A DNA stretch of 61,975 nucleotides from Candidatus Firestoneibacteriota bacterium (GTDB lineage Bacteria; Oederibacteriota; D2-FULL-39-29; CAIOVX01). Below are positions 1 to 61,975 of the stretch, one piece after another. The position numbers and the translations under genes were made by a program. The notes below the pieces were generated by a model, which did not search any database, was not told the origin of the DNA, and saw nothing but the letters and a program-made list of their open reading frames with translations. The stretch is taken from contig CAIOVX010000074.1 in the NCBI GenBank assembly GCA_903861835.1, positions 1 through 61,975 of the forward strand. The letters are read 5' to 3'. Position 1 is the stretch's first letter, and each line of letters starts with the position of its first letter.

Positions 1-53
1 CAACAGTTCAGAGGAAAATACTTCACCAAAATCAAAAAATAAATTTTTCTCTG

Positions 54-81
54 TTGATTTAACCACTTTTCGGGGTATAAT
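54..81 (+). promoter_or_regulatory. Possible upstream sigma70 promoter
   Basis: TTGATT at 54-59 and a perfect TATAAT at 76-81 are separated by 16 bases. It would start a transcript about 100 nt upstream of the second promoter. The -10 is strong and the -35 is moderate. Confidence 0.4.
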
Positions 82-159
82 TAAGGGTAGAAATAGGTTG
101 GGAGCTTTGATATGACGGATCCCAGCTTAATAGATTTTATCCGATTTGAATAAATACAA

Positions 160-188
160 TTGACTAAAAATTCCTAATATTGTAAAAT
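160..188 (+). promoter_or_regulatory. Sigma70-like promoter of the secretion/pilus operon
   Basis: TTGACT (160-165) and TAAAAT (183-188) are spaced by 17 bases. The predicted start near 195 is a few bases before the first paired strand of the candidate riboswitch at 201, the position expected for a riboswitch-controlled leader. Confidence 0.65.
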
Positions 189-198
189 CTTAACATAT

Positions 199-290
199 CC
201 GTAAGGGCTAACCCGGAGCAATCCGGGCTCGCAAAGCTATGGGTCTATAAAGTCGCCTGGTTTCCGGGCGTTCAGGTATCTTACTGACTG
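199..290 (+). promoter_or_regulatory. Candidate cyclic-di-GMP-I (GEMM) riboswitch
   Basis: A three-way junction can be drawn. GTAAG (201-205) pairs with CTTAC (279-283). A second stem CCCGGA/TCCGGG is capped by the GNRA tetraloop GCAA. A third stem CGCCTGG (254-260)/CCGGGCG (264-270) follows. Between the second and third stems is CGCAAAGC, the most conserved stretch of the GEMM class. The GNRA-capped helix and CGCAAAGC core are hallmarks of this family, which senses c-di-GMP or, in the GEMM-Ib subtype, cGAMP. Here it precedes a pilus/secretion operon, a typical target. I could not run a covariance search, and the ligand-contact base that separates the subtypes cannot be assigned by eye. Confidence 0.62.
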
Positions 291-305
291 CGTTTTTTTT
301 TGCGT

Positions 306-350
306 AGACCGCCTGGCAGCAGGTATTGTTTGTTATGGCGGTTTATTTTT
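306..350 (+). terminator. Terminator-like expression platform of the riboswitch
   Basis: AGACCGCC (306-313) can pair with GGCGGTTT (337-344), counting one G-U pair, and a U-rich run follows to 350. The heptamer CGCCTGG occurs both in the riboswitch (254-260) and here (310-316), so CCGGGCG (264-270) could pair with either copy. That gives a simple way for ligand binding to choose between termination and read-through. The loop is long (23 nt). Confidence 0.45.
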
Positions 351-384
351 CATATGGTTATTTGTTTTGGCTAAAAGGGGCAAA

Positions 385-2073
385 ATGGAAAAGCTTCGGC
401 TGGGTGAAATATTAGTCAAAGAAAAAATTATTACACCGGTCCAGCTTGAAAAAGCCCTTGCCGAACAAAAGGCGAGCGGTAAGAGGATAGGACATGCCCT
501 GCTTGACCTCGGTTATATCACCGAAGACAAACTCTTAAACGCTCTAGGCAACCAGCTTGACGTTGACACCATCAATTTAAACGATGCTCTAATTCCTGCA
601 GAAGTGGTAAAACTGGTTCCGGAAGATATTTGCAGGCGCTACAAAGTCCTTCCCTACGCCGTTTCCGACAACATTATCTCGCTCGCAATGGTAGACCCGC
701 TTGATTACCGCGTTATTAACGACGTAAAATTTCTCGTCCATAAAGATATCAAGCCCATGCTTGCATCTGAAAAGGCGATAAACAAAGCCATAAGCAAGTC
801 CTACGGGCTGCCCGATGAGATGCGCGATATGGTCAAGCAGATAGACAACAAGCTGCTCGACGACGATACTATAGAGAAAGAAGCCGCCAAGGCGGCGGAA
901 GCGTCTGACGACGCACCCATTATCAAGATAGTCGATCTCATTATAATTAACGCGGTTAAGGAAAGAGCGACAGATATACATCTTGAACCGTTCGAAAAAA
1001 CCATGAGGATCAGGTATAGGAAAGACGGAATTCTGCGCGAAGTGGCCGCGCCGCCGTTCCAGCTCTACAACTCTATTATCTCCCGCGTAAAGATCATGGG
1101 CAAACTTGACATAGCCGAGAACAGAATTCCGCAGGACGGCCGTATCAGCAAAAAGATCTCCGGGCGCGATATTGACTTCCGTGTTTCAATCATTCCCAAC
1201 CAATTCGGCGAGCGCTGCGTTATGAGAATTCTTGACCGCGGCGCAACCGTACTTGACCTTGAGAAACTCGGTCTAAACGGCGACGACCTGGCTCATTTTG
1301 ATGAGGCTATCAATAAGCCTTTCGGAATGATACTTATCTCGGGGCCTACCGGTTCCGGAAAAACCACTACTCTTTACGCCGCGCTTAACAGAATCTACAA
1401 CACCGGCGACAACATCCTCACGATCGAAGACCCCATTGAATATTCCTTCTTCGGCATTGGTCAGCTGGAGGTTAAAGAAGAAATTGGTCTTACTTTCGCG
1501 AAAGCCCTGAGGTCCTTCCTTAGGCACGATCCGGACATTATTCTTCTCGGAGAAATGCGCGACTTTGAAACGGCGGATATTTCCATCCGCGCGGCGCTTA
1601 CCGGGCACTTGGTCTTCTCCACCATTCACACGAACGATGCTCCAAGTTCAGTCACCAGGCTTATCGACATGGGGATAGAGCCCTTCCTTATTAACTCCTG
1701 CCTCGTGATGGTAATGGCTCAGCGTCTTGTTAGAAGGGCGTGTGAGCACTGTCGTCAGGAATTTATAATGAGCCCTGAACAGCAGCTTGCGACCTTCGCG
1801 CAGGTGCTTTCGAAGCAGCCCATGACATTCTATAAGACCACCGGTTGCGAGATCTGCTACAACACAGGTTATCGCGGCAGGACCGGCATTCATGAGATCA
1901 TGATGATGAATAATGAAATACGCACAATGGTCGCGCAGAAAGCGCAGCCGCACGAAATAAAGGCCGCCGCGGTAAAGGGCGGAATGAAGACGCTGTTCAG
2001 CAGCGGTATTGAACTTGCGCTTAAAGGCATCACGACAATAGACGAGATTATTAAGGTAGCCGGCACATCTTAA
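385..2073 (+). CDS. gspE: GspE/PilB assembly ATPase with MshEN-type N-terminus
   Basis: Cytoplasmic hexameric ATPase that powers pseudopilus or pilus assembly. The ATG at 385 is chosen over a TTG at 367 because AAAGGGG ends four bases before it, giving 562 aa. Residues 1-150 are an MshEN domain with two tandem motifs: RLGEILVKEKI near the start and an intact RIGHALLDLGYI copy. In MshE this domain binds c-di-GMP. The core has Walker A GPTGSGKT (320-327) and Walker B with DIILLGEMRD (384-393). A tetracysteine zinc site is formed by C453/C456 and C488/C491. It heads an operon of eight closely spaced genes. Whether the machine is a type II secretion system or a type IV pilus cannot be settled here. 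Confidence 0.95.
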   Translation: MEKLRLGEILVKEKIITPVQLEKALAEQKASGKRIGHALLDLGYITEDKLLNALGNQLDVDTINLNDALIPAEVVKLVPEDICRRYKVLPYAVSDNIISLAMVDPLDYRVINDVKFLVHKDIKPMLASEKAINKAISKSYGLPDEMRDMVKQIDNKLLDDDTIEKEAAKAAEASDDAPIIKIVDLIIINAVKERATDIHLEPFEKTMRIRYRKDGILREVAAPPFQLYNSIISRVKIMGKLDIAENRIPQDGRISKKISGRDIDFRVSIIPNQFGERCVMRILDRGATVLDLEKLGLNGDDLAHFDEAINKPFGMILISGPTGSGKTTTLYAALNRIYNTGDNILTIEDPIEYSFFGIGQLEVKEEIGLTFAKALRSFLRHDPDIILLGEMRDFETADISIRAALTGHLVFSTIHTNDAPSSVTRLIDMGIEPFLINSCLVMVMAQRLVRRACEHCRQEFIMSPEQQLATFAQVLSKQPMTFYKTTGCEICYNTGYRGRTGIHEIMMMNNEIRTMVAQKAQPHEIKAAAVKGGMKTLFSSGIELALKGITTIDEIIKVAGTS

Positions 2074-2106
2074 GGCCGGTTTTAGAAAAACAGCAGGGGG
2101 TGGGTA

Positions 2107-3348
2107 ATGCCTAATTTTTCATACACATGCATTGACGCGGATGGCAATGATTTTAAGGGCGTCATAGAAGCCGATTCCAAGGAAGCCGCGGTACAAAAAC
2201 TCCAAAACCAGAAACTTATGGTTACCGGTTGTAGGAAAGAGTTCCCCTTTGCGAAATATTTCAAGGGCGGAAACATCGGCGGCGCGAAGGTCAGCCGGGA
2301 AGATGTCCTGCTCTTTTCCAGGCAGTTGTCAACGCTGGTTAAGGCGAGGATCAGCTTGGAACAGTGCCTTGATGTTATGGTAAACCAAACTCAAAATCCC
2401 GAGTTCCAGAGAGTCATCAAGGAGATAAGGGCGGATGTAGTTTCCGGCACACCGCTCTCTGCCGCGATGGGCAAGCACCCGAAAGTATTCGGTTCTCTTT
2501 TCGTCGGAATGGTGAAGGCGGGAGAAGTTTCCGGTAAACTTCCTGAGATCCTTATTCGCACCGCAAAATATCTTGACCGCTCGGCGAGGTTGCGTTCAAA
2601 GTTGGTCTCGGCTATGGTCTATCCGTGCCTGGTTATCGGCGTCGGTTTTGTCATCGTGATCTTCCTTATGTGGAAGGTTATTCCTATGTTCGAGCAGATG
2701 TACTCAAAGATGGGCAGCAACCTGCCGCCCATCACCAAGGTAATGATCTTTACGAGCCGCGAAATATTCGGCAAATGGATATTTGCTATGCCCTGGCTCT
2801 TTATCTGGATAATAGCTATAGTGGGAGGAGTTTACTGGTTTCAGAACGCTCTTAAACAGGACAAATTCAGGATGTGGTTCGATATCCAGCTGCTGAGGGC
2901 GCCTGCGCTTGGCGAGTATCTTTCCAAGGTTATCTTTGCCAGGTTCTCGCAGACTCTGGGCATTCTGGTCAGCAACGGGGTTCCGATACTTGAGGCCATG
3001 GAACTGGTCGCCAAGACTGTTTCCAGCAAGCCCGTTGAGGCTGCAGTATTGGAATCACGCGACAAGATCAAGGAAGGTGAAAAAATAGCCGATACCTTTA
3101 GAAAGAGCAAGTTCTTCCCGCCTCTGGTGGTCTCAATGGTAAGCGTGGGTGAGCAGACGGGAAAACTCGGAGAGGTTCTCGAGCAGATTTCCGAGTTCTA
3201 CGAGGACGAGGTTGAAATAGCAACAGCAACACTTATCTCAATAATCGAGCCGGTACTCATTATCTGTCTGGCTGTTATGGTAGGCTTCGTGGTTATGGCG
3301 CTTTACCTTCCTATCTTCAAAATGTACGGAGGCATGAAGAAAGCTTAA
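2107..3348 (+). CDS. gspF: GspF/PilC inner-membrane platform protein
   Basis: Polytopic inner-membrane platform that couples the ATPase to pseudopilin polymerisation. At 413 aa it has the usual length. Two GspF domains flank a central membrane region: residues about 68-190 (SREDVLLFSRQLSTLV start) and about 270-400 (FARFSQTLGILVSNGVPI start). Three hydrophobic segments are visible, near residues 170, 225 and 375. AGCAGGGGGTGG precedes the ATG. It lies 33 bases after the ATPase gene. Confidence 0.95.
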   Translation: MPNFSYTCIDADGNDFKGVIEADSKEAAVQKLQNQKLMVTGCRKEFPFAKYFKGGNIGGAKVSREDVLLFSRQLSTLVKARISLEQCLDVMVNQTQNPEFQRVIKEIRADVVSGTPLSAAMGKHPKVFGSLFVGMVKAGEVSGKLPEILIRTAKYLDRSARLRSKLVSAMVYPCLVIGVGFVIVIFLMWKVIPMFEQMYSKMGSNLPPITKVMIFTSREIFGKWIFAMPWLFIWIIAIVGGVYWFQNALKQDKFRMWFDIQLLRAPALGEYLSKVIFARFSQTLGILVSNGVPILEAMELVAKTVSSKPVEAAVLESRDKIKEGEKIADTFRKSKFFPPLVVSMVSVGEQTGKLGEVLEQISEFYEDEVEIATATLISIIEPVLIICLAVMVGFVVMALYLPIFKMYGGMKKA

Positions 3349-3404
3349 TCAAAATAAGCGGGGGACCGCAAAAAGAAGAAATTCCACTTCAGGAGGTGGC
3401 TTTA

Positions 3405-3890
3405 ATGAAAAGGAAATCAGGTTTCACCCTCATCGAGCTCATGATCGTTATTGCGATCATAGGCTTGCTTGTCGCGATCGTCATACCGGATCTTTTGATG
3501 ACCAGGCAGCAGTCAGAAGTGGAGGCGTGCAAAGCGTCCCTTAGGGGTGTGCAGTCAGCGCTTGAGCTCTATTACACCCACTACAAGTACTATCCGCAGG
3601 CCCTGAACCAGCTGGTAACAGAAGGTTATCTTGGCGAGGGCAATGATAAGGACCCCTGGAATAAGGACTTTATGTATAAACCCGACTACGGTGGCGGCAC
3701 AGGCTCCAGCACCGGTTCGGGCGATAACCAGGCGACGAACTATTTTGTGGGAAGCTCCGGGCCTGACAAGACCCCGGGCAACACAGATGACGTAGAACCC
3801 CCGATCAACACCTCCAAGCACTCCTTCAAAGCGAAGGGCGCTGCGCAGGGCGGCGGAGACGTCGGCGGCACCGGACAGACTGCACAGTAA
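3405..3890 (+). CDS. gspG: Major pseudopilin, GspG/PilA-like
   Basis: Type IV pilin-like subunit of the pseudopilus or pilus. The ATG at 3405 follows AGGAGG at 3391-3396 with ideal spacing; an in-frame GTG at 3396 overlaps that site and is rejected. After a short basic leader the prepilin peptidase site G|FTLIE is followed by a long hydrophobic helix (residues about 8-28). The middle contains DPWNKDFMYKP, which matches the DPWG calcium-loop region of T2SS major pseudopilins. The tail is unusually rich in Gly, Ser and Thr. The predicted protein is 161 aa. No prepilin peptidase gene is in the window. Confidence 0.9.
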   Translation: MKRKSGFTLIELMIVIAIIGLLVAIVIPDLLMTRQQSEVEACKASLRGVQSALELYYTHYKYYPQALNQLVTEGYLGEGNDKDPWNKDFMYKPDYGGGTGSSTGSGDNQATNYFVGSSGPDKTPGNTDDVEPPINTSKHSFKAKGAAQGGGDVGGTGQTAQ

Positions 3891-4420
3891 TGACTGGAAG
3901 AACCGGGAAAAATAAAGGGTTCACGCTCATTGAAGTCCTGATCTCGATGGCTTTCATCGCCTTGATCTATGGCTTCGTTGTGTCGGTATTTTTCCAGGGG
4001 TTTTCCACTATCACGCGCGGTGAGATAGAAGACCAGGCTGTAACGCTGGCTAATAATGAAATAAAGAGGCTCTCGAGCTACGAAAACCCTCTCTATATAT
4101 ATTTTGTAGAGGGCATGGGCGGATCCGGCGGAATTATTGTTGATAAACTAAAGAGCGGTGATATGCTGCCGTACGAGCTGGTAACTGAAGGCAAAATCGC
4201 GATAGGGGAAAGATATAACCTCTTAAGCGAGGACTCCGGGTCAAACACTGACATTAAAGCTGCCAGCACGCCGAGGGCGCAATACACACGGACGGTGGAT
4301 CTGACTTTCGAGGATGTGCAACCGGCGTTAATACATCTCTGGGTCAATGTTAAGTGGACCGATCCGCAGCAGGAATTTCACGACGGAGAGTATGAGCTTG
4401 AAACTCTCCTCGCGCCATAG
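3890..4420 (+). CDS. Minor pseudopilin (GspI/PilV-like)
   Basis: A 176-aa minor pseudopilin whose ATG overlaps the stop of the previous gene (TAATG), implying coupled translation. The leader TGRTGKNKG is followed by FTLIEVLISMAF and a hydrophobic helix. The rest is predicted globular and extracytoplasmic. The class (GspH, GspI or GspV) is not certain; position between GspG and a GspJ-like gene favours GspI. Confidence 0.82.
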   Translation: MTGRTGKNKGFTLIEVLISMAFIALIYGFVVSVFFQGFSTITRGEIEDQAVTLANNEIKRLSSYENPLYIYFVEGMGGSGGIIVDKLKSGDMLPYELVTEGKIAIGERYNLLSEDSGSNTDIKAASTPRAQYTRTVDLTFEDVQPALIHLWVNVKWTDPQQEFHDGEYELETLLAP

Positions 4421-4430
4421 CGGAGACGGC

Positions 4431-5213
4431 ATGTTGATGAAGCGCGGTTCCAAAAAGGGAAAGGGTTTCACCTTGATAGAGCTCATGATCGCGATGGGGC
4501 TCGCTTTCCTGGTTTTTGCCGTTATTTATATGGCGTATTTTATTTCTCAGACGTTCTTTGTCAGGGGCACGGATTCACTGCAGGAGCAGATGTATGTCAG
4601 GGCTCTTTTTTCAGGCATAAGCGACGACCTTAAGTACCTGACACGCCTCAACGAACTCGGACAGAACAAGGACTTTCTTGTGTTTGAGGTCTTCAACAGA
4701 AAAGTGCTTAAGACAGACCAGGATACGAGCGATAGGCTAATACAGGGCAGTGTTATAAGTTACCAGCTTAATGCGACCAAGGATTATGAAGGCAATCCGT
4801 TCATGATTCTTCAAAAGAAGGAAGACACCTATCAGTGGTGGCTCAAGTTCGGCCACTCTGAGATGCCTGACGACCTGCTGGAGCCATTCGGCTACCCGTC
4901 GGATTACAGGGATCCTGTTATGGGCTATGAGCAATTGAGCACGGGACAGTTTTCGGATCTTATAGAGCAGGAAGACAAGAAAGAGTTCCTGGTGACAAGC
5001 GTAGTCTTTACTCCGTACGATAATGAAGGCTCGGAGATACAATCCGGGAGCACTTATGATGACCTTAAGTACGCAAGGTCTATTAAGGTGGAAGTGACGT
5101 ACAAAATGAAGAGCAAATACGGCGATTTAGGCACCGGGAAAGACAACGTTAAGACGGTTTCAACGATAATACCTTTCGTGAACTTCTTGGCGCAGAAAGA
5201 CGTTACCTATTAG
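4431..5213 (+). CDS. Minor pseudopilin (GspJ-like)
   Basis: A 260-aa minor pseudopilin. The ATG at 4431 is chosen because GGAG lies five bases upstream and ten bases after the previous stop; in-frame ATGs at 4392 and 4437 are possible alternatives. A basic leader (KRGSKKGKG) precedes FTLIELMIAMG and a hydrophobic helix, then a larger C-terminal domain typical of the GspJ class. GspK was not found, so this may be the largest minor pseudopilin of the tip. Confidence 0.82.
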   Translation: MLMKRGSKKGKGFTLIELMIAMGLAFLVFAVIYMAYFISQTFFVRGTDSLQEQMYVRALFSGISDDLKYLTRLNELGQNKDFLVFEVFNRKVLKTDQDTSDRLIQGSVISYQLNATKDYEGNPFMILQKKEDTYQWWLKFGHSEMPDDLLEPFGYPSDYRDPVMGYEQLSTGQFSDLIEQEDKKEFLVTSVVFTPYDNEGSEIQSGSTYDDLKYARSIKVEVTYKMKSKYGDLGTGKDNVKTVSTIIPFVNFLAQKDVTY

Positions 5214-5287
5214 CAGGGATTTGGTATAGTTGAAGGCTGCTTCCGGCCTCGCCGGATTATTCTACTCTATAGAAAGAGGAGCGTAAA

Positions 5288-6982
5288 TTGTCAAAGAATA
5301 CAAGCATCGGCATAGACATAGGCAACAGCCAGATAAAGGTTGTTTTGCTTAAAAAATCCGGGAACGGAGCGAAGATAGAGCGGTTCTTTGTAGAGAACTA
5401 CGGTCTTTCGCCAAAGGAGTTATCTTCGCCAATCGCCGTCGTCAACAAGCGTATGGAGATAATCGCGAAGATCTTTAAGGAACTAAAACCTGTTAACGTG
5501 GTGGTAGCGGTTGCCAAGGGCGAAGATAACATTAGGACCATTCAGATGCCTCTGATGACCGAGCAGTCTCTGCGCCAGGCCCTAAGGTGGGGCGGGCAGC
5601 CTGACTATATCCCTTTTGACCTTAAAGAAATGACTTGGGATGTGGTAATCTCCCAAGTTTATAGAAGGAAAGAAGAGATTAATGCGGAAGGCAAGGAAAA
5701 GATGGATGTTATCGTTGCCCTCGCAAAAAAGAATATTGTAAATTCCTATCTTGACATATTTGAAAGCTCCAGCGCGCTGATAGATGTGCTGGATTCTAAC
5801 ACCCTTTCAGGGCTAAATTTCACTTGTTTCAATTATGCCATCCCGAAGGATAAGATTTGGGCAAAGATAGACTTCGGGGCAGAGATGACAACAGTTAATG
5901 TGCTTGACGGGAGCAATCTCAAGTTCACACTGAACATCCCTTGGGGTGTCAACGATATCACGGAAATGACCCAGTCGGTAAGCGGCATCGCGGGCTGGAC
6001 GGAAGCGCAGGAATCCGTGCATGCGATGGATTTCAATATTTCCGACAATCCTGTTATGCAGGCCCTGGAACCTAAGATAAAGGATTTTGTTCGCCAGCTT
6101 AACGGAGCTATCAGCTTCTACGAGAGCAAGAACCAGGGCTGTGTAGTTTCAGAAGTAATGCTTTCCGGCGGCGGGGCAATGCTCTGCGGCATGGACAGGT
6201 TCATAGGTTCCAAGATAAACAGGGAAGTTAAGATTGAGAACGAGATAAACAGAAGCCTCATCAATTACGATAAGAAGGATGAAACACAACTGAAGATGCT
6301 TCTTCCCCAGCTTAATGTGGCTCTAGGCGCCGCGCTGCGCAACCTCACAGAACTCCGGAATACCGCAAACCTTTTGCCGTTCGACATTATGCTTGGAAGG
6401 AAATTAAAGAGCCGCAGGACTTCAACGGTAATAACAATCGCGGCTGTGCTCGCTCTGCTTTTCGGAGGGGTGGCTTTGAAGTATTCGGCCTACTCTAAAG
6501 ATACGCTGAAGCTTGCGGGAATAAGCAAAGAGTTCGACAGTCAGAAGGGGAAAGCCGGAGACCTTCTCAATATGAAGGACGCCATTGACACCTTTGAGAC
6601 TGTCAACCAAAACTATGCGACGCTAAACAAAAACTCGACACGCTGGTCGGAAGCTCTGATTGAACTTTCGGCTCTGGTGCCCAAGAATACCTACCTTGCG
6701 AACGCGAACTGGTCTGCTCGGTCGCAGCAACTTATGCTGAAAACGGATAAAAAATTCCAGCAGGAGCAGCAGGAAATTGTAGAGAAGCTCAATAACTCAA
6801 AGAATTTCAGCGGGATGAAACTCGGCAGGACAAACGAGACGGATGCAACTTACGATTACGATATTTCAAGAGTGGTTACCAGAGCCAGGTCTGCTGTTGC
6901 GAGTAATCCCCAGGCGGGCGGTGGCGTGAAGCCGGCAGGTACAACCGGCGGACAGCCAAACTCTGAAGGGGGGACACGATAA
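5288..6982 (+). CDS. GspL-like protein (PilM-PilN fusion)
   Basis: Inner-membrane scaffold linking the ATPase to the periplasmic part of the machine. Residues 1-355 form an actin-like PilM domain (SIGIDIGNSQIKVV at the start, IDFGAEMTT, VMLSGGGAML). One transmembrane helix lies near 380-400, and residues 405-540 are PilN-like. This is the architecture of GspL, or of PilM and PilN as one chain. The start is TTG, preceded by GAGGAG five bases upstream. The last 25 residues are Gly/Pro/Thr-rich. It ends in a TAATG overlap with the next gene. Confidence 0.85.
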   Translation: MSKNTSIGIDIGNSQIKVVLLKKSGNGAKIERFFVENYGLSPKELSSPIAVVNKRMEIIAKIFKELKPVNVVVAVAKGEDNIRTIQMPLMTEQSLRQALRWGGQPDYIPFDLKEMTWDVVISQVYRRKEEINAEGKEKMDVIVALAKKNIVNSYLDIFESSSALIDVLDSNTLSGLNFTCFNYAIPKDKIWAKIDFGAEMTTVNVLDGSNLKFTLNIPWGVNDITEMTQSVSGIAGWTEAQESVHAMDFNISDNPVMQALEPKIKDFVRQLNGAISFYESKNQGCVVSEVMLSGGGAMLCGMDRFIGSKINREVKIENEINRSLINYDKKDETQLKMLLPQLNVALGAALRNLTELRNTANLLPFDIMLGRKLKSRRTSTVITIAAVLALLFGGVALKYSAYSKDTLKLAGISKEFDSQKGKAGDLLNMKDAIDTFETVNQNYATLNKNSTRWSEALIELSALVPKNTYLANANWSARSQQLMLKTDKKFQQEQQEIVEKLNNSKNFSGMKLGRTNETDATYDYDISRVVTRARSAVASNPQAGGGVKPAGTTGGQPNSEGGTR

Positions 6983-8133
6983 TGGCCGGCGAGAATAAGG
7001 GAATACCGATACTCAGGGATTACAATATAGACAAGGTTGATCTCATTATTTACGGCGCGAGTCTTGTGCTCCTGCTCGTTGCGATTTTTGCTTTTGCGTT
7101 TATTTCAGGCAAGGACAGGGACGCGCAGCGGCAGATAAAGGTCAAAGCGACAAGGCTGAAGGTCTTCGGGGAGCTCCAGAGCAACGAGGTTCAGATAAAG
7201 GAGAAATACGCGAAACTCCCGGGGCGCGCTCAGGATCTTTACGATAGGTTTCTCGCGCAGGACGATGTGAACACTTACACCTTCTTCGTTAAGAGACTTG
7301 CGGACAAATTCAAAGCGAACAATTTCGGCATAGATCCCGGGAAGGGTATGGCCGGCAACGAGCCCAAGACTTTTCTTGTCTCGGACGCTGTCGCGGAATA
7401 TCTGATTTCAAAAAATGCATTTAATCCGAGTGTTTTTGAGGACAATCCGGATGGCGGGAAAAAGCTTACTTTGAAATTTGCGAAACTCTCGGTGCGTGTA
7501 AGCATGGAGCTTTCTTTCGGGAATCTAGTGGCATTCCTTTATGCTATTGAGAACTCCTCGAAGTACACCGAAGTCGCCGCTATTTCTATTTTTGGCACGT
7601 CTGATATCTCCCAGAAGGAATCTAAGGTAAGGGTGGATATGGTTGTTAACTGCTTCGGCAGAAGCGAAGAGTTTAAACGCCAGGTCTATTCCGTATTGCC
7701 TGTCGACAAGAAGCTGATTGAGAGCCAGAACAATGTGCTGGTAGCACTGCCCATAGTCAGTCTGGGCAGCAACCCGCAGGCGCAGTTCTTCGGCAGGAAT
7801 GAGGCCGTAGATTTTGGTGATTATTCAAGGACTGTTCATCCGGTTTTCTATGCGCACACGCCGGGTGATATAAAATGCCCGCAAGTGATTCCCAACAACA
7901 TTAGATATTCTGCCATTGTGGGGGATATCATCGCGTTTACCGACGGCACTACGACCTATTTTGGACAGACCGGCGGTTTTATTACGAACAAGGGCAAGCC
8001 GATACTGGGTTTTGAAAAACTCCTGCTGAAAGAGATTAATTCCGCGGAGCACACCATAACCCTGCAGAACCAGGCGATAAGCAAGTCGGAATACCCTGAG
8101 TGCCCGGATTCTGTGAAATTCAAGACCAGATAA
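6982..8133 (+). CDS. GspM/PilO-like periplasmic assembly protein
   Basis: Bitopic protein of 383 aa with a short cytoplasmic N-terminus, one transmembrane helix (residues about 22-42) and a coiled-coil followed by a ferredoxin-like region, as in PilO/GspM. It is longer than either family. The extra C-terminal 90 residues (GDIIAFTDGTTTYFGQ region onward) are beta-rich and reminiscent of PilP/GspC homology regions that touch the secretin, but I cannot prove that. Translation is coupled to the GspL-like gene. Confidence 0.75.
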   Translation: MAGENKGIPILRDYNIDKVDLIIYGASLVLLLVAIFAFAFISGKDRDAQRQIKVKATRLKVFGELQSNEVQIKEKYAKLPGRAQDLYDRFLAQDDVNTYTFFVKRLADKFKANNFGIDPGKGMAGNEPKTFLVSDAVAEYLISKNAFNPSVFEDNPDGGKKLTLKFAKLSVRVSMELSFGNLVAFLYAIENSSKYTEVAAISIFGTSDISQKESKVRVDMVVNCFGRSEEFKRQVYSVLPVDKKLIESQNNVLVALPIVSLGSNPQAQFFGRNEAVDFGDYSRTVHPVFYAHTPGDIKCPQVIPNNIRYSAIVGDIIAFTDGTTTYFGQTGGFITNKGKPILGFEKLLLKEINSAEHTITLQNQAISKSEYPECPDSVKFKTR

Positions 8134-8243
8134 AATAGACAGATATATTTGTAGAAAAATAAACACAAAAGGAGGTGGTCTTTAAGCGGTGTTTCAAATA
8201 AAAAATCACTAGCCTTTAATGTTTTTAAGGGGGGTTTGCTGTT
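8134..8243 (+). promoter_or_regulatory. Spacer before the secretin gene with a stranded Shine-Dalgarno
   Basis: AAAGGAGGTGG (8168-8178) resembles the site before the major pseudopilin gene but has no normal ORF after it. A GTG at 8189 would give only seven codons ending at 8212. It could be a leader peptide or a remnant. The real secretin ribosome site is AAGGGGGG just before 8244. Confidence 0.3.
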
Positions 8244-9869
8244 ATGAAAAAAGCACTGATTGCATTGGCCGCGCTTCTGTTGTGCGGTGTAGTATCGGCG
8301 CAGAATGTGTATGTGGAACCGCCGCTGGAGTTCAGTGACACGCCCGTAAGGACGGCGCTGGACACCATATTCATGAAAGCCGGCAATGTGCCGTATTCGA
8401 TAGAGATAACGAATCCGGCGGAAGTTCCGCCCGTCACCTTGAAGCTGACGGAGAGGCAGGAACTTGAAGCGCTGCTGAAACTTGTTTTGGACACGCGCAA
8501 CCTGGAGTTTAAGAAGGATGCGGGAGGCGTGTACCACATCTCTAAAGTGGGCGGTTCAGTAAAGGCCGCTGCGCCGGCGAAGGTGACAAAACTCTTCGCC
8601 TTGACGTACGCGACAGCCGGAGAAATAGTCAGGCAGGTAAAGGGAGTGCTGACGAAAGACGGCGGAATCTCGGTTGATGTGGGCACAAACGCGCTTATCA
8701 TCAGCGACGACCCGGCGGTTTTTGAAGGAGTCGAGAACCTGTTAAAGGAGCTTGACAACCCGGAAAGGAAAGCCAAACTGATTTCAATCAAGACAAAACT
8801 GCTTGAAGTTGCCAACAATACCGATACGACAATGGCGATAGACGCGCAGTACAGCCAAGCGGCCCAAATATCTGTGTTGGGAGGAAAGCTCTCGAATCCG
8901 TTTACGATGGGAACCAGATTTAATGTGTCCAATCCGACAACGGGACTGGCGACCGTGGGTTCCGGCTTCTATATAGGGCCTGTGACCTGGACGGCGGGAG
9001 TTGACAGCGTGCTTACGGGTTTATTCGCGACCTGCAACGCTACGAAGGTTGAGATGACCGCGGATCCGGATGTGGTAGTTGAAGACGGAACTGAGGCGAG
9101 AATACAGATAGGCAGCAAAGAGCCTATCCTGTCGGCCTCAGCGACCTCGTCAGGAACGACAATTACATACACCTACCAGGATGTGAACATAGTTCTGACG
9201 GTGACCCCGCAATCACAGAGGGACAACACTATCAGCATCCAGATCAACCCGGTTGTGAACCAGATCTCGGGGTATGTAAGTTCAACCGTGCAGGGAACCA
9301 CCTCCACGGTGCCGAGGATAGACAACAGGGAAGTAAGGACGAAGCTCTTTGTAGCGAACGGCGGAACCATCAGGCTGGGAGGAATGTATAAGGACAGGAC
9401 AACGACTTCAGAACTGAAGATTCCGATCCTTGGAGACATCCCGCTGATAGGTTTATTGTTCAAAAAGACCGAGCCGATAAACGACAAGGTAGACTTGCAG
9501 ATGCTGGTCTCTCCGCACATAGTTGACTACGCGCCGCCGAGGTGTAAAGAGACCCCTTGGATAGGGCTGCTGGAAGCGAGTATGGCAGGGGATATGGATA
9601 TAAGGGTAGATTGGAGCAAGGATCTTCCGTACGGAGCGAACAACATCTTCTCGTATAACGTGTACAGGGATACAAACCCTATCACGAGCCTTGAAGACAG
9701 GAAACCGTTTGCTTCCGGAGTATCCGGTGAATCGACGAACTGGGTAGACACAACGAAGAAGAGGCGGAATGGAACTTACTACTATGTTGTGACGGCGATT
9801 AACCCGTCAGGCATGGAGCAGTCCATCTCGACCGATTCCAAGTATAACGCTCAGATCACGATTCCTTAA
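8244..9869 (+). CDS. gspD: Secretin (GspD/PilQ family) with C-terminal FN3-like domain
   Basis: Outer-membrane channel of the secretion or pilus machine. A clear signal peptide ends at A19|Q. An STN-type N0 domain (about 28-95) and one N1-type domain (about 110-165) precede the secretin barrel domain (about 170-427), which contains EDGTEARIQIG and VPRIDNREVRT and ends in VSPHIVDY. At 541 aa it is short because only one N1 repeat is present. The last 100 residues are unusual: IRVDWS, FSYNVYRD, TYYYVVTAINPSG is the pattern of a fibronectin type III fold. This sits where an S-domain for pilotin binding is usually found. Confidence 0.9.
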   Translation: MKKALIALAALLLCGVVSAQNVYVEPPLEFSDTPVRTALDTIFMKAGNVPYSIEITNPAEVPPVTLKLTERQELEALLKLVLDTRNLEFKKDAGGVYHISKVGGSVKAAAPAKVTKLFALTYATAGEIVRQVKGVLTKDGGISVDVGTNALIISDDPAVFEGVENLLKELDNPERKAKLISIKTKLLEVANNTDTTMAIDAQYSQAAQISVLGGKLSNPFTMGTRFNVSNPTTGLATVGSGFYIGPVTWTAGVDSVLTGLFATCNATKVEMTADPDVVVEDGTEARIQIGSKEPILSASATSSGTTITYTYQDVNIVLTVTPQSQRDNTISIQINPVVNQISGYVSSTVQGTTSTVPRIDNREVRTKLFVANGGTIRLGGMYKDRTTTSELKIPILGDIPLIGLLFKKTEPINDKVDLQMLVSPHIVDYAPPRCKETPWIGLLEASMAGDMDIRVDWSKDLPYGANNIFSYNVYRDTNPITSLEDRKPFASGVSGESTNWVDTTKKRRNGTYYYVVTAINPSGMEQSISTDSKYNAQITIP

Positions 9870-9893
9870 AGGCAACAAGTATTTAAGAATTAG

Positions 9894-9928
9894 AGCCCCG
9901 GGAGCGAAAGTTTCCGGGGCTTTTTTTT
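9894..9928 (+). terminator. Rho-independent terminator after the secretion operon
   Basis: GCCCCGG (9895-9901) pairs with CCGGGGC (9914-9920), followed by eight T. It closes the operon that starts at about 195. Confidence 0.9.
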
Positions 9929-9932
9929 GTGT

Positions 9933-9955
9933 GATTACGCAGATCAGAAAACGAA
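9933..9955. repeat. Truncated GATTACGCA repeat
   Basis: GATTACGCA followed by GATCAG, directly after the terminator T-run. It is the weakest member of the family seen at 18259, 24155 and 60722. Confidence 0.4.
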
Positions 9956-10005
9956 ATTAGACGTATTAAAAGTGACAGGTGCGCTGAATTGGCAGATTGT
10001 TGGGT

Positions 10006-10034
10006 TTGAGATTTGTTGCTGATTATGATATAAT
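10006..10034 (+). promoter_or_regulatory. Sigma70-like promoter of enolase
   Basis: TTGAGA (10006-10011) and a perfect TATAAT (10029-10034) with a 17-base spacer, 58 bases before the enolase ATG. Confidence 0.7.
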
Positions 10035-10092
10035 TCATAAGTCGAAACCACAAATTCATGGCCGCTAAGTCAGGCCAATTTACGGAGGTATT

Positions 10093-11376
10093 ATGGCGTC
10101 TGCAAGAATTTCAAGAGTGATAGGCAGGGAGATAATAGATTCAAGGGGCAACCCTACGGTAGAAGTAGATGTAATTCTGTCAAACGGAGTTCTCGGGCGC
10201 GCCGCGGTTCCGTCAGGCGCATCCACCGGCGAGAATGAAGCGCTGGAGCTTCGCGACGGTGACAAAAAAAGATACGGCGGCAAAGGTACCCTGAAAGCAG
10301 TCGCAAATGTGAACGAGAAACTGGCAAGGGTAGTCAAGGGAATGGACATCTTTAAACAGAAAGAAATAGATTATAAAATGATACAGGCCGACGGGACGGA
10401 GACCAAAGCTAATATGGGCGCAAATGCCATACTCGGCGTTTCTCTTGCAGCTGCCAAGGCAGCCGCGGAGACCGCGAAGAAACCGCTCTTTGAATACCTG
10501 GGCGGGAAGGACGCGAGGGTGCTCCCCGCGCCGATGATGAATATAATAAACGGCGGAAAGCACGCTGACAACAATGTGGACATACAGGAATTCATGATCA
10601 TGCCGGTGGGCAGCAATAAGTTCAGCGAAGCTTTGCGTATGGGAGTGGAGACCTTCCACGCTCTGCGAAAGATTCTGCAGGGCAAAGGATTGAATACCGG
10701 TATCGGCGATGAAGGCGGATTTGCTCCGAACCTCAAGTCAAATGTCGAGGCCTTCGAAGTTATCATCGAAGCGATAGAGAGCGCGGGATACAAGCCGGGC
10801 AAGGATATTGTGCTCTGTGTCGACGCGGCTTCCTCCTCTTTCTACGAGAACGGCAGCTACCTTATGAAAGCCGAAAAGAAAAAGGTGAACAGCACTGACG
10901 ATATGATAGATTTCTACGGAAAGGCTTTGAACAAGTATCCGATAAAGTCGCTTGAAGACGGGCTCCACGAGAACGATTGGGCGGGCTGGAAAAAGTTAAC
11001 CGAAGCGTTCGGCAAAAAACTGCAGCTTGTCGGCGACGACTTGTTTGTCACCAACAAGAAGTTCCTGCAGAAAGGCATTGACCTCGGCGTGGGCAACTCT
11101 ATCCTGGTGAAGGTAAACCAGATAGGAACTCTTACCGAGACCATGGAAACCATCAACCTCGCGAAAGCGGCGGGTTACACTACCGTTATATCGCACAGGT
11201 CAGGTGAAACCGAAGACGCGACTATCTCGGACATCGCGGTCGCGGTCAACGCGGGACAGATAAAGACCGGTTCAGCCTGCAGGACCGACAGAATATGCAA
11301 ATACAACCAGCTGCTTCGCATAGAAGAGAAGTTGGGAAAGAAAGCGGTTTATAAAGGCAGATCACTCTTTAAGTAA
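10093..11376 (+). CDS. eno: Enolase (phosphopyruvate hydratase)
   Basis: Converts 2-phosphoglycerate to phosphoenolpyruvate in glycolysis. At 427 aa it is full length. The start [18 protein letters not shown], the signature [14 protein letters not shown] and [10 protein letters not shown] are all intact, and the metal-binding acidic residues are in their usual places. ACGGAGGT precedes the ATG. It is flanked by its own promoter and a strong terminator, so it is probably monocistronic. Confidence 0.98.
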
Positions 11377-11384
11377 AGCAACCG

Positions 11385-11414
11385 GGGCCGGCGAAAGCCG
11401 GCCCTTTTCTTTTT
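11385..11414 (+). terminator. Rho-independent terminator of enolase
   Basis: GGGCCGGC (11385-11392), loop GAAA, GCCGGCCC (11397-11404), then TTTTCTTTTT. Confidence 0.92.
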
Positions 11415-11431
11415 CAAGGTAAACCAAACCT

Positions 11432-12334
11432 ATGCTGATGCAGCAGCTCATAAACGGAGTAACGCTGGGTTCCGTCTACGCGCTCATAGCGCTGGGTTAC
11501 ACCATGGTCTATGGAATACTGGAACTTATCAATTTTGCGCACGGCGATATTTATATGACAGGCGCTTACGCAGGACTGCTGGTCCTTTCTTTCTTTAATC
11601 TTCAGGCATTCCCTGGATTTCTGATAATAATACCTTTTCTTGCCGTCTTTATAGCCGCGATGCCCGCGTGCGGGCTCTTGGGCATGCTGATAGAAAGAGT
11701 TGCCTACCGGCCGCTGCGCAATGCTCCCAGGTTGGCGCCCCTAATAACAGCTGTTGGCGTTTCGATAATCCTCCAGAACCTCGTAATGCTTGTTGCAGGT
11801 TCCGACAACAAGGCTTTTCCTTTCATATTCCCTAAAGGGGAGGTTGCCCTGTTTGGGGCCGAGATTACCTATATCCAGGCTTTTATCTGCCTATTCTCTC
11901 TGGCGCTGATGCTTGCGCTTAATCTTTTCATTCATAAGACAAAGACAGGAAAAGCGATGCGCGCAGTGGCGATAGACAGAAAGATGGCAGGGCTTGTGGG
12001 AATAGATGTCAACAGGATAATATCTCTAACGTTTTTCATCGGTTCCGGTTTGGCAGCCGCCGCGGGAATAATGGTCGGGGTTTACTACGGAATAATAAAC
12101 TTTACGATGGGCTATATGGCGGGTCTTAAGGGTTTCACCGCCGCGGTGCTGGGCGGCATAGGTAATGTGCGGGGCGCAATGGCCGGAGGCCTGCTTATAG
12201 GCATACTTGAAAGCCTGGGAGCAGGATATATCTCGGCCCAGTACAAGGATGTTTTCGCGTTCGGCGTGCTCGTAATTGTTCTCCTAGTAAAGCCGGGCGG
12301 GCTTTTCGGTGAAAGTATTACCGCCAATAAATAA
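11432..12334 (+). CDS. livH: Orphan branched-chain amino acid ABC permease (LivH family)
   Basis: Integral membrane permease of the high-affinity branched-chain amino acid importer family; 300 aa, about eight hydrophobic segments. The signature LINFAHGDIYMTGAYAG near residue 30 and the loop GGIGNVRGAMAGG near residue 245 are typical. The partners LivM, LivG, LivF and the binding protein are all absent from the neighbourhood. The ribosome site is weak, and I see no promoter between the enolase terminator and this start, so it may rely on read-through. A second ATG at 11438 is also possible. Confidence 0.9.
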   Translation: MLMQQLINGVTLGSVYALIALGYTMVYGILELINFAHGDIYMTGAYAGLLVLSFFNLQAFPGFLIIIPFLAVFIAAMPACGLLGMLIERVAYRPLRNAPRLAPLITAVGVSIILQNLVMLVAGSDNKAFPFIFPKGEVALFGAEITYIQAFICLFSLALMLALNLFIHKTKTGKAMRAVAIDRKMAGLVGIDVNRIISLTFFIGSGLAAAAGIMVGVYYGIINFTMGYMAGLKGFTAAVLGGIGNVRGAMAGGLLIGILESLGAGYISAQYKDVFAFGVLVIVLLVKPGGLFGESITANK

Positions 12335-12389
12335 AATACCCTCCTCAGTGGCCGGGTGCTATCCGGCTTGAAGAAAAGAAAAGAGCGGG

Positions 12390-12418
12390 TTTACGAAGAA
12401 TTATTTTTATTGTATACT
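12390..12418 (+). promoter_or_regulatory. Promoter of the outer-membrane protein gene
   Basis: TTTACG (12390-12395) and TATACT (12413-12418) with a 17-base spacer. The -10 is good and the -35 weak. A GCCGG/CCGGC hairpin without a T-run lies just upstream, after livH. Confidence 0.5.
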
Positions 12419-12453
12419 TGTATATATGAGAATTGTTTTCAGGGGAGAGTAAA

Positions 12454-13632
12454 ATGAAAAAAACACTGACTCTGATGCTGCTCGTTGTTGCAATGGCAAT
12501 TTCGGCTTTCGCGGCGGACCAGAACTCCATGCAAAAAGACGCGCTCTCCCGCCTCTACGGTTCGGTTTCGAGGATAACAGTAGCCGATATAAAGACGGTT
12601 ATGATAAGTCAGTTCGAATACTCCAAGGAGATAACTCTCAAGACTGCTGAAGAGGCGATTGCGTCTGTACTGGCAAAGACCGGTAAGTACAAGGTCATAG
12701 ATAAGAAGAGCCTTAAGGATCTATTAGACCAGCAGAAGTTCTCCCTCTCGGGTTTGACCGAGGAGACAGAGGCGAGGAAGATAGGCAAGCTGCTGAGCGC
12801 TGACGCGGTGCTTTTCGGCAACGTGAGTATTTCCGGTGAAGTAATGGTCATTACCCTCAGCTTGAGAGACGTTGCGACCGGCGCCCTGCTCTGGTCTGAC
12901 AGGTTTGAGGGAGAGGATCTTACCAGAATATATTTCGGACCTGGCCTGCGCTCAGGGTTCTTTAGCGCTTCAATGCCCATCGCAATAATGCTGCCCGGCA
13001 CACTAACTCAGGTAGTGGTTCAGCCGTTGGATATAAATAACGGTTTCTTTTTTGCGTTTTCTTTCAGTTATGTTCAGAGAATGCCTGATGTGAAAGCAGT
13101 CAGTTTCGGGCTGGACGGCGTGTTTTACAGAGGTTACGCTCAGTTTGATGATCTTACGAAGACCGGCATTGCCGACGGCGCGAGCGCATACACTTTCACG
13201 GCTAAAGGCAGTTACACAGATCTAAAACTTAATCTTTGTGCGCTTGTGCGTATACACCTAGGGCCGCTCCTTGATATGGGGAGCGACTTTCTGGTGCTTT
13301 ACGCCGGGCCTGGTCTTGACGGCAACTACATGCTTGCCGACGCCACCTATAACCTTAAACAAACTGCCGGGGGTACCTACGCTTCCGGAGATGTAGTTTA
13401 TACAAAGCAGATCGGGCAAGCACTGGCCTTCGGAGGCGTGACCTTCAGAATTGGCCTTGAAATGCGTTTCACTCCTGCGTTCTCGGTTCTTGTTGAGGCC
13501 TATTCAATCCCGTCTTTCACCTATAATTTCAACGATGTAAGCGTTCCCGGAGGCGCGGGGATAGATCCCAAACTGACAATAGGGGCAGGCAATAATTATT
13601 ACGGGATAGGGATGCGCTACCTCATATTCTAG
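12454..13632 (+). CDS. CsgG/LpoB-like domain fused to an outer-membrane beta-barrel
   Basis: Exported protein of 392 aa. The ATG at 12454 follows AGGGGAG; an upstream TTG is rejected. The signal peptide ends near residue 20 (ISAFA|AD). Residues about 45-150 resemble the CsgG/LpoB class: an aligned strand-helix pattern including TGKYKVIDKKSLKDLLDQQ, ARKIGKLLSADAVLFGNV and LRDVATGALLWSDRFEG. From about residue 165 the chain turns into alternating beta-strands and ends with an aromatic residue (GIGMRYLIF), as integral outer-membrane barrels do. It sits alone behind its own promoter. The function is unknown. Confidence 0.7.
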   Translation: MKKTLTLMLLVVAMAISAFAADQNSMQKDALSRLYGSVSRITVADIKTVMISQFEYSKEITLKTAEEAIASVLAKTGKYKVIDKKSLKDLLDQQKFSLSGLTEETEARKIGKLLSADAVLFGNVSISGEVMVITLSLRDVATGALLWSDRFEGEDLTRIYFGPGLRSGFFSASMPIAIMLPGTLTQVVVQPLDINNGFFFAFSFSYVQRMPDVKAVSFGLDGVFYRGYAQFDDLTKTGIADGASAYTFTAKGSYTDLKLNLCALVRIHLGPLLDMGSDFLVLYAGPGLDGNYMLADATYNLKQTAGGTYASGDVVYTKQIGQALAFGGVTFRIGLEMRFTPAFSVLVEAYSIPSFTYNFNDVSVPGGAGIDPKLTIGAGNNYYGIGMRYLIF

Positions 13633-13637
13633 AACAT

Positions 13638-13673
13638 GAGGGTCAGATGTTCAGAGGCTCGGATGCTTGAAAA
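13638..13673. repeat. Period-8 repeat array (GANGNTNR)
   Basis: Four 8-bp units, GAGGGTCA GATGTTCA then GAGGCTCG GATGCTTG, followed by AAAA. The terminal unit GATGCTTG plus AAAA recurs at 55413. The array starts six bases after the stop of the barrel gene. Confidence 0.75.
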
Positions 13674-13731
13674 CGATTAAGACCAATATTGGGGAGGGGC
13701 ACCCTTCCCCTAGTTATTGAATGGAGTTATG

Positions 13732-13893
13732 ATGGAGTTAATCCGCAAAATAATACAGGCGGTAAAGAAGTTCATGATTAAGGACAGCGGAGGTTTCCTC
13801 TGTGATTCCTGCAGGTATGATTATCCGTCAGCGTGCAAAAATCCTCAGCGACCCAACGCCAAAACTTGTGCCGAGTACAAAAACCGCCGATAG
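13732..13893 (+). CDS. Small cysteine-rich ORF (53 aa)
   Basis: An ORF of 53 codons from the second ATG of ATGATG, with TGGAG just upstream. A basic N-terminal helix (ELIRKIIQAVKKFMIKD) is followed by four cysteines in the order C-x2-C-x7-C-x11-C (CDSCRYDYPSACKN, then TCAEYK). The spacing could bind a metal, but I do not recognise the family. A GC-rich hairpin at 13691-13710 lacks a T-run and precedes it. It lies between the barrel gene and a convergent transporter gene. Confidence 0.5.
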   Translation: MELIRKIIQAVKKFMIKDSGGFLCDSCRYDYPSACKNPQRPNAKTCAEYKNRR

Positions 13894-13931
13894 TTCTTGC
13901 TTTTAAAAATGTGACAGGTTGTTCCCGCTCT

Positions 13932-14969
13932 CTAACCGAATAGTTCAATGATTACAAAGTAGATTAGCATTATCGCAAGCCCGACAGGAACGCCTATAAC
14001 TGCCCACTCTTTGCTCTTTATCTTCAGTTTTCCGGCTGAAATAATGTTCGGGATATTTCCGGGAATAAGCATTCCGCCCGCTATTATAAGGCCCAGTATG
14101 GCGGATTTAATCTGAAGAATTGACATTGAAGGTCCTATTTCCGCGGCGGCCAGAGTGGCGTTGTCAAGAATCGCGGAAATCATGTTCAACCAGTAGATGA
14201 TCTGGTAAGAGATTTTTGAGACATATTCGTCGACTATGGGCTTGAATCCTGTGCCGAGAAAGATCAACGCCATTACGAAAAGATAGACCTTTGCGGTCCG
14301 GATGATAACATCCTTTGTTGCCTCGCTGTTTTCTTCTTTGTGGCCGTCCTCTGACCTGTTGAGTCTGCCTGTCATAAAGAGCGTTGCGATACCTATTCCC
14401 ATTACACCAAGGACTATCTGCAGGCCAAGATGCCTTACAAAGAACCAGAAATCAGCAGGCGGGGTAAGGTCTTTTAGTTTGGCAATTGCTATGGTTGTGA
14501 GGGGCTCGCCGAGCGGAGTTAGCGCTGCGCCCATTCCGATTGAAAAACAGGCCATAACCACAACCTTTATCTCGGTCTTACGCTCAAGTTTCAGGTGTTC
14601 GATAATTTCAACTAGTAGAAGCGCCGCTATTATGGCCGTGATTACGCTGGAGAGCAGGCCGAGCAGGACTACAAGCAGGAAAATAAAGGTTCTTATGCCC
14701 GTGAGCCTGATGAAGGCGTTTAGGTGTTTCGCGATTGGTTTCTTGAGGAGATTGAAGAGCAGTCCGGCGACCAGCACAGCTGCCGTTATTTTCAGAGGTG
14801 CAAGCAAAGCTTCTTTGATAAGCCCGCTGTTCCACTGCGAGGTCAAGGTTACCGCAGCGCAGCCCATAATGAAGAGGAAAACTTCCAGCTGTTCTTCCAC
14901 TTTTTTGACGCTGAAGGGAAGTATGAGAACTGCAAGCATAATGGCTGCAAGGCCTGCCAGAACGAGCAT
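13932..14969 (-). CDS. DUF1646-type membrane transporter
   Basis: The only minus-strand gene in the window. It encodes a 345-aa, roughly ten-segment membrane protein. The sequence MGAALTPLGEPLTTIAIAKL and the hydrophobic layout match the DUF1646 family, distant relatives of the ArsB/NhaD ion transporter superfamily. Cation transport is only a prediction. On its own strand AAGGAG precedes the ATG by seven bases. It is divergent from the HAD/aldolase pair. Confidence 0.75.
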   Translation of the reverse strand: MLVLAGLAAIMLAVLILPFSVKKVEEQLEVFLFIMGCAAVTLTSQWNSGLIKEALLAPLKITAAVLVAGLLFNLLKKPIAKHLNAFIRLTGIRTFIFLLVVLLGLLSSVITAIIAALLLVEIIEHLKLERKTEIKVVVMACFSIGMGAALTPLGEPLTTIAIAKLKDLTPPADFWFFVRHLGLQIVLGVMGIGIATLFMTGRLNRSEDGHKEENSEATKDVIIRTAKVYLFVMALIFLGTGFKPIVDEYVSKISYQIIYWLNMISAILDNATLAAAEIGPSMSILQIKSAILGLIIAGGMLIPGNIPNIISAGKLKIKSKEWAVIGVPVGLAIMLIYFVIIELFG

Positions 14970-15049
14970 GTGTTTTCTCCTTTATAAAAGAGCTTCTGTA
15001 TTATACAATAGTAAAGTTGCTTAGACAATCCGGAACGAAGGGAAAAAGA

Positions 15050-15715
15050 ATGAAATTTAAAGCCGTATTATTCGATATGGACGGGCTAATGACCGATACA
15101 GAAACCCTCCACATCCGCGCCTGGGATGTCTTCCTCTCGGATTTCGGAGTGAAGCTCCCTGAGGCCTCCCTGGGAAGGTTTGTGGGCATGTCTATAGATG
15201 CCAATATGCGTGAAGTTATGCAGACTTTCGGCGTGAAAGGCAGACTCGAGGAGCTGATTATCAGGCGGAGGGACAAGTATCTTGGTCTCGTAAAACAGGC
15301 AGGACTGATTCCTGCAAAAGGAATGAAAGAAATACTTGCAAAGATAGAAAGCAAAGGTTTGCCTAAAGCGATTGGCACTTCGAGCCCGCGGGTTGAAGTT
15401 GAACTCGTGGCGGGTATGGTGCTTAAAGGGCTGGGGATAAATAAGACGCCTTACGAATACTTTGACGCGGTCGTTAATGCCGAGGATGTGGCAGAGCCTA
15501 AACCCGCGCCTGATATTTACCTGAAATGCGCCGAAAAACTTAAGCTAAAGCCGGCGGAGTGCCTGGTCCTTGAGGATTCCTCTTCCGGAATAAAATCGGC
15601 GAAGAGCGCAGGTTGCTACTGTGTCGCCGTGCAAAGCCCTTATTCAGGACATCACGATCTCACGCTTGCCGATAAGAATGCAAATAGTTTGCTCGATGTG
15701 CTGGATTTGCTCTAA
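15050..15715 (+). CDS. HAD-superfamily phosphatase (beta-phosphoglucomutase-like)
   Basis: A 221-aa HAD-IA hydrolase. The ATG at 15050 follows GAAGGG, and an upstream TTG is rejected. Motif I is FDMDGLMTDTE, motif II lies in IGTSSPR, and motif IV is VLEDSSSGI. A helical cap follows motif I, as in subfamily I. The +2 Asp of motif I is present, so either a phosphatase or a phosphomutase is possible. Only 19 bases separate it from an aldolase gene, suggesting a joint role in sugar-phosphate turnover. Confidence 0.85.
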   Translation: MKFKAVLFDMDGLMTDTETLHIRAWDVFLSDFGVKLPEASLGRFVGMSIDANMREVMQTFGVKGRLEELIIRRRDKYLGLVKQAGLIPAKGMKEILAKIESKGLPKAIGTSSPRVEVELVAGMVLKGLGINKTPYEYFDAVVNAEDVAEPKPAPDIYLKCAEKLKLKPAECLVLEDSSSGIKSAKSAGCYCVAVQSPYSGHHDLTLADKNANSLLDVLDLL

Positions 15716-15734
15716 GGAAATAAACGGAGGCCCA

Positions 15735-16400
15735 ATGACTAAAGCGGAAGCCCTCAAAGAACTTGTCAAAGCCGGAAAGAAGATAGCCGAACTTGGTTAT
15801 GTGATAGGCCCGGGCGGTAATACAAGCGTCCGGTGCGGGAAGACGGTCTATATCAAGGCTTCGGGCGCTTCTTTCGAAGACTGTAATCCGAAGGATTATG
15901 TAGGCGTTAATATAAATACCGGCGAGCTGGTTGACGGCAAGCGGAGGCCTTCCTGTGAAACACTCGCGCATCTTGCGTGTATGCAGGCCGGAAAGGGAAT
16001 AGGCGCGGTAGTGCACTGTCATCCTATATATGTCCTGGCCTGGGGGATGGGCGGGAAGATGCTCAGGGCTTCCAACCCTGAGATGATAGCAATTATAGGT
16101 TCAGATGTCCCTGTCATGAAATATACACCGTCCGCAGGCGCTTCTTTTGCAAAAAAACTTCAGAAGTATATAAAAGACGGTTACAATGCGGTCATAATCC
16201 AAAACCACGGCATTTTCACGGCCGGAGACAACCTCAGGCAGGCGCTCTACAGGACCAGGCTTATAGAGGATGGGATAAAGACAACGGTGGCCGCGAAAAT
16301 TCTGGGGAAGATGCGCTACATGACTAAGCAGGAATGGCAAGCAGTGGACAGCGCCGAGTTTGAGGATTACAGGCGCACATTGCTTAAGTTGAAAGGCTGA
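15735..16400 (+). CDS. Class II aldolase/adducin family (fuculose-phosphate aldolase-like)
   Basis: A zinc-dependent class II aldolase of 221 aa that would cleave a ketose 1-phosphate to DHAP and an aldehyde. The ATG at 15735 follows ACGGAGG. Visible motifs are GPGGNTSVR (phosphate binding), the zinc pair in VVHCHPIYV and a later NHGIFTAG. The catalytic acid expected after the glycine loop is not certain by eye. Fuculose-, rhamnulose- and methylthioribulose-phosphate aldolases all belong to this family, and the substrate is not resolved. Confidence 0.85.
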   Translation: MTKAEALKELVKAGKKIAELGYVIGPGGNTSVRCGKTVYIKASGASFEDCNPKDYVGVNINTGELVDGKRRPSCETLAHLACMQAGKGIGAVVHCHPIYVLAWGMGGKMLRASNPEMIAIIGSDVPVMKYTPSAGASFAKKLQKYIKDGYNAVIIQNHGIFTAGDNLRQALYRTRLIEDGIKTTVAAKILGKMRYMTKQEWQAVDSAEFEDYRRTLLKLKG

Positions 16401-16440
16401 AATTGCTTCAATGCTCTTTTTTTAGCAGTTTTCCCGGCGC

Positions 16441-16469
16441 TTGACTACCCCGGTAAGCCGTGATAATAT
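16441..16469 (+). promoter_or_regulatory. Sigma70-like promoter of thrS
   Basis: TTGACT (16441-16446) and TAATAT (16464-16469) with a 17-base spacer, 46 bases before the thrS ATG. The short leader leaves no room for a T-box. Confidence 0.65.
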
Positions 16470-16514
16470 CAATAATTGCTTGAAAAAGCAGTCTATCTTT
16501 GGAAAGGGGAAAAA

Positions 16515-18254
16515 ATGGTCAACGAACTTGAAGTAATCAGGCATAGCGCGTCCCACGTACTCGCGCAGGCGGTAAAGCGGCTCTACCCTGAGGTTAAGCT
16601 TGCTATAGGACCGTCAACAGACGAAGGTTTTTACTATGATATAGACAGGGACACTTCTTTTACCGAAGAAGACCTGGTCAAAATAGAAGCGGAGATGAAG
16701 AAGGTTGTTAAGGAGAATCTCCCTATAAAGAGAAAAGAGCTCAGCCGGGCAGAAGCCCTTAAGTATTTTGGGGACAAAGGCGAGATTTATAAGGTTGAAC
16801 TTATCAGCGAGCTGCCGGAAAACGAGATCATTTCTGTCTACGAGCAGGGAGAATTCACGGACCTCTGTCGCGGGCCCCACGTAAGATACACAAAGGAAGT
16901 AAAAGCCTTCAAACTGCTCTCGGCTACCGGAGCCTACTGGCGCGGCAGCGAGAAAAACAAGATGCTTCAGAGGATCTACGGCACAGCCTTTTCCAACAAG
17001 GAAGAACTTGAGGCGTATCTCAAGCAGATGGAAGAAGCGAGGCAGAGAGACCACTCGAAACTCGGGAAGGAACTAGGACTTTATTGCACTAATCCCGCAA
17101 TCGGCAAAGGCTTGCCTCTCTTTACGCCCAAGGGAGCGACCCTTAAGCGGGTTTTAATACGCTGGATAGAGGATGAAGAGATACGGAGAGGCTATCAGTA
17201 TACCAGTACTCCTGTGCTGGCGAAGACGGATTTGTACAAGATTTCCGGCCATCTGGATCATTACAGGGAGAAGATGTTTGTTTTTAATACAGACGAGAAA
17301 GAAGAGGTCGCGCTTAGGCCCATGACCTGTCCGTACCAGTTCATGATTTATAAGGCCGATAAGCACAGCTACAAGGAATTGCCGATCCGCTACGCGGAAA
17401 CTTCACTGCTTTTCAGGAAAGAGCTCTCCGGCGAACTGCACGGACTTATCCGCATCTGGCAGTTCACGCTTGCGGACGCTCACATAATCTGCATGCCTTC
17501 TCAGGTAGCGGAAGAGTTCGAGAAAGTGCTTGATCTGGTCCAGTATGTAATGAGGACCCTGGGGTTGAAGGATTATTGGTACAGGTTCTCAAAGTGGGAT
17601 CCGAATAAGAAGGAAAAATATGTTGATAACCCGAAGGCCTGGGAAGATTCACAGGCTTTGATGAAGAAAATATTAGACAAGAACCAGCTGACCTACACGG
17701 AAGCGGAGGATGAAGCCGCTTTCTACGGCCCGAAACTTGATTTCCAGATGAAAAATGTCTGGGGAAAAGAAGAAACTATGTTCACCATACAGATAGATTT
17801 CGCGCTGCCGGAAAGATTTGATCTGACGTATACTGACAATGAAGGCAAGGATGTCCGGCCGATGGTTGTGCACCGCGCTTCCATAGGCTGTTATGAGCGC
17901 ACCATCGCGTTCCTGATAGAGCATTACGCAGGCGCTTTCCCGACCTGGCTCTCGCCGGTTCAGGCAAAGATACTCACCATCACAAATAACCAGGATGAAT
18001 ACGCGAAAAAGATTCACGCGGACCTCATTGCCGCTGATGTGCGCTGCGAGCTGGATCTGCGCAACGAAAAGATAGGCGGAAAGATAAGAGATGCCAGGCT
18101 CGAAAAGGTGCCTTATATCTTGATAATCGGCGAGCAGGAAGCCTCCGGGAATAAAGTTGCCGTTAGGCGTAAGGGTGCGGAAGACCTCGGCCCTATGGAT
18201 TACGCAAAATTCAAGGAAATGCTCCTGGCAGAGATTAAAGAAAAGAAAATCTAG
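16515..18254 (+). CDS. thrS: Threonyl-tRNA synthetase lacking the TGS domain
   Basis: Charges tRNA-Thr. The ATG at 16515 follows AAAGGGG; the protein is 579 aa. It begins directly with the N2 editing domain (RHSASHVLAQAV with the HxxxH pair, then LCRGPH), so the N-terminal TGS domain of about 60 residues is missing, a known natural variant. The catalytic core has the zinc ligands in RPMTCPYQF, LADAHIIC and VVHRASIG. The C-terminal anticodon-binding domain is intact (LDLRNEKIGGKIRDA). Confidence 0.96.
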   Translation: MVNELEVIRHSASHVLAQAVKRLYPEVKLAIGPSTDEGFYYDIDRDTSFTEEDLVKIEAEMKKVVKENLPIKRKELSRAEALKYFGDKGEIYKVELISELPENEIISVYEQGEFTDLCRGPHVRYTKEVKAFKLLSATGAYWRGSEKNKMLQRIYGTAFSNKEELEAYLKQMEEARQRDHSKLGKELGLYCTNPAIGKGLPLFTPKGATLKRVLIRWIEDEEIRRGYQYTSTPVLAKTDLYKISGHLDHYREKMFVFNTDEKEEVALRPMTCPYQFMIYKADKHSYKELPIRYAETSLLFRKELSGELHGLIRIWQFTLADAHIICMPSQVAEEFEKVLDLVQYVMRTLGLKDYWYRFSKWDPNKKEKYVDNPKAWEDSQALMKKILDKNQLTYTEAEDEAAFYGPKLDFQMKNVWGKEETMFTIQIDFALPERFDLTYTDNEGKDVRPMVVHRASIGCYERTIAFLIEHYAGAFPTWLSPVQAKILTITNNQDEYAKKIHADLIAADVRCELDLRNEKIGGKIRDARLEKVPYILIIGEQEASGNKVAVRRKGAEDLGPMDYAKFKEMLLAEIKEKKI

Positions 18255-18258
18255 GGTT

Positions 18259-18294
18259 TAATCTGCGTAATCGTTTTTTGTAATCTGTGTAATC
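18259..18294. repeat. GATTACGCA repeat pair, minus orientation
   Basis: Read on the minus strand this is GATTACACA GATTAC, a short AC/A-rich spacer, then GATTACGCA GATTA. The 9-13-9 layout is the same as at 24155. It fills the whole gap between thrS and the accD ribosome site. Confidence 0.75.
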
Positions 18295-18311
18295 ATTTTC
18301 ACGGAGGAAAG

Positions 18312-19166
18312 ATGGCGTTATTTAAAAAAACAAAACCCAATGAAGTGGAAGTACCCTTGAAAAGGCGCGTCGGGGTTCCGAACGGTCTCTGGACCAAGTG
18401 CGAAGCCTGCAAGGAAGCGCTTTACACCAAGGTGCTTGAAGAGAACCTCAAGGTCTGCCCAAAGTGCGGCTACCATTTCAGGCTGACTTCAAAAGAGAGG
18501 GTGAATCTCATAATGGATGAAGGCACTTTCACGGAGAACTGCGGGCGGCTGGTAGCGCTTGATGTTCTCGCCTTCCCGGAATACAAAGAAAAGCTCAAAA
18601 AGAACCAGGAAACGAGCGGTCTTGACGACGCGGTTGTGACCGGAGAGGGAAGGATTGGCGGTATGCAGGTTGCTATCGGCCTGACGGATTCTTCTTTCAT
18701 GATGGGTTCGATGGGATCTGTAGTCGGCGAAAAAATAGCGAGAATTATTGAGCTCGCCATAGGGCGCAAGTGCCCCCTTATCATAGTGTCTTCTTCCGGA
18801 GGCGGAGCCAGGATGCAGGAAGGCATACTCTCCCTTATGCAGATGGCAAAGACCTCGGCTGCTCTGGCAAAACTTGCGAAGGCAAAGCTTCCTTACATTT
18901 GCATTCTGACTGATCCTACCGGCGGAGGCGTTACAGCTTCCTTTGGAATGCTTGGAGACATCACAATAGCGGAGCCGAACGCGCTTATCTGTTTTGCCGG
19001 ACCCCGTGTTATCGAGCAGACTATAAAACAGAAACTGCCCAAGGGCTTCCAGCGCGCTGAGTTCCTGGTGAGCCAGGGTTTTGTTGATATGGTTGTTCAG
19101 CGCAAGAATATGAAGGAGACGCTGGTGAAGGTTCTAAAATACTTTAAACCGGCGGAACACAATTGA
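18312..19166 (+). CDS. accD: Acetyl-CoA carboxylase carboxyltransferase subunit beta
   Basis: Beta subunit of the acetyl-CoA carboxylase carboxyltransferase, which transfers carboxyl from biotin to acetyl-CoA in fatty acid synthesis. It is 284 aa. The N-terminal zinc ribbon has C30/C33 and C49/C52. The crotonase core shows SSGGGARMQEG and DPTGGGVTASF. ACGGAGG precedes the ATG. The alpha subunit gene accA does not follow. Confidence 0.97.
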   Translation: MALFKKTKPNEVEVPLKRRVGVPNGLWTKCEACKEALYTKVLEENLKVCPKCGYHFRLTSKERVNLIMDEGTFTENCGRLVALDVLAFPEYKEKLKKNQETSGLDDAVVTGEGRIGGMQVAIGLTDSSFMMGSMGSVVGEKIARIIELAIGRKCPLIIVSSSGGGARMQEGILSLMQMAKTSAALAKLAKAKLPYICILTDPTGGGVTASFGMLGDITIAEPNALICFAGPRVIEQTIKQKLPKGFQRAEFLVSQGFVDMVVQRKNMKETLVKVLKYFKPAEHN

Positions 19167-19192
19167 TCTTAAATTTTATAGGCTGAAATTTT

Positions 19193-19224
19193 AAAGCAGA
19201 AACCTCAGGGTTTCTGCTTTTTTT
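19193..19224 (+). terminator. Rho-independent terminator of accD
   Basis: GCAGAAACC (19196-19204), loop TCAG, GGTTTCTGC (19209-19217), then seven T. Confidence 0.93.
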
Positions 19225-19240
19225 GTTAAGGAAGGTTTGT

Positions 19241-20308
19241 ATGAAAAAACTTAGACCGGAAGTTCTTTTAAAACTGAAGTCCGGAGGCGCGTGGGTGCCA
19301 AGCCCGCTTGCTTTGCGCCCGGACAAGAAATACTTTGACGAAGATGCCCAGCGGTTGCTTGTTCTCTATTACATAAGGGCAGGGGCGAAGGCGGTTGTTC
19401 CCGGAGCCCATACCGGAGAGTTCGCGGGGAAAGATTTCTTGCCGGAAAAAAAGCATCTTGAGCTTTACCGGCAGTGGTTAAGGCTGACGAAAGAGCTGAC
19501 CCTGTTTTTCGGCGGACCGGGAATGCTTTTGATGTGCATGGTGCACGGTATAAAACACGCTCAAATTGCCGCGGAAGAAGGCTACGATATTGCTGTGATT
19601 TCTCCGCGTCCTTTTAACGGGATGAAACTGAAGCAGCGGCTTGATTACTGCAAAAAAATAGCGGCACTGATCCCGGTTTACGGCTTTTACCTTCAGCCAA
19701 AAGCAGGAGGAGCGGAAATAACCCCTGAGTTCTGGAAAGAATTCTTTAAGTTCGGTTACGGCGCTAAGTTAGCTCCTTTTGACAGGTACAGAACGCTTCA
19801 GGGTCTTGAGGCGGCTGCTAAAGCGCCCCGTATGAAGGATCTTGTGATGAGCACCGGCAACGACGATCATATTATCGCAGACTTGATGCGTACCTTCACT
19901 TTCGGCGGTAAAAAAATTTCCTTTTCCGGAGGCCTCCTGGGGCATTTCGCGACCGACACGTTTAGCGCCGTAAAATGGATGAACGCGGCAATTAAATGGA
20001 GAAATAGCGGGAAATGGGTTTTAAAAGGAGATATCTGGTCTCTTGCGGACGCCGTTACTCTTTGCAATGACGCCCTCTTTGACGCTGCGCCGAATAACTT
20101 CAGTAATTCCATATTCGGAGTGAAATACAGGCTTTATAAACTCGGGCTTTTGAAAAGCCCGCTCTGTTTCTCTGAGAGGGGAAGCAGAGAGCAGCGCAAG
20201 CTTATAGATTCGCGCTATGAAGGCGGTTTCAAAGGCCTTGTTTCTGACAACGCAATAATGGTAAAAGCGCTGCCGGCTCTCAGGAAAGAACTCGGCTTGA
20301 GGAGTTAG
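19241..20308 (+). CDS. DHDPS-family aldolase/lyase
   Basis: A 355-aa TIM-barrel protein of the dihydrodipicolinate synthase/N-acetylneuraminate lyase superfamily. The ATG at 19241 follows AAGGAAGG. Early residues GAKAVVPGAHTGEFA correspond to the GTTGE region. FYLQPKAGG carries the active-site Tyr position, and GAKLAPFDRY carries the Schiff-base Lys position. It is longer than true DapA and probably is not the lysine-pathway enzyme. It shares an operon with an SDR gene one base downstream, so the pair likely acts on one sugar-acid or keto-acid substrate. The substrate is unknown. Confidence 0.75.
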   Translation: MKKLRPEVLLKLKSGGAWVPSPLALRPDKKYFDEDAQRLLVLYYIRAGAKAVVPGAHTGEFAGKDFLPEKKHLELYRQWLRLTKELTLFFGGPGMLLMCMVHGIKHAQIAAEEGYDIAVISPRPFNGMKLKQRLDYCKKIAALIPVYGFYLQPKAGGAEITPEFWKEFFKFGYGAKLAPFDRYRTLQGLEAAAKAPRMKDLVMSTGNDDHIIADLMRTFTFGGKKISFSGGLLGHFATDTFSAVKWMNAAIKWRNSGKWVLKGDIWSLADAVTLCNDALFDAAPNNFSNSIFGVKYRLYKLGLLKSPLCFSERGSREQRKLIDSRYEGGFKGLVSDNAIMVKALPALRKELGLRS

Positions 20309-20309
20309 T

Positions 20310-21344
20310 ATGCAAAAAAACATCAAGGACCTGAAGACAGAAGGCGAGATAGAAGACTTTATGACCGAGCCCACGCCGGGACTGATTGAGCTCTCAAAGA
20401 AACTCAAGGGAAGCGTCATTGCCCTCGGAGCAACCGGTAAGATGGGAATGGAAATGACGGAGATGCTGCTTAGGGCTGACACGGCGGCGGGTGTCAAAAG
20501 GAGACTTGGCGTTGCTTCCGGTTTTTCAAATCCCGAGAACGAGAAGAAGCTGAATTCGCTGGGTGTCGAAACTTTCAAAGGAGACCTGAGCAACGAGGAA
20601 TTTGTTGCTTCGCTGCCGGAAGCCGAGAATGTCTTCTTTATGGCGGGTTTCAAATTCGGCTCTTCCGGCGACTACACTAAAGCCTACCAAATGAACATTA
20701 TAATGCCTTATATTTGCGGAACAAAATACAGAAATTCACGTATCATGGTGTTTTCCTCAGGCAACTTCTACCCGCACACGCTTGTAGGACTTGAGGGTCC
20801 GGCTGAGGATTCCAAAGTTGACCCGCAGGGGATTTACGGCTGGACGCTGCTTGGCAGGGAGCAGGCCTTTAAAATTATCGCCCAGAAGCACGGAACCAAA
20901 TCCTGCTACTACAGGCTTGCCTACGCGCAGCATTTCAAATACGGAGTGGTGGTGGATATCTGCAAAGCCGTAATGGCTTCTGACGAGTTTAAGATAACTT
21001 TTCCCTGTGTGAATCTTATTTCCCAACGCGACGCCAACGATGCCGCTCTTAAATGTCTTTCTCTTTGCGAAAATCCTCCAAGGCCGATAAATGTTTCCGG
21101 CCCGGCGGTACCGGTGAAGGAAATTGTCGAGCGGGTTGCGAAAGTAATGAATAAAAAGATTAAGATAACAGATTCAGCGGAGAAGTCAGCCCTGCTTCTC
21201 AGCGATAATTTCGCGGAAAAGGCCTTCGGCCCTTACAGGGACGGAACGAACGATATCGTGGATGCTATTGCAGCTTACATCTCAAAAGGCGGGAAAGACT
21301 GGAATAAACCGACGGGGTTTACAAGTGTAAACCACAAGTATTAA
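20310..21344 (+). CDS. Extended SDR / NAD-dependent epimerase-dehydratase-like protein
   Basis: A 344-aa protein with a Rossmann GATGKMG near residue 41. The usual extended-SDR layout follows: VFFMAGFKFG, then MVFSSGNFY. At the catalytic position the sequence is IYGWTLLGREQ, so the YxxxK lysine is replaced and the chemistry may differ. One base separates it from the DHDPS-like gene, whose end carries its ribosome site (AGGAG). The substrate is unknown. Confidence 0.72.
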   Translation: MQKNIKDLKTEGEIEDFMTEPTPGLIELSKKLKGSVIALGATGKMGMEMTEMLLRADTAAGVKRRLGVASGFSNPENEKKLNSLGVETFKGDLSNEEFVASLPEAENVFFMAGFKFGSSGDYTKAYQMNIIMPYICGTKYRNSRIMVFSSGNFYPHTLVGLEGPAEDSKVDPQGIYGWTLLGREQAFKIIAQKHGTKSCYYRLAYAQHFKYGVVVDICKAVMASDEFKITFPCVNLISQRDANDAALKCLSLCENPPRPINVSGPAVPVKEIVERVAKVMNKKIKITDSAEKSALLLSDNFAEKAFGPYRDGTNDIVDAIAAYISKGGKDWNKPTGFTSVNHKY

Positions 21345-21354
21345 TAATTCAAAA

Positions 21355-21402
21355 GTTCTTAACGTTCTTAACGTTCGTAACGTTCGTAACGTTTGTAACG
21401 TA
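21355..21402. repeat. Period-9 GTTNNTAAC array (five units)
   Basis: GTTCTTAAC twice, GTTCGTAAC twice, GTTTGTAAC once, then GTAAAA. Units differ only at the fourth and fifth bases. It sits between the SDR gene and a small membrane protein gene. Confidence 0.9.
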
Positions 21403-21463
21403 AAATCAAAAGCAAATCAATTGACCGCGGGATGAAATAATACCTATGAGCGGGGGAAAAACA

Positions 21464-21829
21464 ATGGCAAACAGAAAATTTATAGGTGTTTGCGGAGCGT
21501 TCGTTATTGCCGCCGGAGGCATCGGACTATTTGTTATTCCGGGCGCAGGCGAAAAAATATTTTCGATTGTATCCCTTTTGACCGGGACAATTATGCTCCT
21601 TTACGGTTCCAAAGTTAAGTTAAAGGGTGAACCGTTAAAAACATACGTGCTCTATTTCGCTTTCGCAACTATGCCTCTTTGCAAGGCTCTAATACTTGTC
21701 TACAAAACTCTTGTGAACCATCTCCCGTTCCTGCTTGGACCTGTCATAATACACGGCGGGCTAGCCATTCTGATAATAGGAGCAGGTATCTGGAAACTGA
21801 AAGAGAGTCGAAAATCAGTCAATAAATAG
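21464..21829 (+). CDS. Small four-helix membrane protein
   Basis: A 121-aa protein from the ATG at 21464, which follows GGGGG at 21452; an in-frame ATG at 21446 is less well supported. Four hydrophobic segments are visible (around residues 6-24, 30-48, 60-80 and 88-108), and the C-terminus is basic. I recognise no family motif. It lies between a repeat array and the sugar-ABC ATPase gene, with no clear partner. Confidence 0.65.
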   Translation: MANRKFIGVCGAFVIAAGGIGLFVIPGAGEKIFSIVSLLTGTIMLLYGSKVKLKGEPLKTYVLYFAFATMPLCKALILVYKTLVNHLPFLLGPVIIHGGLAILIIGAGIWKLKESRKSVNK

Positions 21830-21895
21830 CTCATTACAACACTTTGGTTGTCGGTGTAATCTGTATTTGTAATAGATTTCCGATGCTGGTTTTAG

Positions 21896-21901
21896 TATAA
21901 T
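21896..21901 (+). promoter_or_regulatory. Isolated -10 element before the ABC ATPase gene
   Basis: Perfect TATAAT with no convincing -35 at the right distance. It would give a leader of about 105 nt containing a CCGGTACCGG palindrome. Confidence 0.35.
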
Positions 21902-22013
21902 TAACACAATTGATCTGCTCGGCGGGCGGCAGCATTTACCCCCATCAGGCAGGCTTATATTTACTGGACCGCGGCCTTCTGACCCGGTACCGGTAGACCA
22001 ACGGAGGCCAGCA

Positions 22014-23120
22014 ATGGCAAAAGTCGTATTGAAGGACATTGAGAAAAGGTTTGTGGGCAACCCCAAGCCGGCAGTAGCAAAGTTCAACCTGGAAGTGAAA
22101 GATAAGGAATTTGTAGTATTCGTAGGCCCTTCAGGCTGTGGAAAGTCCACAACGCTGAGGATGATAGCGGGACTTGAAGAAATAACCTCAGGCAAGGTGC
22201 TCATCGACGACAAAATCGTCAATGACATGGCTCCCAAGGACAGGGATGTCGCCATGGTATTCCAGAACTACGCGCTCTATCCGCACATGACTGTCCACGA
22301 CAACATGGCTTTCGGGCTTAAGATCAGAAAGTACCCGAAGGACGAGATTAAACGCAGGGTTCAGGAAGCTGCGGAAATTCTCGGAATACAGGAACTGCTT
22401 CACAGAAAACCTAAACAGCTTTCTGGCGGGCAGAGGCAGAGGGTCGCGCTCGGCAGGGCAATAGTCAGAAAACCGAAGGTCTTCCTCTTTGACGAGCCGC
22501 TTTCCAACCTTGACGCGAAACTTCGCGTTCAGACCAGGACTGAGATTATTAAACTTCATAACCGCCTTCAGGCTACAATGATTTATGTTACCCATGACCA
22601 GGTTGAAGCCATGACCATGGGCGACCGTATCGTGGTCATGAAGGACGGGTTTATCCAGCAGGTAGGCGACCCGATAGATATTTATGATAATCCGGCGAAC
22701 AAGTTCGTTGCCGGTTTTATCGGAACGCCTCCGATGAACTTCATCAACGGAAGCCTTGAGAAAATCGGGAATGGTCTCTTTTTTAAGGAAGGTTCCTTCC
22801 AGGTCAAGGTTGTAGAAAGGATGGAGGCCAAACTTGCCGGCTATGTGGGCAAGGATATTACACTTGGAGTAAGGCCGGAGAACATTAAAGACAAAAAGAA
22901 CACTTCCATCAAAAATCCGGACTGGACTCTCAGCGCGGTAGTTGATGTGGTAGAACCGATCGGCGCGCAGGCATATGTTTACCTCGCGACTGGTCAGTCT
23001 GCTTTCCAGGCGACTGTTGACGCTCACGAAACATTCGCAATTGCCGAGAAAGCGGAAGTGATATTTGAGATGGATAAAGTTCATTTCTTTGATAAAGATA
23101 CAGAAGCGAGCATAGTTTAA
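22014..23120 (+). CDS. Multi-sugar ABC transporter ATPase (MsmX/UgpC family)
   Basis: Nucleotide-binding subunit of CUT1-type carbohydrate importers, 368 aa. Walker A is GPSGCGKST, the signature is [14 protein letters not shown], and Walker B is [16 protein letters not shown]. The C-terminal TOBE/regulatory domain is present (TLGVRPENI). No permease or sugar-binding protein is next to it, which is usual for shared ATPases such as MsmX that serve several importers. ACGGAGG precedes the ATG. The following ROK kinase gene may be functionally related. Confidence 0.93.
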
Positions 23121-23131
23121 GTCTGTTAATC

Positions 23132-23159
23132 CGGGCCCGCCTTGCAAAAGGCGGGCCCG
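23132..23159 (+). terminator. GC-rich perfect hairpin without a T-run
   Basis: CGGGCCCGCCTT, loop GCAA, AAGGCGGGCCCG: a perfect 12-bp stem between the ABC ATPase and ROK genes. No T-run follows, so it may terminate weakly, stabilise the upstream mRNA or be a repeat. Confidence 0.45.
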
Positions 23160-23180
23160 ATAATTAGAAGGGAAGGTTTG

Positions 23181-24152
23181 ATGAAAAGAATAAGTTATGC
23201 CATAGGGGTTGACCTCGGCGGAACAAATCTCGTCGCAGGCCTCGTTTCGTCAAATGGCAAGGTGCTCTTTAATCGCAAACTGAAAACCGAAGCCGCTAAA
23301 GGGCGAGAAACCGTCATAACCAACATAGAAAAGGCTGTGCGTCAGGTTATAGAAGGCTGCAATAGCCGGCAAAAGCAGGAACTTCGCGGGATTGGAATCG
23401 GTTCTCCCGGTCTGGTTGATCACCGGAAAGGGATAGTCAGGAATCCTCCTAACTTAAAAGGCTGGAACGAGGTTCACCTGGCAAGGATAATCTCAAAAAA
23501 ATTCAAGCTGGCTGTCTATGTGGGCAATGACGCGAATGTTTACGCGCTTGGCGAGCATACCTTCGGTGCCGGAAAAGGCGCCGACTGTATGGTCTGCGTT
23601 ACGCTCGGAACCGGAATGGGCGGCGGCCTGATACTGAATAATGAACTCTATGTCGGAAGCTTCCAGACGGCAGGCGAGCTCGGGCATGTTATAGTAGAGC
23701 GCAACGGTAAGAAATGCAACTGCGGAAATCACGGGTGCGTGGAACGCTATGTGGGCAACTCCTACATAGTAGAGCGTACGCTGGAAAAAATAAAGCAGGG
23801 GCGTAAAACCTCCATAGTTAAAATAGCCGGCGGGTTGGATAAGATATCGCCCCGGGTGCTCTCGGAAGCGGCAAATTCGGGGGACAAACTCGCTAAAGAG
23901 ATTTGGCAGGAAACCGGGGAATATGCCGGAGCCGCGCTTTCCTCAATTATAAACACGCTTGGCCCGCGTATGGTAGTAATAGGAGGCGGGGTTTCACGGG
24001 CCGGCCGGCTCATTCTTGATCCGATAAAGGCGGAAGTGAAGAGGCGTGTTTTCAAATACCTCTCGCAGAGAGTGAAGATAGTTCTTGGCACGCTGGGTGA
24101 TGACGCGGCGGTACTCGGCGCGGCCTCGCTTGTCTGGCACCATCTAAAGTAA
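23181..24152 (+). CDS. ROK-family sugar kinase (glucokinase-like)
   Basis: ATP-dependent sugar kinase of 323 aa. The ATG at 23181 follows AGGGAAGG. The ATP-binding start is GVDLGGTNLVAG, the catalytic Asp lies in VGNDANVYALGE, and the ROK zinc signature is GHVIVERNGKKCNCGNHGC. No helix-turn-helix is present, so this is an enzyme rather than a ROK repressor. Glucokinase is the likeliest role, but other hexoses and N-acetylhexosamines are possible. Confidence 0.88.
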   Translation: MKRISYAIGVDLGGTNLVAGLVSSNGKVLFNRKLKTEAAKGRETVITNIEKAVRQVIEGCNSRQKQELRGIGIGSPGLVDHRKGIVRNPPNLKGWNEVHLARIISKKFKLAVYVGNDANVYALGEHTFGAGKGADCMVCVTLGTGMGGGLILNNELYVGSFQTAGELGHVIVERNGKKCNCGNHGCVERYVGNSYIVERTLEKIKQGRKTSIVKIAGGLDKISPRVLSEAANSGDKLAKEIWQETGEYAGAALSSIINTLGPRMVVIGGGVSRAGRLILDPIKAEVKRRVFKYLSQRVKIVLGTLGDDAAVLGAASLVWHHLK

Positions 24153-24154
24153 AA

Positions 24155-24190
24155 GATTACGCTGATTACGGAATGCGATTACGCAGATTA
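24155..24190. repeat. GATTACGCA repeat pair, plus orientation
   Basis: GATTACGCT GATTACGGAATGC GATTACGCA GATTA: 9-13-9 spacing, the mirror of the element at 18259. It starts two bases after the ROK stop codon. Confidence 0.8.
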
Positions 24191-24274
24191 GAACGGGCAT
24201 TTGCGCGGATGAGACCGTCAAAAGAAACAGGAGAGCGGAATATTTAAAAGTTTTTCGTGGAAAGAGAGGTACTC

Positions 24275-26458
24275 GTGAGAAAGACAAGGAGCTGGATCAT
24301 ATCAACGGTCCTGCTCCTTTTTATTTTTCCGCTAGGCGTCGCGGAAGCTGCCGTTAATCCGGCCGCGCCTGCCGTAAAGACCGAATCAGCCGTGATAGAC
24401 CCCGCCACGGGAAAGAAAAAAGATCCGATAGACTGTTTCGGGGATCATATCGAGTACGATGAGCTAAACGGAACAATCTACGCGAAAGGGAATGTAAGGT
24501 TGCTATATAAGGATATTACCCTCACCTGCGACGAGATAAGGCTGTCTACCAAGAGCGAAGATCTGGAGGCCTCCGGACATATTCTGCTCATAGAGAATAG
24601 CGGAAAAATAAAAGGCGACAGCATCAAGTACAACCTGAAAAAGAAACTCGGGTTCGTGAATAATGTTGAGTATGACAAAGAACCGTGGTTCTTTAAGGGC
24701 AAAAGAATAGAGCGGCCTGACCCAAAGAACGCGAATATGGAAGAGAGCATAGCGACTACCTGCAACGACCACGAGCACCCTCATTATAAACTGGTTTCGG
24801 GAAGGATTCATCTGCTGGTTGACGAGAAGATAGAGTGCTGGGATACGGTGGTCTATCTCGGAGATATCCCCATATTCTATTTTCCGTATTATTATAAGGA
24901 TTTTAAGAATGGGAGCAGTCCCTTAAGTCTGCGCCCCGGCTATTCCAGTTACGAAGGCGCGTTCCTAAAGATTGCTTATAATTACGAGCTCACAAATGAC
25001 CTCACAGGAAGCCTGCTGCTCGACCTGATGTCGGTGAAAGGAATCGGCTACGGGTTTAAGCAGAATTATAACCTTGTGGGGCTAAACGGCGGAGGTTCTC
25101 TTTACTCTTATTACATTAATGAAGCAGACACTCTTAATTCCCGCTGGAACGTTAATTTTGAGCACCACAGCGACATCGTCAAGGATCTAAATGTTGTGGC
25201 AAGACTCGACTATTTTAGTGATCAGGCAGTGCTTAACGACCTTTACTCTTCGTACTATCCTGTTATGGCAAGCTATATAAACTCGTATATTGCTTTCACA
25301 AAGACCGACCCTTCATATACCGGAACACTCGCTTTGCAAAGGCAGGATAACTGGGACAGCAGCGCTTTTGAATACAAAATGACTTCGGCAACGGCGCCCT
25401 CGTTTAAATTCCAATCTAACCAGCTTTCGCTTGGTTCTGCCGGTTTTTACGGCGCGCTAAACGGGGAACTGACCAGGTATTATGTCCCTTCTTCTATGAC
25501 CCTGGCCGCCGTCTCTACGAGCATCACCGGTGTTACCAATGTAGCAACAACGCTGGTGACAAATAATGATTTTTTCAACACGAAATTCACGCTGAATCCT
25601 TCGCTGCTTTATTCTTTTCAGTATTATCCGGGGAACACCCTGAGCACGAGCCTTGCTTTTTCAGGCAGTTGGCTGGAACTTTCAGACCCCGGCGCCGACA
25701 ACCAGGGGCTGACTGCCTCGGTTTCAGAGAGCATGACCTTACATAATACTTTTAATCAGTATGTGACTACGGACCTTACGCACTCTTTTTCTCAGAGGCT
25801 GAGGACTACCGCAGTCGACATCAATGGCGGGACCGATCTCAACAAACTCACAGGCCGCTTAGGTTTTGCTGCGCAGGGCTTTTCTCTTTCGTTCACAACA
25901 GGCTATGACCTGCGGCGGAATATCGACCAGGCTGCCATAAATACCCTTGAGCCTACCCCTCTGGGTAATGGGCTTTTGAATGACCTTATAAAGGCCAGAA
26001 TAGACCCCTTAACTGCGCAACTGGGGCTGAAACTCTCGGAATCTTCTGACGCGTCTATTAATACCCAGTACAGGCTCTATGATGACAGGCTGCTATTCGG
26101 AGACATCGCGTTCGGTTTTAATCGGGGGCAGGTGTTTACTTACGGCCTCGGCGGAAGTTACGCTGCCCAGTTTGATTATGCAAATTATGTTTATCAATCG
26201 CTCTTCGATATTTCAGCAAACGCGGCCTTTAATGCCACACAGGACTTAAGACTTGACCTGACTTTAAAATATGATACGGTTAACAGAAATGTCAAAGAAG
26301 TGAGGGGGAAATTTACAGTCAATCTCACGGACTGCATAGCGATGGATTTCAGTTATATGCAATCTCTCAGCGTGCATTCCCTGGGTCTTAATATCTACCT
26401 GAGGGCTTTCTCGAAAACTGAACTTGATAAAACCGCTCCGGAGGTTTTTAAATACTGA
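24275..26458 (+). CDS. lptD: LptD-like LPS-assembly outer-membrane protein
   Basis: Outer-membrane barrel that inserts lipopolysaccharide into the outer leaflet. The GTG at 24275 is preferred because AGAGGT precedes it; an upstream GTG at 24257 is possible. The signal peptide ends near AEA. Residues about 45-160 form the LptA/OstA-like beta-jellyroll (IEYDELNGTIYAKGNVRL). The LptD landmark around ATTCNDHEHPHYKLVSGRI follows, then GDIPIFYFPYYY and a long barrel ending in residues that alternate with aromatics. The total of about 727 aa is typical. Its stop overlaps the next ATG (TGATG). Confidence 0.88.
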   Translation: MRKTRSWIISTVLLLFIFPLGVAEAAVNPAAPAVKTESAVIDPATGKKKDPIDCFGDHIEYDELNGTIYAKGNVRLLYKDITLTCDEIRLSTKSEDLEASGHILLIENSGKIKGDSIKYNLKKKLGFVNNVEYDKEPWFFKGKRIERPDPKNANMEESIATTCNDHEHPHYKLVSGRIHLLVDEKIECWDTVVYLGDIPIFYFPYYYKDFKNGSSPLSLRPGYSSYEGAFLKIAYNYELTNDLTGSLLLDLMSVKGIGYGFKQNYNLVGLNGGGSLYSYYINEADTLNSRWNVNFEHHSDIVKDLNVVARLDYFSDQAVLNDLYSSYYPVMASYINSYIAFTKTDPSYTGTLALQRQDNWDSSAFEYKMTSATAPSFKFQSNQLSLGSAGFYGALNGELTRYYVPSSMTLAAVSTSITGVTNVATTLVTNNDFFNTKFTLNPSLLYSFQYYPGNTLSTSLAFSGSWLELSDPGADNQGLTASVSESMTLHNTFNQYVTTDLTHSFSQRLRTTAVDINGGTDLNKLTGRLGFAAQGFSLSFTTGYDLRRNIDQAAINTLEPTPLGNGLLNDLIKARIDPLTAQLGLKLSESSDASINTQYRLYDDRLLFGDIAFGFNRGQVFTYGLGGSYAAQFDYANYVYQSLFDISANAAFNATQDLRLDLTLKYDTVNRNVKEVRGKFTVNLTDCIAMDFSYMQSLSVHSLGLNIYLRAFSKTELDKTAPEVFKY

Positions 26459-27426
26459 TGGCGAGATATATCGTTAAGAGACTGCTGCTTTCCATTCCGA
26501 TACTCTTCGGTATCTCCCTTATCACCTTCGCTGTTATTCATATTACTCCCGGCGGTCCGACTGTGCTTCAATCGCAGATGAACGCCAAGATGTCGCCTGA
26601 TTCCATAGCAAAACTGAAGACCCTCTATGACCTGGACAAACCGCTCCCGGTGCAGTATATGAAATGGCTTTCACGTCTCGCTCGGCTGGATTTCGGTGAG
26701 TCCTTCAATGACAACAGGCCGGTAACAGAAAAAATACTTGAACGTCTTCCCGCAACGCTGCAGCTGAATTTGCTCTCCCTGCTCCTGCTGTTTTTGATTG
26801 CGGTGCCGCTGGGCGTGTATTCCGCCGCAAAACAGAATTCCGTCTTCGACAGGTTATTCACCTCCATAACTTTTATCGGTTTTTCCGTTCCCTCGTTCTG
26901 GTTAGCCCTGCTCCTGATGCTTTTCTTCGGCGTTTGGCTGCAGTGGCTGCCTATCTCGGGGATGGCCTCGGTGAATTCCGCATCCATGCCCCCGGTACTT
27001 CAGGTTTACGACAGGATTCAGCACCTGATACTTCCGCTTTTTGTCAGCATATTCGGAAGCATCGCCGGCCTGTCAAGATATATGAGATCAGGCATGCTTG
27101 AGGTAATTCGCCAGGATTACATACGAACCGCGCGCGCGAAGGGCCTGCCGGAACGGGAGGTACTTTTAAATCACGCGCTCAGGAATGCCCTGCTGCCTGT
27201 GATAACGATAATCGGGCTTTCAATTCCCGGACTTATATCCGGTGGTTTCATTTTTGAGACTATTTTCGCGTGGCCCGGCATGGGCAGATTGGCCTATGAG
27301 TCGGCAATGTCTTTTGATTACCCGGTGATAATGGGAGTAGTAATAGCCGGCGCCCTGCTGACGCTGCTCGGGAATCTGTTTGCTGATATCGCTTACGCTT
27401 TCGCGGATCCGAGGATACGCTATTAA
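26458..27426 (+). CDS. oppB: Peptide ABC transporter permease (OppB/DppB)
   Basis: First membrane subunit of an oligopeptide/dipeptide importer, 322 aa, six transmembrane helices. The family start is MARYIVKRLLLSIPILFGIS, followed by TPGGPTV, and the coupling loop is QDYIRTARAKGLPEREVL. Translation is coupled to lptD by a TGATG overlap, an odd pairing. Nickel importers share this family, so the substrate is open. Confidence 0.93.
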   Translation: MARYIVKRLLLSIPILFGISLITFAVIHITPGGPTVLQSQMNAKMSPDSIAKLKTLYDLDKPLPVQYMKWLSRLARLDFGESFNDNRPVTEKILERLPATLQLNLLSLLLLFLIAVPLGVYSAAKQNSVFDRLFTSITFIGFSVPSFWLALLLMLFFGVWLQWLPISGMASVNSASMPPVLQVYDRIQHLILPLFVSIFGSIAGLSRYMRSGMLEVIRQDYIRTARAKGLPEREVLLNHALRNALLPVITIIGLSIPGLISGGFIFETIFAWPGMGRLAYESAMSFDYPVIMGVVIAGALLTLLGNLFADIAYAFADPRIRY

Positions 27427-27428
27427 AT

Positions 27429-28283
27429 ATGAAAACCCTCTTTAAATACTTAAAACTGCTTTCAGCCAACAAGCCGGCGTTTATCGGAGGCGCGCTGGTG
27501 GCCGCTCTTGCGGTTGTCGCGCTGTCCGCTCCGCTGCTTACCGCATATGACCCGGCGGGGCAGAGCATGGCAGAGAAGCTCCAGCCGCCTTCGCGCGCTC
27601 ACCTGCTCGGAACTGACGAGTTGGGAAGGGATGTCTTCTCAAGAATGGTCTACGGTTCAAGAATCTCGCTTTCGGTGGGGCTGGCGGCTGTGGCTATCTC
27701 AACGCTTATCGGGATTCTCGTGGGAGCCGTTTCCGGATATTTTGGAGGCTGGGTAGACCAGGTTTTTATGCGGCTGGTGGATATAGTACTCTCGGTTCCT
27801 GCTCTCTTTTTTATCCTTATGCTTGTGGTCTTTCTCGGCCCCAGCATCTTTAATGTTATGGTAATAATCGGCCTTACCACCTGGACGGACCTCGCCAGGC
27901 TGGTGCGGGCAGAGGTCTTGAGCCTCAAGAACAGGGAATATGTGCTTGCGGCAAGGGCCTCCGGAGCGTCGCACGCCAGGATAATTATCAGGCATATCCT
28001 TCCGAACGCTATGGCCCCGGTCTTTGTCTCCGTAACTTTCGGAGTGGCGGGCGCGATACTAATTGAATCGGGACTGAGTTTTCTCGGTCTTGGTGTTCAG
28101 CCGCCGGACCCGAGTTGGGGAAACATCCTGACCTCCGGGAAGGATTATATAGAAACTGCCTGGTGGCTAACGGCTTTTCCCGGCCTTGCCATCTTCGCGA
28201 CCATAATATCCTATAACCTCCTCGGAGAAGGCCTGAGAGATGTTCTTGACCCGAGACTGAGCGCTTCAAAGGAGCGGGCATGA
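27429..28283 (+). CDS. oppC: Peptide ABC transporter permease (OppC/DppC)
   Basis: Second permease of the importer, 284 aa, with the N-terminal OppC helix and the segment AHLLGTDELGRDVFSRMVYG that marks the family. The coupling helix is REYVLAARASGASHARI. The gene starts two bases after oppB and overlaps oppD by ATGA. Confidence 0.94.
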   Translation: MKTLFKYLKLLSANKPAFIGGALVAALAVVALSAPLLTAYDPAGQSMAEKLQPPSRAHLLGTDELGRDVFSRMVYGSRISLSVGLAAVAISTLIGILVGAVSGYFGGWVDQVFMRLVDIVLSVPALFFILMLVVFLGPSIFNVMVIIGLTTWTDLARLVRAEVLSLKNREYVLAARASGASHARIIIRHILPNAMAPVFVSVTFGVAGAILIESGLSFLGLGVQPPDPSWGNILTSGKDYIETAWWLTAFPGLAIFATIISYNLLGEGLRDVLDPRLSASKERA

Positions 28284-29257
28284 CGGAGACCGCCCTGCTT
28301 TCCCTAAAGAAACTCCACACTTACTTCCTCGCGGGAAAGAATGAGGGGCGGGCTGTTGAAGGCGTCTCGTTTGATATCGGAAGTTCCGGGAGCGTCGGAC
28401 TGGTCGGGGAATCCGGCTGCGGCAAGAGCGTTACGGCGCTTTCTATAATGCGGCTCATTTCCAGCCCCGGAAGGATTATTTCCGGAGAAATACTTTTCGA
28501 GCGCGGCGGAAAACAAGTAGACCTGCTTTCCCTTTCCGAAAAGGAGATGACTAAAGTGCGCGGCGGAGAGATATCAATGATTTTTCAGGAACCTTTCACC
28601 GCGTTGAATCCCGTCTTCCGTGTGGAGGCTCAGGTGGGTGAAGCGGCGAGGCTGCATCTCGGTCTTGAAGGGAAGGCGCTTCAGGCGCTGGTAATGAAAG
28701 CGCTTTACGATGCCGGCATAAAGGAGGCAGAGAGGGTGGCAGGTTCGTACCCTCACGAGCTTTCCGGGGGACTTCGGCAGAGAGTTATGATAGCGATGGC
28801 ACTCATCAGCGGGCCTAAACTGCTTATAGCCGATGAACCGACAACGGCCCTTGATGTGACAGTCCAGGCCCAGATCCTGGATCTCTTGGCCGAGATACGC
28901 GTCAAAAGAAAACTAAGCGTAATTATGATAAGTCACGACCTCGCCATTATTCACCGCATTTGCGACTCCGTGAATATAATGTATTCCGGCAGGATAGTTG
29001 AAAGTTCCGGCAAGGAAGCGCTCTTTAAGAGTCCGCTTCACCCGTATACGGCAGGGCTTTTGAAGTCCATTCCTTCGCTTTCAAGGATAGAGAAAAGGCT
29101 TCCCGCCATACCCGGCAATGTCCCGGACCTCTTTGATCCGCCTGCCGGCTGCAGGTTCCATCCGAGGTGCCCGAAAGCGATGGACATATGTAAAAAGACC
29201 GAGCCGGGAGAGAGCGTGGTGGAGGGAAGGATGGTAAAATGTTGGTTATATAAATAA
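28280..29257 (+). CDS. oppD: Peptide ABC transporter ATPase (OppD/DppD)
   Basis: ATPase of 325 aa. Walker A is GESGCGKSV, the signature LSGGLRQRV, and Walker B LLIADEPTTALD. The C-terminal oligopeptide-type extension contains the GCRFHPRCPKAMDIC cysteine cluster, which in related proteins binds a Fe-S cluster. It overlaps oppC by four bases. Confidence 0.94.
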   Translation: MTETALLSLKKLHTYFLAGKNEGRAVEGVSFDIGSSGSVGLVGESGCGKSVTALSIMRLISSPGRIISGEILFERGGKQVDLLSLSEKEMTKVRGGEISMIFQEPFTALNPVFRVEAQVGEAARLHLGLEGKALQALVMKALYDAGIKEAERVAGSYPHELSGGLRQRVMIAMALISGPKLLIADEPTTALDVTVQAQILDLLAEIRVKRKLSVIMISHDLAIIHRICDSVNIMYSGRIVESSGKEALFKSPLHPYTAGLLKSIPSLSRIEKRLPAIPGNVPDLFDPPAGCRFHPRCPKAMDICKKTEPGESVVEGRMVKCWLYK

Positions 29258-29259
29258 AA

Positions 29260-29384
29260 GTTTGTAACGTTCTTAACGTTTATAGGCCACACTTCGTGTG
29301 TCCTGTTTTGTGAGGTAGGATATAATTCATGCCAGACTACGTCTGGCATAGCAGAATAACGTTCATAACGTGCATAACGTAAAG
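29260..29384. repeat. Period-9 array split by a two-hairpin module (copy 1)
   Basis: Units GTTTGTAAC and GTTCTTAAC, then GTTTATA, then a 74-nt module (29285-29358), then AC completing the split unit, then GTTCATAAC, GTGCATAAC and GTAAAG. The module has hairpin 1 CACAC-TTC-GTGTG (29288-29300) and hairpin 2 TGCCAGAC-TAC-GTCTGGCA (29330-29348). Its last three bases, ATA, repeat the ATA before it. A TATAAT lies between the hairpins. Confidence 0.88.
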
Positions 29385-29407
29385 CATTAAAGGTAAAACG
29401 GAGAGAG

Positions 29408-30190
29408 ATGGAGATTGTAAGGTTGCAGAACATAGTCAAGCATTTCCGAAAGCAAAAAGGGATGTTTGGGGACTATGAGACCGTTAAAGCGGTTGACGAT
29501 GTTTCCTTTTCCATAAATGCAGGGGAAACACTCGGGTTGGTGGGTGAATCCGGCTGCGGGAAGAGCACGCTCGGAAGGATAATCATCCGCCTGCAGAAAG
29601 AAGACGGCGGCAAGCTCTTTTTTTCCGGCAAGAAAATAACCGGCCTCGGCTTCAATGAACTTTTGCCCCTGCGCCGCGACATGCAAATAATCTTTCAGGA
29701 CCCGTTTGCGTCTCTTAACCCGCGTATAAAGATAGGGCCGGCGGTGGCGGAGACGCTTGAGATTCTCGGCGATGAGAATGCTTTGCAGAAGGCTGTTAAA
29801 ATGCTGGATCTGGTCGGTTTGAGCCCCGCCGCTTATTCGAAATATCCCCACGAGTTTTCCGGCGGGCAGAGGCAGAGGATCTGCATCGCAAGAGCGCTGA
29901 TTTCAAAGCCAAAATTCATAGTCTGCGACGAGCCGGTTTCCTCTCTGGATGTTTCGGTCCAGGCGCAGATTATCAACCTGCTCAAAGACCTGAAGGATGA
30001 ATTTGGACTGACCTACCTCTTTATATCCCACGACCTGCGTGTCGTCAGGAACATCAGCGACCGCGTGGCCGTGATGAAAGACGGAAAGGTTGTGGAACTA
30101 GCTGATAATGAGAGTATCTATAAGAATCCGGTAAACGAGTATACGAGAGAATTAATCGGTTCAGTCCAGGATATAGAAAAAGCGCTCTGA
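29408..30190 (+). CDS. oppF: Peptide ABC transporter ATPase (OppF/DppF)
   Basis: Second ATPase of the importer, 260 aa. Walker A is GESGCGKST, the signature FSGGQRQRICIARA, and Walker B FIVCDEPVSSLDVS. It is shorter than usual: the chain ends soon after the H-loop (LFISHDLRVV) without the cysteine-containing tail of OppD. A composite repeat separates it from oppD. No substrate-binding protein gene is near. Confidence 0.93.
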   Translation: MEIVRLQNIVKHFRKQKGMFGDYETVKAVDDVSFSINAGETLGLVGESGCGKSTLGRIIIRLQKEDGGKLFFSGKKITGLGFNELLPLRRDMQIIFQDPFASLNPRIKIGPAVAETLEILGDENALQKAVKMLDLVGLSPAAYSKYPHEFSGGQRQRICIARALISKPKFIVCDEPVSSLDVSVQAQIINLLKDLKDEFGLTYLFISHDLRVVRNISDRVAVMKDGKVVELADNESIYKNPVNEYTRELIGSVQDIEKAL

Positions 30191-30225
30191 TAATGCTGCC
30201 GTTTAAAAGGAAAAAGGAGTTTGAA

Positions 30226-30891
30226 ATGAACCTAATCAGGAAAACTGTCCTGTGGCTCCGGTTGAAGAGCCATTACAGCCACAGAAGAAAGTACTTCAAC
30301 GAACTCTTCGAGAAAGAAGATCCCTATCAGGCTCTCACGCGTGAATACGAGACCGTAAAGTTCGGCTGGGTAGTGGACTGCGTTAGGAACAAGCTTCACA
30401 AGGATGCGCTTGAATTGGGCTGCGCGGAAGGGGTGATGACTGCGATGCTTTCCCCTTATTGCGGAAAGATTACCGGAGTTGATATCTCAGAGACAGCCAT
30501 AAAGAGAGCGAAAGAGAAGCGCGGGTATGGCAACGTAGAATTCATAGCGGCCAATGTTGTTGAGTTTATGCCGGCAAGGGTCTTTGACCTGATAGTCGCG
30601 GTTGATATGGCCTACTATCTGGGGCAGGAACACTCGTGGGAGCATATGGAAGCAGAACTTTCAAGATGGGTTTCGTGGCTTTCACCCGGAGGGCGCCTGA
30701 TTTTGTTGAACGGGTTCAACGAAGTTACACACCCGAAAGACTGGCTCGGGCCGCATGTTATGGAAGGCTACAGGAAAATAATGGAAAAGGCAGGGCTTAA
30801 ACTGGTAAAAGAGGAAATAAAGAAATATTCGCAAGACGGGTTCTCGAGGGCGAATTTGGTGAGTGTGCTCGAAAAACAAAAAAGTTTATAA
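30226..30891 (+). CDS. SAM-dependent methyltransferase (NodS-like class I)
   Basis: A 221-aa class I methyltransferase. The ATG at 30226 has AAGGAG upstream; another ATG at 30193 lacks one. SAM-binding motif I is ALELGCAEGVMTAML, motif II contains GVDISETAIKRA, and the region PYQALTREYETVKFG resembles NodS-type enzymes. The substrate is unknown. Its stop codon lies inside the first bases of a repeat array, so its last two codons are repeat-derived. Confidence 0.8.
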   Translation: MNLIRKTVLWLRLKSHYSHRRKYFNELFEKEDPYQALTREYETVKFGWVVDCVRNKLHKDALELGCAEGVMTAMLSPYCGKITGVDISETAIKRAKEKRGYGNVEFIAANVVEFMPARVFDLIVAVDMAYYLGQEHSWEHMEAELSRWVSWLSPGGRLILLNGFNEVTHPKDWLGPHVMEGYRKIMEKAGLKLVKEEIKKYSQDGFSRANLVSVLEKQKSL

Positions 30892-30991
30892 GCCACAGCT
30901 TCGCTGTGTCTTGTTCTGTAAAGTAAGATATATTTCCTGCCGGACTCCGTCCGGCATAGCAGAATAAAGTTTTTAACGTTAATAACGTAAG
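30884..30991. repeat. Period-9 array split by a two-hairpin module (copy 2)
   Basis: GTTTATA, then a 76-nt module (30891-30966), then AA, GTTTTTAAC, GTTAATAAC and GTAAGG. Hairpin 1 is CACAGC-TTC-GCTGTG (30894-30908) and hairpin 2 is TGCCGGAC-TCC-GTCCGGCA (30938-30956). Compared with copy 1, paired positions change together in both stems, and the 29-nt linker keeps its length. The module ends TAGCAGAATA in both copies. Confidence 0.88.
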
Positions 30992-31010
30992 GCTTAAATT
31001 GGAGTGGTGG

Positions 31011-31997
31011 ATGACTAAGTTGATAGCGCGCAGACCGTTCAGTTATCTAGTAAATACCGCGGTTTACCGCAAATTCTACTTGCGATGTATACACAAGGAG
31101 ATCGCGAAGATAGAGGAAGGCGGGGTTTTTGTTAACATCGAGACCACCAATGCGTGCAACGCCGACTGTCTCATGTGCCCGCATTCAAAGATGAAGCGCG
31201 CGTCCGGGACTATGAATGAAGAAACTTTTCGCGGGATAGTCGACAGCGCCGCGGGCAGCGGATTGAAAATACGCGAGTTCGTGCTTTCCGGCTTCGGAGA
31301 ACCAATTGCCGATAAAAATATTTTTGAGCGGATTGCCTATGTGAAATCAAAAGGGCCTTTCTATGTGAAGATCTTCTCAAACGCTTCCTTGCTTACACCT
31401 GAAAAAACCGCAAAACTTCTGGCCTCAGATCTGGATGAGATAGTAATCAGTTTTAACGGTATTTCAAAAGAGATTTATGAGAGCGTTATGAAGCTTCCTT
31501 TTGAGAAGTCTATGGATAATGTGTTGGCATTGCTGGAGGCTCGGAGGCTCAGAGGGCCGGATGCTCAAGGGCATTCTGAGGCGAAGCCAAAAATAGTGCT
31601 TTCTTGCGTGCGGCTTGCGGGCAATAAAGCGGAAGTTGCCAAATTCAACGCCTTCTGGAAGGGAAAAGCTGACGCTATCTTAAAACCCATTCCTGAAAAC
31701 TGGTCAGGCAGTATGGAACAGAACAGTCCCTGGAAATATGACATCAAGGGACGCTTGTGGCCCTGCCGCGGTATGTGGGACACTTTAGACTTTACCTGGG
31801 ATGGAAAGACGATACTCTGCTGCCGTGATTATGACGGCAGAGTTGTAATCGGAGACATAAAAAAAGAAGCGGTTAAAGACATACTTGCCCGTAAAAGAGC
31901 AATGGGAATAAGGCAGCTGGAGAACGGGGATTATTCTGATGCGAAGATATGCAAAAGCTGTGACACGATGAATAAGAATAATATAAATTGGTTATGA
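31011..31997 (+). CDS. Radical SAM protein with SPASM-like C-terminus
   Basis: A 328-aa radical SAM enzyme. The ATG at 31011 is chosen with GGAG six bases upstream. The 4Fe-4S motif is CNADCLMC near residue 51. The C-terminal third has cysteines in WPCRGMW, TILCCRDYDG and CKSC, fitting an auxiliary cluster domain. The substrate is unknown; an adjacent methyltransferase and a sugar kinase do not define a pathway. Between about residues 176 and 192 the frame reads through a period-8 repeat array (separate entry), giving an Arg/Gly-rich insertion. Confidence 0.85.
   Translation: MTKLIARRPFSYLVNTAVYRKFYLRCIHKEIAKIEEGGVFVNIETTNACNADCLMCPHSKMKRASGTMNEETFRGIVDSAAGSGLKIREFVLSGFGEPIADKNIFERIAYVKSKGPFYVKIFSNASLLTPEKTAKLLASDLDEIVISFNGISKEIYESVMKLPFEKSMDNVLALLEARRLRGPDAQGHSEAKPKIVLSCVRLAGNKAEVAKFNAFWKGKADAILKPIPENWSGSMEQNSPWKYDIKGRLWPCRGMWDTLDFTWDGKTILCCRDYDGRVVIGDIKKEAVKDILARKRAMGIRQLENGDYSDAKICKSCDTMNKNNINWL
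31536..31571. repeat. Period-8 repeat array inside a coding frame
   Basis: GAGGCTCG GAGGCTCA then GAGGGCCG GATGCTCA, then AGGG. It is the same four-unit family as at 13638, including the terminal GATGCTNN unit. It lies in the radical SAM gene without breaking the frame. Confidence 0.7.
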
Positions 31998-31999
31998 AA

Positions 32000-32039
32000 G
32001 TTTATAACGTTCTTAACGTTTGTAACGTTTATAACGTAA
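32000..32039. repeat. Period-9 GTTNNTAAC array (four units)
   Basis: GTTTATAAC, GTTCTTAAC, GTTTGTAAC, GTTTATAAC, then GTAAAA. It starts three bases after the radical SAM stop and ends just before the kinase start. Confidence 0.9.
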
Positions 32040-32056
32040 AACAATAGCAGGGACTA

Positions 32057-33553
32057 ATGTATCTACTGGGTATAGACATAGGGACGACGAACTGGAAGGC
32101 TAACCTTTATAATTACCGAGGAAAACTGGTGGCGTCAGCGTCGCTTCCGGCTGCAACAAGAATTGACAAGAGAGGCAGGCATTATTACGCTCCCGGTGAA
32201 CTCTGGAGTTCAGTTTGTCGTTTAACGCGCCAAATTGCTAGGCAGATTAATGATCCGTCGGAAATAAAGAGCGTCGGGTTCGCCTCAATGGCAGAGGCGG
32301 GGCTTCTTGTGGACGGCAGCGGGAAAGAGCTGACAGCCATAATTCCCTGGTATGACAATCGCAGTATTCCGGAAAAAGAGTTCCTTGAGAAGAAGCTCGG
32401 CAGGTTCGAGATTTTCAAGACGACCGGCCTTAATCTTACCCACATTTACTCCGCCACGAAAATACTCTGGCTCAAGAAACACGAAAGAGCAGTCTTCAAA
32501 AAGGCCTCTAAATGGCTCTGTGTGCCGGATTACCTTATTAATAGATTCACCGGTGAATATGCGACGGATTATTCCATAGCCACCCGCACGGCTGCTTTTG
32601 ATATGAAAAGGAAGAAGTGGGCTCCGGATATCCTTGACGCTCTCGGAGTCAAAGAAAACTTCTTCCCGAAAGCAAGCGTGAGCGGTACGGTTGCCGGAGA
32701 GGTAAATGAAAAAGCTTCCGCAGAGTCCGGTTTGGCAGAAGGCACAAAGATCTGTCTGGGCGGTCATGACCATATAGTGGGGGCTTACGGAGCCGGAATC
32801 TTGAAACCCGGCGATCTCCTGGATTCAATGGGAACAGCGGAAGTTCTTCTGTCGGTTGTTAAGGAGCCGCGAAGGCTGAAACAGCTATACGAGTCCGGTT
32901 TTTCGATGGGCTGCTACGCGGTTAACGGGCTTTATTATATAATGGCAGGGATTTACTGCTCCGGAGGGCTCACAGAGTGGTTTATGAGCGAGTTTTACGG
33001 CAGTTCTCTTTCACCGGAAGCAAAGTATGCCAGGCTTGGCGAAGACCTCAAGCGCGCGGGCAAAGAAGAGGGGGAAGTACTGGTCTTGCCCTATTGGCTG
33101 GGGCGCGGTGCGCCGCTTAAGGATGCAAGCGCCAAAGGAGCTTTGCTGGGCTTGACCGCCGGAACTACGAGGGCCGATATCCTGCGCGCTATCTATGAAG
33201 GGCTTTCTTTTGAGTTTCGCCAGCTTGTCGAGGCAATGGAAGGTTCAACCGGGATACCTGTAAAGAGTATAAGCCTGATAGGCGGCGGTACAAGAAACAA
33301 GTTCTGGCTTGAAAAGAAAGCGGACATTATCGGACGAAAGCTATTGCTTCCAAGAAGAAGTGAATCCGTATGTTTCGGCGCGGCTCTGCTTGCGGGGGCA
33401 GGTTCAGGCGAGGTAGCAGAGCCCGGTAAGCTGATGGACGCATTTAAACACGAATACATAGTTGCAAATCTGAAAAAACACCGGGCTTACGAAGAACTTT
33501 ACCGCGGCAAATATAAGAAAATAGCTGCCCTGCTCTCCGGGTTCAATAATTAA
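32057..33553 (+). CDS. FGGY-family carbohydrate kinase
   Basis: Sugar kinase of 498 aa, a full-length FGGY protein. The first phosphate-binding motif is LGIDIGTTNWKANLY. WYDNRS and GGHDHIVGAYGAG form the sugar site region, with the catalytic Asp in the latter. The C-terminal ATP motif is ISLIGGGTRNKFW, followed by FGAALLAGAG. Xylulose, fuculose and related ketoses are candidate substrates. It is preceded by a repeat array and followed by the cold-shock promoter. Confidence 0.88.
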   Translation: MYLLGIDIGTTNWKANLYNYRGKLVASASLPAATRIDKRGRHYYAPGELWSSVCRLTRQIARQINDPSEIKSVGFASMAEAGLLVDGSGKELTAIIPWYDNRSIPEKEFLEKKLGRFEIFKTTGLNLTHIYSATKILWLKKHERAVFKKASKWLCVPDYLINRFTGEYATDYSIATRTAAFDMKRKKWAPDILDALGVKENFFPKASVSGTVAGEVNEKASAESGLAEGTKICLGGHDHIVGAYGAGILKPGDLLDSMGTAEVLLSVVKEPRRLKQLYESGFSMGCYAVNGLYYIMAGIYCSGGLTEWFMSEFYGSSLSPEAKYARLGEDLKRAGKEEGEVLVLPYWLGRGAPLKDASAKGALLGLTAGTTRADILRAIYEGLSFEFRQLVEAMEGSTGIPVKSISLIGGGTRNKFWLEKKADIIGRKLLLPRRSESVCFGAALLAGAGSGEVAEPGKLMDAFKHEYIVANLKKHRAYEELYRGKYKKIAALLSGFNN

Positions 33554-33627
33554 AGCTCCTGCATTAGGGAAGAGGCACGGGAAAACATTATAAATTAAGG
33601 CGCAATAGCAGTAAAAGAAAAAGACAC

Positions 33628-33656
33628 TTGACATTATTGTCTTTATTTGTTATTAT
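33628..33656 (+). promoter_or_regulatory. Sigma70 promoter of the cold-shock gene
   Basis: A perfect TTGACA (33628-33633) and TATTAT (33651-33656) with a 17-base spacer. The leader of about 100 nt (33663-33765) contains a GC-rich part with a CCGTACGG palindrome and a nine-T run. Long structured leaders are usual for cold-shock genes. Confidence 0.8.
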
Positions 33657-33765
33657 CCATCAACGATTGGGAGTAAAGATTCGGCCGTACGGCGGGATAG
33701 ACTCTGCCTCGCGGTCTTTTTTTTTAGCACCCGGTCGAATTTTAGGCACCAAAGGAGTAAAGGAA

Positions 33766-33966
33766 ATGGCAAGAGGTAAAGTGAAATGGTTCAACGATCA
33801 GAAGGGCTACGGGTTCATCACCCCGGAGAACGGAAAGGATGTATTCGTACATTTCTCCGCAATCCAGGGCGACGGTTTCAAGTCCCTTGCTGAAGGCCAG
33901 GAAGTCGAATTCGACATCACCATGGGCCAGAAGGGTGAGCAGGCAACCAACGTCCACAAAGTCTAA
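33766..33966 (+). CDS. cspA: Cold-shock protein (CspA family)
   Basis: A 66-aa single cold-shock domain that binds single-stranded nucleic acid as an RNA chaperone. The RNP1 motif KGYGFIT and RNP2 motif DVFVHFSAI are intact. The ATG at 33766 follows AAAGGAG; the frame is open further upstream but that part is the leader and promoter. It is monocistronic, with its own promoter and terminator. Confidence 0.97.
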
Positions 33967-33997
33967 TAGACTTCAGGACTAAAATAAGCCTACAAGC

Positions 33998-34033
33998 GAG
34001 GCGGGACAGCAATGTCCCGCCTCTTTCTTTTTT
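33998..34033 (+). terminator. Rho-independent terminator of the cold-shock gene
   Basis: GAGGCGGGACA, loop GCAA, TGTCCCGCCTC, then TTTCTTTTTT. Confidence 0.95.
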
Positions 34034-34038
34034 GGAAA

Positions 34039-34067
34039 TTGACATTAAAGTGGGGGTATACTAAAAT
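34039..34067 (+). promoter_or_regulatory. Sigma70 promoter of the MoxR operon
   Basis: A perfect TTGACA (34039-34044) and TAAAAT (34062-34067) with a 17-base spacer. The transcript would begin near 34074 and include a short repeat array in its leader. Confidence 0.7.
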
Positions 34068-34082
34068 ACATTAGCCATAAAA

Positions 34083-34103
34083 GTTCATAATGTTCTTAAC
34101 GTA
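34083..34103. repeat. Period-9 array (two units) in the moxR leader
   Basis: GTTCATAAT and GTTCTTAAC followed by GTA. It is the shortest array of the family. Confidence 0.65.
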
Positions 34104-34128
34104 TGGCGCTGGGAATAAAGGAGTATTG

Positions 34129-35136
34129 ATGCCTGAGAAGAAGCTTAATACAAAACAGGACCTTGAGTTGATAGAGCGGCTTGCAAAAGCCAGGTCCGAT
34201 ATGGGCGCCCAGCTTAAAAAAGTCATAGTGGGGCAGGAGAGCGTAATAGATGATGTGCTTACGGCTCTCTTTTCCCGGGGACACGTGCTGATAGTAGGCG
34301 TACCCGGGCTGGCAAAGACGCTTCTTATAGAAAGCATCGCAAAAATATTGGTGCTGGATTATAAAAGAATCCAATTTACTCCTGATCTGATGCCTTCCGA
34401 CATAACCGGAACAGAAGTAATTGAAGAGTCGGATTCAGGAAAGAGAGTATTTCGTTTCATAGAAGGTCCGGTTTTTGCCAACATCATACTTGCCGATGAG
34501 ATAAACCGTACGCCCCCGAAGACGCAGTCGGCCCTGCTTCAGGCGATGCAGGAGTACAAAGTTACGGCGGCCGGAAAGACCTATCCGCTCCCGCTCCCGT
34601 TCTTTGTCCTGGCGACGCAAAACCCTATAGAACACGAAGGGACTTATCCTCTGCCTGAGGCCCAGCTTGACAGGTTTTTCTTCAATATTAAAATAGATTA
34701 TCCTACGAAAATAGAAGAGGCGGAGATAGTCAGAAAAACCACGAGCGGGCTCATTCCGGAATTAAAACCGCTCCTGAACGCGTCAGAGATAGTAAGCCTG
34801 CAGGACCTGGTCCGCAGGGTTCCGGCCTCTGATCATCTTGTCGATTTTGCCGTGAACCTGGTTTCCGCTACACGGCCGGGAGATCCTTCAGCGCCGTTGC
34901 TTATAAAAGAACTCGTTGAGTGGGGAGCCGGTCCCAGGGCTTCTCAGGCGCTGGTGGTCGGGGCAAAGGCGAGGGCTGCGCTACACGGCCGGCTTGCCGC
35001 TTCAGTTGAAGATGTTGCCGCGGTCGCGCACATAGTTCTCCGTCACAGAATTGTAATGTCTTTCAAAGCCGAAGCCGACGGAGTCTCCGCGGACAGGGTT
35101 ATAGACGAACTTCTAACTTCCGTCAAGCCGGGATAA
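34129..35136 (+). CDS. moxR: MoxR-family AAA+ ATPase
   Basis: A 335-aa MoxR chaperone-like ATPase that works with VWA-domain partners. The ATG at 34129 follows AAGGAG. Walker A is GVPGLAKT, Walker B LADEINRTPPKTQSALL, and sensor 1 LATQNPIEHEG. It heads a tightly packed six-gene operon, the usual place for MoxR beside DUF58 and VWA genes. Confidence 0.95.
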   Translation: MPEKKLNTKQDLELIERLAKARSDMGAQLKKVIVGQESVIDDVLTALFSRGHVLIVGVPGLAKTLLIESIAKILVLDYKRIQFTPDLMPSDITGTEVIEESDSGKRVFRFIEGPVFANIILADEINRTPPKTQSALLQAMQEYKVTAAGKTYPLPLPFFVLATQNPIEHEGTYPLPEAQLDRFFFNIKIDYPTKIEEAEIVRKTTSGLIPELKPLLNASEIVSLQDLVRRVPASDHLVDFAVNLVSATRPGDPSAPLLIKELVEWGAGPRASQALVVGAKARAALHGRLAASVEDVAAVAHIVLRHRIVMSFKAEADGVSADRVIDELLTSVKPG

Positions 35137-35137
35137 A

Positions 35138-36034
35138 ATGCAGAGCATCAGACCAGCCGACCTCACAAGCCTGCGAGGGCTTGAACTCAAAGCCAGGTCT
35201 ATAGTTGACGGTTTTCTCGCCGGGCTGCATGCTTCTCCGCTCAAAGGCGCGAGTCTGGATTTTGCCGAGCACAGGGAGTACGCAGCGGGGGATGACCTCA
35301 GAAAACTTGATTGGAAAGTGCTCGGAAGCAAGGACAAGCTTTTTATCCGCCAGTACCGTGAAGAAAGCACGCTCACCGCGAATATTCTCCTGGATGTCTC
35401 CGGTTCAATGAATTATTCCTCTCCCGGCCTGATCAAAAAGAACGAATATGCCGCAAACATCGCCGCTTCTCTCGCTTACCTGATGTCGCTCCAGCATGAC
35501 CGCGTGGGTTTTCTCGCTTTTGCGGAAGGAGTCCTTACTCTCCTGCCGCCTCGCGCGGCTCACGGCCAGGCCTCAGCGGTAATTAAGGCGATAGAAGCGC
35601 AGGAGCCCTCCGGAAAAACAGCGGTTTTCAAGACGCTTGAAGCAGCCGGGAAACTCTTTAGAAGACGGGGTTTGGTGATACTTATCTCTGATCTTTACGA
35701 CTCCGGGGGTCCCGAGGAAGCAATGAAATACCTTAAGTATCTGGCTTCAAAAGGAAATGACCTGATAGTATTTCAGGTGCTTGACAGATCCGAGCTGGGG
35801 CTTGAACTCGATGAGCCCTTCCTGTTTGAAGGACTTGAAGACAAGGATGATGTAATACTCGCCAATCCGGAATTAATAAGACACGAGTACAGGCGCGTAA
35901 TGGAGGAGTTCATTGGTTATTTCGCGAAGGAGTGCGTTAAGAACGGGATTGATTACAGGCTCCTCGACAATTCAGCTTCTTTTAGCCTGCCTCTTAGGGC
36001 TTACCTCGCGCGGAGGGAGAAGATGCTTAAATGA
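35138..36034 (+). CDS. DUF58 / VWA-like protein
   Basis: A 298-aa cytoplasmic protein with the DUF58 core LDFAEHREYAAGDDLRKLDWK. Unlike many DUF58 proteins it keeps a VWA metal site (ILLDVSGSM, i.e. DxSxS). One base separates it from moxR, and it overlaps the next gene by ATGA. Likely partner of MoxR in assembly or regulation of a membrane complex. Confidence 0.9.
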   Translation: MQSIRPADLTSLRGLELKARSIVDGFLAGLHASPLKGASLDFAEHREYAAGDDLRKLDWKVLGSKDKLFIRQYREESTLTANILLDVSGSMNYSSPGLIKKNEYAANIAASLAYLMSLQHDRVGFLAFAEGVLTLLPPRAAHGQASAVIKAIEAQEPSGKTAVFKTLEAAGKLFRRRGLVILISDLYDSGGPEEAMKYLKYLASKGNDLIVFQVLDRSELGLELDEPFLFEGLEDKDDVILANPELIRHEYRRVMEEFIGYFAKECVKNGIDYRLLDNSASFSLPLRAYLARREKMLK

Positions 36035-38118
36035 ATCTTTCCTTCCTTTCACCGCTAATGCTCTCCGGATTGCTCCTTGCCGTGATTCCGGTGCTTATCC
36101 ATCTTATCTCGATCAGGAAAGCCAAGGTCCTGAAGTTTCCCGAGACGCGCTTTTTGCGTCTCGCCGTTAAAAGGACTCAGAAAAAACTCAAACTCCTCCA
36201 GTTGCTGCTTCTCCTGCTTAGGGTGCTTGCCATAATATTATTGGTGCTGGCTTTCTCCCGCGCCGTGTTGAACCCGCCTAAATACGGCGCTTCAAAGAAA
36301 GAGGAACCGGCGGCCGCGGTATTGCTGCTTGATTGCTCCTATTCAATGGGAGCGGAAAACGGCGGGAAGACAGCTTTTGACGCCGCGAAGGAATCGTGCC
36401 TCGCTTCGCTTAAGGTCTTTCGCGACGAGGACCGGCTGGCCTATTGCGCTTTCGCAGAGAACGCGAAGGGGGGGGCCGGCCTTGATTTTGACAGGGAGAA
36501 GCTTTCCCTCGGGATAAAGGCTTCAAAACTCACCGGCCTGAAAACCTCGCTAAAAGCGGGGCTGAATTTCGCCTACACCGCGCTCAAGGAAAGCAGGTCG
36601 GCAAATAAACAGATAATCATTTTCACGGATGCGGCCTCCCACGCTTTGAACCTTGCTTCTGCCGCCGAGATAAAAGATTTTGACGCCGACGTCAAAGTAA
36701 TCATAGCTTCCGCCGGAATTGACGGACCCAACTGCGGCCTAACAGCCGTTGAGCCGGCGTCTTCCCTGCCCGGCAGGGCGGGTTTCACGTCGACTCTAAA
36801 AGATTTTTCCGGCAGGGGCGCCTCTGCCGCAGATCTTTCTCTTTACTTTGGGGGAGAGCGGAAAGTATTCGGCAAAGCGGACATTCCTCCTTCTGGGACT
36901 TCTTCAAAGAGTCTTTTCTTTTCTGCGCCCGAAGACAAAAGTTTGCAGGGCTATGCTGAGCTTGCTTGCGGGGACTGTCTTAAGGCGGATGACCGTTACT
37001 ATTTCGCCGGCAAGGTGAAGCGTAAAGTGAACATCCTGCTGGTTGACGGCGACCCTAAACTTTCGCAGTTTAACAGCGAAACCTTCTTCCTTAAAACGGC
37101 GCTGAGTCCCGAAGTCTCGAAGGACAGCGGTGTCGTCCCTTCAATTGTTTCTCCGGCAGGCCTGCTGACTCTAGGCCTTTCCGGCTACAAGGCAGTCTTC
37201 CTGTGTAATGTGGAAGAAATTCTCCCAGAAGCCGAGCGCCGGCTTGACGCTTATATGCAGTCCGGAGGGAGTCTTGTATTCTTTCCCGGAGACCGCGTTA
37301 ATATCAAGGCCTATTCCTCTATAAGCAGGAGCATCTTCCCGGCGGCAATAAGAAAACTCTCCCGCGGCGAGAACGCGGTAAATCCGCTGACTGCCCTCCA
37401 GGATTGCGGGCTATTCAAGAGGTTTGACGTTTTCGGGCTTATGAAACCGGGGTTCTACGGTAATTTTGACCTGGCGCCGGCTGCCGGAGCAAAAGTGCTG
37501 CTTGCCTTCAGGGATTCAACTCCGTTTCTTATAGAGGGAGGCGCAACCTATCAGGGAGCGGGAAAGGTGCTGCTGTTCGCAGTTCCGGCTGACAGGGATC
37601 TCGGCGATTTTCCCTTAAAGCCGGTTTATCTGCCGTTCACAAAAGCGCTGGTGGATTATCTCTGCGGCGTGGAGGAAGTTTCTGACAAAAACGGCGTAAA
37701 GTGCGGAGAAACCTATACAAGAGAAGCTTCGGGCGGGAGAATCAAAAGCGCAACGGTTCTTGGTCCGGCTAATACGGCCTTGAGCGCAGAAGTGTCCGGG
37801 GGAAAAGTGCTGGTAAAGGACACCTCGGAGCCCGGCCTCTATAAACTCTCTCTTGTCGATGCGGGCGGAACAAAACTGACCGAATATTTCGGGGTGAATG
37901 TTGACGCTTCTTCCGGCGAATCCTCCCTGTCCCGGTTCTGGTCTGAGGATCTGAAAGCGGCGCTTAAGGCCAAGCGCGTTGAATTTATAAAATGCGGTCC
38001 GGGTTTGCCGGCTGAGCTTGAGAGGATTGTCCGGGGCAAAGAGCTCTCGTCCCTCCTGTTGCTGGCGGCTTTAGTTCTGCTCGCGGCTGAGAGTTTCGCC
38101 GCCGGGAGGAAGCTATGA
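36031..38118 (+). CDS. BatA-like membrane protein with VWA domain
   Basis: A 695-aa protein. It opens with the aerotolerance (BatA) N-terminal segment: a helix, SIRKAKVLKFPETRFL, and a second helix. A VWA domain follows with MIDAS residues in LLLDCSYSMG and IIFTDAAS. The remainder resembles a glutamine-amidotransferase-like fold (ILLVDGDPK near residue 335), and the chain ends in a transmembrane helix near the C-terminus. Most of the chain is predicted periplasmic. Confidence 0.85.
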   Translation: MNLSFLSPLMLSGLLLAVIPVLIHLISIRKAKVLKFPETRFLRLAVKRTQKKLKLLQLLLLLLRVLAIILLVLAFSRAVLNPPKYGASKKEEPAAAVLLLDCSYSMGAENGGKTAFDAAKESCLASLKVFRDEDRLAYCAFAENAKGGAGLDFDREKLSLGIKASKLTGLKTSLKAGLNFAYTALKESRSANKQIIIFTDAASHALNLASAAEIKDFDADVKVIIASAGIDGPNCGLTAVEPASSLPGRAGFTSTLKDFSGRGASAADLSLYFGGERKVFGKADIPPSGTSSKSLFFSAPEDKSLQGYAELACGDCLKADDRYYFAGKVKRKVNILLVDGDPKLSQFNSETFFLKTALSPEVSKDSGVVPSIVSPAGLLTLGLSGYKAVFLCNVEEILPEAERRLDAYMQSGGSLVFFPGDRVNIKAYSSISRSIFPAAIRKLSRGENAVNPLTALQDCGLFKRFDVFGLMKPGFYGNFDLAPAAGAKVLLAFRDSTPFLIEGGATYQGAGKVLLFAVPADRDLGDFPLKPVYLPFTKALVDYLCGVEEVSDKNGVKCGETYTREASGGRIKSATVLGPANTALSAEVSGGKVLVKDTSEPGLYKLSLVDAGGTKLTEYFGVNVDASSGESSLSRFWSEDLKAALKAKRVEFIKCGPGLPAELERIVRGKELSSLLLLAALVLLAAESFAAGRKL

Positions 38119-38870
38119 GAAAAATAATACTTGCGTTCATAGCGCTCTCCTTTGTCTCTCTGCTTTTCTCAAATAACCTTTACTTTGCCAGGCTCAAGTA
38201 CGAGGGCGGCAATTGGGATTCTCAGAATCTGGCCTGGGGCGAACTCGCTGATTTCCTGGTGGGTATTTCAAACGTCAGGGCGGTGCGGGAGCCTGTCATT
38301 TTAACTGCAGACAGCCCGGAATTATTCAACTATCCGGTGATCTTTATGACGGGCGATTCCGCCTTTGCTGAATGGAATCACGCGCAAATAGAGCGCCTAA
38401 AACGGTATTTTGACGCAGGCGGAATAATTGTCATAGACGATTGCACCGGATTAAAAGATTCCGGGTTCTCAAAGTCGGTTAAACGCGAGTTTGCGAAAAT
38501 CTTTCCGAACGATCCTTTGTCGCGGATAAAGGACTCAAACGCCGTTTTTATTTCTTTCTTCCTGCTGCCGGGAGTTTGCGGCGCCAGGCAGTCCGTTCCT
38601 TACCTTGAAGGCGTGGAGAAAAGCGGGCAGCTGGCGGTTATCTTCTCGGCAAATGACCTGTTCGGGGTCTGGGAGAAAGACAAACTCGGCAACTGGCTCA
38701 AGGAGTGCAGACCGGGCGGCGAAACCCAAAGGCTGGAAGCTCAGAAACTCAGCGTCAACATCATAATGTACGCAATGGTCGGAACTTACAAACTCGATGC
38801 CATTCACACTGATTATATAAGCCAGAAAATGAAAGCGTTAAACATGAAGATACCAGGGCAGGGCAGATGA
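38115..38870 (+). CDS. DUF4159 protein
   Basis: A 251-aa exported protein with a signal-like N-terminus ending near LLFSN. The core FARLKYEGGNWDSQ, YPVIFMTGD and GGIIVIDDC fits DUF4159, which adopts a glutamine-amidotransferase-like fold without the catalytic triad. It overlaps both neighbours by four bases, a sign of stoichiometric complex formation. Confidence 0.85.
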   Translation: MRKIILAFIALSFVSLLFSNNLYFARLKYEGGNWDSQNLAWGELADFLVGISNVRAVREPVILTADSPELFNYPVIFMTGDSAFAEWNHAQIERLKRYFDAGGIIVIDDCTGLKDSGFSKSVKREFAKIFPNDPLSRIKDSNAVFISFFLLPGVCGARQSVPYLEGVEKSGQLAVIFSANDLFGVWEKDKLGNWLKECRPGGETQRLEAQKLSVNIIMYAMVGTYKLDAIHTDYISQKMKALNMKIPGQGR

Positions 38871-41053
38871 ACTTTGAAGCGGATTTCATAGCCCTTGCGG
38901 GTGCGCTGCTCGCGGCGCTTTCAGCAGTCTATATTTATTACAGTTCTGACCGGAAGCGCGCCGTGCTGGTGCCGCTCCGGCTCTTCGCGCTGTTGCTGCT
39001 GACCTTCGCGCTATTTAAGCCCACTCTTGAACACACCCAAAGCTTCAAGAAAAGAACGGCGGTTGCGGTGTTAGCGGATGTTTCAAAGAGCATGGGTATA
39101 AAAAAACCGGGAGACAAAGCTGTTTTGCTCAAAGCGGCAATAAAAGGGAAAGCCGCCGCGCTGGCAAAGACGTTTGATGTTTCCTGGTATGCTTTTTCCG
39201 GGACAGCCCAGAAAACCTCGCTTGAGGACCTGTTAAAGAGCGATAATTTCAGCGGAAGTTCCACGGATATAGCCGCGGCTCTGAATTCTGTCAGGAATGA
39301 GCTGGAAAAGGAAAGGGCGGGCGCAAAAAAAGCGATAGTTATAATATCGGACGGCAATAATAACGGACTGCTTGACCCGGCTGAAGCGGCGAAAGCTGCA
39401 GGTATACCGGTTTATACAATAGGCGTCGGACCGGAGAAAAAAGGCCCGGATGTCGCGGTGAAGTCCATTACAGCCGGAGAACTGGGTTTCACCGGTATGC
39501 AATCTACGGTCACGGTAAACCTGTCGGGGACGAATGCTGCCGGCAAAACTGTCAGGGTTACGCTTAAAGCGGACGGCAGAGAAGCCGGGCAAAAGGAAGT
39601 AGTTCTGAAAGAAGACGGCCTCGAGACTGCCGTGAAATTCAATTTTACGCCGAAAGAAACCGGAGTTGTAAGGTACCGGGCTGAGGCAGCCCCGCTTAAG
39701 GGGGAAGAGGACCTTTTCAATAATTCGGCTGTTTGCGAAGCCCGCGTCATCAAAGAGAAAGTCAGGATTCTTTATTTCTCCGGCCATCCAAATTATGAAT
39801 ACAGGTTTTTAAGACAGGTCTTAAAGACCAACCCGAATTATGAAATGGTTTCATTCATACTTCTTCGCGGCACCACAAATGTAATGGCGTTCTCTGAGGA
39901 CCAGCTTACGCTGATACCTTTTCCGGTCACGGAACTTTTTACCAGGGACCTTCCGCAATTTGACATAGTAGTGATGGAAAACTTCCCCTACTCGCAGTAC
40001 ATGCCTGCTGATATGCTGCAGGGCATCGCGCGATTGGTAACGGAGCGGGGCGGCTCGCTGCTGATGATTGGCGGCGACCAGTCGTTCGGAAGGGGGCTTT
40101 ACGCGACGACGCCGCTTGCAGACCTGCTTCCGGTTTCCCTGGACGGCCCTTCCGAGGTTTATGACACCAGGCCGTACAAGATGGTGCCGGAAATTCATCC
40201 CTTAAACAGCCTGTCTTATTCAACGGAGAGCGATGCGTTGCTCTGGGGCGGTATGGCTGAGCTCAATGACATAAACGTTGCAGCTTCGTCTAAGCCGGGA
40301 GCGGCGGTGCTCGGAAGGCATCCGTTCCTGAAGTCAAAGAGCGGGGAGTTCGCGCCCGTGCTTGCGGCCTGGCAGAGAGGAAGGGGCCGGGTAATGGCCT
40401 GCCTGTCAAGCTCCACCTGGAAATGGGCGATGGGGACCGGTGCTGAAGCTTCGAGCGGGCTTTACGCGAAGTACTGGCAGGGGCTCTTTAACTGGCTTTC
40501 AGGTGTGCCGGATATCAAGCAGGTCAACATCTCAACCGATAAGAAGGCCTATGCCAGGAATGAACCTGTCAGAGTTGCGGTCTCGGTTTTCGACGAGCAT
40601 TACCGGTATGAAAACTCGGCCTCAGTGATTTTGTCTGTGGGCGATCCGGACGGCAAGAAGTACAGGCTGGACTGCCTCCTTGCTGGTAACGGCATTTACG
40701 AATGTTTGGTTCCGGGGGAAATTCCCGGGAGATATTCTTTCGAAGCCTCGGTTTACAAGCAGGGAAAGGAGCTGGGTAAAGATGTTTGCACCGCCGAGAT
40801 ATCCGGTTCCTTAAGCGAGGCCGGGGACGTGTATCTTAACGAAACTCTGCTCTCCTCCATAGCGGGAAAAAGCGGCGGAGAGTATCTGAATGGTTCTTCC
40901 GAAAGGGCATTCCTGTTAAAAATTGAGCCGGAAACTGAGGAAGTAATTTCAAGGACCAGGCGGACTTTGTGGGATTCACCCTTTCTGCTCCTGCTCGCGG
41001 CGCTGGCTCTTTGCGCGGAGTGGTATGTAAGACGGACTTCAGGGATGCTATAA
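38867..41053 (+). CDS. VWA / glutamine-amidotransferase-like membrane protein
   Basis: A 728-aa protein. Two N-terminal helices precede a VWA domain with an intact MIDAS (VLADVSKSMG, SSTDIAAAL, IIISDGNNNG... pattern). An Ig-like segment comes next, then an amidotransferase-like domain (ILYFSGHPNYEYRFLRQVL, GGSLLMIGGDQSFG) and a C-terminal helix. This architecture recurs in MoxR-DUF4159-DUF4175 clusters. Confidence 0.85.
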   Translation: MNFEADFIALAGALLAALSAVYIYYSSDRKRAVLVPLRLFALLLLTFALFKPTLEHTQSFKKRTAVAVLADVSKSMGIKKPGDKAVLLKAAIKGKAAALAKTFDVSWYAFSGTAQKTSLEDLLKSDNFSGSSTDIAAALNSVRNELEKERAGAKKAIVIISDGNNNGLLDPAEAAKAAGIPVYTIGVGPEKKGPDVAVKSITAGELGFTGMQSTVTVNLSGTNAAGKTVRVTLKADGREAGQKEVVLKEDGLETAVKFNFTPKETGVVRYRAEAAPLKGEEDLFNNSAVCEARVIKEKVRILYFSGHPNYEYRFLRQVLKTNPNYEMVSFILLRGTTNVMAFSEDQLTLIPFPVTELFTRDLPQFDIVVMENFPYSQYMPADMLQGIARLVTERGGSLLMIGGDQSFGRGLYATTPLADLLPVSLDGPSEVYDTRPYKMVPEIHPLNSLSYSTESDALLWGGMAELNDINVAASSKPGAAVLGRHPFLKSKSGEFAPVLAAWQRGRGRVMACLSSSTWKWAMGTGAEASSGLYAKYWQGLFNWLSGVPDIKQVNISTDKKAYARNEPVRVAVSVFDEHYRYENSASVILSVGDPDGKKYRLDCLLAGNGIYECLVPGEIPGRYSFEASVYKQGKELGKDVCTAEISGSLSEAGDVYLNETLLSSIAGKSGGEYLNGSSERAFLLKIEPETEEVISRTRRTLWDSPFLLLLAALALCAEWYVRRTSGML

Positions 41054-41059
41054 GGCGGT

Positions 41060-43810
41060 ATGGGAAAAAACCGGAAGAACATAAACTCGGCGCTTGCCGG
41101 GGCTAAAAGCAGGATAGCGGCCGGCCTGATCGTCAGAGGCCTTGCCCTTTCCGGAACTTTCCTTATTACTTATTTCTTCGCGTTCTGGTTTCTTGACTCC
41201 CTGCTTCTATTCGGCTACGGCCAAAGGTATATCTTAAATGTTGCCTTCTTCTGCGCGCTCGCGGCGGCGGTGTATCTCTTGCTTATCAGAAGATTAATAA
41301 GGCAAGTCTCTGATGGCGCGGCGGCTCTTGCCTTGCAGCGGGCGCACCCAAAACTAAAAGACAACATTATTAATTCCGTGCAGTTCGCTGAATTGCTGAA
41401 GCAGGAGGCGTCCTCCGGGATGTCTTTGGAACTCGCGGAAGAATACATCCGGCGCACCGACAGGTTGCTTGAGGGCGGCGGTTTTCTTCCGGATTCCCCT
41501 TTCAAGGAGAACGGAAAAGCTCTGGCGCTTTTTTTAGCGCTCTTTCTTATTTTCTGTTTTGCGGTCCTGCCTCAAGGCGGGAGCAGAGCCGCCCTTATGC
41601 GCTTATTCTTCCCGCTTGAAGAGATAAGTTATCCGGGCGGAGCTGGAAAAAAGGTTTTGGCTCCCGAACTCGGCGAAGTCAGGGTGAAAGTATTTTATCC
41701 GTCCTACACAAAATTTAAACCTACGGAAATCAGCGAGGGCGGCAATGCTGTAATTCTAAAGGGTTCCACCGCGCTTATCTCGGGCGTTTCAAGTCTCCCG
41801 CTGAGAGCAGCAGTACTTAAATACAAAGGCAGGCAGGAAAGAAGTCTCGCGATGAGCGTCCGGGCGCGCCTTTACCCCGAGGTGAAGCTGCGGATCACCG
41901 AAGATTTTAATTTCAAACTTGAAGCCTTTGGCAAAAACGGCCTCGCCTCTCTTGGAAAAGAGTGGCATTCCATCCGGACCATTGACGACGAATTCCCGAG
42001 AGTAAACCTGATTTTCCCCGCGCAGGACCTGCTTGTGGCGCCGAAGGCGGAACTCAAGCTGGTTTACGAATACGGCGATGATTTCGGCGTAAGCGAAGCG
42101 GCGCTGGTCTTTGTGAAAGGCGGCAAGAACTTCCGCGTTCCGCTGGAACATAATTCGCCTGCCGTCCAGCGCAGGGTTTCGGAATACCTCTGGAATGTTA
42201 CGGCGCTTTCTCTTTCCTTCGGAGAGACCATAGAGTACTGGATAGAGGCAGCCGATAATGACACTGAAACCGGCCCCAAGCGCTCACTTTCCAAAAAACA
42301 AAAATTGTCGGTCCCGCCGCTTGCGGAATATATGGCGCTGACAAAAAAATACGATCCTGAAAAAGAGAAGGAACTTTTAGACGGCACAAATAATTTGTAC
42401 TCCAGAAATGAAGACCTGCTCAAGAGCCTTGAAAAGTACAAGAGGAATGGAAGTTATGACCTGGCCAAACTTCGCGGAGACCTGGATCTGCTCTTCAAGC
42501 AGATGCTCGCGATGCAAAGAAACCTGCTGGATATGGCGCAGGTGCTCCCCTCAGGCGCTATGCCTCAGGGCAAAGCCTCCGACCTGGGACTCTCCGAGAT
42601 GGGGCAACTCATGCAACAGCTGCAAGAGGCGCTCAATAAAGGCGACTATGATGCGGCAGAAAAGCTGGCGAAGGAACTTTCCGCGAAGATAAACGAACTA
42701 ATAAAGAAAATGGCGTCGGCAATGAAGAACGGGATAAACGGAAAGAAGGCCGCCGGAATGGACGCGGGCAGGGAAGCAAAAGAAATGCTCAAGGAAGAGC
42801 AGGGTATCTATGAAGAGACTGCCGATGCGGAAAAGAAGAGCACGGCAGAATTCCTGAAGTCTCAGGATGCGCTTTACAAAAAGGCGCTGGAATTGCAGAC
42901 CAAGGCTGCGGAAAAGAGCGCGGCGCTCTTGCAGGGTATTGCCTTAAACCGTAACCCTCAGCCGGCGCTTATTCCTCAGGCGGGAGAAGTGCAGGCGGGC
43001 GCCAATAACGGAAAATTCCTGCTCGAGGGGAAAAAATTCAAAGAAGCAAAAGAGCTTATTGCTGGAGCCGCATCCGGTTCTAATAAAATGTCAGTTGTTT
43101 TCAGCGGGAGCGCCGGCAAACTTCAGGCAGAAATCGGAAGAGCAGCGGCTGCTGCAGCTGCCGCGGAGAGGGCCGGAGATAAGGCGGGGGCGGAAAAGTT
43201 GAAGTCAGGCCTCGCAGGGCTGGAGGCGGGTTTCAAAGAAGCCGGTGAGACCGCTGCCGGTTATTTTGGGATAGAGAGTATTGAGAAAGAAGTCTTGAGC
43301 CTGCTTTCCGGAAAGACGAAAATGACTCCGGAAGAGTTGGCGCGTATGGGTGGAACAAAAGAGAGGCAGGGGAAGAACCGCTCGAGGATGAAGAGCTTAA
43401 ACGACAAGCTCGGCGAAGCGCAGAAAGGCGGCGTGAAGCTGGATGCTCTTACCGATAAAGCAGATGAGGCTCTGAAGGGTATGGGTGAAGCGGAAGATAA
43501 CCTCGGAGGCGGCACTCTCAAAGGCGCCATAGCCGGAGAGCAGGAAGCGCTTGACTCGCTTCAGAAGCTTTCTGATGAGGCAGACAAGATGGCTGAGGAA
43601 GGCGGAGAGGGCGGTATCTCGGTGGTAATGCCAGGGCAGGGCCAAAGCGGAGTGCTGGGGACGCGCGAAGGAAAGGTCAGCGTGCCGCAGGAAAAGGATT
43701 ACAAACCGCCCAAAGAGTTCAGGCAGGATATAATGGACTCGCTGAAGGAAAAACTTCCGGAAAAAGACAAAGATGATATTGAAGAATATTACAAAAGACT
43801 GCTGAGGTAG
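41060..43810 (+). CDS. DUF4175-like large membrane protein with long coiled coils
   Basis: A 916-aa protein. It has two N-terminal transmembrane helices (about 20-75), a third near 150-170, and then periplasmic Ig-like strands (about 190-420). A long Ala/Lys/Glu/Gln-rich helical tail follows (about 430-860), consistent with extended coiled coils. It is the last gene of the MoxR operon. The family is associated with such clusters, but its function is not established. Confidence 0.75.
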   Translation: MGKNRKNINSALAGAKSRIAAGLIVRGLALSGTFLITYFFAFWFLDSLLLFGYGQRYILNVAFFCALAAAVYLLLIRRLIRQVSDGAAALALQRAHPKLKDNIINSVQFAELLKQEASSGMSLELAEEYIRRTDRLLEGGGFLPDSPFKENGKALALFLALFLIFCFAVLPQGGSRAALMRLFFPLEEISYPGGAGKKVLAPELGEVRVKVFYPSYTKFKPTEISEGGNAVILKGSTALISGVSSLPLRAAVLKYKGRQERSLAMSVRARLYPEVKLRITEDFNFKLEAFGKNGLASLGKEWHSIRTIDDEFPRVNLIFPAQDLLVAPKAELKLVYEYGDDFGVSEAALVFVKGGKNFRVPLEHNSPAVQRRVSEYLWNVTALSLSFGETIEYWIEAADNDTETGPKRSLSKKQKLSVPPLAEYMALTKKYDPEKEKELLDGTNNLYSRNEDLLKSLEKYKRNGSYDLAKLRGDLDLLFKQMLAMQRNLLDMAQVLPSGAMPQGKASDLGLSEMGQLMQQLQEALNKGDYDAAEKLAKELSAKINELIKKMASAMKNGINGKKAAGMDAGREAKEMLKEEQGIYEETADAEKKSTAEFLKSQDALYKKALELQTKAAEKSAALLQGIALNRNPQPALIPQAGEVQAGANNGKFLLEGKKFKEAKELIAGAASGSNKMSVVFSGSAGKLQAEIGRAAAAAAAAERAGDKAGAEKLKSGLAGLEAGFKEAGETAAGYFGIESIEKEVLSLLSGKTKMTPEELARMGGTKERQGKNRSRMKSLNDKLGEAQKGGVKLDALTDKADEALKGMGEAEDNLGGGTLKGAIAGEQEALDSLQKLSDEADKMAEEGGEGGISVVMPGQGQSGVLGTREGKVSVPQEKDYKPPKEFRQDIMDSLKEKLPEKDKDDIEEYYKRLLR

Positions 43811-43814
43811 TGAG

Positions 43815-43862
43815 GACGGTTGGATGGTTAGAGGGTTAGAAGGTTGGAGGGTTGGACGCTGG
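43815..43862. repeat. Period-8 array (six units)
   Basis: GACGGTTG GATGGTTA, GAGGGTTA GAAGGTTG, GAGGGTTG GACGCTGG, then ATGG. It begins four bases after the stop of the DUF4175-like gene. Another 60 bases follow with loosely repeated CTGTGAG/CGTGAGT and TTAGCAATTAG pieces. Confidence 0.85.
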
Positions 43863-43953
43863 ATGGAAGAGTCCTGTGAGCCATGAGTTCCAGAACCCGT
43901 GAGTCTTTAATTAGCAATTAGTAATCCGCGGAGCGGTATTCCAACCTTTCAAC

Positions 43954-43983
43954 TTGAAACCCTGTTGCAATCTATAGTATAAT
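43954..43983 (+). promoter_or_regulatory. Promoter abutting the purF start codon
   Basis: TTGAAA (43954-43959) and a perfect TATAAT (43978-43983) with an 18-base spacer. The A of the purF ATG is six bases past the -10, where transcription normally begins. Confidence 0.7.
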
Positions 43984-43988
43984 ACCCC

Positions 43989-45374
43989 ATGTGCGGAGTA
44001 TTTGGAATATACGGCGTTCCTGAAGCTGCAAAGCTGGCCTACCTTGGCCTCTATGCGCTGCAGCACCGCGGGCAGGAAAGCGCGGGGATTGCCTCTTCAG
44101 ATATGGGACAGGTGTACAGCCGCGTGGCAATGGGCTTAGTCGCCGATATTTTTAGCCCGCAGGATCTTGAGTATCTCAAGGGAAGTTCCGCTATAGGCCA
44201 CACCAGATACTCAACCACCGGGTCCTCCACCATTAAGAACGCGCAGCCGATAGTCGTTGATTATTCCCACGGCACGATGGCTATGGCCCACAACGGCAAT
44301 CTTACCAATGCCAAACAGGTCAGAGACTTCCTTGAAGCCTACGGTTCAATCTTTTCCTCCACCACTGACACGGAAGTGCTTATTCATCTCATCGCAACTT
44401 CTGAAGGGAATAAACTTATAGACTGTATCGTTGACGCTCTTACGCAGATTAAAGGCGCTTATTCGCTGGTAATACTTACAAAGAAAAAGCTCATAGGCGC
44501 GGTTGATCCGAATAACATCAGGCCGCTCTCGCTCGGGAAGAAAGGCGACGGGTGGGTGCTTGCCTCGGAGACCTGCGCGTTCGATATCATAGACGCGGAA
44601 TATGTGAGGCCTCTTGAGCCGGGCGAAATAGTTGTTATAGACAAGGACGGCTTGAAGTCTTACAAACCCTTTAAACCTCAGCAACCCGCGAAATGTATTT
44701 TCGAATACGTTTATTTTGCGCGCCCCGACAGCTATATTTGGGGCAACAGCGTTCAGAAAGCCAGAAAAGCGCTCGGGGCCCAGCTTGCGAAGGAGTTCCC
44801 GGTTAAAGCCGATTATGTAGTGCCGGTGCCGGATTCCTCAAATTCAGCGGCGACCGGTTATTCAGGCGAGTCAAAGATACCTTACGAGATGGGCATCATC
44901 CGGAATCACTATATCGGCAGGACCTTCATAGAACCGAGCCAGACCATCAGGGATTTCGGAGCGAAGATAAAATATAACCCGGTCAAAGAGATATTGAAAG
45001 ATAAGAACTTAGTGCTTATAGATGATTCCATCGTCCGCGGCACGACAGGGAAGAAATTGGTCAAAATGCTTAGAACCGTCGGCGCGAACGAAGTACATTG
45101 GCGGATAAGTTCTCCGCCTATCACAAATCCGTGTTTCTACGGAGTCGATACCCCGACCAGGAAAGAATTAATAGCGGCGAAGAACACGGTTGACCAGATA
45201 AGGGACTTCATGGGCGTGGAAACGCTCGGCTATTTAAGCCCTGAGGGTATGGTGAGGGCGGTCGGCGGCAAGCCGGACGAATATTGCATGGCCTGTTTTA
45301 ACGGGAAATATCCGGTCGACTCGGAGAATATACAAAAGTGTATTTCGGAAGAGAAGAATGAAGAGAAATGCTAA
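43989..45374 (+). CDS. purF: Amidophosphoribosyltransferase, probably leaderless
   Basis: First committed enzyme of purine synthesis: PRPP plus glutamine to phosphoribosylamine. It is 461 aa. The catalytic Cys is residue 2 (MCGVFGIYG), so no propeptide is needed. LQHRGQESAG and the PRPP loop LVLIDDSIVRGTT are present. Cysteines in PAKCIFEY, TNPCFYG and EYCMACF match the 4Fe-4S ligands of the Bacillus-type enzyme. No Shine-Dalgarno precedes the ATG, and the promoter -10 ends five bases before it, so the mRNA is probably leaderless. Confidence 0.95.
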   Translation: MCGVFGIYGVPEAAKLAYLGLYALQHRGQESAGIASSDMGQVYSRVAMGLVADIFSPQDLEYLKGSSAIGHTRYSTTGSSTIKNAQPIVVDYSHGTMAMAHNGNLTNAKQVRDFLEAYGSIFSSTTDTEVLIHLIATSEGNKLIDCIVDALTQIKGAYSLVILTKKKLIGAVDPNNIRPLSLGKKGDGWVLASETCAFDIIDAEYVRPLEPGEIVVIDKDGLKSYKPFKPQQPAKCIFEYVYFARPDSYIWGNSVQKARKALGAQLAKEFPVKADYVVPVPDSSNSAATGYSGESKIPYEMGIIRNHYIGRTFIEPSQTIRDFGAKIKYNPVKEILKDKNLVLIDDSIVRGTTGKKLVKMLRTVGANEVHWRISSPPITNPCFYGVDTPTRKELIAAKNTVDQIRDFMGVETLGYLSPEGMVRAVGGKPDEYCMACFNGKYPVDSENIQKCISEEKNEEKC

Positions 45375-45382
45375 AAGAAAAA

Positions 45383-45566
45383 GTTTATGACGTTTATAAC
45401 GTTCTTAACGTTTGTAACGTAAAGCAAACCATGTTAAACCGGCTCGATAATAATTACATTATGAACGTTACAAGCCATATAAACGTTATAAACGATAATC
45501 AGTTTAAAGGCAGGTTTTAGTTTTACGTTATAAACTTTATGAACGTTAAGAACGTTACGAACACTC
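45383..45566. repeat. Inverted pair of period-9 arrays between purF and purM
   Basis: A forward array of four units (GTTTATGAC, GTTTATAAC, GTTCTTAAC, GTTTGTAAC then GTAAAG; 45383-45424) faces an inverted array (GTTATAAAC, TTTATGAAC, GTTAAGAAC, GTTACGAAC; 45527-45562). A decayed inverted group lies between them (about 45461-45496). The two outer arrays could fold into one long imperfect hairpin. Confidence 0.85.
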
Positions 45567-45584
45567 ACAAGGAGCACTATTTCT

Positions 45585-46622
45585 ATGGGAAAAAAATTCA
45601 CCTACGCTCAATCCGGTGTTGACATCAATGTCGCAGATGAAGCAAAAAAACAAATTAAAAAACTCGTCAAGCAGACTTTTACCAAAGGCGTGATGTCCGA
45701 GATAGGCAAATTCGGAGGTATGTATTCGGGGAAGTTTCCCGGCTATAAGAATCCCATCCTCGTGAGTTCGGTGGACGGCGTCGGTACCAAGCTAAAAGTC
45801 GCGGTCGCTATGAAGAAGTTTGATACCGTGGGCATCGATCTGGTGAATCACTGTGTTGATGACATTCTGGTCCACGGCGCAAAGGCGCTCTTCTTTCTTG
45901 ATTACATGGGAATGGCGAAGACCGAGCCCAAGAAAGTTTCCTCCATTATGAAAGGCTTCGTCAAGGCCTGCAAAGCCGAAGGCTGCGCGCTGGTCGGAGG
46001 CGAGACGGCCCAGATGCCCGATGTCTATTCCGGCGAAGATCTTGATCTTGTCGGACTCATTGTCGGAATAGTTGACAAAGATAAGATGCTGGACGGAAGC
46101 AAAATAAAGGAGGGCGACAAATTGATAGGCCTGCCCTCGACCGGGCTTCACACTAACGGCTACACTCTCGCGAGAAAACTTCTGCTGGAAAAGAAAAAGC
46201 TGAAACCCGCAAAATATATTCCTGAACTTAAGAATACGCTCGGAGCCGAACTGCTAAAACCCCACAGATCCTATTCAAAGGCAGTATTTGCCCTGTTGAA
46301 AAAGTATAACATTCACGGGTTAGCGCACATCACCGGAGGCGGCTTCAGGGATAATCTTCCCAGGGTGCTTCCGAAGAAAATCGGGGTCAGGATCTACAAA
46401 GAGAGCTTTCCTGTGCTGCCCATATTCTCGCTCATACAGCGGCTTGGCAATATAGAAGACTCGGAAATGTACAGAACCTTTAATATGGGCATTGGCATGG
46501 TAATAATGGTGTCCGGAAAGGATGCTGATAGGGTTATGTCTGACCTGAAGAAAATGAAGGAAAAGGCATACTTTATTGGTGAAGCGGTAGAATTTACGGG
46601 TACAAAAGTCGCGTTAATATAA
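45585..46622 (+). CDS. purM: Phosphoribosylformylglycinamidine cyclo-ligase
   Basis: Makes aminoimidazole ribonucleotide in purine synthesis, ATP-dependent; 345 aa. The family start is TYAQSGVDINVAD. The ATP-binding core is SSVDGVGTKLKVA, and GGETAQMPD and LPSTGLHTNGYTLAR follow. AAGGAG lies about ten bases before the ATG. It follows purF after a repeat-filled gap. Confidence 0.96.
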   Translation: MGKKFTYAQSGVDINVADEAKKQIKKLVKQTFTKGVMSEIGKFGGMYSGKFPGYKNPILVSSVDGVGTKLKVAVAMKKFDTVGIDLVNHCVDDILVHGAKALFFLDYMGMAKTEPKKVSSIMKGFVKACKAEGCALVGGETAQMPDVYSGEDLDLVGLIVGIVDKDKMLDGSKIKEGDKLIGLPSTGLHTNGYTLARKLLLEKKKLKPAKYIPELKNTLGAELLKPHRSYSKAVFALLKKYNIHGLAHITGGGFRDNLPRVLPKKIGVRIYKESFPVLPIFSLIQRLGNIEDSEMYRTFNMGIGMVIMVSGKDADRVMSDLKKMKEKAYFIGEAVEFTGTKVALI

Positions 46623-46623
46623 C

Positions 46624-46744
46624 CAAATACCAAATTTCAAATTCTAAACTCTAAGCACTAAATACTAAATTCGAAACAAAGGCAAAAGAACGGTTTTTCC
46701 TTTGCATTATAGCTTTTTTTTTAGAATTTAGTATTTAGAATTTG
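46624..46744. repeat. Period-7 array and its inverted arm
   Basis: Seven 7-bp units run from 46624 to 46672: CAAATAC, CAAATTT, CAAATTC, TAAACTC, TAAGCAC, TAAATAC, TAAATTC. Three inverted units (GAATTTA, GTATTTA, GAATTTG) lie at 46724-46744. CTAAATACTAAATTC (46658-46672) has a perfect 15-bp inverted partner at 46724-46738. A T-run near 46714 between the arms may end the purM transcript. Confidence 0.8.
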
Positions 46745-46787
46745 TTGTTTGCCCTTCTAATTCCTATTCTATCAAGGCAATTTGTAG

Positions 46788-46816
46788 TTGACATAATATA
46801 ATTCTTGTTGTATAAT
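46788..46816 (+). promoter_or_regulatory. Consensus sigma70 promoter of the rimP-nusA-infB operon
   Basis: Perfect TTGACA (46788-46793), 17-base spacer and perfect TATAAT (46811-46816). It is the best promoter in the window. Confidence 0.9.
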
Positions 46817-46869
46817 CAAAAAGTAGTAAGTGCAATTAAGGTAAGTTACATTGAGGAGGAACCACCGGC

Positions 46870-46895
46870 AAAAAGAGGGAAGTACCCTCTTTTTT
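46870..46895 (+). terminator. Leader terminator/attenuator before rimP
   Basis: AAAAAGAGGG, loop AAGTA, CCCTCTTTTT plus one more T: a 10-bp stem with a T-run inside the 5' leader, between the promoter and rimP. An unpaired Shine-Dalgarno-like GAGGAGGA at 46853-46860 has no start codon at a usable distance. Confidence 0.65.
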
Positions 46896-46904
46896 CATTT
46901 TAGG

Positions 46905-47375
46905 ATGGAAAACCAGGGACTGGAATTAATAGAGCGCGTAAAGGCGCTGATAGCTCCTGAGCTTTCCGTCTCGGGGCTCGAGGTATACGATCTGGAATAC
47001 AAGCAGGGCGTAATGGGTATGACTCTCTCGGTCTATCTCGACCGTCCGGGCGGCAAGGTAAACTTGAAGGACTGCCAGTCGGCGAGCCATCTGATAGGCG
47101 AGTTGATAGACACATCGGGCACGCTTCAGGCAAAATATATACTTGAGGTCTCTTCGGTCGGGCTCGATCGGGAACTGAAAACAAAAAAAGACTTTGACCG
47201 GTTTAAGGGGCAGGAGGCAAGGGTTGTCACCCGCGTCCTGATCGGCAAAGATAATACTTTTACCGGAAGTATTTCGGCTTGTGATGAAGAGGCGGCGACG
47301 CTTTTAACCGCAAAGGGGTTGGTTCGGATACCCCTGAAGGATATCGCGAGGGCAAGGCTGGAAATCAAATTCTAA
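46905..47375 (+). CDS. rimP: Ribosome maturation factor RimP
   Basis: 30S subunit maturation factor, 156 aa from the ATG at 46905. The frame is open to 46851, but that part is the leader hairpin. The signatures DLEYKQGVMGMTLSVYLDRPGG and LEVSSVGLDRELKTKKDF are typical (shown only as landmarks at residues about 26 and 77). The usual first gene of the nusA-infB operon. Its ribosome site is weak (TAGG). Confidence 0.93.
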   Translation: MENQGLELIERVKALIAPELSVSGLEVYDLEYKQGVMGMTLSVYLDRPGGKVNLKDCQSASHLIGELIDTSGTLQAKYILEVSSVGLDRELKTKKDFDRFKGQEARVVTRVLIGKDNTFTGSISACDEEAATLLTAKGLVRIPLKDIARARLEIKF

Positions 47376-47391
47376 AGAGGGGTATATATTT

Positions 47392-48756
47392 ATGTTTAAT
47401 AGAGATCTGTCAGAAGCGCTCGAACAGATAGGGCGCGGTAAAAAGGTGGACACCAAAGTCCTGGCAGAGGCGCTTGAGAGCGCGCTCACCTCCGCGTCAA
47501 GAAAGATTCTCGGTTCGCACCGGGACATCAAGGTTACCATTGACGAGGAAACCGACACTATTAACTGTTTCTATTACAAGTCCATAGTTGAGGCGGTTAC
47601 GGACGCCGATTATGAGGTTACCAAAGAAGAGGCTGCCAAGCTCGATCCCAAGTTCGCGTCGCGCGATATAGGCGATGTGGTAGAAATACCGGTTCCCATA
47701 CAGGAATTCGGGCGCATAGCCGCTCAGATAGTTAAACAGGTCCTCACCAAGAAGGTGAGGGACATTGAGAGGGACGCCATTTTTAGCGAGTTCGAGAGCC
47801 GGGTCGGAGAAGTCTTGAACGGCATAGTGCTGCGCAAAGAGAACAGGAGCATGATAGTGGACCTCGGGGATGCTGAAGGCATAATCCCGGTAAAAGAACA
47901 GGTCTTCAGGGAAAACTTCCAGGTGGGCGAGAAGATTAAAGTGCTCATCAAGGAAGTAAACAGGGCGAACAGGAATCAGCAAATACTGCTTTCGCGCCTT
48001 GACCCGCGTTTCATAAAGAAGCTTTTTGAGATGGAAATACCGGAAATTGGCGAAGGCAAGGTTGAGATTAAGTCCATCGCCAGGGATCCGGGTTTCAGGA
48101 TAAAGATAGCAGTTTTCTCTTCCGACAGGAATATTGACTCTGTCGGCGCGTGCGTCGGCATCAAAGGCGGGCGTATACAGCCTGTCGTTCGGGAGCTGCG
48201 CGGTGAAAAGATAGACGTAATAGAGTGGAGCAATGATATGGAAAACCTCATCGCGAACTCCATGAAGCCCGCGAAGGTAATTAAGATCGCAATCGATGAG
48301 GAAAACAAGTACGCCAAGGTTATAGTCCCGGACGATCATCTGCCGCTTGCGATAGGCAAGAAAGGACAGAGCGCGAAACTTACGGCCAAGATAACCGGCT
48401 GGAGGATTGACGTCAAGGGCGAGACCGAATCGGCCCAGGTAGGAGAGGACGCGGAAGGCCAGGTCTTCACCTCCGACAGCGACGAAGGGTTGGAAAGCGC
48501 GGCGCAGGCCGGTGCTGAATTTGCAGGAGAGGGCGCGGAAGAACCCGAGGGCAAGGAACTGCTCGGGATTCCCGGCATAGACGAGAAGACCGTCACAAAC
48601 CTCGTAGAAAACGGTTATAAATCGCTCGAGGACATCGGCACTGCCAATGTCGGAGAGTTGACAAAGATAAAGGGCATTACCAGGCCTATTGCCGAGAAAC
48701 TTTTAGAAGCGGCGCGAAGGGCCGAGGCTTTATCCGGAGAGGGCCGGGACGACTAA
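47392..48756 (+). CDS. nusA: Transcription termination/antitermination factor NusA
   Basis: RNA polymerase-associated elongation factor, 454 aa. An N-terminal polymerase-binding domain (about 1-125) is followed by S1 (about 135-200), KH1 and KH2 (about 200-345; GVKGGR-type turn in CVGIKGGRIQPVV, and AIGKKGQSAKL). An acidic linker and a helix-hairpin-helix region (LLGIPGIDEKTVTNLVENG) end the protein. AGAGGGG precedes the ATG. Confidence 0.97.
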   Translation: MFNRDLSEALEQIGRGKKVDTKVLAEALESALTSASRKILGSHRDIKVTIDEETDTINCFYYKSIVEAVTDADYEVTKEEAAKLDPKFASRDIGDVVEIPVPIQEFGRIAAQIVKQVLTKKVRDIERDAIFSEFESRVGEVLNGIVLRKENRSMIVDLGDAEGIIPVKEQVFRENFQVGEKIKVLIKEVNRANRNQQILLSRLDPRFIKKLFEMEIPEIGEGKVEIKSIARDPGFRIKIAVFSSDRNIDSVGACVGIKGGRIQPVVRELRGEKIDVIEWSNDMENLIANSMKPAKVIKIAIDEENKYAKVIVPDDHLPLAIGKKGQSAKLTAKITGWRIDVKGETESAQVGEDAEGQVFTSDSDEGLESAAQAGAEFAGEGAEEPEGKELLGIPGIDEKTVTNLVENGYKSLEDIGTANVGELTKIKGITRPIAEKLLEAARRAEALSGEGRDD

Positions 48757-51069
48757 ATGGCGACAATGAGAAAGATATATGAACTCGCGAAAGAGATCAA
48801 CGTAAAATCTCAGGATATTATCCGTTTCCTGAACAGTTCCGGATTTCCCGCGTTCAAGACCGAACTCCAGCCGATCAGCGGTGTGCTGGCGGATTTTGTT
48901 TACGAAAAATTCACGGGAAAACCTGCTCCCAAAAGAGAGATAAAAAAACCTGAACCCAAACCTGTTCTAAAGCCGGTAGTTCCGGTTGCCGCGGTTCCGG
49001 TTCCAGCTCCCGTGATAAAGCCCGTTGCGCCGGTAAAACCGGCCGATGATGTCAGCGCAATGTTTAAGCCTGATGCTTCGACATTAAAGCCGCTTCCGCC
49101 GAAGCCTGAGTTTAAGGCCGCGGAAAAGCTGGCCGCAGCGCTTGCCAGGAAAGCAGAGCCGAAGCAGCAGCCGAAGTTCCACATTGTTAAACAGGTAACG
49201 AAGCCCGCGCCCAAGCCTGGGCTTAGAAGGCCGGAGCAGATGCGCCTGAAACACCAGCCCAAGCCCGTTATCAAGCAGGCTGAAGGCGAAATTGACACAG
49301 GCGAGAAGAAGGTCATAAAGATAACCGAAGTCACCACCGTAGCCGAACTTTCAAACAAACTCAAAGTCAGCACTTCCGACCTTATTAAAAAGATTATGGG
49401 GCTCGGCATGCTCGTAACTATAAACGCGAAGCTGGACAAGGACACCATCTCGGTCATAGCGGCAGAGTTCGGCTATGAAGTTGACATAATCTCTATTTTC
49501 AGCGAAGAAGTTGCCCAGGAAGAAGTTGAGGAAGAGAAAGGGCTAGTTTACGAGCACCGTCCTCCGATAGTTACCGTAATGGGGCATGTTGACCACGGCA
49601 AGACTTCTCTTTTGGACGCCATCAGGGAAACCAATGTAGCCGGCGGGGAAGCAGGCCAAATCACCCAGCATATCGGCGCTTACAAAGTTAAACTTCCGAA
49701 GGGTGAGATAGTTTTTCTGGATACTCCGGGGCACGAAGCCTTCACTTCAATGAGGGCGAGAGGCGCGCAGATCACGGATATCGTGGTGCTGGTTGTAGCG
49801 GCCGATGACGGCGCTATGCCGCAGACCATTGAAGCCATCAATCACGCGAAAGAAGCCAAAGTGCCTCTGATTGTCGCTATGAATAAAATGGACAAACCGG
49901 AAGCCAATCCGGAGATGGTAAAACAGGCGCTTTCAAAATATGAACTTATTCCGGAAGACTGGGGCGGAAAAACTGCCTACATGCCGGTCTCGGCCAGAAA
50001 GAAGACCGGAATTCAGGAACTGCTTGACCGTATCCTCCTTGAATCAGAAATGCTGGAACTGAAAGCTTCCAGGCAGGGCAGGGCAAAGGGCGTAGTGCTT
50101 GAAGCCAGGCTGGACAAGGGCAAAGGGCCGGTAGCCACCGTGCTCGTGGAAAAAGGAACTCTGCGCGTCGGTGATTCGTTCGTCGCCGGTTTCCATTACG
50201 GAAAAATAAGGGCTATGATGACGGACAGAGGAGACCGGCTTGCCGAAGCGGTTCCGCCGACTCCGGTAGAGATTATAGGTTTTGACGGAGTTCCTTCCGC
50301 CGGAGACATCTTTATGTCCGTCGCGGATGACAAGGCGGCCAGGGCGATATCCGGCAAGCGCAACGAACTTCAGAGAGAAATTAACATCCAGAAAGCGAAG
50401 CACATTACGCTGGAGAGCATTTACTCTGAGATACAGGAAGGCAAGCTGAAAGATCTCAAGATAATCCTTAAGGGCGATGTGTCCGGTTCCATCGACGCGA
50501 TTTCCGAAGCCCTCGAAAAACTCTCAACCGATGTCATTAAGATTACTATCATTCACAAAGGCACCGGCAATATCAGCGAGTCCGATGTTATGCTCGCAGC
50601 CGCTTCGAACGCCGTTATCATAGGTTTCGGCGTGGCGATGAACACCAATGTGCCCGATATAGCGAAAAGAGAAGAAGTTGAAGTCAACCTTTACAAAATT
50701 ATTTACGAGATTATTGACGCGGTCAAGGCCGCTATGGAAGGTATGCTCGAGCCGGTCTTCATCGAGGTCAAAGTCGGCAGAGCGGAGATCAAGCAGATTA
50801 TCAAGATCCCTGATGGTTTCATCGCGGGAGCTATGGTTACCGAAGGAAAACTTACGAGGGGCGGCATCGCGAAGTTATTCCGCGACGGCGCTGTTGTAGG
50901 AGAAGGAAAAATAGCGTCCCTCAGGCGTTTCAAAGACGATGTGAAGGAAGTTGCCGCGGGCTACGAGTGCGGGCTTTCCATTGATGGCGTGAAGGAATAC
51001 AAGCCCGGCGATATAGTCGAGCTTTTTGTGAAAGAAAAAGTTGTTAAAGCAAAGAAGGCCGGCAATTGA
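48757..51069 (+). CDS. infB: Translation initiation factor IF-2
   Basis: GTPase that places initiator tRNA on the ribosome, 770 aa. Two IF2 N-terminal domains ([19 protein letters not shown] at the start, [18 protein letters not shown] near 190) flank a Pro/Lys/Ala-rich linker. The G domain has GHVDHGKT (about 274-281), DTPGHEAF and NKMD. Domains II-IV follow to the end. Its ATG directly abuts the nusA stop, so translation is probably coupled. Confidence 0.97.
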
Positions 51070-51097
51070 CAGAGATCCGCGGTGAAAGGGGCATGAT

Positions 51098-51454
51098 GTG
51101 TCTTTAAGGAACGAGAAACTTTCCAAACAAATACTCCGTGAGGTGAGTTCCATAATCAATACCGGAGTAAAGGACCCCGATCTGGGGTTTGTGACCGTCA
51201 CTAATGTAAAGATGAAGACGGATGTCAATGCCGTGACTATTTTTGTAAGCATCCTGGGCACGGCGCGTGAAAAGAAATCTTCTATAGAAGCCTTAAAGAG
51301 GGCCCGCGGCTATATCCGCAGGCAACTGGCCGCGAGCATTCAGGTAAAGTTCGTGCCGGAGATAGAATTTGAACTTGACACTTCCATGGAGAATATAGAG
51401 AATACCTTGAAGTTAATTAATTCTCTCGAGAAAGGTAGAAAGAGTGAGAAGTAA
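51098..51454 (+). CDS. rbfA: Ribosome-binding factor A
   Basis: 30S maturation and cold-adaptation factor of the KH-like fold, 118 aa, starting at GTG after AAAGGGG. The pattern SKQILREVSSIINTGVKDPDLG and FVTVTNVKMK is typical (given in pieces). It overlaps the next gene by 11 bases. Confidence 0.92.
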   Translation: MSLRNEKLSKQILREVSSIINTGVKDPDLGFVTVTNVKMKTDVNAVTIFVSILGTAREKKSSIEALKRARGYIRRQLAASIQVKFVPEIEFELDTSMENIENTLKLINSLEKGRKSEK

Positions 51455-52427
51455 TTCCATCAGCGAAATAGCGAATGCCCTCCGCAAGGGGGATGATTTC
51501 CTGCTTACTACCCATGTGCATCCGGACGGGGACGGAATCGGCGCGGAGACAGCGCTGGCCCTGGGCTTGAAACAGTTAAAAAAGACAGTAATGGTAGTCA
51601 ACAGCGATCCTATTCCCTCCAACTATTGTTTCCTGCCGCTTGAAGGTCTTTTCCGCGACCGCGTCCCGAAACATGCATACTTTTCCTGCGCCGTCGCTCT
51701 GGAATGTTCGGAGCCTGAACGCCTCGGCAAACTGCAAGAAACCTTCAGAGGTATTGAGACTATAATCAATATTGACCATCATCCCGGGAACACCTGGTTC
51801 GGAGACTATAACTATGTGCGAACCGAGGCTTGCGCCGTCGGCGAGCAAGTTTACGACATTCTGAAAACGATGAAAGTAAGGATAGATCCGGGTATGGCGG
51901 CCTGCATCTACACTTCAATCCTAACCGATACGGGTTCTTTCTCCTACTCAAACACCACCTGGCGGACGCACGAGATAGTTGAAGACCTCATCAAACTCGG
52001 GGCAAATCCCACGGATATTTATCAGGCGGTCTACGAGTCAAATTCTCCAGGTAAGATACAACTGCTGGGTGAGATACTTTCAACGCTTTCCTTCTCGCCG
52101 GACAAACGCGTAGCCTGGGTCACTATGACCCGCAAAGCGTTTAAGGATACTCATACGAGTTATGAGGACGCGGAAGGTATGATAAATTATGCCAGATCCA
52201 TCAAGACCGTTGATATCGCGATATCCTTCACCGAACTAAACAGCGGCAAGGTCAAAGTGAGTTTCAGGTCTAAGACTCACGAGCAGGATGTGAACAAGTT
52301 AGCCGCCTTGTTCAACGGCGGCGGACACACGAGAGCGTCCGGCTGTGTCATAGACGACACGCTCGAAAACACAAAGAAACAGGTGCTGGAGAGAGTCTTG
52401 TTGTTCATGAAAAAATCCGTTAAGTAG
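51444..52427 (+). CDS. nrnA: DHH/DHHA1 phosphoesterase (NrnA-like)
   Basis: Predicted bifunctional oligoribonuclease and pAp phosphatase, 327 aa, GTG start. DHH motifs: TTHVHPDGDGIGAE, NIDHHPGN and TDTGSFSYS. The DHHA1 domain carries NGGGHTRASGC. It follows rbfA, as in many bacterial rimP-nusA-infB-rbfA operons. If active on short RNAs it could also degrade pGpG, the breakdown product of c-di-GMP; that is inference. Confidence 0.9.
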   Translation: MRSNSISEIANALRKGDDFLLTTHVHPDGDGIGAETALALGLKQLKKTVMVVNSDPIPSNYCFLPLEGLFRDRVPKHAYFSCAVALECSEPERLGKLQETFRGIETIINIDHHPGNTWFGDYNYVRTEACAVGEQVYDILKTMKVRIDPGMAACIYTSILTDTGSFSYSNTTWRTHEIVEDLIKLGANPTDIYQAVYESNSPGKIQLLGEILSTLSFSPDKRVAWVTMTRKAFKDTHTSYEDAEGMINYARSIKTVDIAISFTELNSGKVKVSFRSKTHEQDVNKLAALFNGGGHTRASGCVIDDTLENTKKQVLERVLLFMKKSVK

Positions 52428-52441
52428 CGGGGAGCTGTCCT

Positions 52442-52714
52442 ATGGTTCGTTCCGACATAGTAAAGAAGGTCGCCGAAAGTACCGGCCTTTCAAAGGGTGA
52501 CGCGGATAAAGTTGTTTCCATTATACTTGAGAATATGATCTCCTATCTTGAGAAAGGCGAGAAGTTGGAACTTCGGGGTTTCGGCACTTTCTATGCGAGA
52601 CAGAGAGGCGCGAGGGTGGCAAGGAATCTCAAAACCAACGAGACGCTTCCGCTGCCTCCGAGGAAAGTTATCTACTTTAAGGCAGGAAAGGACCTGAAAG
52701 TTCTGAGCAAATAA
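52442..52714 (+). CDS. HU/IHF-family DNA-binding protein
   Basis: A 90-aa nucleoid protein with the HU/IHF fold. MVRSDIVKKVAE at the start and LRGFGTFYARQR leading into the DNA-binding arm RNLKTNETLPLPPRKVIYFK are typical. The arm carries NLKTNE rather than the GRNPRTG of standard HU. It starts 14 bases after nrnA, so it may be part of that operon. Confidence 0.93.
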   Translation: MVRSDIVKKVAESTGLSKGDADKVVSIILENMISYLEKGEKLELRGFGTFYARQRGARVARNLKTNETLPLPPRKVIYFKAGKDLKVLSK

Positions 52715-52746
52715 TTCCCCGGATTAAGCAATAATTGTCCGGCGAC

Positions 52747-52783
52747 CTGTTTTAGCCGTTCTACCGTCGGCTCCGTGAAACAG
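52747..52783 (+). promoter_or_regulatory. Possible leader hairpin after the HU gene
   Basis: CTGTTT (52747-52752) can pair with AAACAG (52778-52783), with an inner AGCCG/CGGCT pair. No T-run follows. It lies in the 5' leader of the next gene. Confidence 0.3.
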
Positions 52784-52796
52784 CAAAGGGGGGAAC

Positions 52797-54569
52797 ATGA
52801 GCGAGAATACCGGAAGCAATATCGCGATAGCTTGCCTGTTTTGCCTTATCTTCGCCGTCATCGGCTTTTTAGTTTACGATCTGGTCTTCTACTACCCCAG
52901 GGCTGTCATTTCCTTCACAAATGATTTCACTTCAGTTAAAACCGATATTCCTTTCAAATTAAACGTCAATATTGTAAGTCTCAACTACAGCGCGAAAAAC
53001 TGCACGGCCGGCCTTGAATTTATCTCTCCCGACGGCAGGGCGATCCTTATCAGCGAGCAGGCCTTGCCGCTTATGCCGGGAAAAACCGTTCCGCTTGTTT
53101 TTGAAGCTGTTATTTCAAGTAAAAATATTACGGGGAATTATACCGCGGTCGTATATCTTTCGGGGCGCCGTTCTATGTTCTTTGGGAGCAAGAGCAGATT
53201 CGCCGAATTAAGGAAAGAGTTCGGCGTGGCCCAAAAAATTATTGACGGAACCTTGGAGCTGAAATCACCTGTCGGCATTGTAACTTGCAAGCCCGGGAGC
53301 AAGCTGCTCTTTGGCGGCACGGCTGCCAATACCGGCGAAACTGAACAATATCTTTCCATTGACTGCATAATAACCCCTCCTGAGGGGGTAGAGATCAATC
53401 TCGGAGTTACGCCTATGACGCTGGCCGTGCAGGAGAAAAAGGATTTCTCTTTCACCTTTGAAGTTCCTGCGGCGCCTGCGGGGAAGTACAAGGCTCGGGT
53501 CTCTCTCTTTGCGGGAAATCCCAACCTGCCTAGCGGGCAGAAACTAATACAACTTGACAGGGAGTTTATGGCGGCAAAGTCCTCGGAAAAAGCTGCTTTT
53601 GGCGGAATAAAGCCCCGCGGCAGTTTTAAATGCGGTGGAAAAGCCGGATTTGACGTGTCGTTCTCCAATGCAGGTGACGCCGCAAAAACCTTCAGCGTGG
53701 AAGCAGTTGTTCTTGACCCTTCCGGAAAAGTAAAAAAACTGCCGGGCAAAGAAGTCGCGCTGGGTTCTAAGGTCTCAAAAAAGCTGTCCTACGATATTTC
53801 GTTTGCTTCCTCCGGACCGTCAGGGAAATATACTCTGAGCCTGACTGCCTACTCCGGAAAGGCAGGCGCGGCGGGAAGGGCTGTGTTGGACCGGTCCATT
53901 ACCGGTTTCACCGTGGAGAATTCTGTCTCGGCGGGCGCTGCCGAAATCTCGCAGCCGGCAAATGTTAAGCTTGGCGCGAATACCGGTATTACCGCAAAAT
54001 TTATAAACAGCGGCGGGAGTGACCGTGAGTTCTTCGCCGTCATTGAAGCCTCAGGCCCGTCCGGCGGGATCTATCCTCTGCTGGGAGAGAAAGTAGCGCT
54101 CAAGAAAGGGGAAAGCAAGTCTTTCACAAAAGAATTTATTGCTGACGCTTCTATGCCTGACGCGAAATACAAGGTAACGGCTTCCATCTGGGACAAAGCC
54201 GGAGAAGACGGCAGGCCCGTGAACAAATTCGGCGAGCAGGCGGCGGAATTCTCGGTTATTGACAACCCTCCCACGCTCTCAAATTTTGTATATGTAGCGC
54301 CTGCCCTGGAGAAACCGGGTATCATTACGATAAAAGCGAAGGACGATAAGGGTCTAAAAGAAGTAAGGCTTGTTTACAAAGGTCCGGGAATGACGGAATA
54401 TGCTAAAGAAAGCATGATTAAGACCGGCGGGACAGACAAAAACGGCTGGGATTATTCAATTCAGACCGGCACCTTTACCTCCACCGGTTCTTTTATGTTC
54501 TACGTGGAAGCCATAGATCTTAAGGGGCAGCAAACTAAAACCTCGGAGGAGAAAACGGAGATTAAGTAA
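52797..54569 (+). CDS. Membrane-anchored protein with Ig-like repeats
   Basis: A 590-aa protein I do not recognise. One N-terminal transmembrane helix (about 8-28) anchors a long extracytoplasmic part. That part consists of about four beta-sandwich-like repeats of 110-130 residues. They share a rhythm of F.N.G, then P.G..., then L..K..F, then G.Y....S...G (for example DVSFSNAGDAAKTFSVE and AKFINSGGSDREFFAVIE). The final segment DNPPTLSNFVYVAP starts another domain type. It may form a periplasmic or surface stalk. AAAGGGGGG precedes the ATG. Confidence 0.7.
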   Translation: MSENTGSNIAIACLFCLIFAVIGFLVYDLVFYYPRAVISFTNDFTSVKTDIPFKLNVNIVSLNYSAKNCTAGLEFISPDGRAILISEQALPLMPGKTVPLVFEAVISSKNITGNYTAVVYLSGRRSMFFGSKSRFAELRKEFGVAQKIIDGTLELKSPVGIVTCKPGSKLLFGGTAANTGETEQYLSIDCIITPPEGVEINLGVTPMTLAVQEKKDFSFTFEVPAAPAGKYKARVSLFAGNPNLPSGQKLIQLDREFMAAKSSEKAAFGGIKPRGSFKCGGKAGFDVSFSNAGDAAKTFSVEAVVLDPSGKVKKLPGKEVALGSKVSKKLSYDISFASSGPSGKYTLSLTAYSGKAGAAGRAVLDRSITGFTVENSVSAGAAEISQPANVKLGANTGITAKFINSGGSDREFFAVIEASGPSGGIYPLLGEKVALKKGESKSFTKEFIADASMPDAKYKVTASIWDKAGEDGRPVNKFGEQAAEFSVIDNPPTLSNFVYVAPALEKPGIITIKAKDDKGLKEVRLVYKGPGMTEYAKESMIKTGGTDKNGWDYSIQTGTFTSTGSFMFYVEAIDLKGQQTKTSEEKTEIK

Positions 54570-54583
54570 TTGTCCAAAAAAAA

Positions 54584-55306
54584 GTGAGCATAGCCGAGAA
54601 CATTGACATAATAAGAAAGCGTATTGCGGAAGCTTCCAGGTCCTCCGGCCGTAAACCGGAGGACATTCTTTTGATAGCTGTCACGAAGACCAGGTCGCCG
54701 GTTGAAGTCGACGCTGCAGTTGCTGCAGGGTTAGGGACTATCGGAGAAAACCGCGTCCAGGAAGCAAGGGAGAAGTTCCCTCTGCTTGCCTCTTCTCCGG
54801 TAAAGCATATGATAGGGCATTTGCAGAGCAACAAGGCAAAGGAAGCCGTAAAACTATTTGATCTGATCCAATCCGTTGACAGCGTCCGGCTGCTTGCGGT
54901 GATAGACAAGGAAGCGAAGAAGAATAACAAGATTATGAAGGTACTGGCTGAGGTCAATATCGGCGGGGAAGGAAGCAAGAGCGGTATGAACCCCGGGGAA
55001 ATTGCCGCTTTCCTGCGCGAGGCCGTAAAATACGAAAACATAAGCGTCCGCGGGCTTATGACGATAGCTCCTTTTCTGGAATCTGCGGAGCAGGTCAGGC
55101 CCTACTTTAAGAAAATGAAAGAACTTTTTGACGAAGCTGCGCGTTTTTCCGCGCAAAACGTTAAAATGGAGCATTTGTCCATGGGCATGAGCGGGGATTT
55201 TGTGACTGCGATAGAGGAAGGAGCTACTATGGTCAGGATTGGCACGGCCATCTTTGGCACGGCCATCTTTGGCACGGCCATCTTTGGAGAAAGAGCCGGA
55301 GGTTAG
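54584..55306 (+). CDS. yggS: PLP homeostasis protein (YggS/YggS-like) with triplicated C-terminal motif
   Basis: Pyridoxal-phosphate-binding protein of the alanine racemase N-terminal fold, 240 aa, GTG start with no clear ribosome site. The PLP Lys is in LIAVTKTRS; GENRVQEA and HMIGHLQSNKAK follow, then LSMGMSGDF and VRIGTAIFG. The family normally ends just after GTAIFG. Here GTAIF is present three times, encoded by a 15-bp tandem repeat. The stop codon lies inside the start of a period-8 array. Confidence 0.92.
   Translation: MSIAENIDIIRKRIAEASRSSGRKPEDILLIAVTKTRSPVEVDAAVAAGLGTIGENRVQEAREKFPLLASSPVKHMIGHLQSNKAKEAVKLFDLIQSVDSVRLLAVIDKEAKKNNKIMKVLAEVNIGGEGSKSGMNPGEIAAFLREAVKYENISVRGLMTIAPFLESAEQVRPYFKKMKELFDEAARFSAQNVKMEHLSMGMSGDFVTAIEEGATMVRIGTAIFGTAIFGTAIFGERAGG
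55241..55285. repeat. 15-bp tandem triplication in yggS
   Basis: GGCACGGCCATCTTT three times without a mismatch (55241, 55256, 55271). The unit is a multiple of three, so the frame is kept. Confidence 0.95.
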
Positions 55307-55340
55307 AGGGTTGGATGTTCGGATGGTTGGATGCTTAAAA
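55298..55340. repeat. Period-8 array (five units)
   Basis: GGAGGTTA GAGGGTTG, GATGTTCG GATGGTTG, GATGCTTA, then AAA. The first unit provides the last codons and stop of yggS. Confidence 0.85.
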
Positions 55341-55388
55341 GCCAGCAAGGATGATGCGCGGACTCTCAAAAATAGATGACGGAAGACG

Positions 55389-55424
55389 GAAGGTCAGAAG
55401 GTCAAATGCTTGGATGCTTGAAAA
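55389..55424. repeat. Period-8 array (four units)
   Basis: GAAGGTCA GAAGGTCA, AATGCTTG GATGCTTG, then AAAA. It is the second array in the same gap, 48 bases after the first. Confidence 0.8.
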
Positions 55425-55442
55425 TGGGCAAACGGAGAAGAT

Positions 55443-57386
55443 TTGAAAAAGCACTTGATGACGGAGCTAAAGCTTTCTTCCATCAAACCCGAAGGCTGGC
55501 TTAAGGAAGCGTTAAAGCGTTCTGAAAAAGGAATGGCCGGACATTTGCAGGAAGCGGGTTATCCTTTTAATACGCGTTTTTGGGGCAGGTCCTACAACAG
55601 CGGCGATAAAGGAAACGAAGTTGACAAGTCAAGCTGGTGGCCCTATGAACAGACCGCCTATCTTATAGACGGTCAGCTCCGCACCGGAATCCTTAACAGA
55701 AAAGCGGTTCTTATCAACCGGACTAAAAAACAAATTCTTGCTGTAATTAATAATCCCGACCGGGACGGATATCTTGGCCCGGATTTTCTGAAAGAGGACA
55801 AAGAACTCAACCGCTGGTCGCACTCTGTTTTCTTCAGGGCAGCCGCGGCGCTTTATGATCTAACAGGCGACAAAAAGATTATTGCCGCCCTAAAAGGCCA
55901 TTTCCTTTCCGGAACCTCTCATCACGAATTCGCAAGGGATGTCTGTAATATCGAAACCATGCTCTGGCTGTATGAAAAAACAGGCGAACGGAGGTTTGTG
56001 AAACTTTCAGAAAGGGCCTGGAAGGGATTTAACAGGCGCTATCCGGATTACGCTTCTGCCGATAAGAAGCTGAACAGGGATATTCCGATAGCCTCTCACG
56101 GAGTCACCTATAACGAAACAGCAAAGCTTCCGGCCCTGCTCTACCTGTATACAGGAAAGAAAGCTTACTTTAAGAGTTCCGTCAGCGGCTACAGAAAAAT
56201 AGAGAAATACCATATACTTGCCGACGGGGTTCACAGTTCCGCCGAGTCACTCCGCGGTAAAGACCCGATGGACAGCCACGAGACCTGCGACATTGTTGAC
56301 TACCAGTGGAGTCTCGGCTTCCTGCTGATGGCAACCGGAAATGCGCATTATGCTGATATGATCGAGAGGGGAACTTTTAACGCAGGTTTCGGCGCCGTGC
56401 TGAAGGATTTCAAAGCGACCCAGTATTTCTCCTGCGTAAACCAGGTAGTCGCGACAAGCCATTCAAACCATAATCCGTGGCGGACCGGGAATCACCGGAT
56501 GGCTTTTAGACCTATTCACGTGCCGGAGTGCTGTTCCGGCAACTCGACCAGGTTCCTTCCGGTTTTTGCGGGCAGGATGTGGATGGGGCTCAACAACGGA
56601 ATAGCCGCGGTTTGCTACGGTCCTTCGTCAGTTGAGTTTTTGGCCAAAAACGGTTCGCGGGTGCAGGTTGTTGAAGAGACAGGCTATCCTTTCTCTGAAG
56701 TAATCCGCTTCAAGTTTTCCATGAAATCTTCCTGCAGTTTTGAGTTCAGATTCAGGGTGCCCGGCTGGTGCCAAAAAGCAGTACTGTTCATAAATGGAAA
56801 AAAATACACGGGCAGACTTCCCGCGGGGACCTTTGTTCCGCTGGAAAGAATATTTAATAACGGCGACCTGCTTGAACTTAGGCTTCCTATGAAGGTACTC
56901 GCAAAGCGGCATGCCGGAGGCGGTATCTCTCTTGAAAGGGGCCCGGTGCTTTTCTCCCTGCCGGTGAAAGAGAAACGGACGGTCGAAAACCTTCCGGGTC
57001 TTTCAACCAAGAAGCTACCGGCTTTGAGCCTGCTTCCGGTTTCAAAATGGAATTTTGCCCTTGACCTTAAATCCTCAGAGGGTAATATAATACTTGAGCA
57101 TACGCATGTGGGCGGTTTCCCGTTCGATCCCGGCTCCGCGGCGGTAAAACTAAAAGTCCCGGCCCGCGAAGTCAGGGGCTGGAAAGTGATAGAGAGCAGC
57201 ACCTGTGTCAGGCAGGAACCGGGCAAGCCGGAAATGCAGAGGCTGTCAAAAGGAAAATTCAGGCTGACGCCGCCCTTGCCGGCGCAAAAGGGATTAAAGA
57301 AAAGGCTGGGCGGCCTTGAAGAAATAACGCTCATTCCTTACGGGTGTACCCTGCTCAGATTGACCGTTTTACCGGAGGTAAAATGA
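55443..57386 (+). CDS. GH127-type glycosidase (beta-L-arabinofuranosidase family, DUF1680)
   Basis: A 647-aa (alpha/alpha)6-barrel glycoside hydrolase. The TTG start has GGAG five bases upstream. The GH127 zinc-thiolate site is visible: E280 and C282 in SHETCD, and C363-C364 in VPECCSGN. They align with the Glu, Cys and Cys-Cys of the characterised arabinofuranosidase, where the first Cys of the pair is the nucleophile. No signal peptide is seen, so it probably acts on imported sugars. The true substrate (L-arabinofuranose or another) is open. It ends with an ATGA overlap with proC. Confidence 0.85.
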   Translation: MKKHLMTELKLSSIKPEGWLKEALKRSEKGMAGHLQEAGYPFNTRFWGRSYNSGDKGNEVDKSSWWPYEQTAYLIDGQLRTGILNRKAVLINRTKKQILAVINNPDRDGYLGPDFLKEDKELNRWSHSVFFRAAAALYDLTGDKKIIAALKGHFLSGTSHHEFARDVCNIETMLWLYEKTGERRFVKLSERAWKGFNRRYPDYASADKKLNRDIPIASHGVTYNETAKLPALLYLYTGKKAYFKSSVSGYRKIEKYHILADGVHSSAESLRGKDPMDSHETCDIVDYQWSLGFLLMATGNAHYADMIERGTFNAGFGAVLKDFKATQYFSCVNQVVATSHSNHNPWRTGNHRMAFRPIHVPECCSGNSTRFLPVFAGRMWMGLNNGIAAVCYGPSSVEFLAKNGSRVQVVEETGYPFSEVIRFKFSMKSSCSFEFRFRVPGWCQKAVLFINGKKYTGRLPAGTFVPLERIFNNGDLLELRLPMKVLAKRHAGGGISLERGPVLFSLPVKEKRTVENLPGLSTKKLPALSLLPVSKWNFALDLKSSEGNIILEHTHVGGFPFDPGSAAVKLKVPAREVRGWKVIESSTCVRQEPGKPEMQRLSKGKFRLTPPLPAQKGLKKRLGGLEEITLIPYGCTLLRLTVLPEVK

Positions 57387-58183
57387 AGACAGGTTTTATC
57401 GGCGCAGGAAATATGGCGGAAGCAATTATCAGGGGATTGATCAGGGCAAAGCTATCCGCGCCTGAAGAAATATTAATATCGGACATCAGCGTTGAGAGGC
57501 TGGAATTCCTGAAAAAGGAATGCGGCGTGATTACCGCTAAAGATAACGCGTCGCTCGTTGCTTCAGTGGATACGGTGGTCATTGCGGTAAAACCCAAGGA
57601 TGTGGATGCGGCACTTTTGGATATAAAGGAAAATTCAAAGGCCGGCACGCTGATTGTTTCTATTGCTGCAGCAATTTCAACCGGCTATATTGAAGCGCGT
57701 ACAGGCGGCAAAACGCCTGTGATACGGGTGATGCCTAACACGCCGGCTCTGGTCGGTAGCGGAATGGCGGCGCTTTGCGCGGGAAAAGCCGCAGGAAAGA
57801 ATGAAATCGCAGCGGCAATAAAACTCCTCTCCGCGGTCGGCAAGGTCATTGAAGTCAAAGAAGAGCAAATGGATATCGTAACCGCGGTAAGCGGTAGCGG
57901 TCCCGCCTATGTTTTCCTTTTCCTGGAAGGCCTGATAGCAGCAGGAGTAAAATTCGGGCTTAAGCCGGAAGAGGCGGAAACGCTTGCCTATAATACGGTA
58001 CTGGGTTCGGCCAAACTGGTGCTCGAGACCGGAGAAAGCCCGGAGACGCTGCGTAAAAGGGTAACTTCGCCCGGCGGCACGACAATGGAAGCCGTCGCGG
58101 TCTTTGAGAACCGTGATTTTAAAAAGATAATAGAGGCTGCGGTCAAGGCCTGCATGGATAAATCCAAAAAACTTACAAGGTAA
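57383..58183 (+). CDS. proC: Pyrroline-5-carboxylate reductase
   Basis: Last step of proline synthesis: NAD(P)H-dependent reduction of pyrroline-5-carboxylate; 266 aa. The Rossmann motif is GFIGAGNMAEAII. The C-terminal signature is KRVTSPGGTTMEAVAVFE. The ATG at 57383 has CCGGAGG upstream and overlaps the previous stop. Confidence 0.95.
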   Translation: MKTGFIGAGNMAEAIIRGLIRAKLSAPEEILISDISVERLEFLKKECGVITAKDNASLVASVDTVVIAVKPKDVDAALLDIKENSKAGTLIVSIAAAISTGYIEARTGGKTPVIRVMPNTPALVGSGMAALCAGKAAGKNEIAAAIKLLSAVGKVIEVKEEQMDIVTAVSGSGPAYVFLFLEGLIAAGVKFGLKPEEAETLAYNTVLGSAKLVLETGESPETLRKRVTSPGGTTMEAVAVFENRDFKKIIEAAVKACMDKSKKLTR

Positions 58184-58206
58184 GATTTCTAATTCCGGAG
58201 GACCGA

Positions 58207-59037
58207 ATGAGCGAACTAAAAAAGAAAATAGAAGAATCTGTACAAAGCATAAGGAAGGCGAGCGCGATAGTTCCTGAAGTCGCGATAATCCTTGGCACCG
58301 GGCTCGGCGCTCTGGCTAATGAGATAAAAAACAAAGTAGAGATAGATTATAAAAACATCGCGAATTTCCCGCTTTCCACCGTGGAAGCGCACGCGGGCAA
58401 GCTCATCCTCGGCGAGATGGGCGGCAAGAAGGTTGTTGCCATGCAGGGGAGGTTTCACCGCTATGAAGGCTACAGCTACAGGCAGGTGACCTTTCCGGTC
58501 TACGTGATGAAGGCGCTGGGCGCTAAGATACTTATGGTCTCAAACGCGGCAGGTGGTCTCAACAAGAATTACAAAGCGGGTGAGATAATGGCTATCACCG
58601 ACCATAACAGTCTGCTCCTCGGCGATAACCCGCTCGTAGGAGAAAACGATGACACAATCGGTCCGCGGTGGCCGGATATGTTCGGCACTTACGACAAAGA
58701 GTTGCTCGCGCTCGCGGAAAAGATTGCTGTTGAACAGAAGATAAAACTTAATAAAGGCGTCTATATCGGCGTAATCGGTCCCAACCTTGAGACTGAAGCG
58801 GAATATAAGTTCCTCATAGCCATGGGAGGGGACTGCGTGGGTATGTCAACCGTTCCGGAAGTAATCGTCGCAAGGCACTGCGGTTTAAGGGTCCTGGGTA
58901 TTTCAGTGGTAACGGATATGTGTATACCGGGACATCTGGAAACAGCCGATATTACCAAGATCATAGCCAATGCCGCGGAAGCGGAACCCAAACTCACAAA
59001 GATAATGGCTGCCGTGGTCAAAGAGGTAAAAATATAA
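58207..59037 (+). CDS. PNP/MTAP-family nucleoside phosphorylase
   Basis: A 276-aa trimeric-type phosphorylase cleaving purine nucleosides with phosphate. Phosphate-binding GTGLG and RFHRYEGY are present. The catalytic-site landmarks are SNAAGGL, GPNLETEAEY (E195) and MSTVPEVIVA. The base-recognition position reads VVTDMC with D237; guanine/hypoxanthine PNPs have Asn here and MTA phosphorylases have Asp. E195 is PNP-like. The mix leaves the substrate open between inosine/guanosine and adenosine/MTA. It is translationally coupled to mtnA by TAATG. Confidence 0.88.
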   Translation: MSELKKKIEESVQSIRKASAIVPEVAIILGTGLGALANEIKNKVEIDYKNIANFPLSTVEAHAGKLILGEMGGKKVVAMQGRFHRYEGYSYRQVTFPVYVMKALGAKILMVSNAAGGLNKNYKAGEIMAITDHNSLLLGDNPLVGENDDTIGPRWPDMFGTYDKELLALAEKIAVEQKIKLNKGVYIGVIGPNLETEAEYKFLIAMGGDCVGMSTVPEVIVARHCGLRVLGISVVTDMCIPGHLETADITKIIANAAEAEPKLTKIMAAVVKEVKI

Positions 59038-60071
59038 TGCTGCCGACAATTGCCTGGAAGAGGAATAAAGTCGTAATGATAGACCAGCGGAAACTGCCGG
59101 CGAAAGAAATATATGTAACGCATACCAACTACAAGCAGGTTGCAGAGTCCATTAAAAGCCTGCTCGTGCGTGGCGCGCCTGCGATAGGCGTGGCGGCGGC
59201 AATGGGCGTCGCGCTTGCGGGACTGGGAGCAAAGTCTAAGAAGTGGTCCGGATTTATCAAGGAAATGAAAAAGGCTCTGGCGGTCCTTCGGGCCAGCAGG
59301 CCCACGGCGGTTAATCTTTTTTGGGCGTGCGATAGGATGGAAAAGGTGCTGCTTAGATACAGCTTTATGCCGGTAGCGGACTTAAAAAAACTGCTGGTGA
59401 AAGAGGCGCTGCTGGTAGAGAAAGAAGATATCAAGACTAACGGGCGGATGGCAGAACACGGCTCAAAACTCTTCAAAAAAGGCAGCACAATAATGACCAT
59501 TTGCAATACAGGCGCCCTGGCCACGGCGGGAATAGGCACGGCGTTTGGAGTGCTGCACAGGCTGCATAAGAAAGGCATGAAGATCAATGTAATTGCCTGT
59601 GAAACGAGACCGGTGCTTCAGGGAGCGCGCCTAACGGCTTGGGAACTGAAGAAGAACAGGATCCCATTCCGGCTCATCACGGATAATATGGCAGGAATAA
59701 TAATGAGCAGAGGCATAGTTGACGGAGTTATAGCGGGGGCGGATAGGATTACCGCGAACGGCGATACTGCCAATAAGATAGGTACCTACCAGCTAGCCAT
59801 ACTCGCCCGTCACTTTGGCATCCCGTTTTACATTTGCGCCCCCTATTCCACCGTAGATCTAAAGCTCAAATCCGGAAAACAGATTCCGATAGAAGAACGG
59901 AACCCTGAAGAAGTGACTCATATTTTCGGGGTGCCGACCGCGCCCAAAGGCATCAAGGTTTACAACCCGGCTTTTGATGTTACGGCGAACAGGCTTATAT
60001 CCGGAATCATCACAGAAAAAGGCGTCATACGCCAGCCATACATTAAAAACCTGCGCCTAAACTCAAAGTGA
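59037..60071 (+). CDS. mtnA: Methylthioribose-1-phosphate isomerase family (MtnA)
   Basis: Isomerises 5-methylthioribose 1-phosphate (or 5-deoxyribose 1-phosphate in relatives) to the ribulose form; 344 aa. The ATG at 59037 overlaps the preceding stop; the frame is open upstream inside the phosphorylase gene. RGAPAIGVAAAMG, the catalytic Cys in ICNTGALATAG (C156) and the catalytic Asp in GADRITANGDTANK (D236) are intact. With the preceding phosphorylase it forms a two-step MTA or deoxyadenosine salvage module. Confidence 0.93.
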   Translation: MLPTIAWKRNKVVMIDQRKLPAKEIYVTHTNYKQVAESIKSLLVRGAPAIGVAAAMGVALAGLGAKSKKWSGFIKEMKKALAVLRASRPTAVNLFWACDRMEKVLLRYSFMPVADLKKLLVKEALLVEKEDIKTNGRMAEHGSKLFKKGSTIMTICNTGALATAGIGTAFGVLHRLHKKGMKINVIACETRPVLQGARLTAWELKKNRIPFRLITDNMAGIIMSRGIVDGVIAGADRITANGDTANKIGTYQLAILARHFGIPFYICAPYSTVDLKLKSGKQIPIEERNPEEVTHIFGVPTAPKGIKVYNPAFDVTANRLISGIITEKGVIRQPYIKNLRLNSK

Positions 60072-60142
60072 AGCCGCTCGTTCGCGGAGATTTCATATCT
60101 GAATTAAATTATACAAAAAGTATCTGAAAAGCTAAAAAGTAT

Positions 60143-60171
60143 TTGACCCTTTGAAAAATATTTATTATAAT
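60143..60171 (+). promoter_or_regulatory. Sigma70 promoter of the HTH-PilZ gene
   Basis: TTGACC (60143-60148) and a perfect TATAAT (60166-60171) with a 17-base spacer, about 40 bases before the ATG. The region is very AT-rich. Confidence 0.8.
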
Positions 60172-60212
60172 TCTCATCTGTTTGAATGCAGTGTTAAAAC
60201 AGAGGAGGATTA

Positions 60213-60716
60213 ATGAAAGCCCAGCAGGTACGCATCGGCCATATAGCGAAAGAAATAAAGATGTCCTACAGTTTGGTCTGCAAGATCCTGAATAATACCC
60301 CTAATTTCAAACCATCTGAATCAACACGGCTTATGGTCCTGCGCAAGGCGCAGGAAATGGGATTTAGCTACTCCTCGCTTCGGCGCATTCACAGGCGCAA
60401 ACACACGAGAGTAAAGCATCAGTCGGGAGGAGATATAGTCATAAAAACTTTAAACGGAGAAGTTTTTGATTCCGGCACTTTTGTAACCGATGACTTAAGC
60501 AAGAACGGAACCTGCATCTGCAAGCCGGAGCTTGAGAGGGGAGTTTTTCCGGCCGAGCCTTTCTACTGCGATTTCAAGATGACAGACGGTCCCTTGAGGG
60601 GGCACACTTTTAAGGGCTTGCCGGTGCGCCTTGCTTGCGAGAAAGGCTTCGCAATGGGTTTCAAATTCACGGATATGTCTAAAGAGCAGCTGCGCCATTT
60701 ATCGTCAGTCTGCTGA
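60213..60716 (+). CDS. LacI-type HTH fused to a PilZ domain (putative c-di-GMP-responsive regulator)
   Basis: A 167-aa protein. Residues about 5-58 are a LacI-type DNA-binding headpiece (VRIGHIAKEIKMSYSLVCKI, then LNNTPNF and KAQEMGFSYSS). Residues about 60-165 are a PilZ-like domain instead of the usual sugar-binding module. The two c-di-GMP ligand motifs are present: R62xxxR66 (RKHTR) and D94xSxxG99 (DLSKNG). The C-terminal GFAMGFKFTDMSKEQLRHL matches the PilZ end. It has its own strong promoter and an AGAGGAGG ribosome site. The targets are unknown. The sequence does not show whether c-di-GMP activates or releases it. Confidence 0.8.
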   Translation: MKAQQVRIGHIAKEIKMSYSLVCKILNNTPNFKPSESTRLMVLRKAQEMGFSYSSLRRIHRRKHTRVKHQSGGDIVIKTLNGEVFDSGTFVTDDLSKNGTCICKPELERGVFPAEPFYCDFKMTDGPLRGHTFKGLPVRLACEKGFAMGFKFTDMSKEQLRHLSSVC

Positions 60717-60721
60717 AAAAT

Positions 60722-60758
60722 GATTACACGGATTTGTAAGTGATGATTACGCAGATTA
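60722..60758. repeat. GATTACGCA repeat pair, plus orientation
   Basis: GATTACACG GATTTGTAAGTGAT GATTACGCA GATTA: 9-14-9 layout. It lies between the HTH-PilZ gene and the terminal gene. TATAAT at 60766-60771 follows and may be the -10 of that gene. Confidence 0.75.
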
Positions 60759-60823
60759 AAAATGTTATAATCATTGCGGTGATCGTTAAATCAGTGTAAT
60801 TGTTTTCCGGCGGCGGACATTTG

Positions 60824-61975
60824 ATGAAAAGACTGCTCTTCATAGCCCTGCTAGCCATTGGTTTAGGGCTCCTTTCAGAACTGCCTTATTATTTCATGGC
60901 GAAAACGGTTCCGGCGGGGACTGTCTATATGGGTTCCATCGGCAACAACTACGACCAAGCCAGCTACCTTTCGTGGATGAAAGAAGGGCAGGAAGGAAAA
61001 CTGCTCTTCGAGGAACTCTATACCACCGAGAAACAATCCGGCCTCTTCTTTAATCCGTTCTTTCTGGTTTGCGGTCAATTTGCAAGGTTTACCGGCTTGG
61101 ATCTTATTGTCGCCTATCACCTCCTGCGGCTCTTTCTGGTTCTCGCGCTGGTTTTTACACTTTACCTTTTTAGCGGAATGTTTTTGGCGGGTTTTTGGGA
61201 AAGGTTCTTCTCCGTAACGCTTGCTTCTCTTGGTTCGGGCTTGGGCTTCCTCTTCAGCGACGGAACACTTTCGTATTTGTCGAAGTCGTTTAACCTTGTC
61301 GCGCTTGACCTCTGGGTTCCTGAAACCGCGATATTTTCTTCAATACTGCACAAACCCCTTTTCCTTGCCGCGCTGCTTCTAATGCTGCTTTCTTTCTATT
61401 TCCAGTTGAAAGCTTTTAAGAGTCTGAATAAATACGCGGTATACGCTTCCGGCTTCTTTGGTCTTCTGCTGGCGCTGGTCCATCCCTATGATCTTGCGAG
61501 CGTCTACGGCGCTCTCTTCGTCTTTCTTGTCTGGTCAAAGAGCGGCCTAAAGAGCTGGATTTGCTTTGCCGGTTTCTTTGCGCTCTCGGCGCCGGGTTTG
61601 CTTTACCAGTATCTCTTATCGCATTTCGACCAGGTCTTTCGGTCCTGGGCCGGGACTGTCACGATCTCCGGCACGTTTTACAGTTATCTTATCGGCTACG
61701 GGATCTTCTTTCTTCTTGCCGGAGTTTATGCCTGGAAAACGAGGGGGAAGCGAAAGGAGCCGGAAGTCTTTCTTTTGTCCTGGGTGCTCTCTCATTTTCT
61801 TCTGGCCTATCTGCCTTTGCGTTTTGAACGGCGGCTGGTCCTGGGCCTGATGATACCTTTAGTTCTGCTTTCGGTTCTCTGGTTTTTCAGGTACGCAGTT
61901 CCGTATTTAAAAATGAAAAAAGTGCCTGTGCTGGCTGCAGGGCTGACTCTTTGCGCCCTCGCGATACCTTCAAAC
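60824..61975 (+). CDS. Multi-pass membrane protein, cut by the window end
   Basis: An open frame of 384 codons without stop to the last base. The ATG at 60824 has only a weak ribosome site (GGCGGA). The N-terminal helix is followed by a short hydrophilic loop (YMGSIGNNYDQASYLSWMK) and at least eight further hydrophobic segments. An Asp-containing first loop and many aromatic residues recall GT-C glycosyltransferases of the ArnT/PMT type, but the identity is not secure. The C-terminus is missing. Confidence 0.7.
   Translation, partial: MKRLLFIALLAIGLGLLSELPYYFMAKTVPAGTVYMGSIGNNYDQASYLSWMKEGQEGKLLFEELYTTEKQSGLFFNPFFLVCGQFARFTGLDLIVAYHLLRLFLVLALVFTLYLFSGMFLAGFWERFFSVTLASLGSGLGFLFSDGTLSYLSKSFNLVALDLWVPETAIFSSILHKPLFLAALLLMLLSFYFQLKAFKSLNKYAVYASGFFGLLLALVHPYDLASVYGALFVFLVWSKSGLKSWICFAGFFALSAPGLLYQYLLSHFDQVFRSWAGTVTISGTFYSYLIGYGIFFLLAGVYAWKTRGKRKEPEVFLLSWVLSHFLLAYLPLRFERRLVLGLMIPLVLLSVLWFFRYAVPYLKMKKVPVLAAGLTLCALAIPSN

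Follow-up and report, generated by a model that had tools for sequence, protein, structure and literature searches.

A class I c-di-GMP riboswitch leader, predicted to be of the OFF type, precedes an MshEN motor gene in an uncultured bacterial order

The operon analysed here opens with a leader homologous to class I c-di-GMP (GEMM) riboswitches, and its first gene encodes a motor ATPase whose N-terminus is an MshEN domain. The reading that we prefer, with a probability of roughly 0.5, is that an OFF-type class I leader stands before an MshEN motor and that the copy in the window has been weakened. The window, by which we mean the whole stretch of DNA analysed (61,975 nucleotides), belongs, as contig C74, to a genome of 2.18 Mb (G000) that is 98% complete; judged by the ATPase, the nearest named records are Candidatus Firestonebacteria assemblies (94–95% identity). 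An earlier note on the window had proposed that a promoter, a GEMM-type riboswitch, a terminator-like hairpin and an MshEN ATPase place one operon under c-di-GMP control at two levels, and all four parts are present. The proposal of two levels stands in part. Its anatomy is well borne out in the lineage, where six intact aptamers precede orthologous MshEN ATPases, and the window's own genome has GGDEF, HD-GYP and PilZ matches, but the window's own copy probably folds poorly, so that two-level control may be lost in the window's species. Moreover, because the predicted sign is OFF, the RNA and motor levels, to which the note gave no sign, would work against each other and not in concert.

Promoter, aptamer and terminator of the operon leader

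The leader of the ATPase operon occupies positions 160–384 and comprises promoter, aptamer and terminator (Table 1). A promoter scan of positions 1–400 returned three promoter-like sites where 1.2 were expected and is therefore weak taken alone; the -35/-10 block, conserved in all eight aligned leaders, bears out the promoter claimed upstream of the aptamer. Likewise, the terminator-like hairpin produced a concrete counterpart common to the four genomes of the genus, in which the arms ACCGCC and GGCGGT, followed by TTATTTTT, lie at the same place; a simple terminator scanner reported its inner stem (311–324) only. Another hairpin that resembles a terminator, with GCGTTCAG...CTGACTGC and then nine T, occurs at 268–301 in the window's copy only and overlaps the 3' strand of P1.

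Table 1. Features of the operon and its leader in the window.
Feature	Position	Strand	Basis or remark
Sigma-70-like promoter, TTGACT-17-TAAAAT	160–188	+	Scan; block kept in eight aligned leaders
c-di-GMP-I (GEMM-I) aptamer, divergent copy	194–280	+	RF01051 and lineage model; 18 of 19 pairs kept
P1, 195–199 with 275–279	195–279	+	Five pairs in the window, three in relatives
P1b stem 212–217/222–227, GCAA tetraloop 218–221	212–227	+	
P2, 236–242 with 264–269; weak P3 inside P2	236–269	+	
Candidate antiterminator, 242–247 (GGTCTA) with 305–310 (TAGACC)	242–310	+	24/1000 shuffles as good
Competing hairpin CGCCTGG-TTT-CCGGGCG, window-specific	254–270	+	Minimum-free-energy fold; incompatible with P2
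Intrinsic terminator, 308–313 with 337–342, T-rich tail 343–350	308–350	+	Shared by the four genomes in the genus
MshEN-bearing assembly ATPase, PilB/GspE-like	385–2073	+	ATG at 385 after AAAGGGG
MshEN c-di-GMP motif I, position 10 Lys in place of Gly	397–468	+	
MshEN c-di-GMP motif II	484–555	+	
PilC/GspF-like inner-membrane protein	2107–3348	+	PF00482, 212 bits
Three pilin/pseudopilin genes, 3396–3890, 3890–4420 and 4347–5213	3396–5213	+	N-terminal methylation motif PF07963
PilM-like protein, long C-terminal part	5288–6982	+	TIGR01175, 136.3 bits (cut-off 133)
Protein of no assigned family, weak GspM-like match	6982–8133	+	29.8 bits (cut-off 60)
Secretin	8244–9869	+	PF00263, 131.8 bits

Over 199–290, where the note had placed its riboswitch, a covariance-model match was found: RF01051, the Rfam family of c-di-GMP-I (GEMM) aptamers, matches 196–268 on the forward strand with 41.8 bits (gathering score 35 bits; E 8e-5 for the whole window). 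A lineage model (R1), built from the aptamers of six intact relatives (G001, G002, G004, G006, G007 and G008), widened the match to 194–280 (62.5 bits, E 2e-16). The six source aptamers reach 39.3–58.9 bits with RF01051 and, high by construction, 100.5–107.2 bits with the lineage model; of the seven aptamers that Rfam recognises, the window's diverges most by this model. In the homologous register it keeps all but one of the 19 pairs, three of them via G-U changes, and its sequence can form the core helices and the GNRA tetraloop. P3 is nearly lost, and 10 of the 51 aptamer columns that are invariant in the six relatives are changed. For the 3' half, we discarded the shifted register given by Rfam in favour of the homologous one, on the strength of the lineage model. 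A 9-nt deletion and an 8-nt insertion in P3, read by eye, were likewise dropped, the alignment requiring no large indel. A second GEMM in the same genome (contig C11, 23.8 bits, under the cut-off) was taken as a chance match.

Conservation of the arrangement within the order

We searched 98 genomes with the RF01051 covariance model, among them the nine of the window's order (G000–G008) and 36 other members of its phylum. Seven of the nine order genomes gave a match, and the 36 from elsewhere in the phylum gave none. The ATPase has an ortholog in all nine, the eight relatives being 71–95% identical. In the same seven (G000, G001, G002, G004, G006, G007 and G008), one aptamer stands immediately before this ortholog, an arrangement that spans two families of the order. 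The named record L110, whose leader stretch is the same as that of G008, was left out of these counts. At the corresponding site, G003 carries a decayed relic of the aptamer (23.7 bits with the lineage model). In G005 (locus L039) the promoter is kept and unrelated sequence has taken the place of the aptamer; an Rfam search of this ATPase leader returned no RNA family match. Judging from these alignments, the pairing of aptamer and ATPase probably goes back to the ancestor of the order and has been eroded more than once. A grouping of the window and G003 as sisters was rejected, the pilB tree placing the window outside the other three; since the tree does not group the two, their aptamer changes look independent.

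G004 and G008 have seven RF01051 matches each. In two loci of G008 (L021 and L026), a GEMM at 1501–1583 stands before PorV/PorQ-type outer-membrane-like genes, named by eye.

Folding of the aptamer and predicted sign of control

To predict the sign of control, we folded the six intact leaders to a length just before the 3' arm of the terminator, either freely or with P1, P1b and P2/P3 imposed. In all six, imposing the aptamer lowered the pairing of the terminator 5' arm with upstream RNA. The drop was strong in four leaders (G001, 0.70 to 0.03; G002, 0.70 to 0.10; G007, 0.54 to 0.01; G008, 0.74 to 0.29) and weak in two (G004, 0.28 to 0.19; G006, 0.71 to 0.64). Because aptamer formation frees the terminator 5' arm in the intact relatives, an OFF switch is predicted. 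At full length, the leaders of G002, G004, G008 and the window form the terminator in either state, and the switch must therefore be kinetic, operating during transcription.

The strands that could serve as antiterminator vary. In the window, imposing the aptamer took the pairing of the candidate antiterminator from 0.79 to 0.00 at a transcript length of 124. The corresponding GGTCTA/TAGACC strands are no better than chance in G001 and G002, where 131 and 197 of 1000 shuffles were as good. Pairing of CCGATAACTT with AAGTTATCG-type segments stands out in G007 (0/500 shuffles as good) and G008 (9/500), and the CCGATAACTT strand is at chance in G001, G002, G004 and G006 (490, 192, 175 and 83 of 500, respectively). 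A single antiterminator for the whole order is thus unsupported: the strands differ by family and several do no better than shuffles.

In the window, CGCCTGG (254–260) and CCGGGCG (264–270) form a hairpin of seven pairs that destroys P2 and is absent from the predicted folds of the six intact relatives. The aptamer fold lies 16.9 kcal/mol above the predicted minimum in the window, compared with 1.7–4.4 kcal/mol in the six. With P1b and P2 alone imposed, the cost is 11.2 kcal/mol, the second highest among 55 aptamer matches. For the remaining 54, some of them counted twice from overlapping loci, the median is 0.3 kcal/mol, and the sole higher one is a partial match. The window's aptamer therefore does not fold at or near its predicted minimum, a yardstick of our own and no demand of Rfam, which lowers the claim of a working copy and not that of descent. 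Because of the hairpin and the 16.9 kcal/mol, we regard this copy as probably impaired, and it may no longer switch; the energies leave out ligand, tertiary contacts and folding kinetics, so this verdict could be wrong.

We propose the following mechanism. The leader would descend from a class I c-di-GMP riboswitch acting by transcription termination, and it would guard an operon coding for either a type IV pilus or a type II-like secretion machine; the first gene of this operon encodes a motor with a putative c-di-GMP-binding MshEN domain at its N-terminus. In the intact relatives, part of the aptamer would pair with the terminator 5' arm when ligand is absent, allowing read-through; with c-di-GMP bound, the aptamer would be held, the terminator would form and the operon would be OFF. 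The MshE motor of V. cholerae is activated by c-di-GMP. If c-di-GMP acted on the window's motor in the same way, as the analogy suggests, it would activate motors already made, and the RNA arm and the motor arm would thus be opposed. In the window's species, the aptamer would fold into the competing hairpin, making a weakened or constitutive attenuator likelier than a working switch.

Two other readings of the RNA bear on this. The window's riboswitch may still work, if the aptamer forms co-transcriptionally before the competing hairpin and binds c-di-GMP, leaving two-level control in place. The score above the RF01051 gathering threshold, the retained pairs, the lengthened P1, the conserved tetraloop and base at the G20-equivalent position, and the kept terminator all fit such a copy; the seven-pair hairpin, a folding cost that is an outlier among the 55 matches, the changes at invariant columns, the near loss of P3 and the occurrence of a decayed copy elsewhere in the genus make us doubt it, and we hold it to be somewhat unlikely. 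An ON switch, whether throughout the lineage or only in the window through inversion, would move transcription and motor activation in the same direction. The Rfam register would leave CCGGGCG available for pairing with CGCCTGG of the terminator arm (-13.7 kcal/mol, 9/500 shuffles as good), opposing termination, and published pilus riboswitches are described as ON. However, the imposed aptamer frees the terminator arm in six of six intact relatives, the Rfam register in the window gives no difference between the two states (0.42 and 0.42), and the lineage model backs the homologous register, which leaves an ON switch quite improbable. The preferred reading, an OFF-type leader weakened in the window, can be extended to an incoherent feed-forward loop on one transcript, in which c-di-GMP would shut down fresh synthesis of the machine through the OFF riboswitch while licensing existing motors through MshEN, and which would be conserved in the order and repeatedly discarded (in the window, G003 and G005); this extension is possible, and we offer it tentatively.

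The motor ATPase and its MshEN domain

The start of the ATPase at 385 was set by alignment with its relatives. The protein matches PF00437 with 448 bits, and its N-terminus is indeed the MshEN domain that had been recognised from the letters: PF05157 gives 70.6 bits (cut-off 23.1) and NF053729, the NCBIfam model of the c-di-GMP-binding motif, 70.2 bits for the full protein and 73.0 for the first 152 residues (cut-off 38). Solved MshEN structures are matched as well at the sequence level. The ATPase falls under the equivalog cut-offs of both PilB and GspE (TIGR02538, 631.4 against 675.65; TIGR02533, 605.9 against 630.25), and we therefore keep both "pilus" and "type II-like secretion" as descriptions of the machine. 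Among the downstream genes, the pilin/pseudopilin genes include a GspG-like match below its cut-off, and their first starts may be internal.

MshEN has been described as two 24-residue c-di-GMP motifs with a published consensus (PMC5013675). Both motifs, RLGEILVKEKIITPVQLEKALAEQ and RIGHALLDLGYITEDKLLNALGNQ, and the five-residue spacer are present in the window's ATPase, as they are, by the published descriptions, at the N-termini of the assembly ATPases MshE of V. cholerae and PilF of T. thermophilus. The motifs depart from the full consensus at motif I position 10 (Gly to Lys) and at motif II positions 2 (Leu to Ile) and 11 (Tyr). The Lys is the sole clear departure and distinguishes the window's motor, a putative binder, from MshE and PilF; the other key positions are kept.

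It is unlikely, in our view, that the RNA level alone senses c-di-GMP, the MshEN domain of the ATPase having lost binding and a single level of control being left. Two features of the orthologs would fit this: motif I position 10 is Lys or Asn in nine of nine, a change that falls outside even the relaxed motif of PMC5013675, and several have Pro, Lys or Leu at position 1. Against it, the remaining key positions are kept and NF053729 gives the operon ATPases of seven genomes (G000–G004, G006 and G007) 67.1–77.4 bits. In addition, GSPII-B of T. thermophilus is reported to bind c-di-GMP at 6 nM even though the motif arginines are absent (PMC11731258), and PilB of G. metallireducens, by its sequence, has Asn at the first motif position, which would bear on this if that PilB is a binder. 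Passing NF053729 is no proof of binding, because it is passed as well by three paralogs that lack the RLG glycines (42.8–50.0 bits). The genome of the window encodes a second ATPase elsewhere, adjoining a PilT-like gene (named by eye); this PilT-linked paralog was read in eight genomes, and in every one both motifs have another residue in place of the RLG glycine. A third ATPase of the same genome (L054, G000:C87:20258-21757) carries a TGA in frame within its match. In G003, whose aptamer is decayed, the ATPase (L035) has Leu for Arg at motif I position 1, and from these sequences the RNA and MshEN levels may be relaxing together there.

The c-di-GMP pathway and the ligand of the aptamer

The window's genome has six GGDEF, two HD-GYP and five PilZ matches, one of the latter below the family cut-off. 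No EAL phosphodiesterase was found in the nine genomes of the order. The GGDEF active sites (GGEEF or GGDEF) are normal in five of the five loci examined, two of which are from the window's own genome. Position 206 of the window, which we equate with G20 of Vc2, is G, as is its counterpart in all relatives (seven copies in total). The aptamers of G004 and G008 (L036 and L037) have T for C at the position that we equate with C92 of Vc2, which, to judge from the sequence, might change their ligand preference.

These data bear on the alternative that the ligand is 3',3'-cGAMP and not c-di-GMP. GEMM variants of this specificity exist, one of them before a pilus operon (PMC9262584), and the substitution in G004 and G008 would be compatible with such a change. 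However, the normal GGEEF/GGDEF motifs and the G in seven of seven copies, a base presented in the cited paper as a selectivity factor and no hard filter (PMC9262584), make cGAMP a very improbable ligand, and we infer c-di-GMP.

The pairing outside the order and in the literature

Among 30 loci tested from the 98-genome search, the pairing occurred only in the window's order. Another phylum is rich in GEMM aptamers, with matches in 121 of 149 genomes, and from it we examined 100 stretches around aptamers, taking the best matches listed; most are about 6 kb long and several are shortened by contig ends. One of the 100 (L182, genome G216) has an aptamer at 18–102 directly before a PilB-like ATPase that reaches 52.9 bits with the c-di-GMP motif model and is followed by pilT-, pilC-, pilM- and pilN-like genes, these later genes being named by eye. 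The 30 shorter loci of the same phylum showed no aptamer–MshEN ATPase pairing within their flanks. As judged by sequence matches, the arrangement of GEMM and MshEN motor exists outside the lineage too, though it is rare there. The earlier note had made this pairing its point of interest: the pairing is real but not new in kind, given G216 and C. difficile.

We take the riboswitch of the C. difficile primary pilus operon to be of class II (Cdi2_4), and pilB1 presumably lies in this riboswitch-led operon. This c-di-GMP riboswitch is reported to raise expression of the operon (PMC11656802, PMC6837544), and C. difficile PilB to carry an MshEN domain (PMC9765702), which by analogy suggests an ON counterpart of the pairing. 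Both systems have a riboswitch before a pilus operon in an organism with an MshEN motor; they differ in RNA class and in sign, the aptamer here being of class I and predicted OFF. In G. metallireducens, a riboswitch before pilM also has the GEMM fold and precedes a pilus operon, but its ligand is cGAMP, its sign is opposite and the first gene is different; the source contrasts it with the OFF switch Cd1 of C. difficile (PMC9262584). Cd1 belongs to the same aptamer family, and its logic as described there (ligand-stabilised aptamer, released terminator, antiterminator breaking the aptamer) is the one predicted here; Cd1 controls flagellar genes, unlike the motor operon of the present lineage, and the window's copy is predicted to misfold. 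Bc1 of Bacillus thuringiensis, in the published account, has at least two terminators behind its class I aptamer and is reported to be locked OFF whatever the c-di-GMP level, which may be a parallel to the window's leader; its gene is mcpE, without an MshEN motor, and Zur is involved.

Among the matches listed, no title or abstract opening announces the pairing itself, and the five records listed, of 5,562 on Firestonebacteria or riboswitches, were all riboswitch papers. What appears to be new is a class I aptamer directly before a motor gene, with a predicted OFF sign that would oppose the expected activation of the motor, and its repeated loss within an order, with probable damage in the window's own copy. 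If the OFF sign is true, the effects of one messenger on the synthesis of a machine and on its activity would run in opposite directions, and such a design would limit pilus number or give a pulse. Closely related motors with an intact, damaged, decayed or missing riboswitch would constitute a natural experiment, in which the share of the RNA level would be measurable by comparison. Otherwise, the finding would modestly extend GEMM control over pilus genes, adding one uncultured group.

Further observations in the window

A PilZ-like match lies near the end of the window (60393–60707), with 21 bits against a cut-off of 22.5. At 33688–34028, the Rfam model of the cspA thermoregulator matches with 78.7 bits (cut-off 78); as this model includes coding sequence, a cold-shock gene alone may explain the match.

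Follow-up and report, generated by a model that had tools for sequence, protein, structure and literature searches.

Can a LacI-type DNA-binding head be placed under the control of c-di-GMP by exchanging its ligand-binding core for a PilZ domain? This question is raised by an open reading frame at positions 60213 to 60716 of the window, by which we mean the whole 61,975-nucleotide stretch of Candidatus Firestoneibacteriota DNA analyzed here; the gene and the elements described for it and its upstream region lie on the plus strand. The original prediction was that this frame encodes a LacI-type headpiece fused to a PilZ domain, read directly by c-di-GMP. The frame, its start and its coordinates proved right, and profiles, Foldseek and homologues agree on the fusion. 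We propose that the protein acts as a minimal one-component transcription factor whose operator binding is gated by c-di-GMP at the PilZ switch loop, a reading to which we assign a probability of roughly two-thirds.

The gene has 167 codons, running from an ATG at 60213 to a stop codon that ends at 60716, and is preceded by a Shine-Dalgarno sequence, GAGGAGG (60202 to 60208). It has a promoter of its own, a sigma-70-type TTGACC-17-TATAAT (60143 to 60171) whose -10 element and 17-nt spacing recur at both orthologous loci (L007 and L008). Within the 5' leader, a dyad, TCTGTTT...AAACAGA (60177 to 60203), is clear in the window and at L007 and weak at L008. The gene upstream, across a gap of 141 bp, is IF-2B-like (PF01008) and, judged by its PNP_UDP_1 neighbor, is probably mtnA. 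Because an unrelated 546-aa ORF stands between mtnA and the fusion gene at the L008 locus, the fusion gene is no fixed member of an mtnA operon.

The N-terminal part of the protein is a LacI/GalR-type helix-turn-helix headpiece (residues 6 to 49; 60228 to 60359), which extends to residue 60 if the predicted hinge helix is included. NCBIfam models of the LacI family (EbgR, CytR and RbsR) align over head and hinge with E values of 0.009 to 0.2, and CcpA in the PDB matches residues 6 to 62, again head plus hinge, with an E value of 0.013. In Foldseek, the head superimposes on the heads of CcpA and PurR at 1.3 to 2.0 angstroms over 45 residues, with a probability of up to 0.99 for CcpA. A LacI headpiece HMM built in this analysis, partly circular in that its 21 LacI sequences were found via the window protein or its profile, gave the window protein 44.2 bits with filters off, compared with 7.8 bits for the best of 2,000 shuffles and 5.3 bits for the highest-scoring other ORF of the window. 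The CcpA alignment, the Foldseek matches and the comparison with shuffles all identify a LacI-type headpiece. The Pfam model HTH_LacI (PF00356) did not match the window protein; two residues inserted ahead of the third helix may be the reason.

The hinge helix itself (residues 53 to 60; 60369 to 60392) is predicted by AlphaFold2 (AF2) at low confidence. LacI/GalR hinges carry a leucine that intercalates into the minor groove, and both the CcpA and the HMM alignments place this site at H60, or at a tyrosine in the distant homologues described below. L56 was considered for this role and rejected, as it falls in register with V51 of CcpA. Given the replacement of the leucine by histidine or tyrosine, the hinge of this protein may not operate by the classic mechanism.

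Where a LacI regulator would continue into its periplasmic-binding-protein-like effector core, the window protein has no such core and has a PilZ domain in its stead (residues 61 to 165; 60393 to 60707), joined to the head without a linker. The replacement that had been proposed is thus borne out by both profile and fold, and we conclude that the protein uses a LacI head yet is not a LacI/GalR repressor. PF07238 aligns with residues 61 to 164 at 20.2 bits, slightly below its cut-off of 22.5, but it exceeds that cut-off in both orthologues (28.2 bits in L007 and 23.7 in L008). The profile search suggested with the prediction therefore supports the PilZ half through the orthologues, while the window protein itself stays below threshold for PilZ and unmatched by HTH_LacI.

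Structure prediction points the same way. A PilZ-only AlphaFold model, made from three sequences, reached a pLDDT of 70 and has the beta-barrel and C-terminal helix of a PilZ domain; the helix (residues 157 to 166; 60681 to 60710) is present in both AF2 models. The top Foldseek matches of this model were the PilZ domains of BcsA, MapZ, VCA0042, PA4608 and Alg44, and several of these structures contain bound c-di-GMP. These matches had probabilities of about 0.9 to 1.0, with E values of 0.003 to 0.02 for BcsA, MapZ and VCA0042, and although none reached an E value of 0.001, the matches form a consistent set. In the AF2 model that includes the hinge, the hinge and RxxxR region has a pLDDT of about 40, which counts against the proposed reading.

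Both c-di-GMP motifs are present and retained in the genus, with the numbering originally given for them. RxxxR (R62 and R66; 60396 to 60410) sits at the junction of hinge and core and is invariant in five homologues, and [D/N]xSxxG (D94-L-S96-K-N-G99; 60492 to 60509) has D or N at its first position in the orthologues and reads NxTxxG in two distant homologues, L021 and L022. The segment R57-R58-H60-R61-R62-K63, which spans the hinge and the start of RxxxR, is strongly basic.

To what extent is this architecture maintained? L007 and L008, from other Firestonebacteria species of the same genus, are 88% and 87% identical to the window protein. Substitutions among the three genes are mostly at third positions, with a dN/dS of about 0.03 to 0.06, and we therefore conclude that the fusion gene is no chance frame and is under purifying selection. 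By region, dN among the three species was 0.02 to 0.03 in the head and about 0.09 to 0.11 in the PilZ half. The gene occurs in three of the four genus members; it was not found in the fourth (G001), a genome that is only 87% complete, so that true absence there is unproven.

A profile of the three orthologues searched against 384 genomes returned two full-length homologues, L021 (E value of 8e-17) and L022 (2e-15). Both come from one family of another phylum, where both genomes searched carry the gene, and they are 28% identical to the window protein with the same domain order. Their Pfam matches are weak but correctly placed (LacI, 16.2 and 16.6 bits; PilZ in L021, 16.4 bits), and LacI is narrowly outscored by HTH_Crp_2 and HTH_3. 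A hand alignment of the window protein with the distant homologues has no gap between I11 and R62, 52 residues each; MAFFT places a gap before residue 11. R62, R66, G99 and a D or N at position 94 are common to all five homologues. L021 and L022 also keep L56, and S96 is replaced by threonine in them. When a five-sequence profile was searched against 386 genomes, a set that mostly overlaps the 384, its head half found proteins of LacI size, of which the ones inspected were typical full-length LacI repressors. Its PilZ half found PilZ proteins, including ones of the HTH_17-REC-PilZ type. The shared architecture of the distant homologues and these half-by-half matches argue that the fusion is no accident of one genome.

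The fusion is nonetheless rare among the sequences covered, being found in five genomes (996 genomes, including repeats, and a single-sequence contig pattern scan). The recognition helices differ by lineage (SYSLVCK and DRTTVNK), and the operators should therefore differ as well. With regard to the origin of the fusion, plasmid and viral sequences were searched as a source and yielded none. An origin by domain shuffling from a LacI repressor of the same genome was rejected, since the genome contains no other LacI-type protein. An inference from the context of L106 and L107 was likewise rejected, their neighbors being metabolic.

Among known systems, MrkH of Klebsiella pneumoniae is the closest characterized relative. 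This PilZ transcription factor has both motifs and binds DNA when c-di-GMP is present (PMC3161979), but its N-terminal part has another fold without an obvious HTH, whereas the N terminus of the window protein is a LacI-type HTH. The LacI/GalR family (CcpA, PurR and EbgR) shares the headpiece and the position of the hinge; the window protein differs in lacking the periplasmic-binding-protein-like core, in having H or Y for the leucine, and in carrying two additional residues ahead of the third helix. Stand-alone and YcgR-type PilZ proteins (PA4608, MapZ, VCA0042 and the PilZ domain of BcsA) share the fold and both c-di-GMP motifs but lack a DNA-binding head. Two HTH_17-REC-PilZ proteins of genome G099 (L047 and L072) show another DNA-binding head in a single chain with a related PilZ domain; this head is of the MerR/excisionase type, and a receiver domain lies in between. 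VpsT, FleQ, BldD, BrlR, Clp and LtmA also combine a DNA-binding part with a c-di-GMP response in each chain (PMC12564702), but they bind c-di-GMP without PilZ. In the open-access papers covered by our search, no LacI-PilZ or HTH-PilZ transcription factor is named. This agrees with the earlier statement that no characterized example was known, and we consider "uncharacterized" better supported than "never seen" for this pairing.

The genomic setting suggests that the ligand would be available. The genome encodes six GGDEF proteins, all with GG[DE]EF and five with an I-site-like RxxD, so the organism should make c-di-GMP. Four other PilZ proteins score above the cut-off, at 46 to 59 bits. The single c-di-GMP-I riboswitch of the genome lies in the window (196 to 268; 41.8 bits), directly 5' of an MshEN-T2SSE ATPase gene (367 to 2073; MshEN, 70.6 bits) and of a type IV pilus/type II secretion operon that extends to about 9869; riboswitch and ATPase form two layers, both of which would read c-di-GMP. 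The two c-di-GMP-linked features noted in the window are thus real matches, but some 58 kb separate the fusion gene from the beginning of the pil/gsp operon, and sharing the window is therefore weak evidence for a functional link. Shared dyads had been suggested as a possible connection, and none common to the fusion gene and the pil operon was found.

Several further architectures and elements were observed. The adjacent genes L009 and L011 (G000:C11:50140-51332) combine PilZ with a cyclic-nucleotide-binding (cNMP) domain and carry no HTH; it is unusual for these two nucleotide-sensing domains to be fused. In L010 (G000:C91:142109-142399), a PilZ domain (55.5 bits) follows a zinc finger at the N terminus that resembles a B-box (zf-B_box, 16.9 bits, short of its cut-off). 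Elsewhere in the window, a cspA thermoregulator match (33688 to 34028; 78.7 bits, cut-off 78) overlaps an ordinary cold-shock protein gene within ORF 33628 to 33966.

A candidate operator for the fusion gene is a dyad-like element, TTTCATATCTGAA (60091 to 60103), which stands 5' of the gene and is identical in three species amid diverged flanks. It is over-represented, with counts of 13, 8, 8 and 8 compared to 1, 1, 3 and 1 for the reversed control. In each of the four genomes of the genus, a similar element lies 5' of a comM-like gene of the Mg-chelatase family (L076, L081, L082 and L099), where the flanks are as conserved as the element. Many matches to TTTCATATCTGAA fall inside coding sequence, the element also occurs in G001, where the fusion gene was not found, and none of the candidate operators has the CpG that LacI operators usually carry at their center. 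We therefore dropped it from proven operator to a lead, and a lead for possible autoregulation only. No target genes could be linked to the fusion gene, which counts against its reading as a one-component regulator.

How might such a protein work? In LacI proteins, the core is coupled to the operator through the hinge, and in characterized PilZ proteins, the RxxxR switch loop moves or becomes ordered upon c-di-GMP binding. Here, PilZ would substitute for the whole sugar-binding core, and given that it begins at the junction of hinge and core, the switch loop R62xxxR66 would directly continue the hinge. We propose that two LacI-type headpieces, paired via their PilZ halves, would read a dyad operator, and that c-di-GMP held by R62, R66 and D94xSxxG99 would fix the switch loop. 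The fixed loop would either order the hinge or pull it away, so that the spacing of the two heads shifts and operator binding is switched. Direct coupling is predicted because hinge and loop are joined without a linker. With the minor-groove leucine replaced and the segment so basic (R57, R58, R61, R62 and K63), c-di-GMP and DNA might instead compete for it. DNA binding, c-di-GMP binding and regulation are all predicted from sequence together with models of low to medium confidence; on this footing we consider DNA binding by the window protein very likely and c-di-GMP binding probable, and we infer that it dimerizes.

A false domain call, with an HTH from some other family or a beta-barrel that resembles PilZ by chance, would undercut this proposal at its base. 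The lack of an HTH_LacI match in the window protein, the weak scores of other HTH families there, and the slight lead of HTH_Crp_2 and HTH_3 over LacI in L021 and L022 speak for such an error, but the sequence and fold comparisons, the reverse search and the distant homologues all converge on the two domains. We regard this explanation as very improbable and largely refuted.

The remaining rivals accept both domains and question the sensing. The PilZ half might serve only as a dimerization or partner-binding module, with the basic hinge and RxxxR contacting DNA. Such a role would suit the divergence of this domain (20 to 28 bits, compared with 46 to 59 bits for the PilZ proteins of the same genome), the threonine at position 96 in distant homologues and the strongly basic segment around the hinge. 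PilZ domains that do not bind c-di-GMP usually lack the RxxxR arginines, whereas here R62 and R66 are retained, along with G99 and a position 94 that is only ever D or N, in five of five homologues, and we find this explanation unlikely. The protein could also be nucleoid-associated, or bind DNA with low specificity, with overlapping and mutually exclusive sites for DNA and c-di-GMP in its basic hinge, as is reported for CdbA of Myxococcus (PMC10313047). The location of RxxxR inside the basic hinge and the small size of the protein, without a fused effector domain, would fit such a binder, but the fold of a LacI head recognizes specific sequences and the gene is single with its own promoter, making this improbable. 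We therefore favor the one-component transcription factor gated by c-di-GMP.

More tentatively, and with considerable doubt, the window protein might be the founding member of a class of such minimal transcription factors, present in at least two phyla, in which PilZ has taken the place of the LacI sugar-binding core at the hinge, the switch loop serves as the allosteric hinge, and the targets are of the type IV pilus or competence type. If the proposed reading is true, the protein shows how a LacI headpiece and a PilZ domain can join directly, with no linker, within 167 amino acids; hinge allostery could then be probed with a new ligand, and the protein would offer a compact, engineerable regulator that responds to c-di-GMP. 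For the organism itself, the LacI-PilZ protein points to c-di-GMP control of transcription in an uncultivated phylum.
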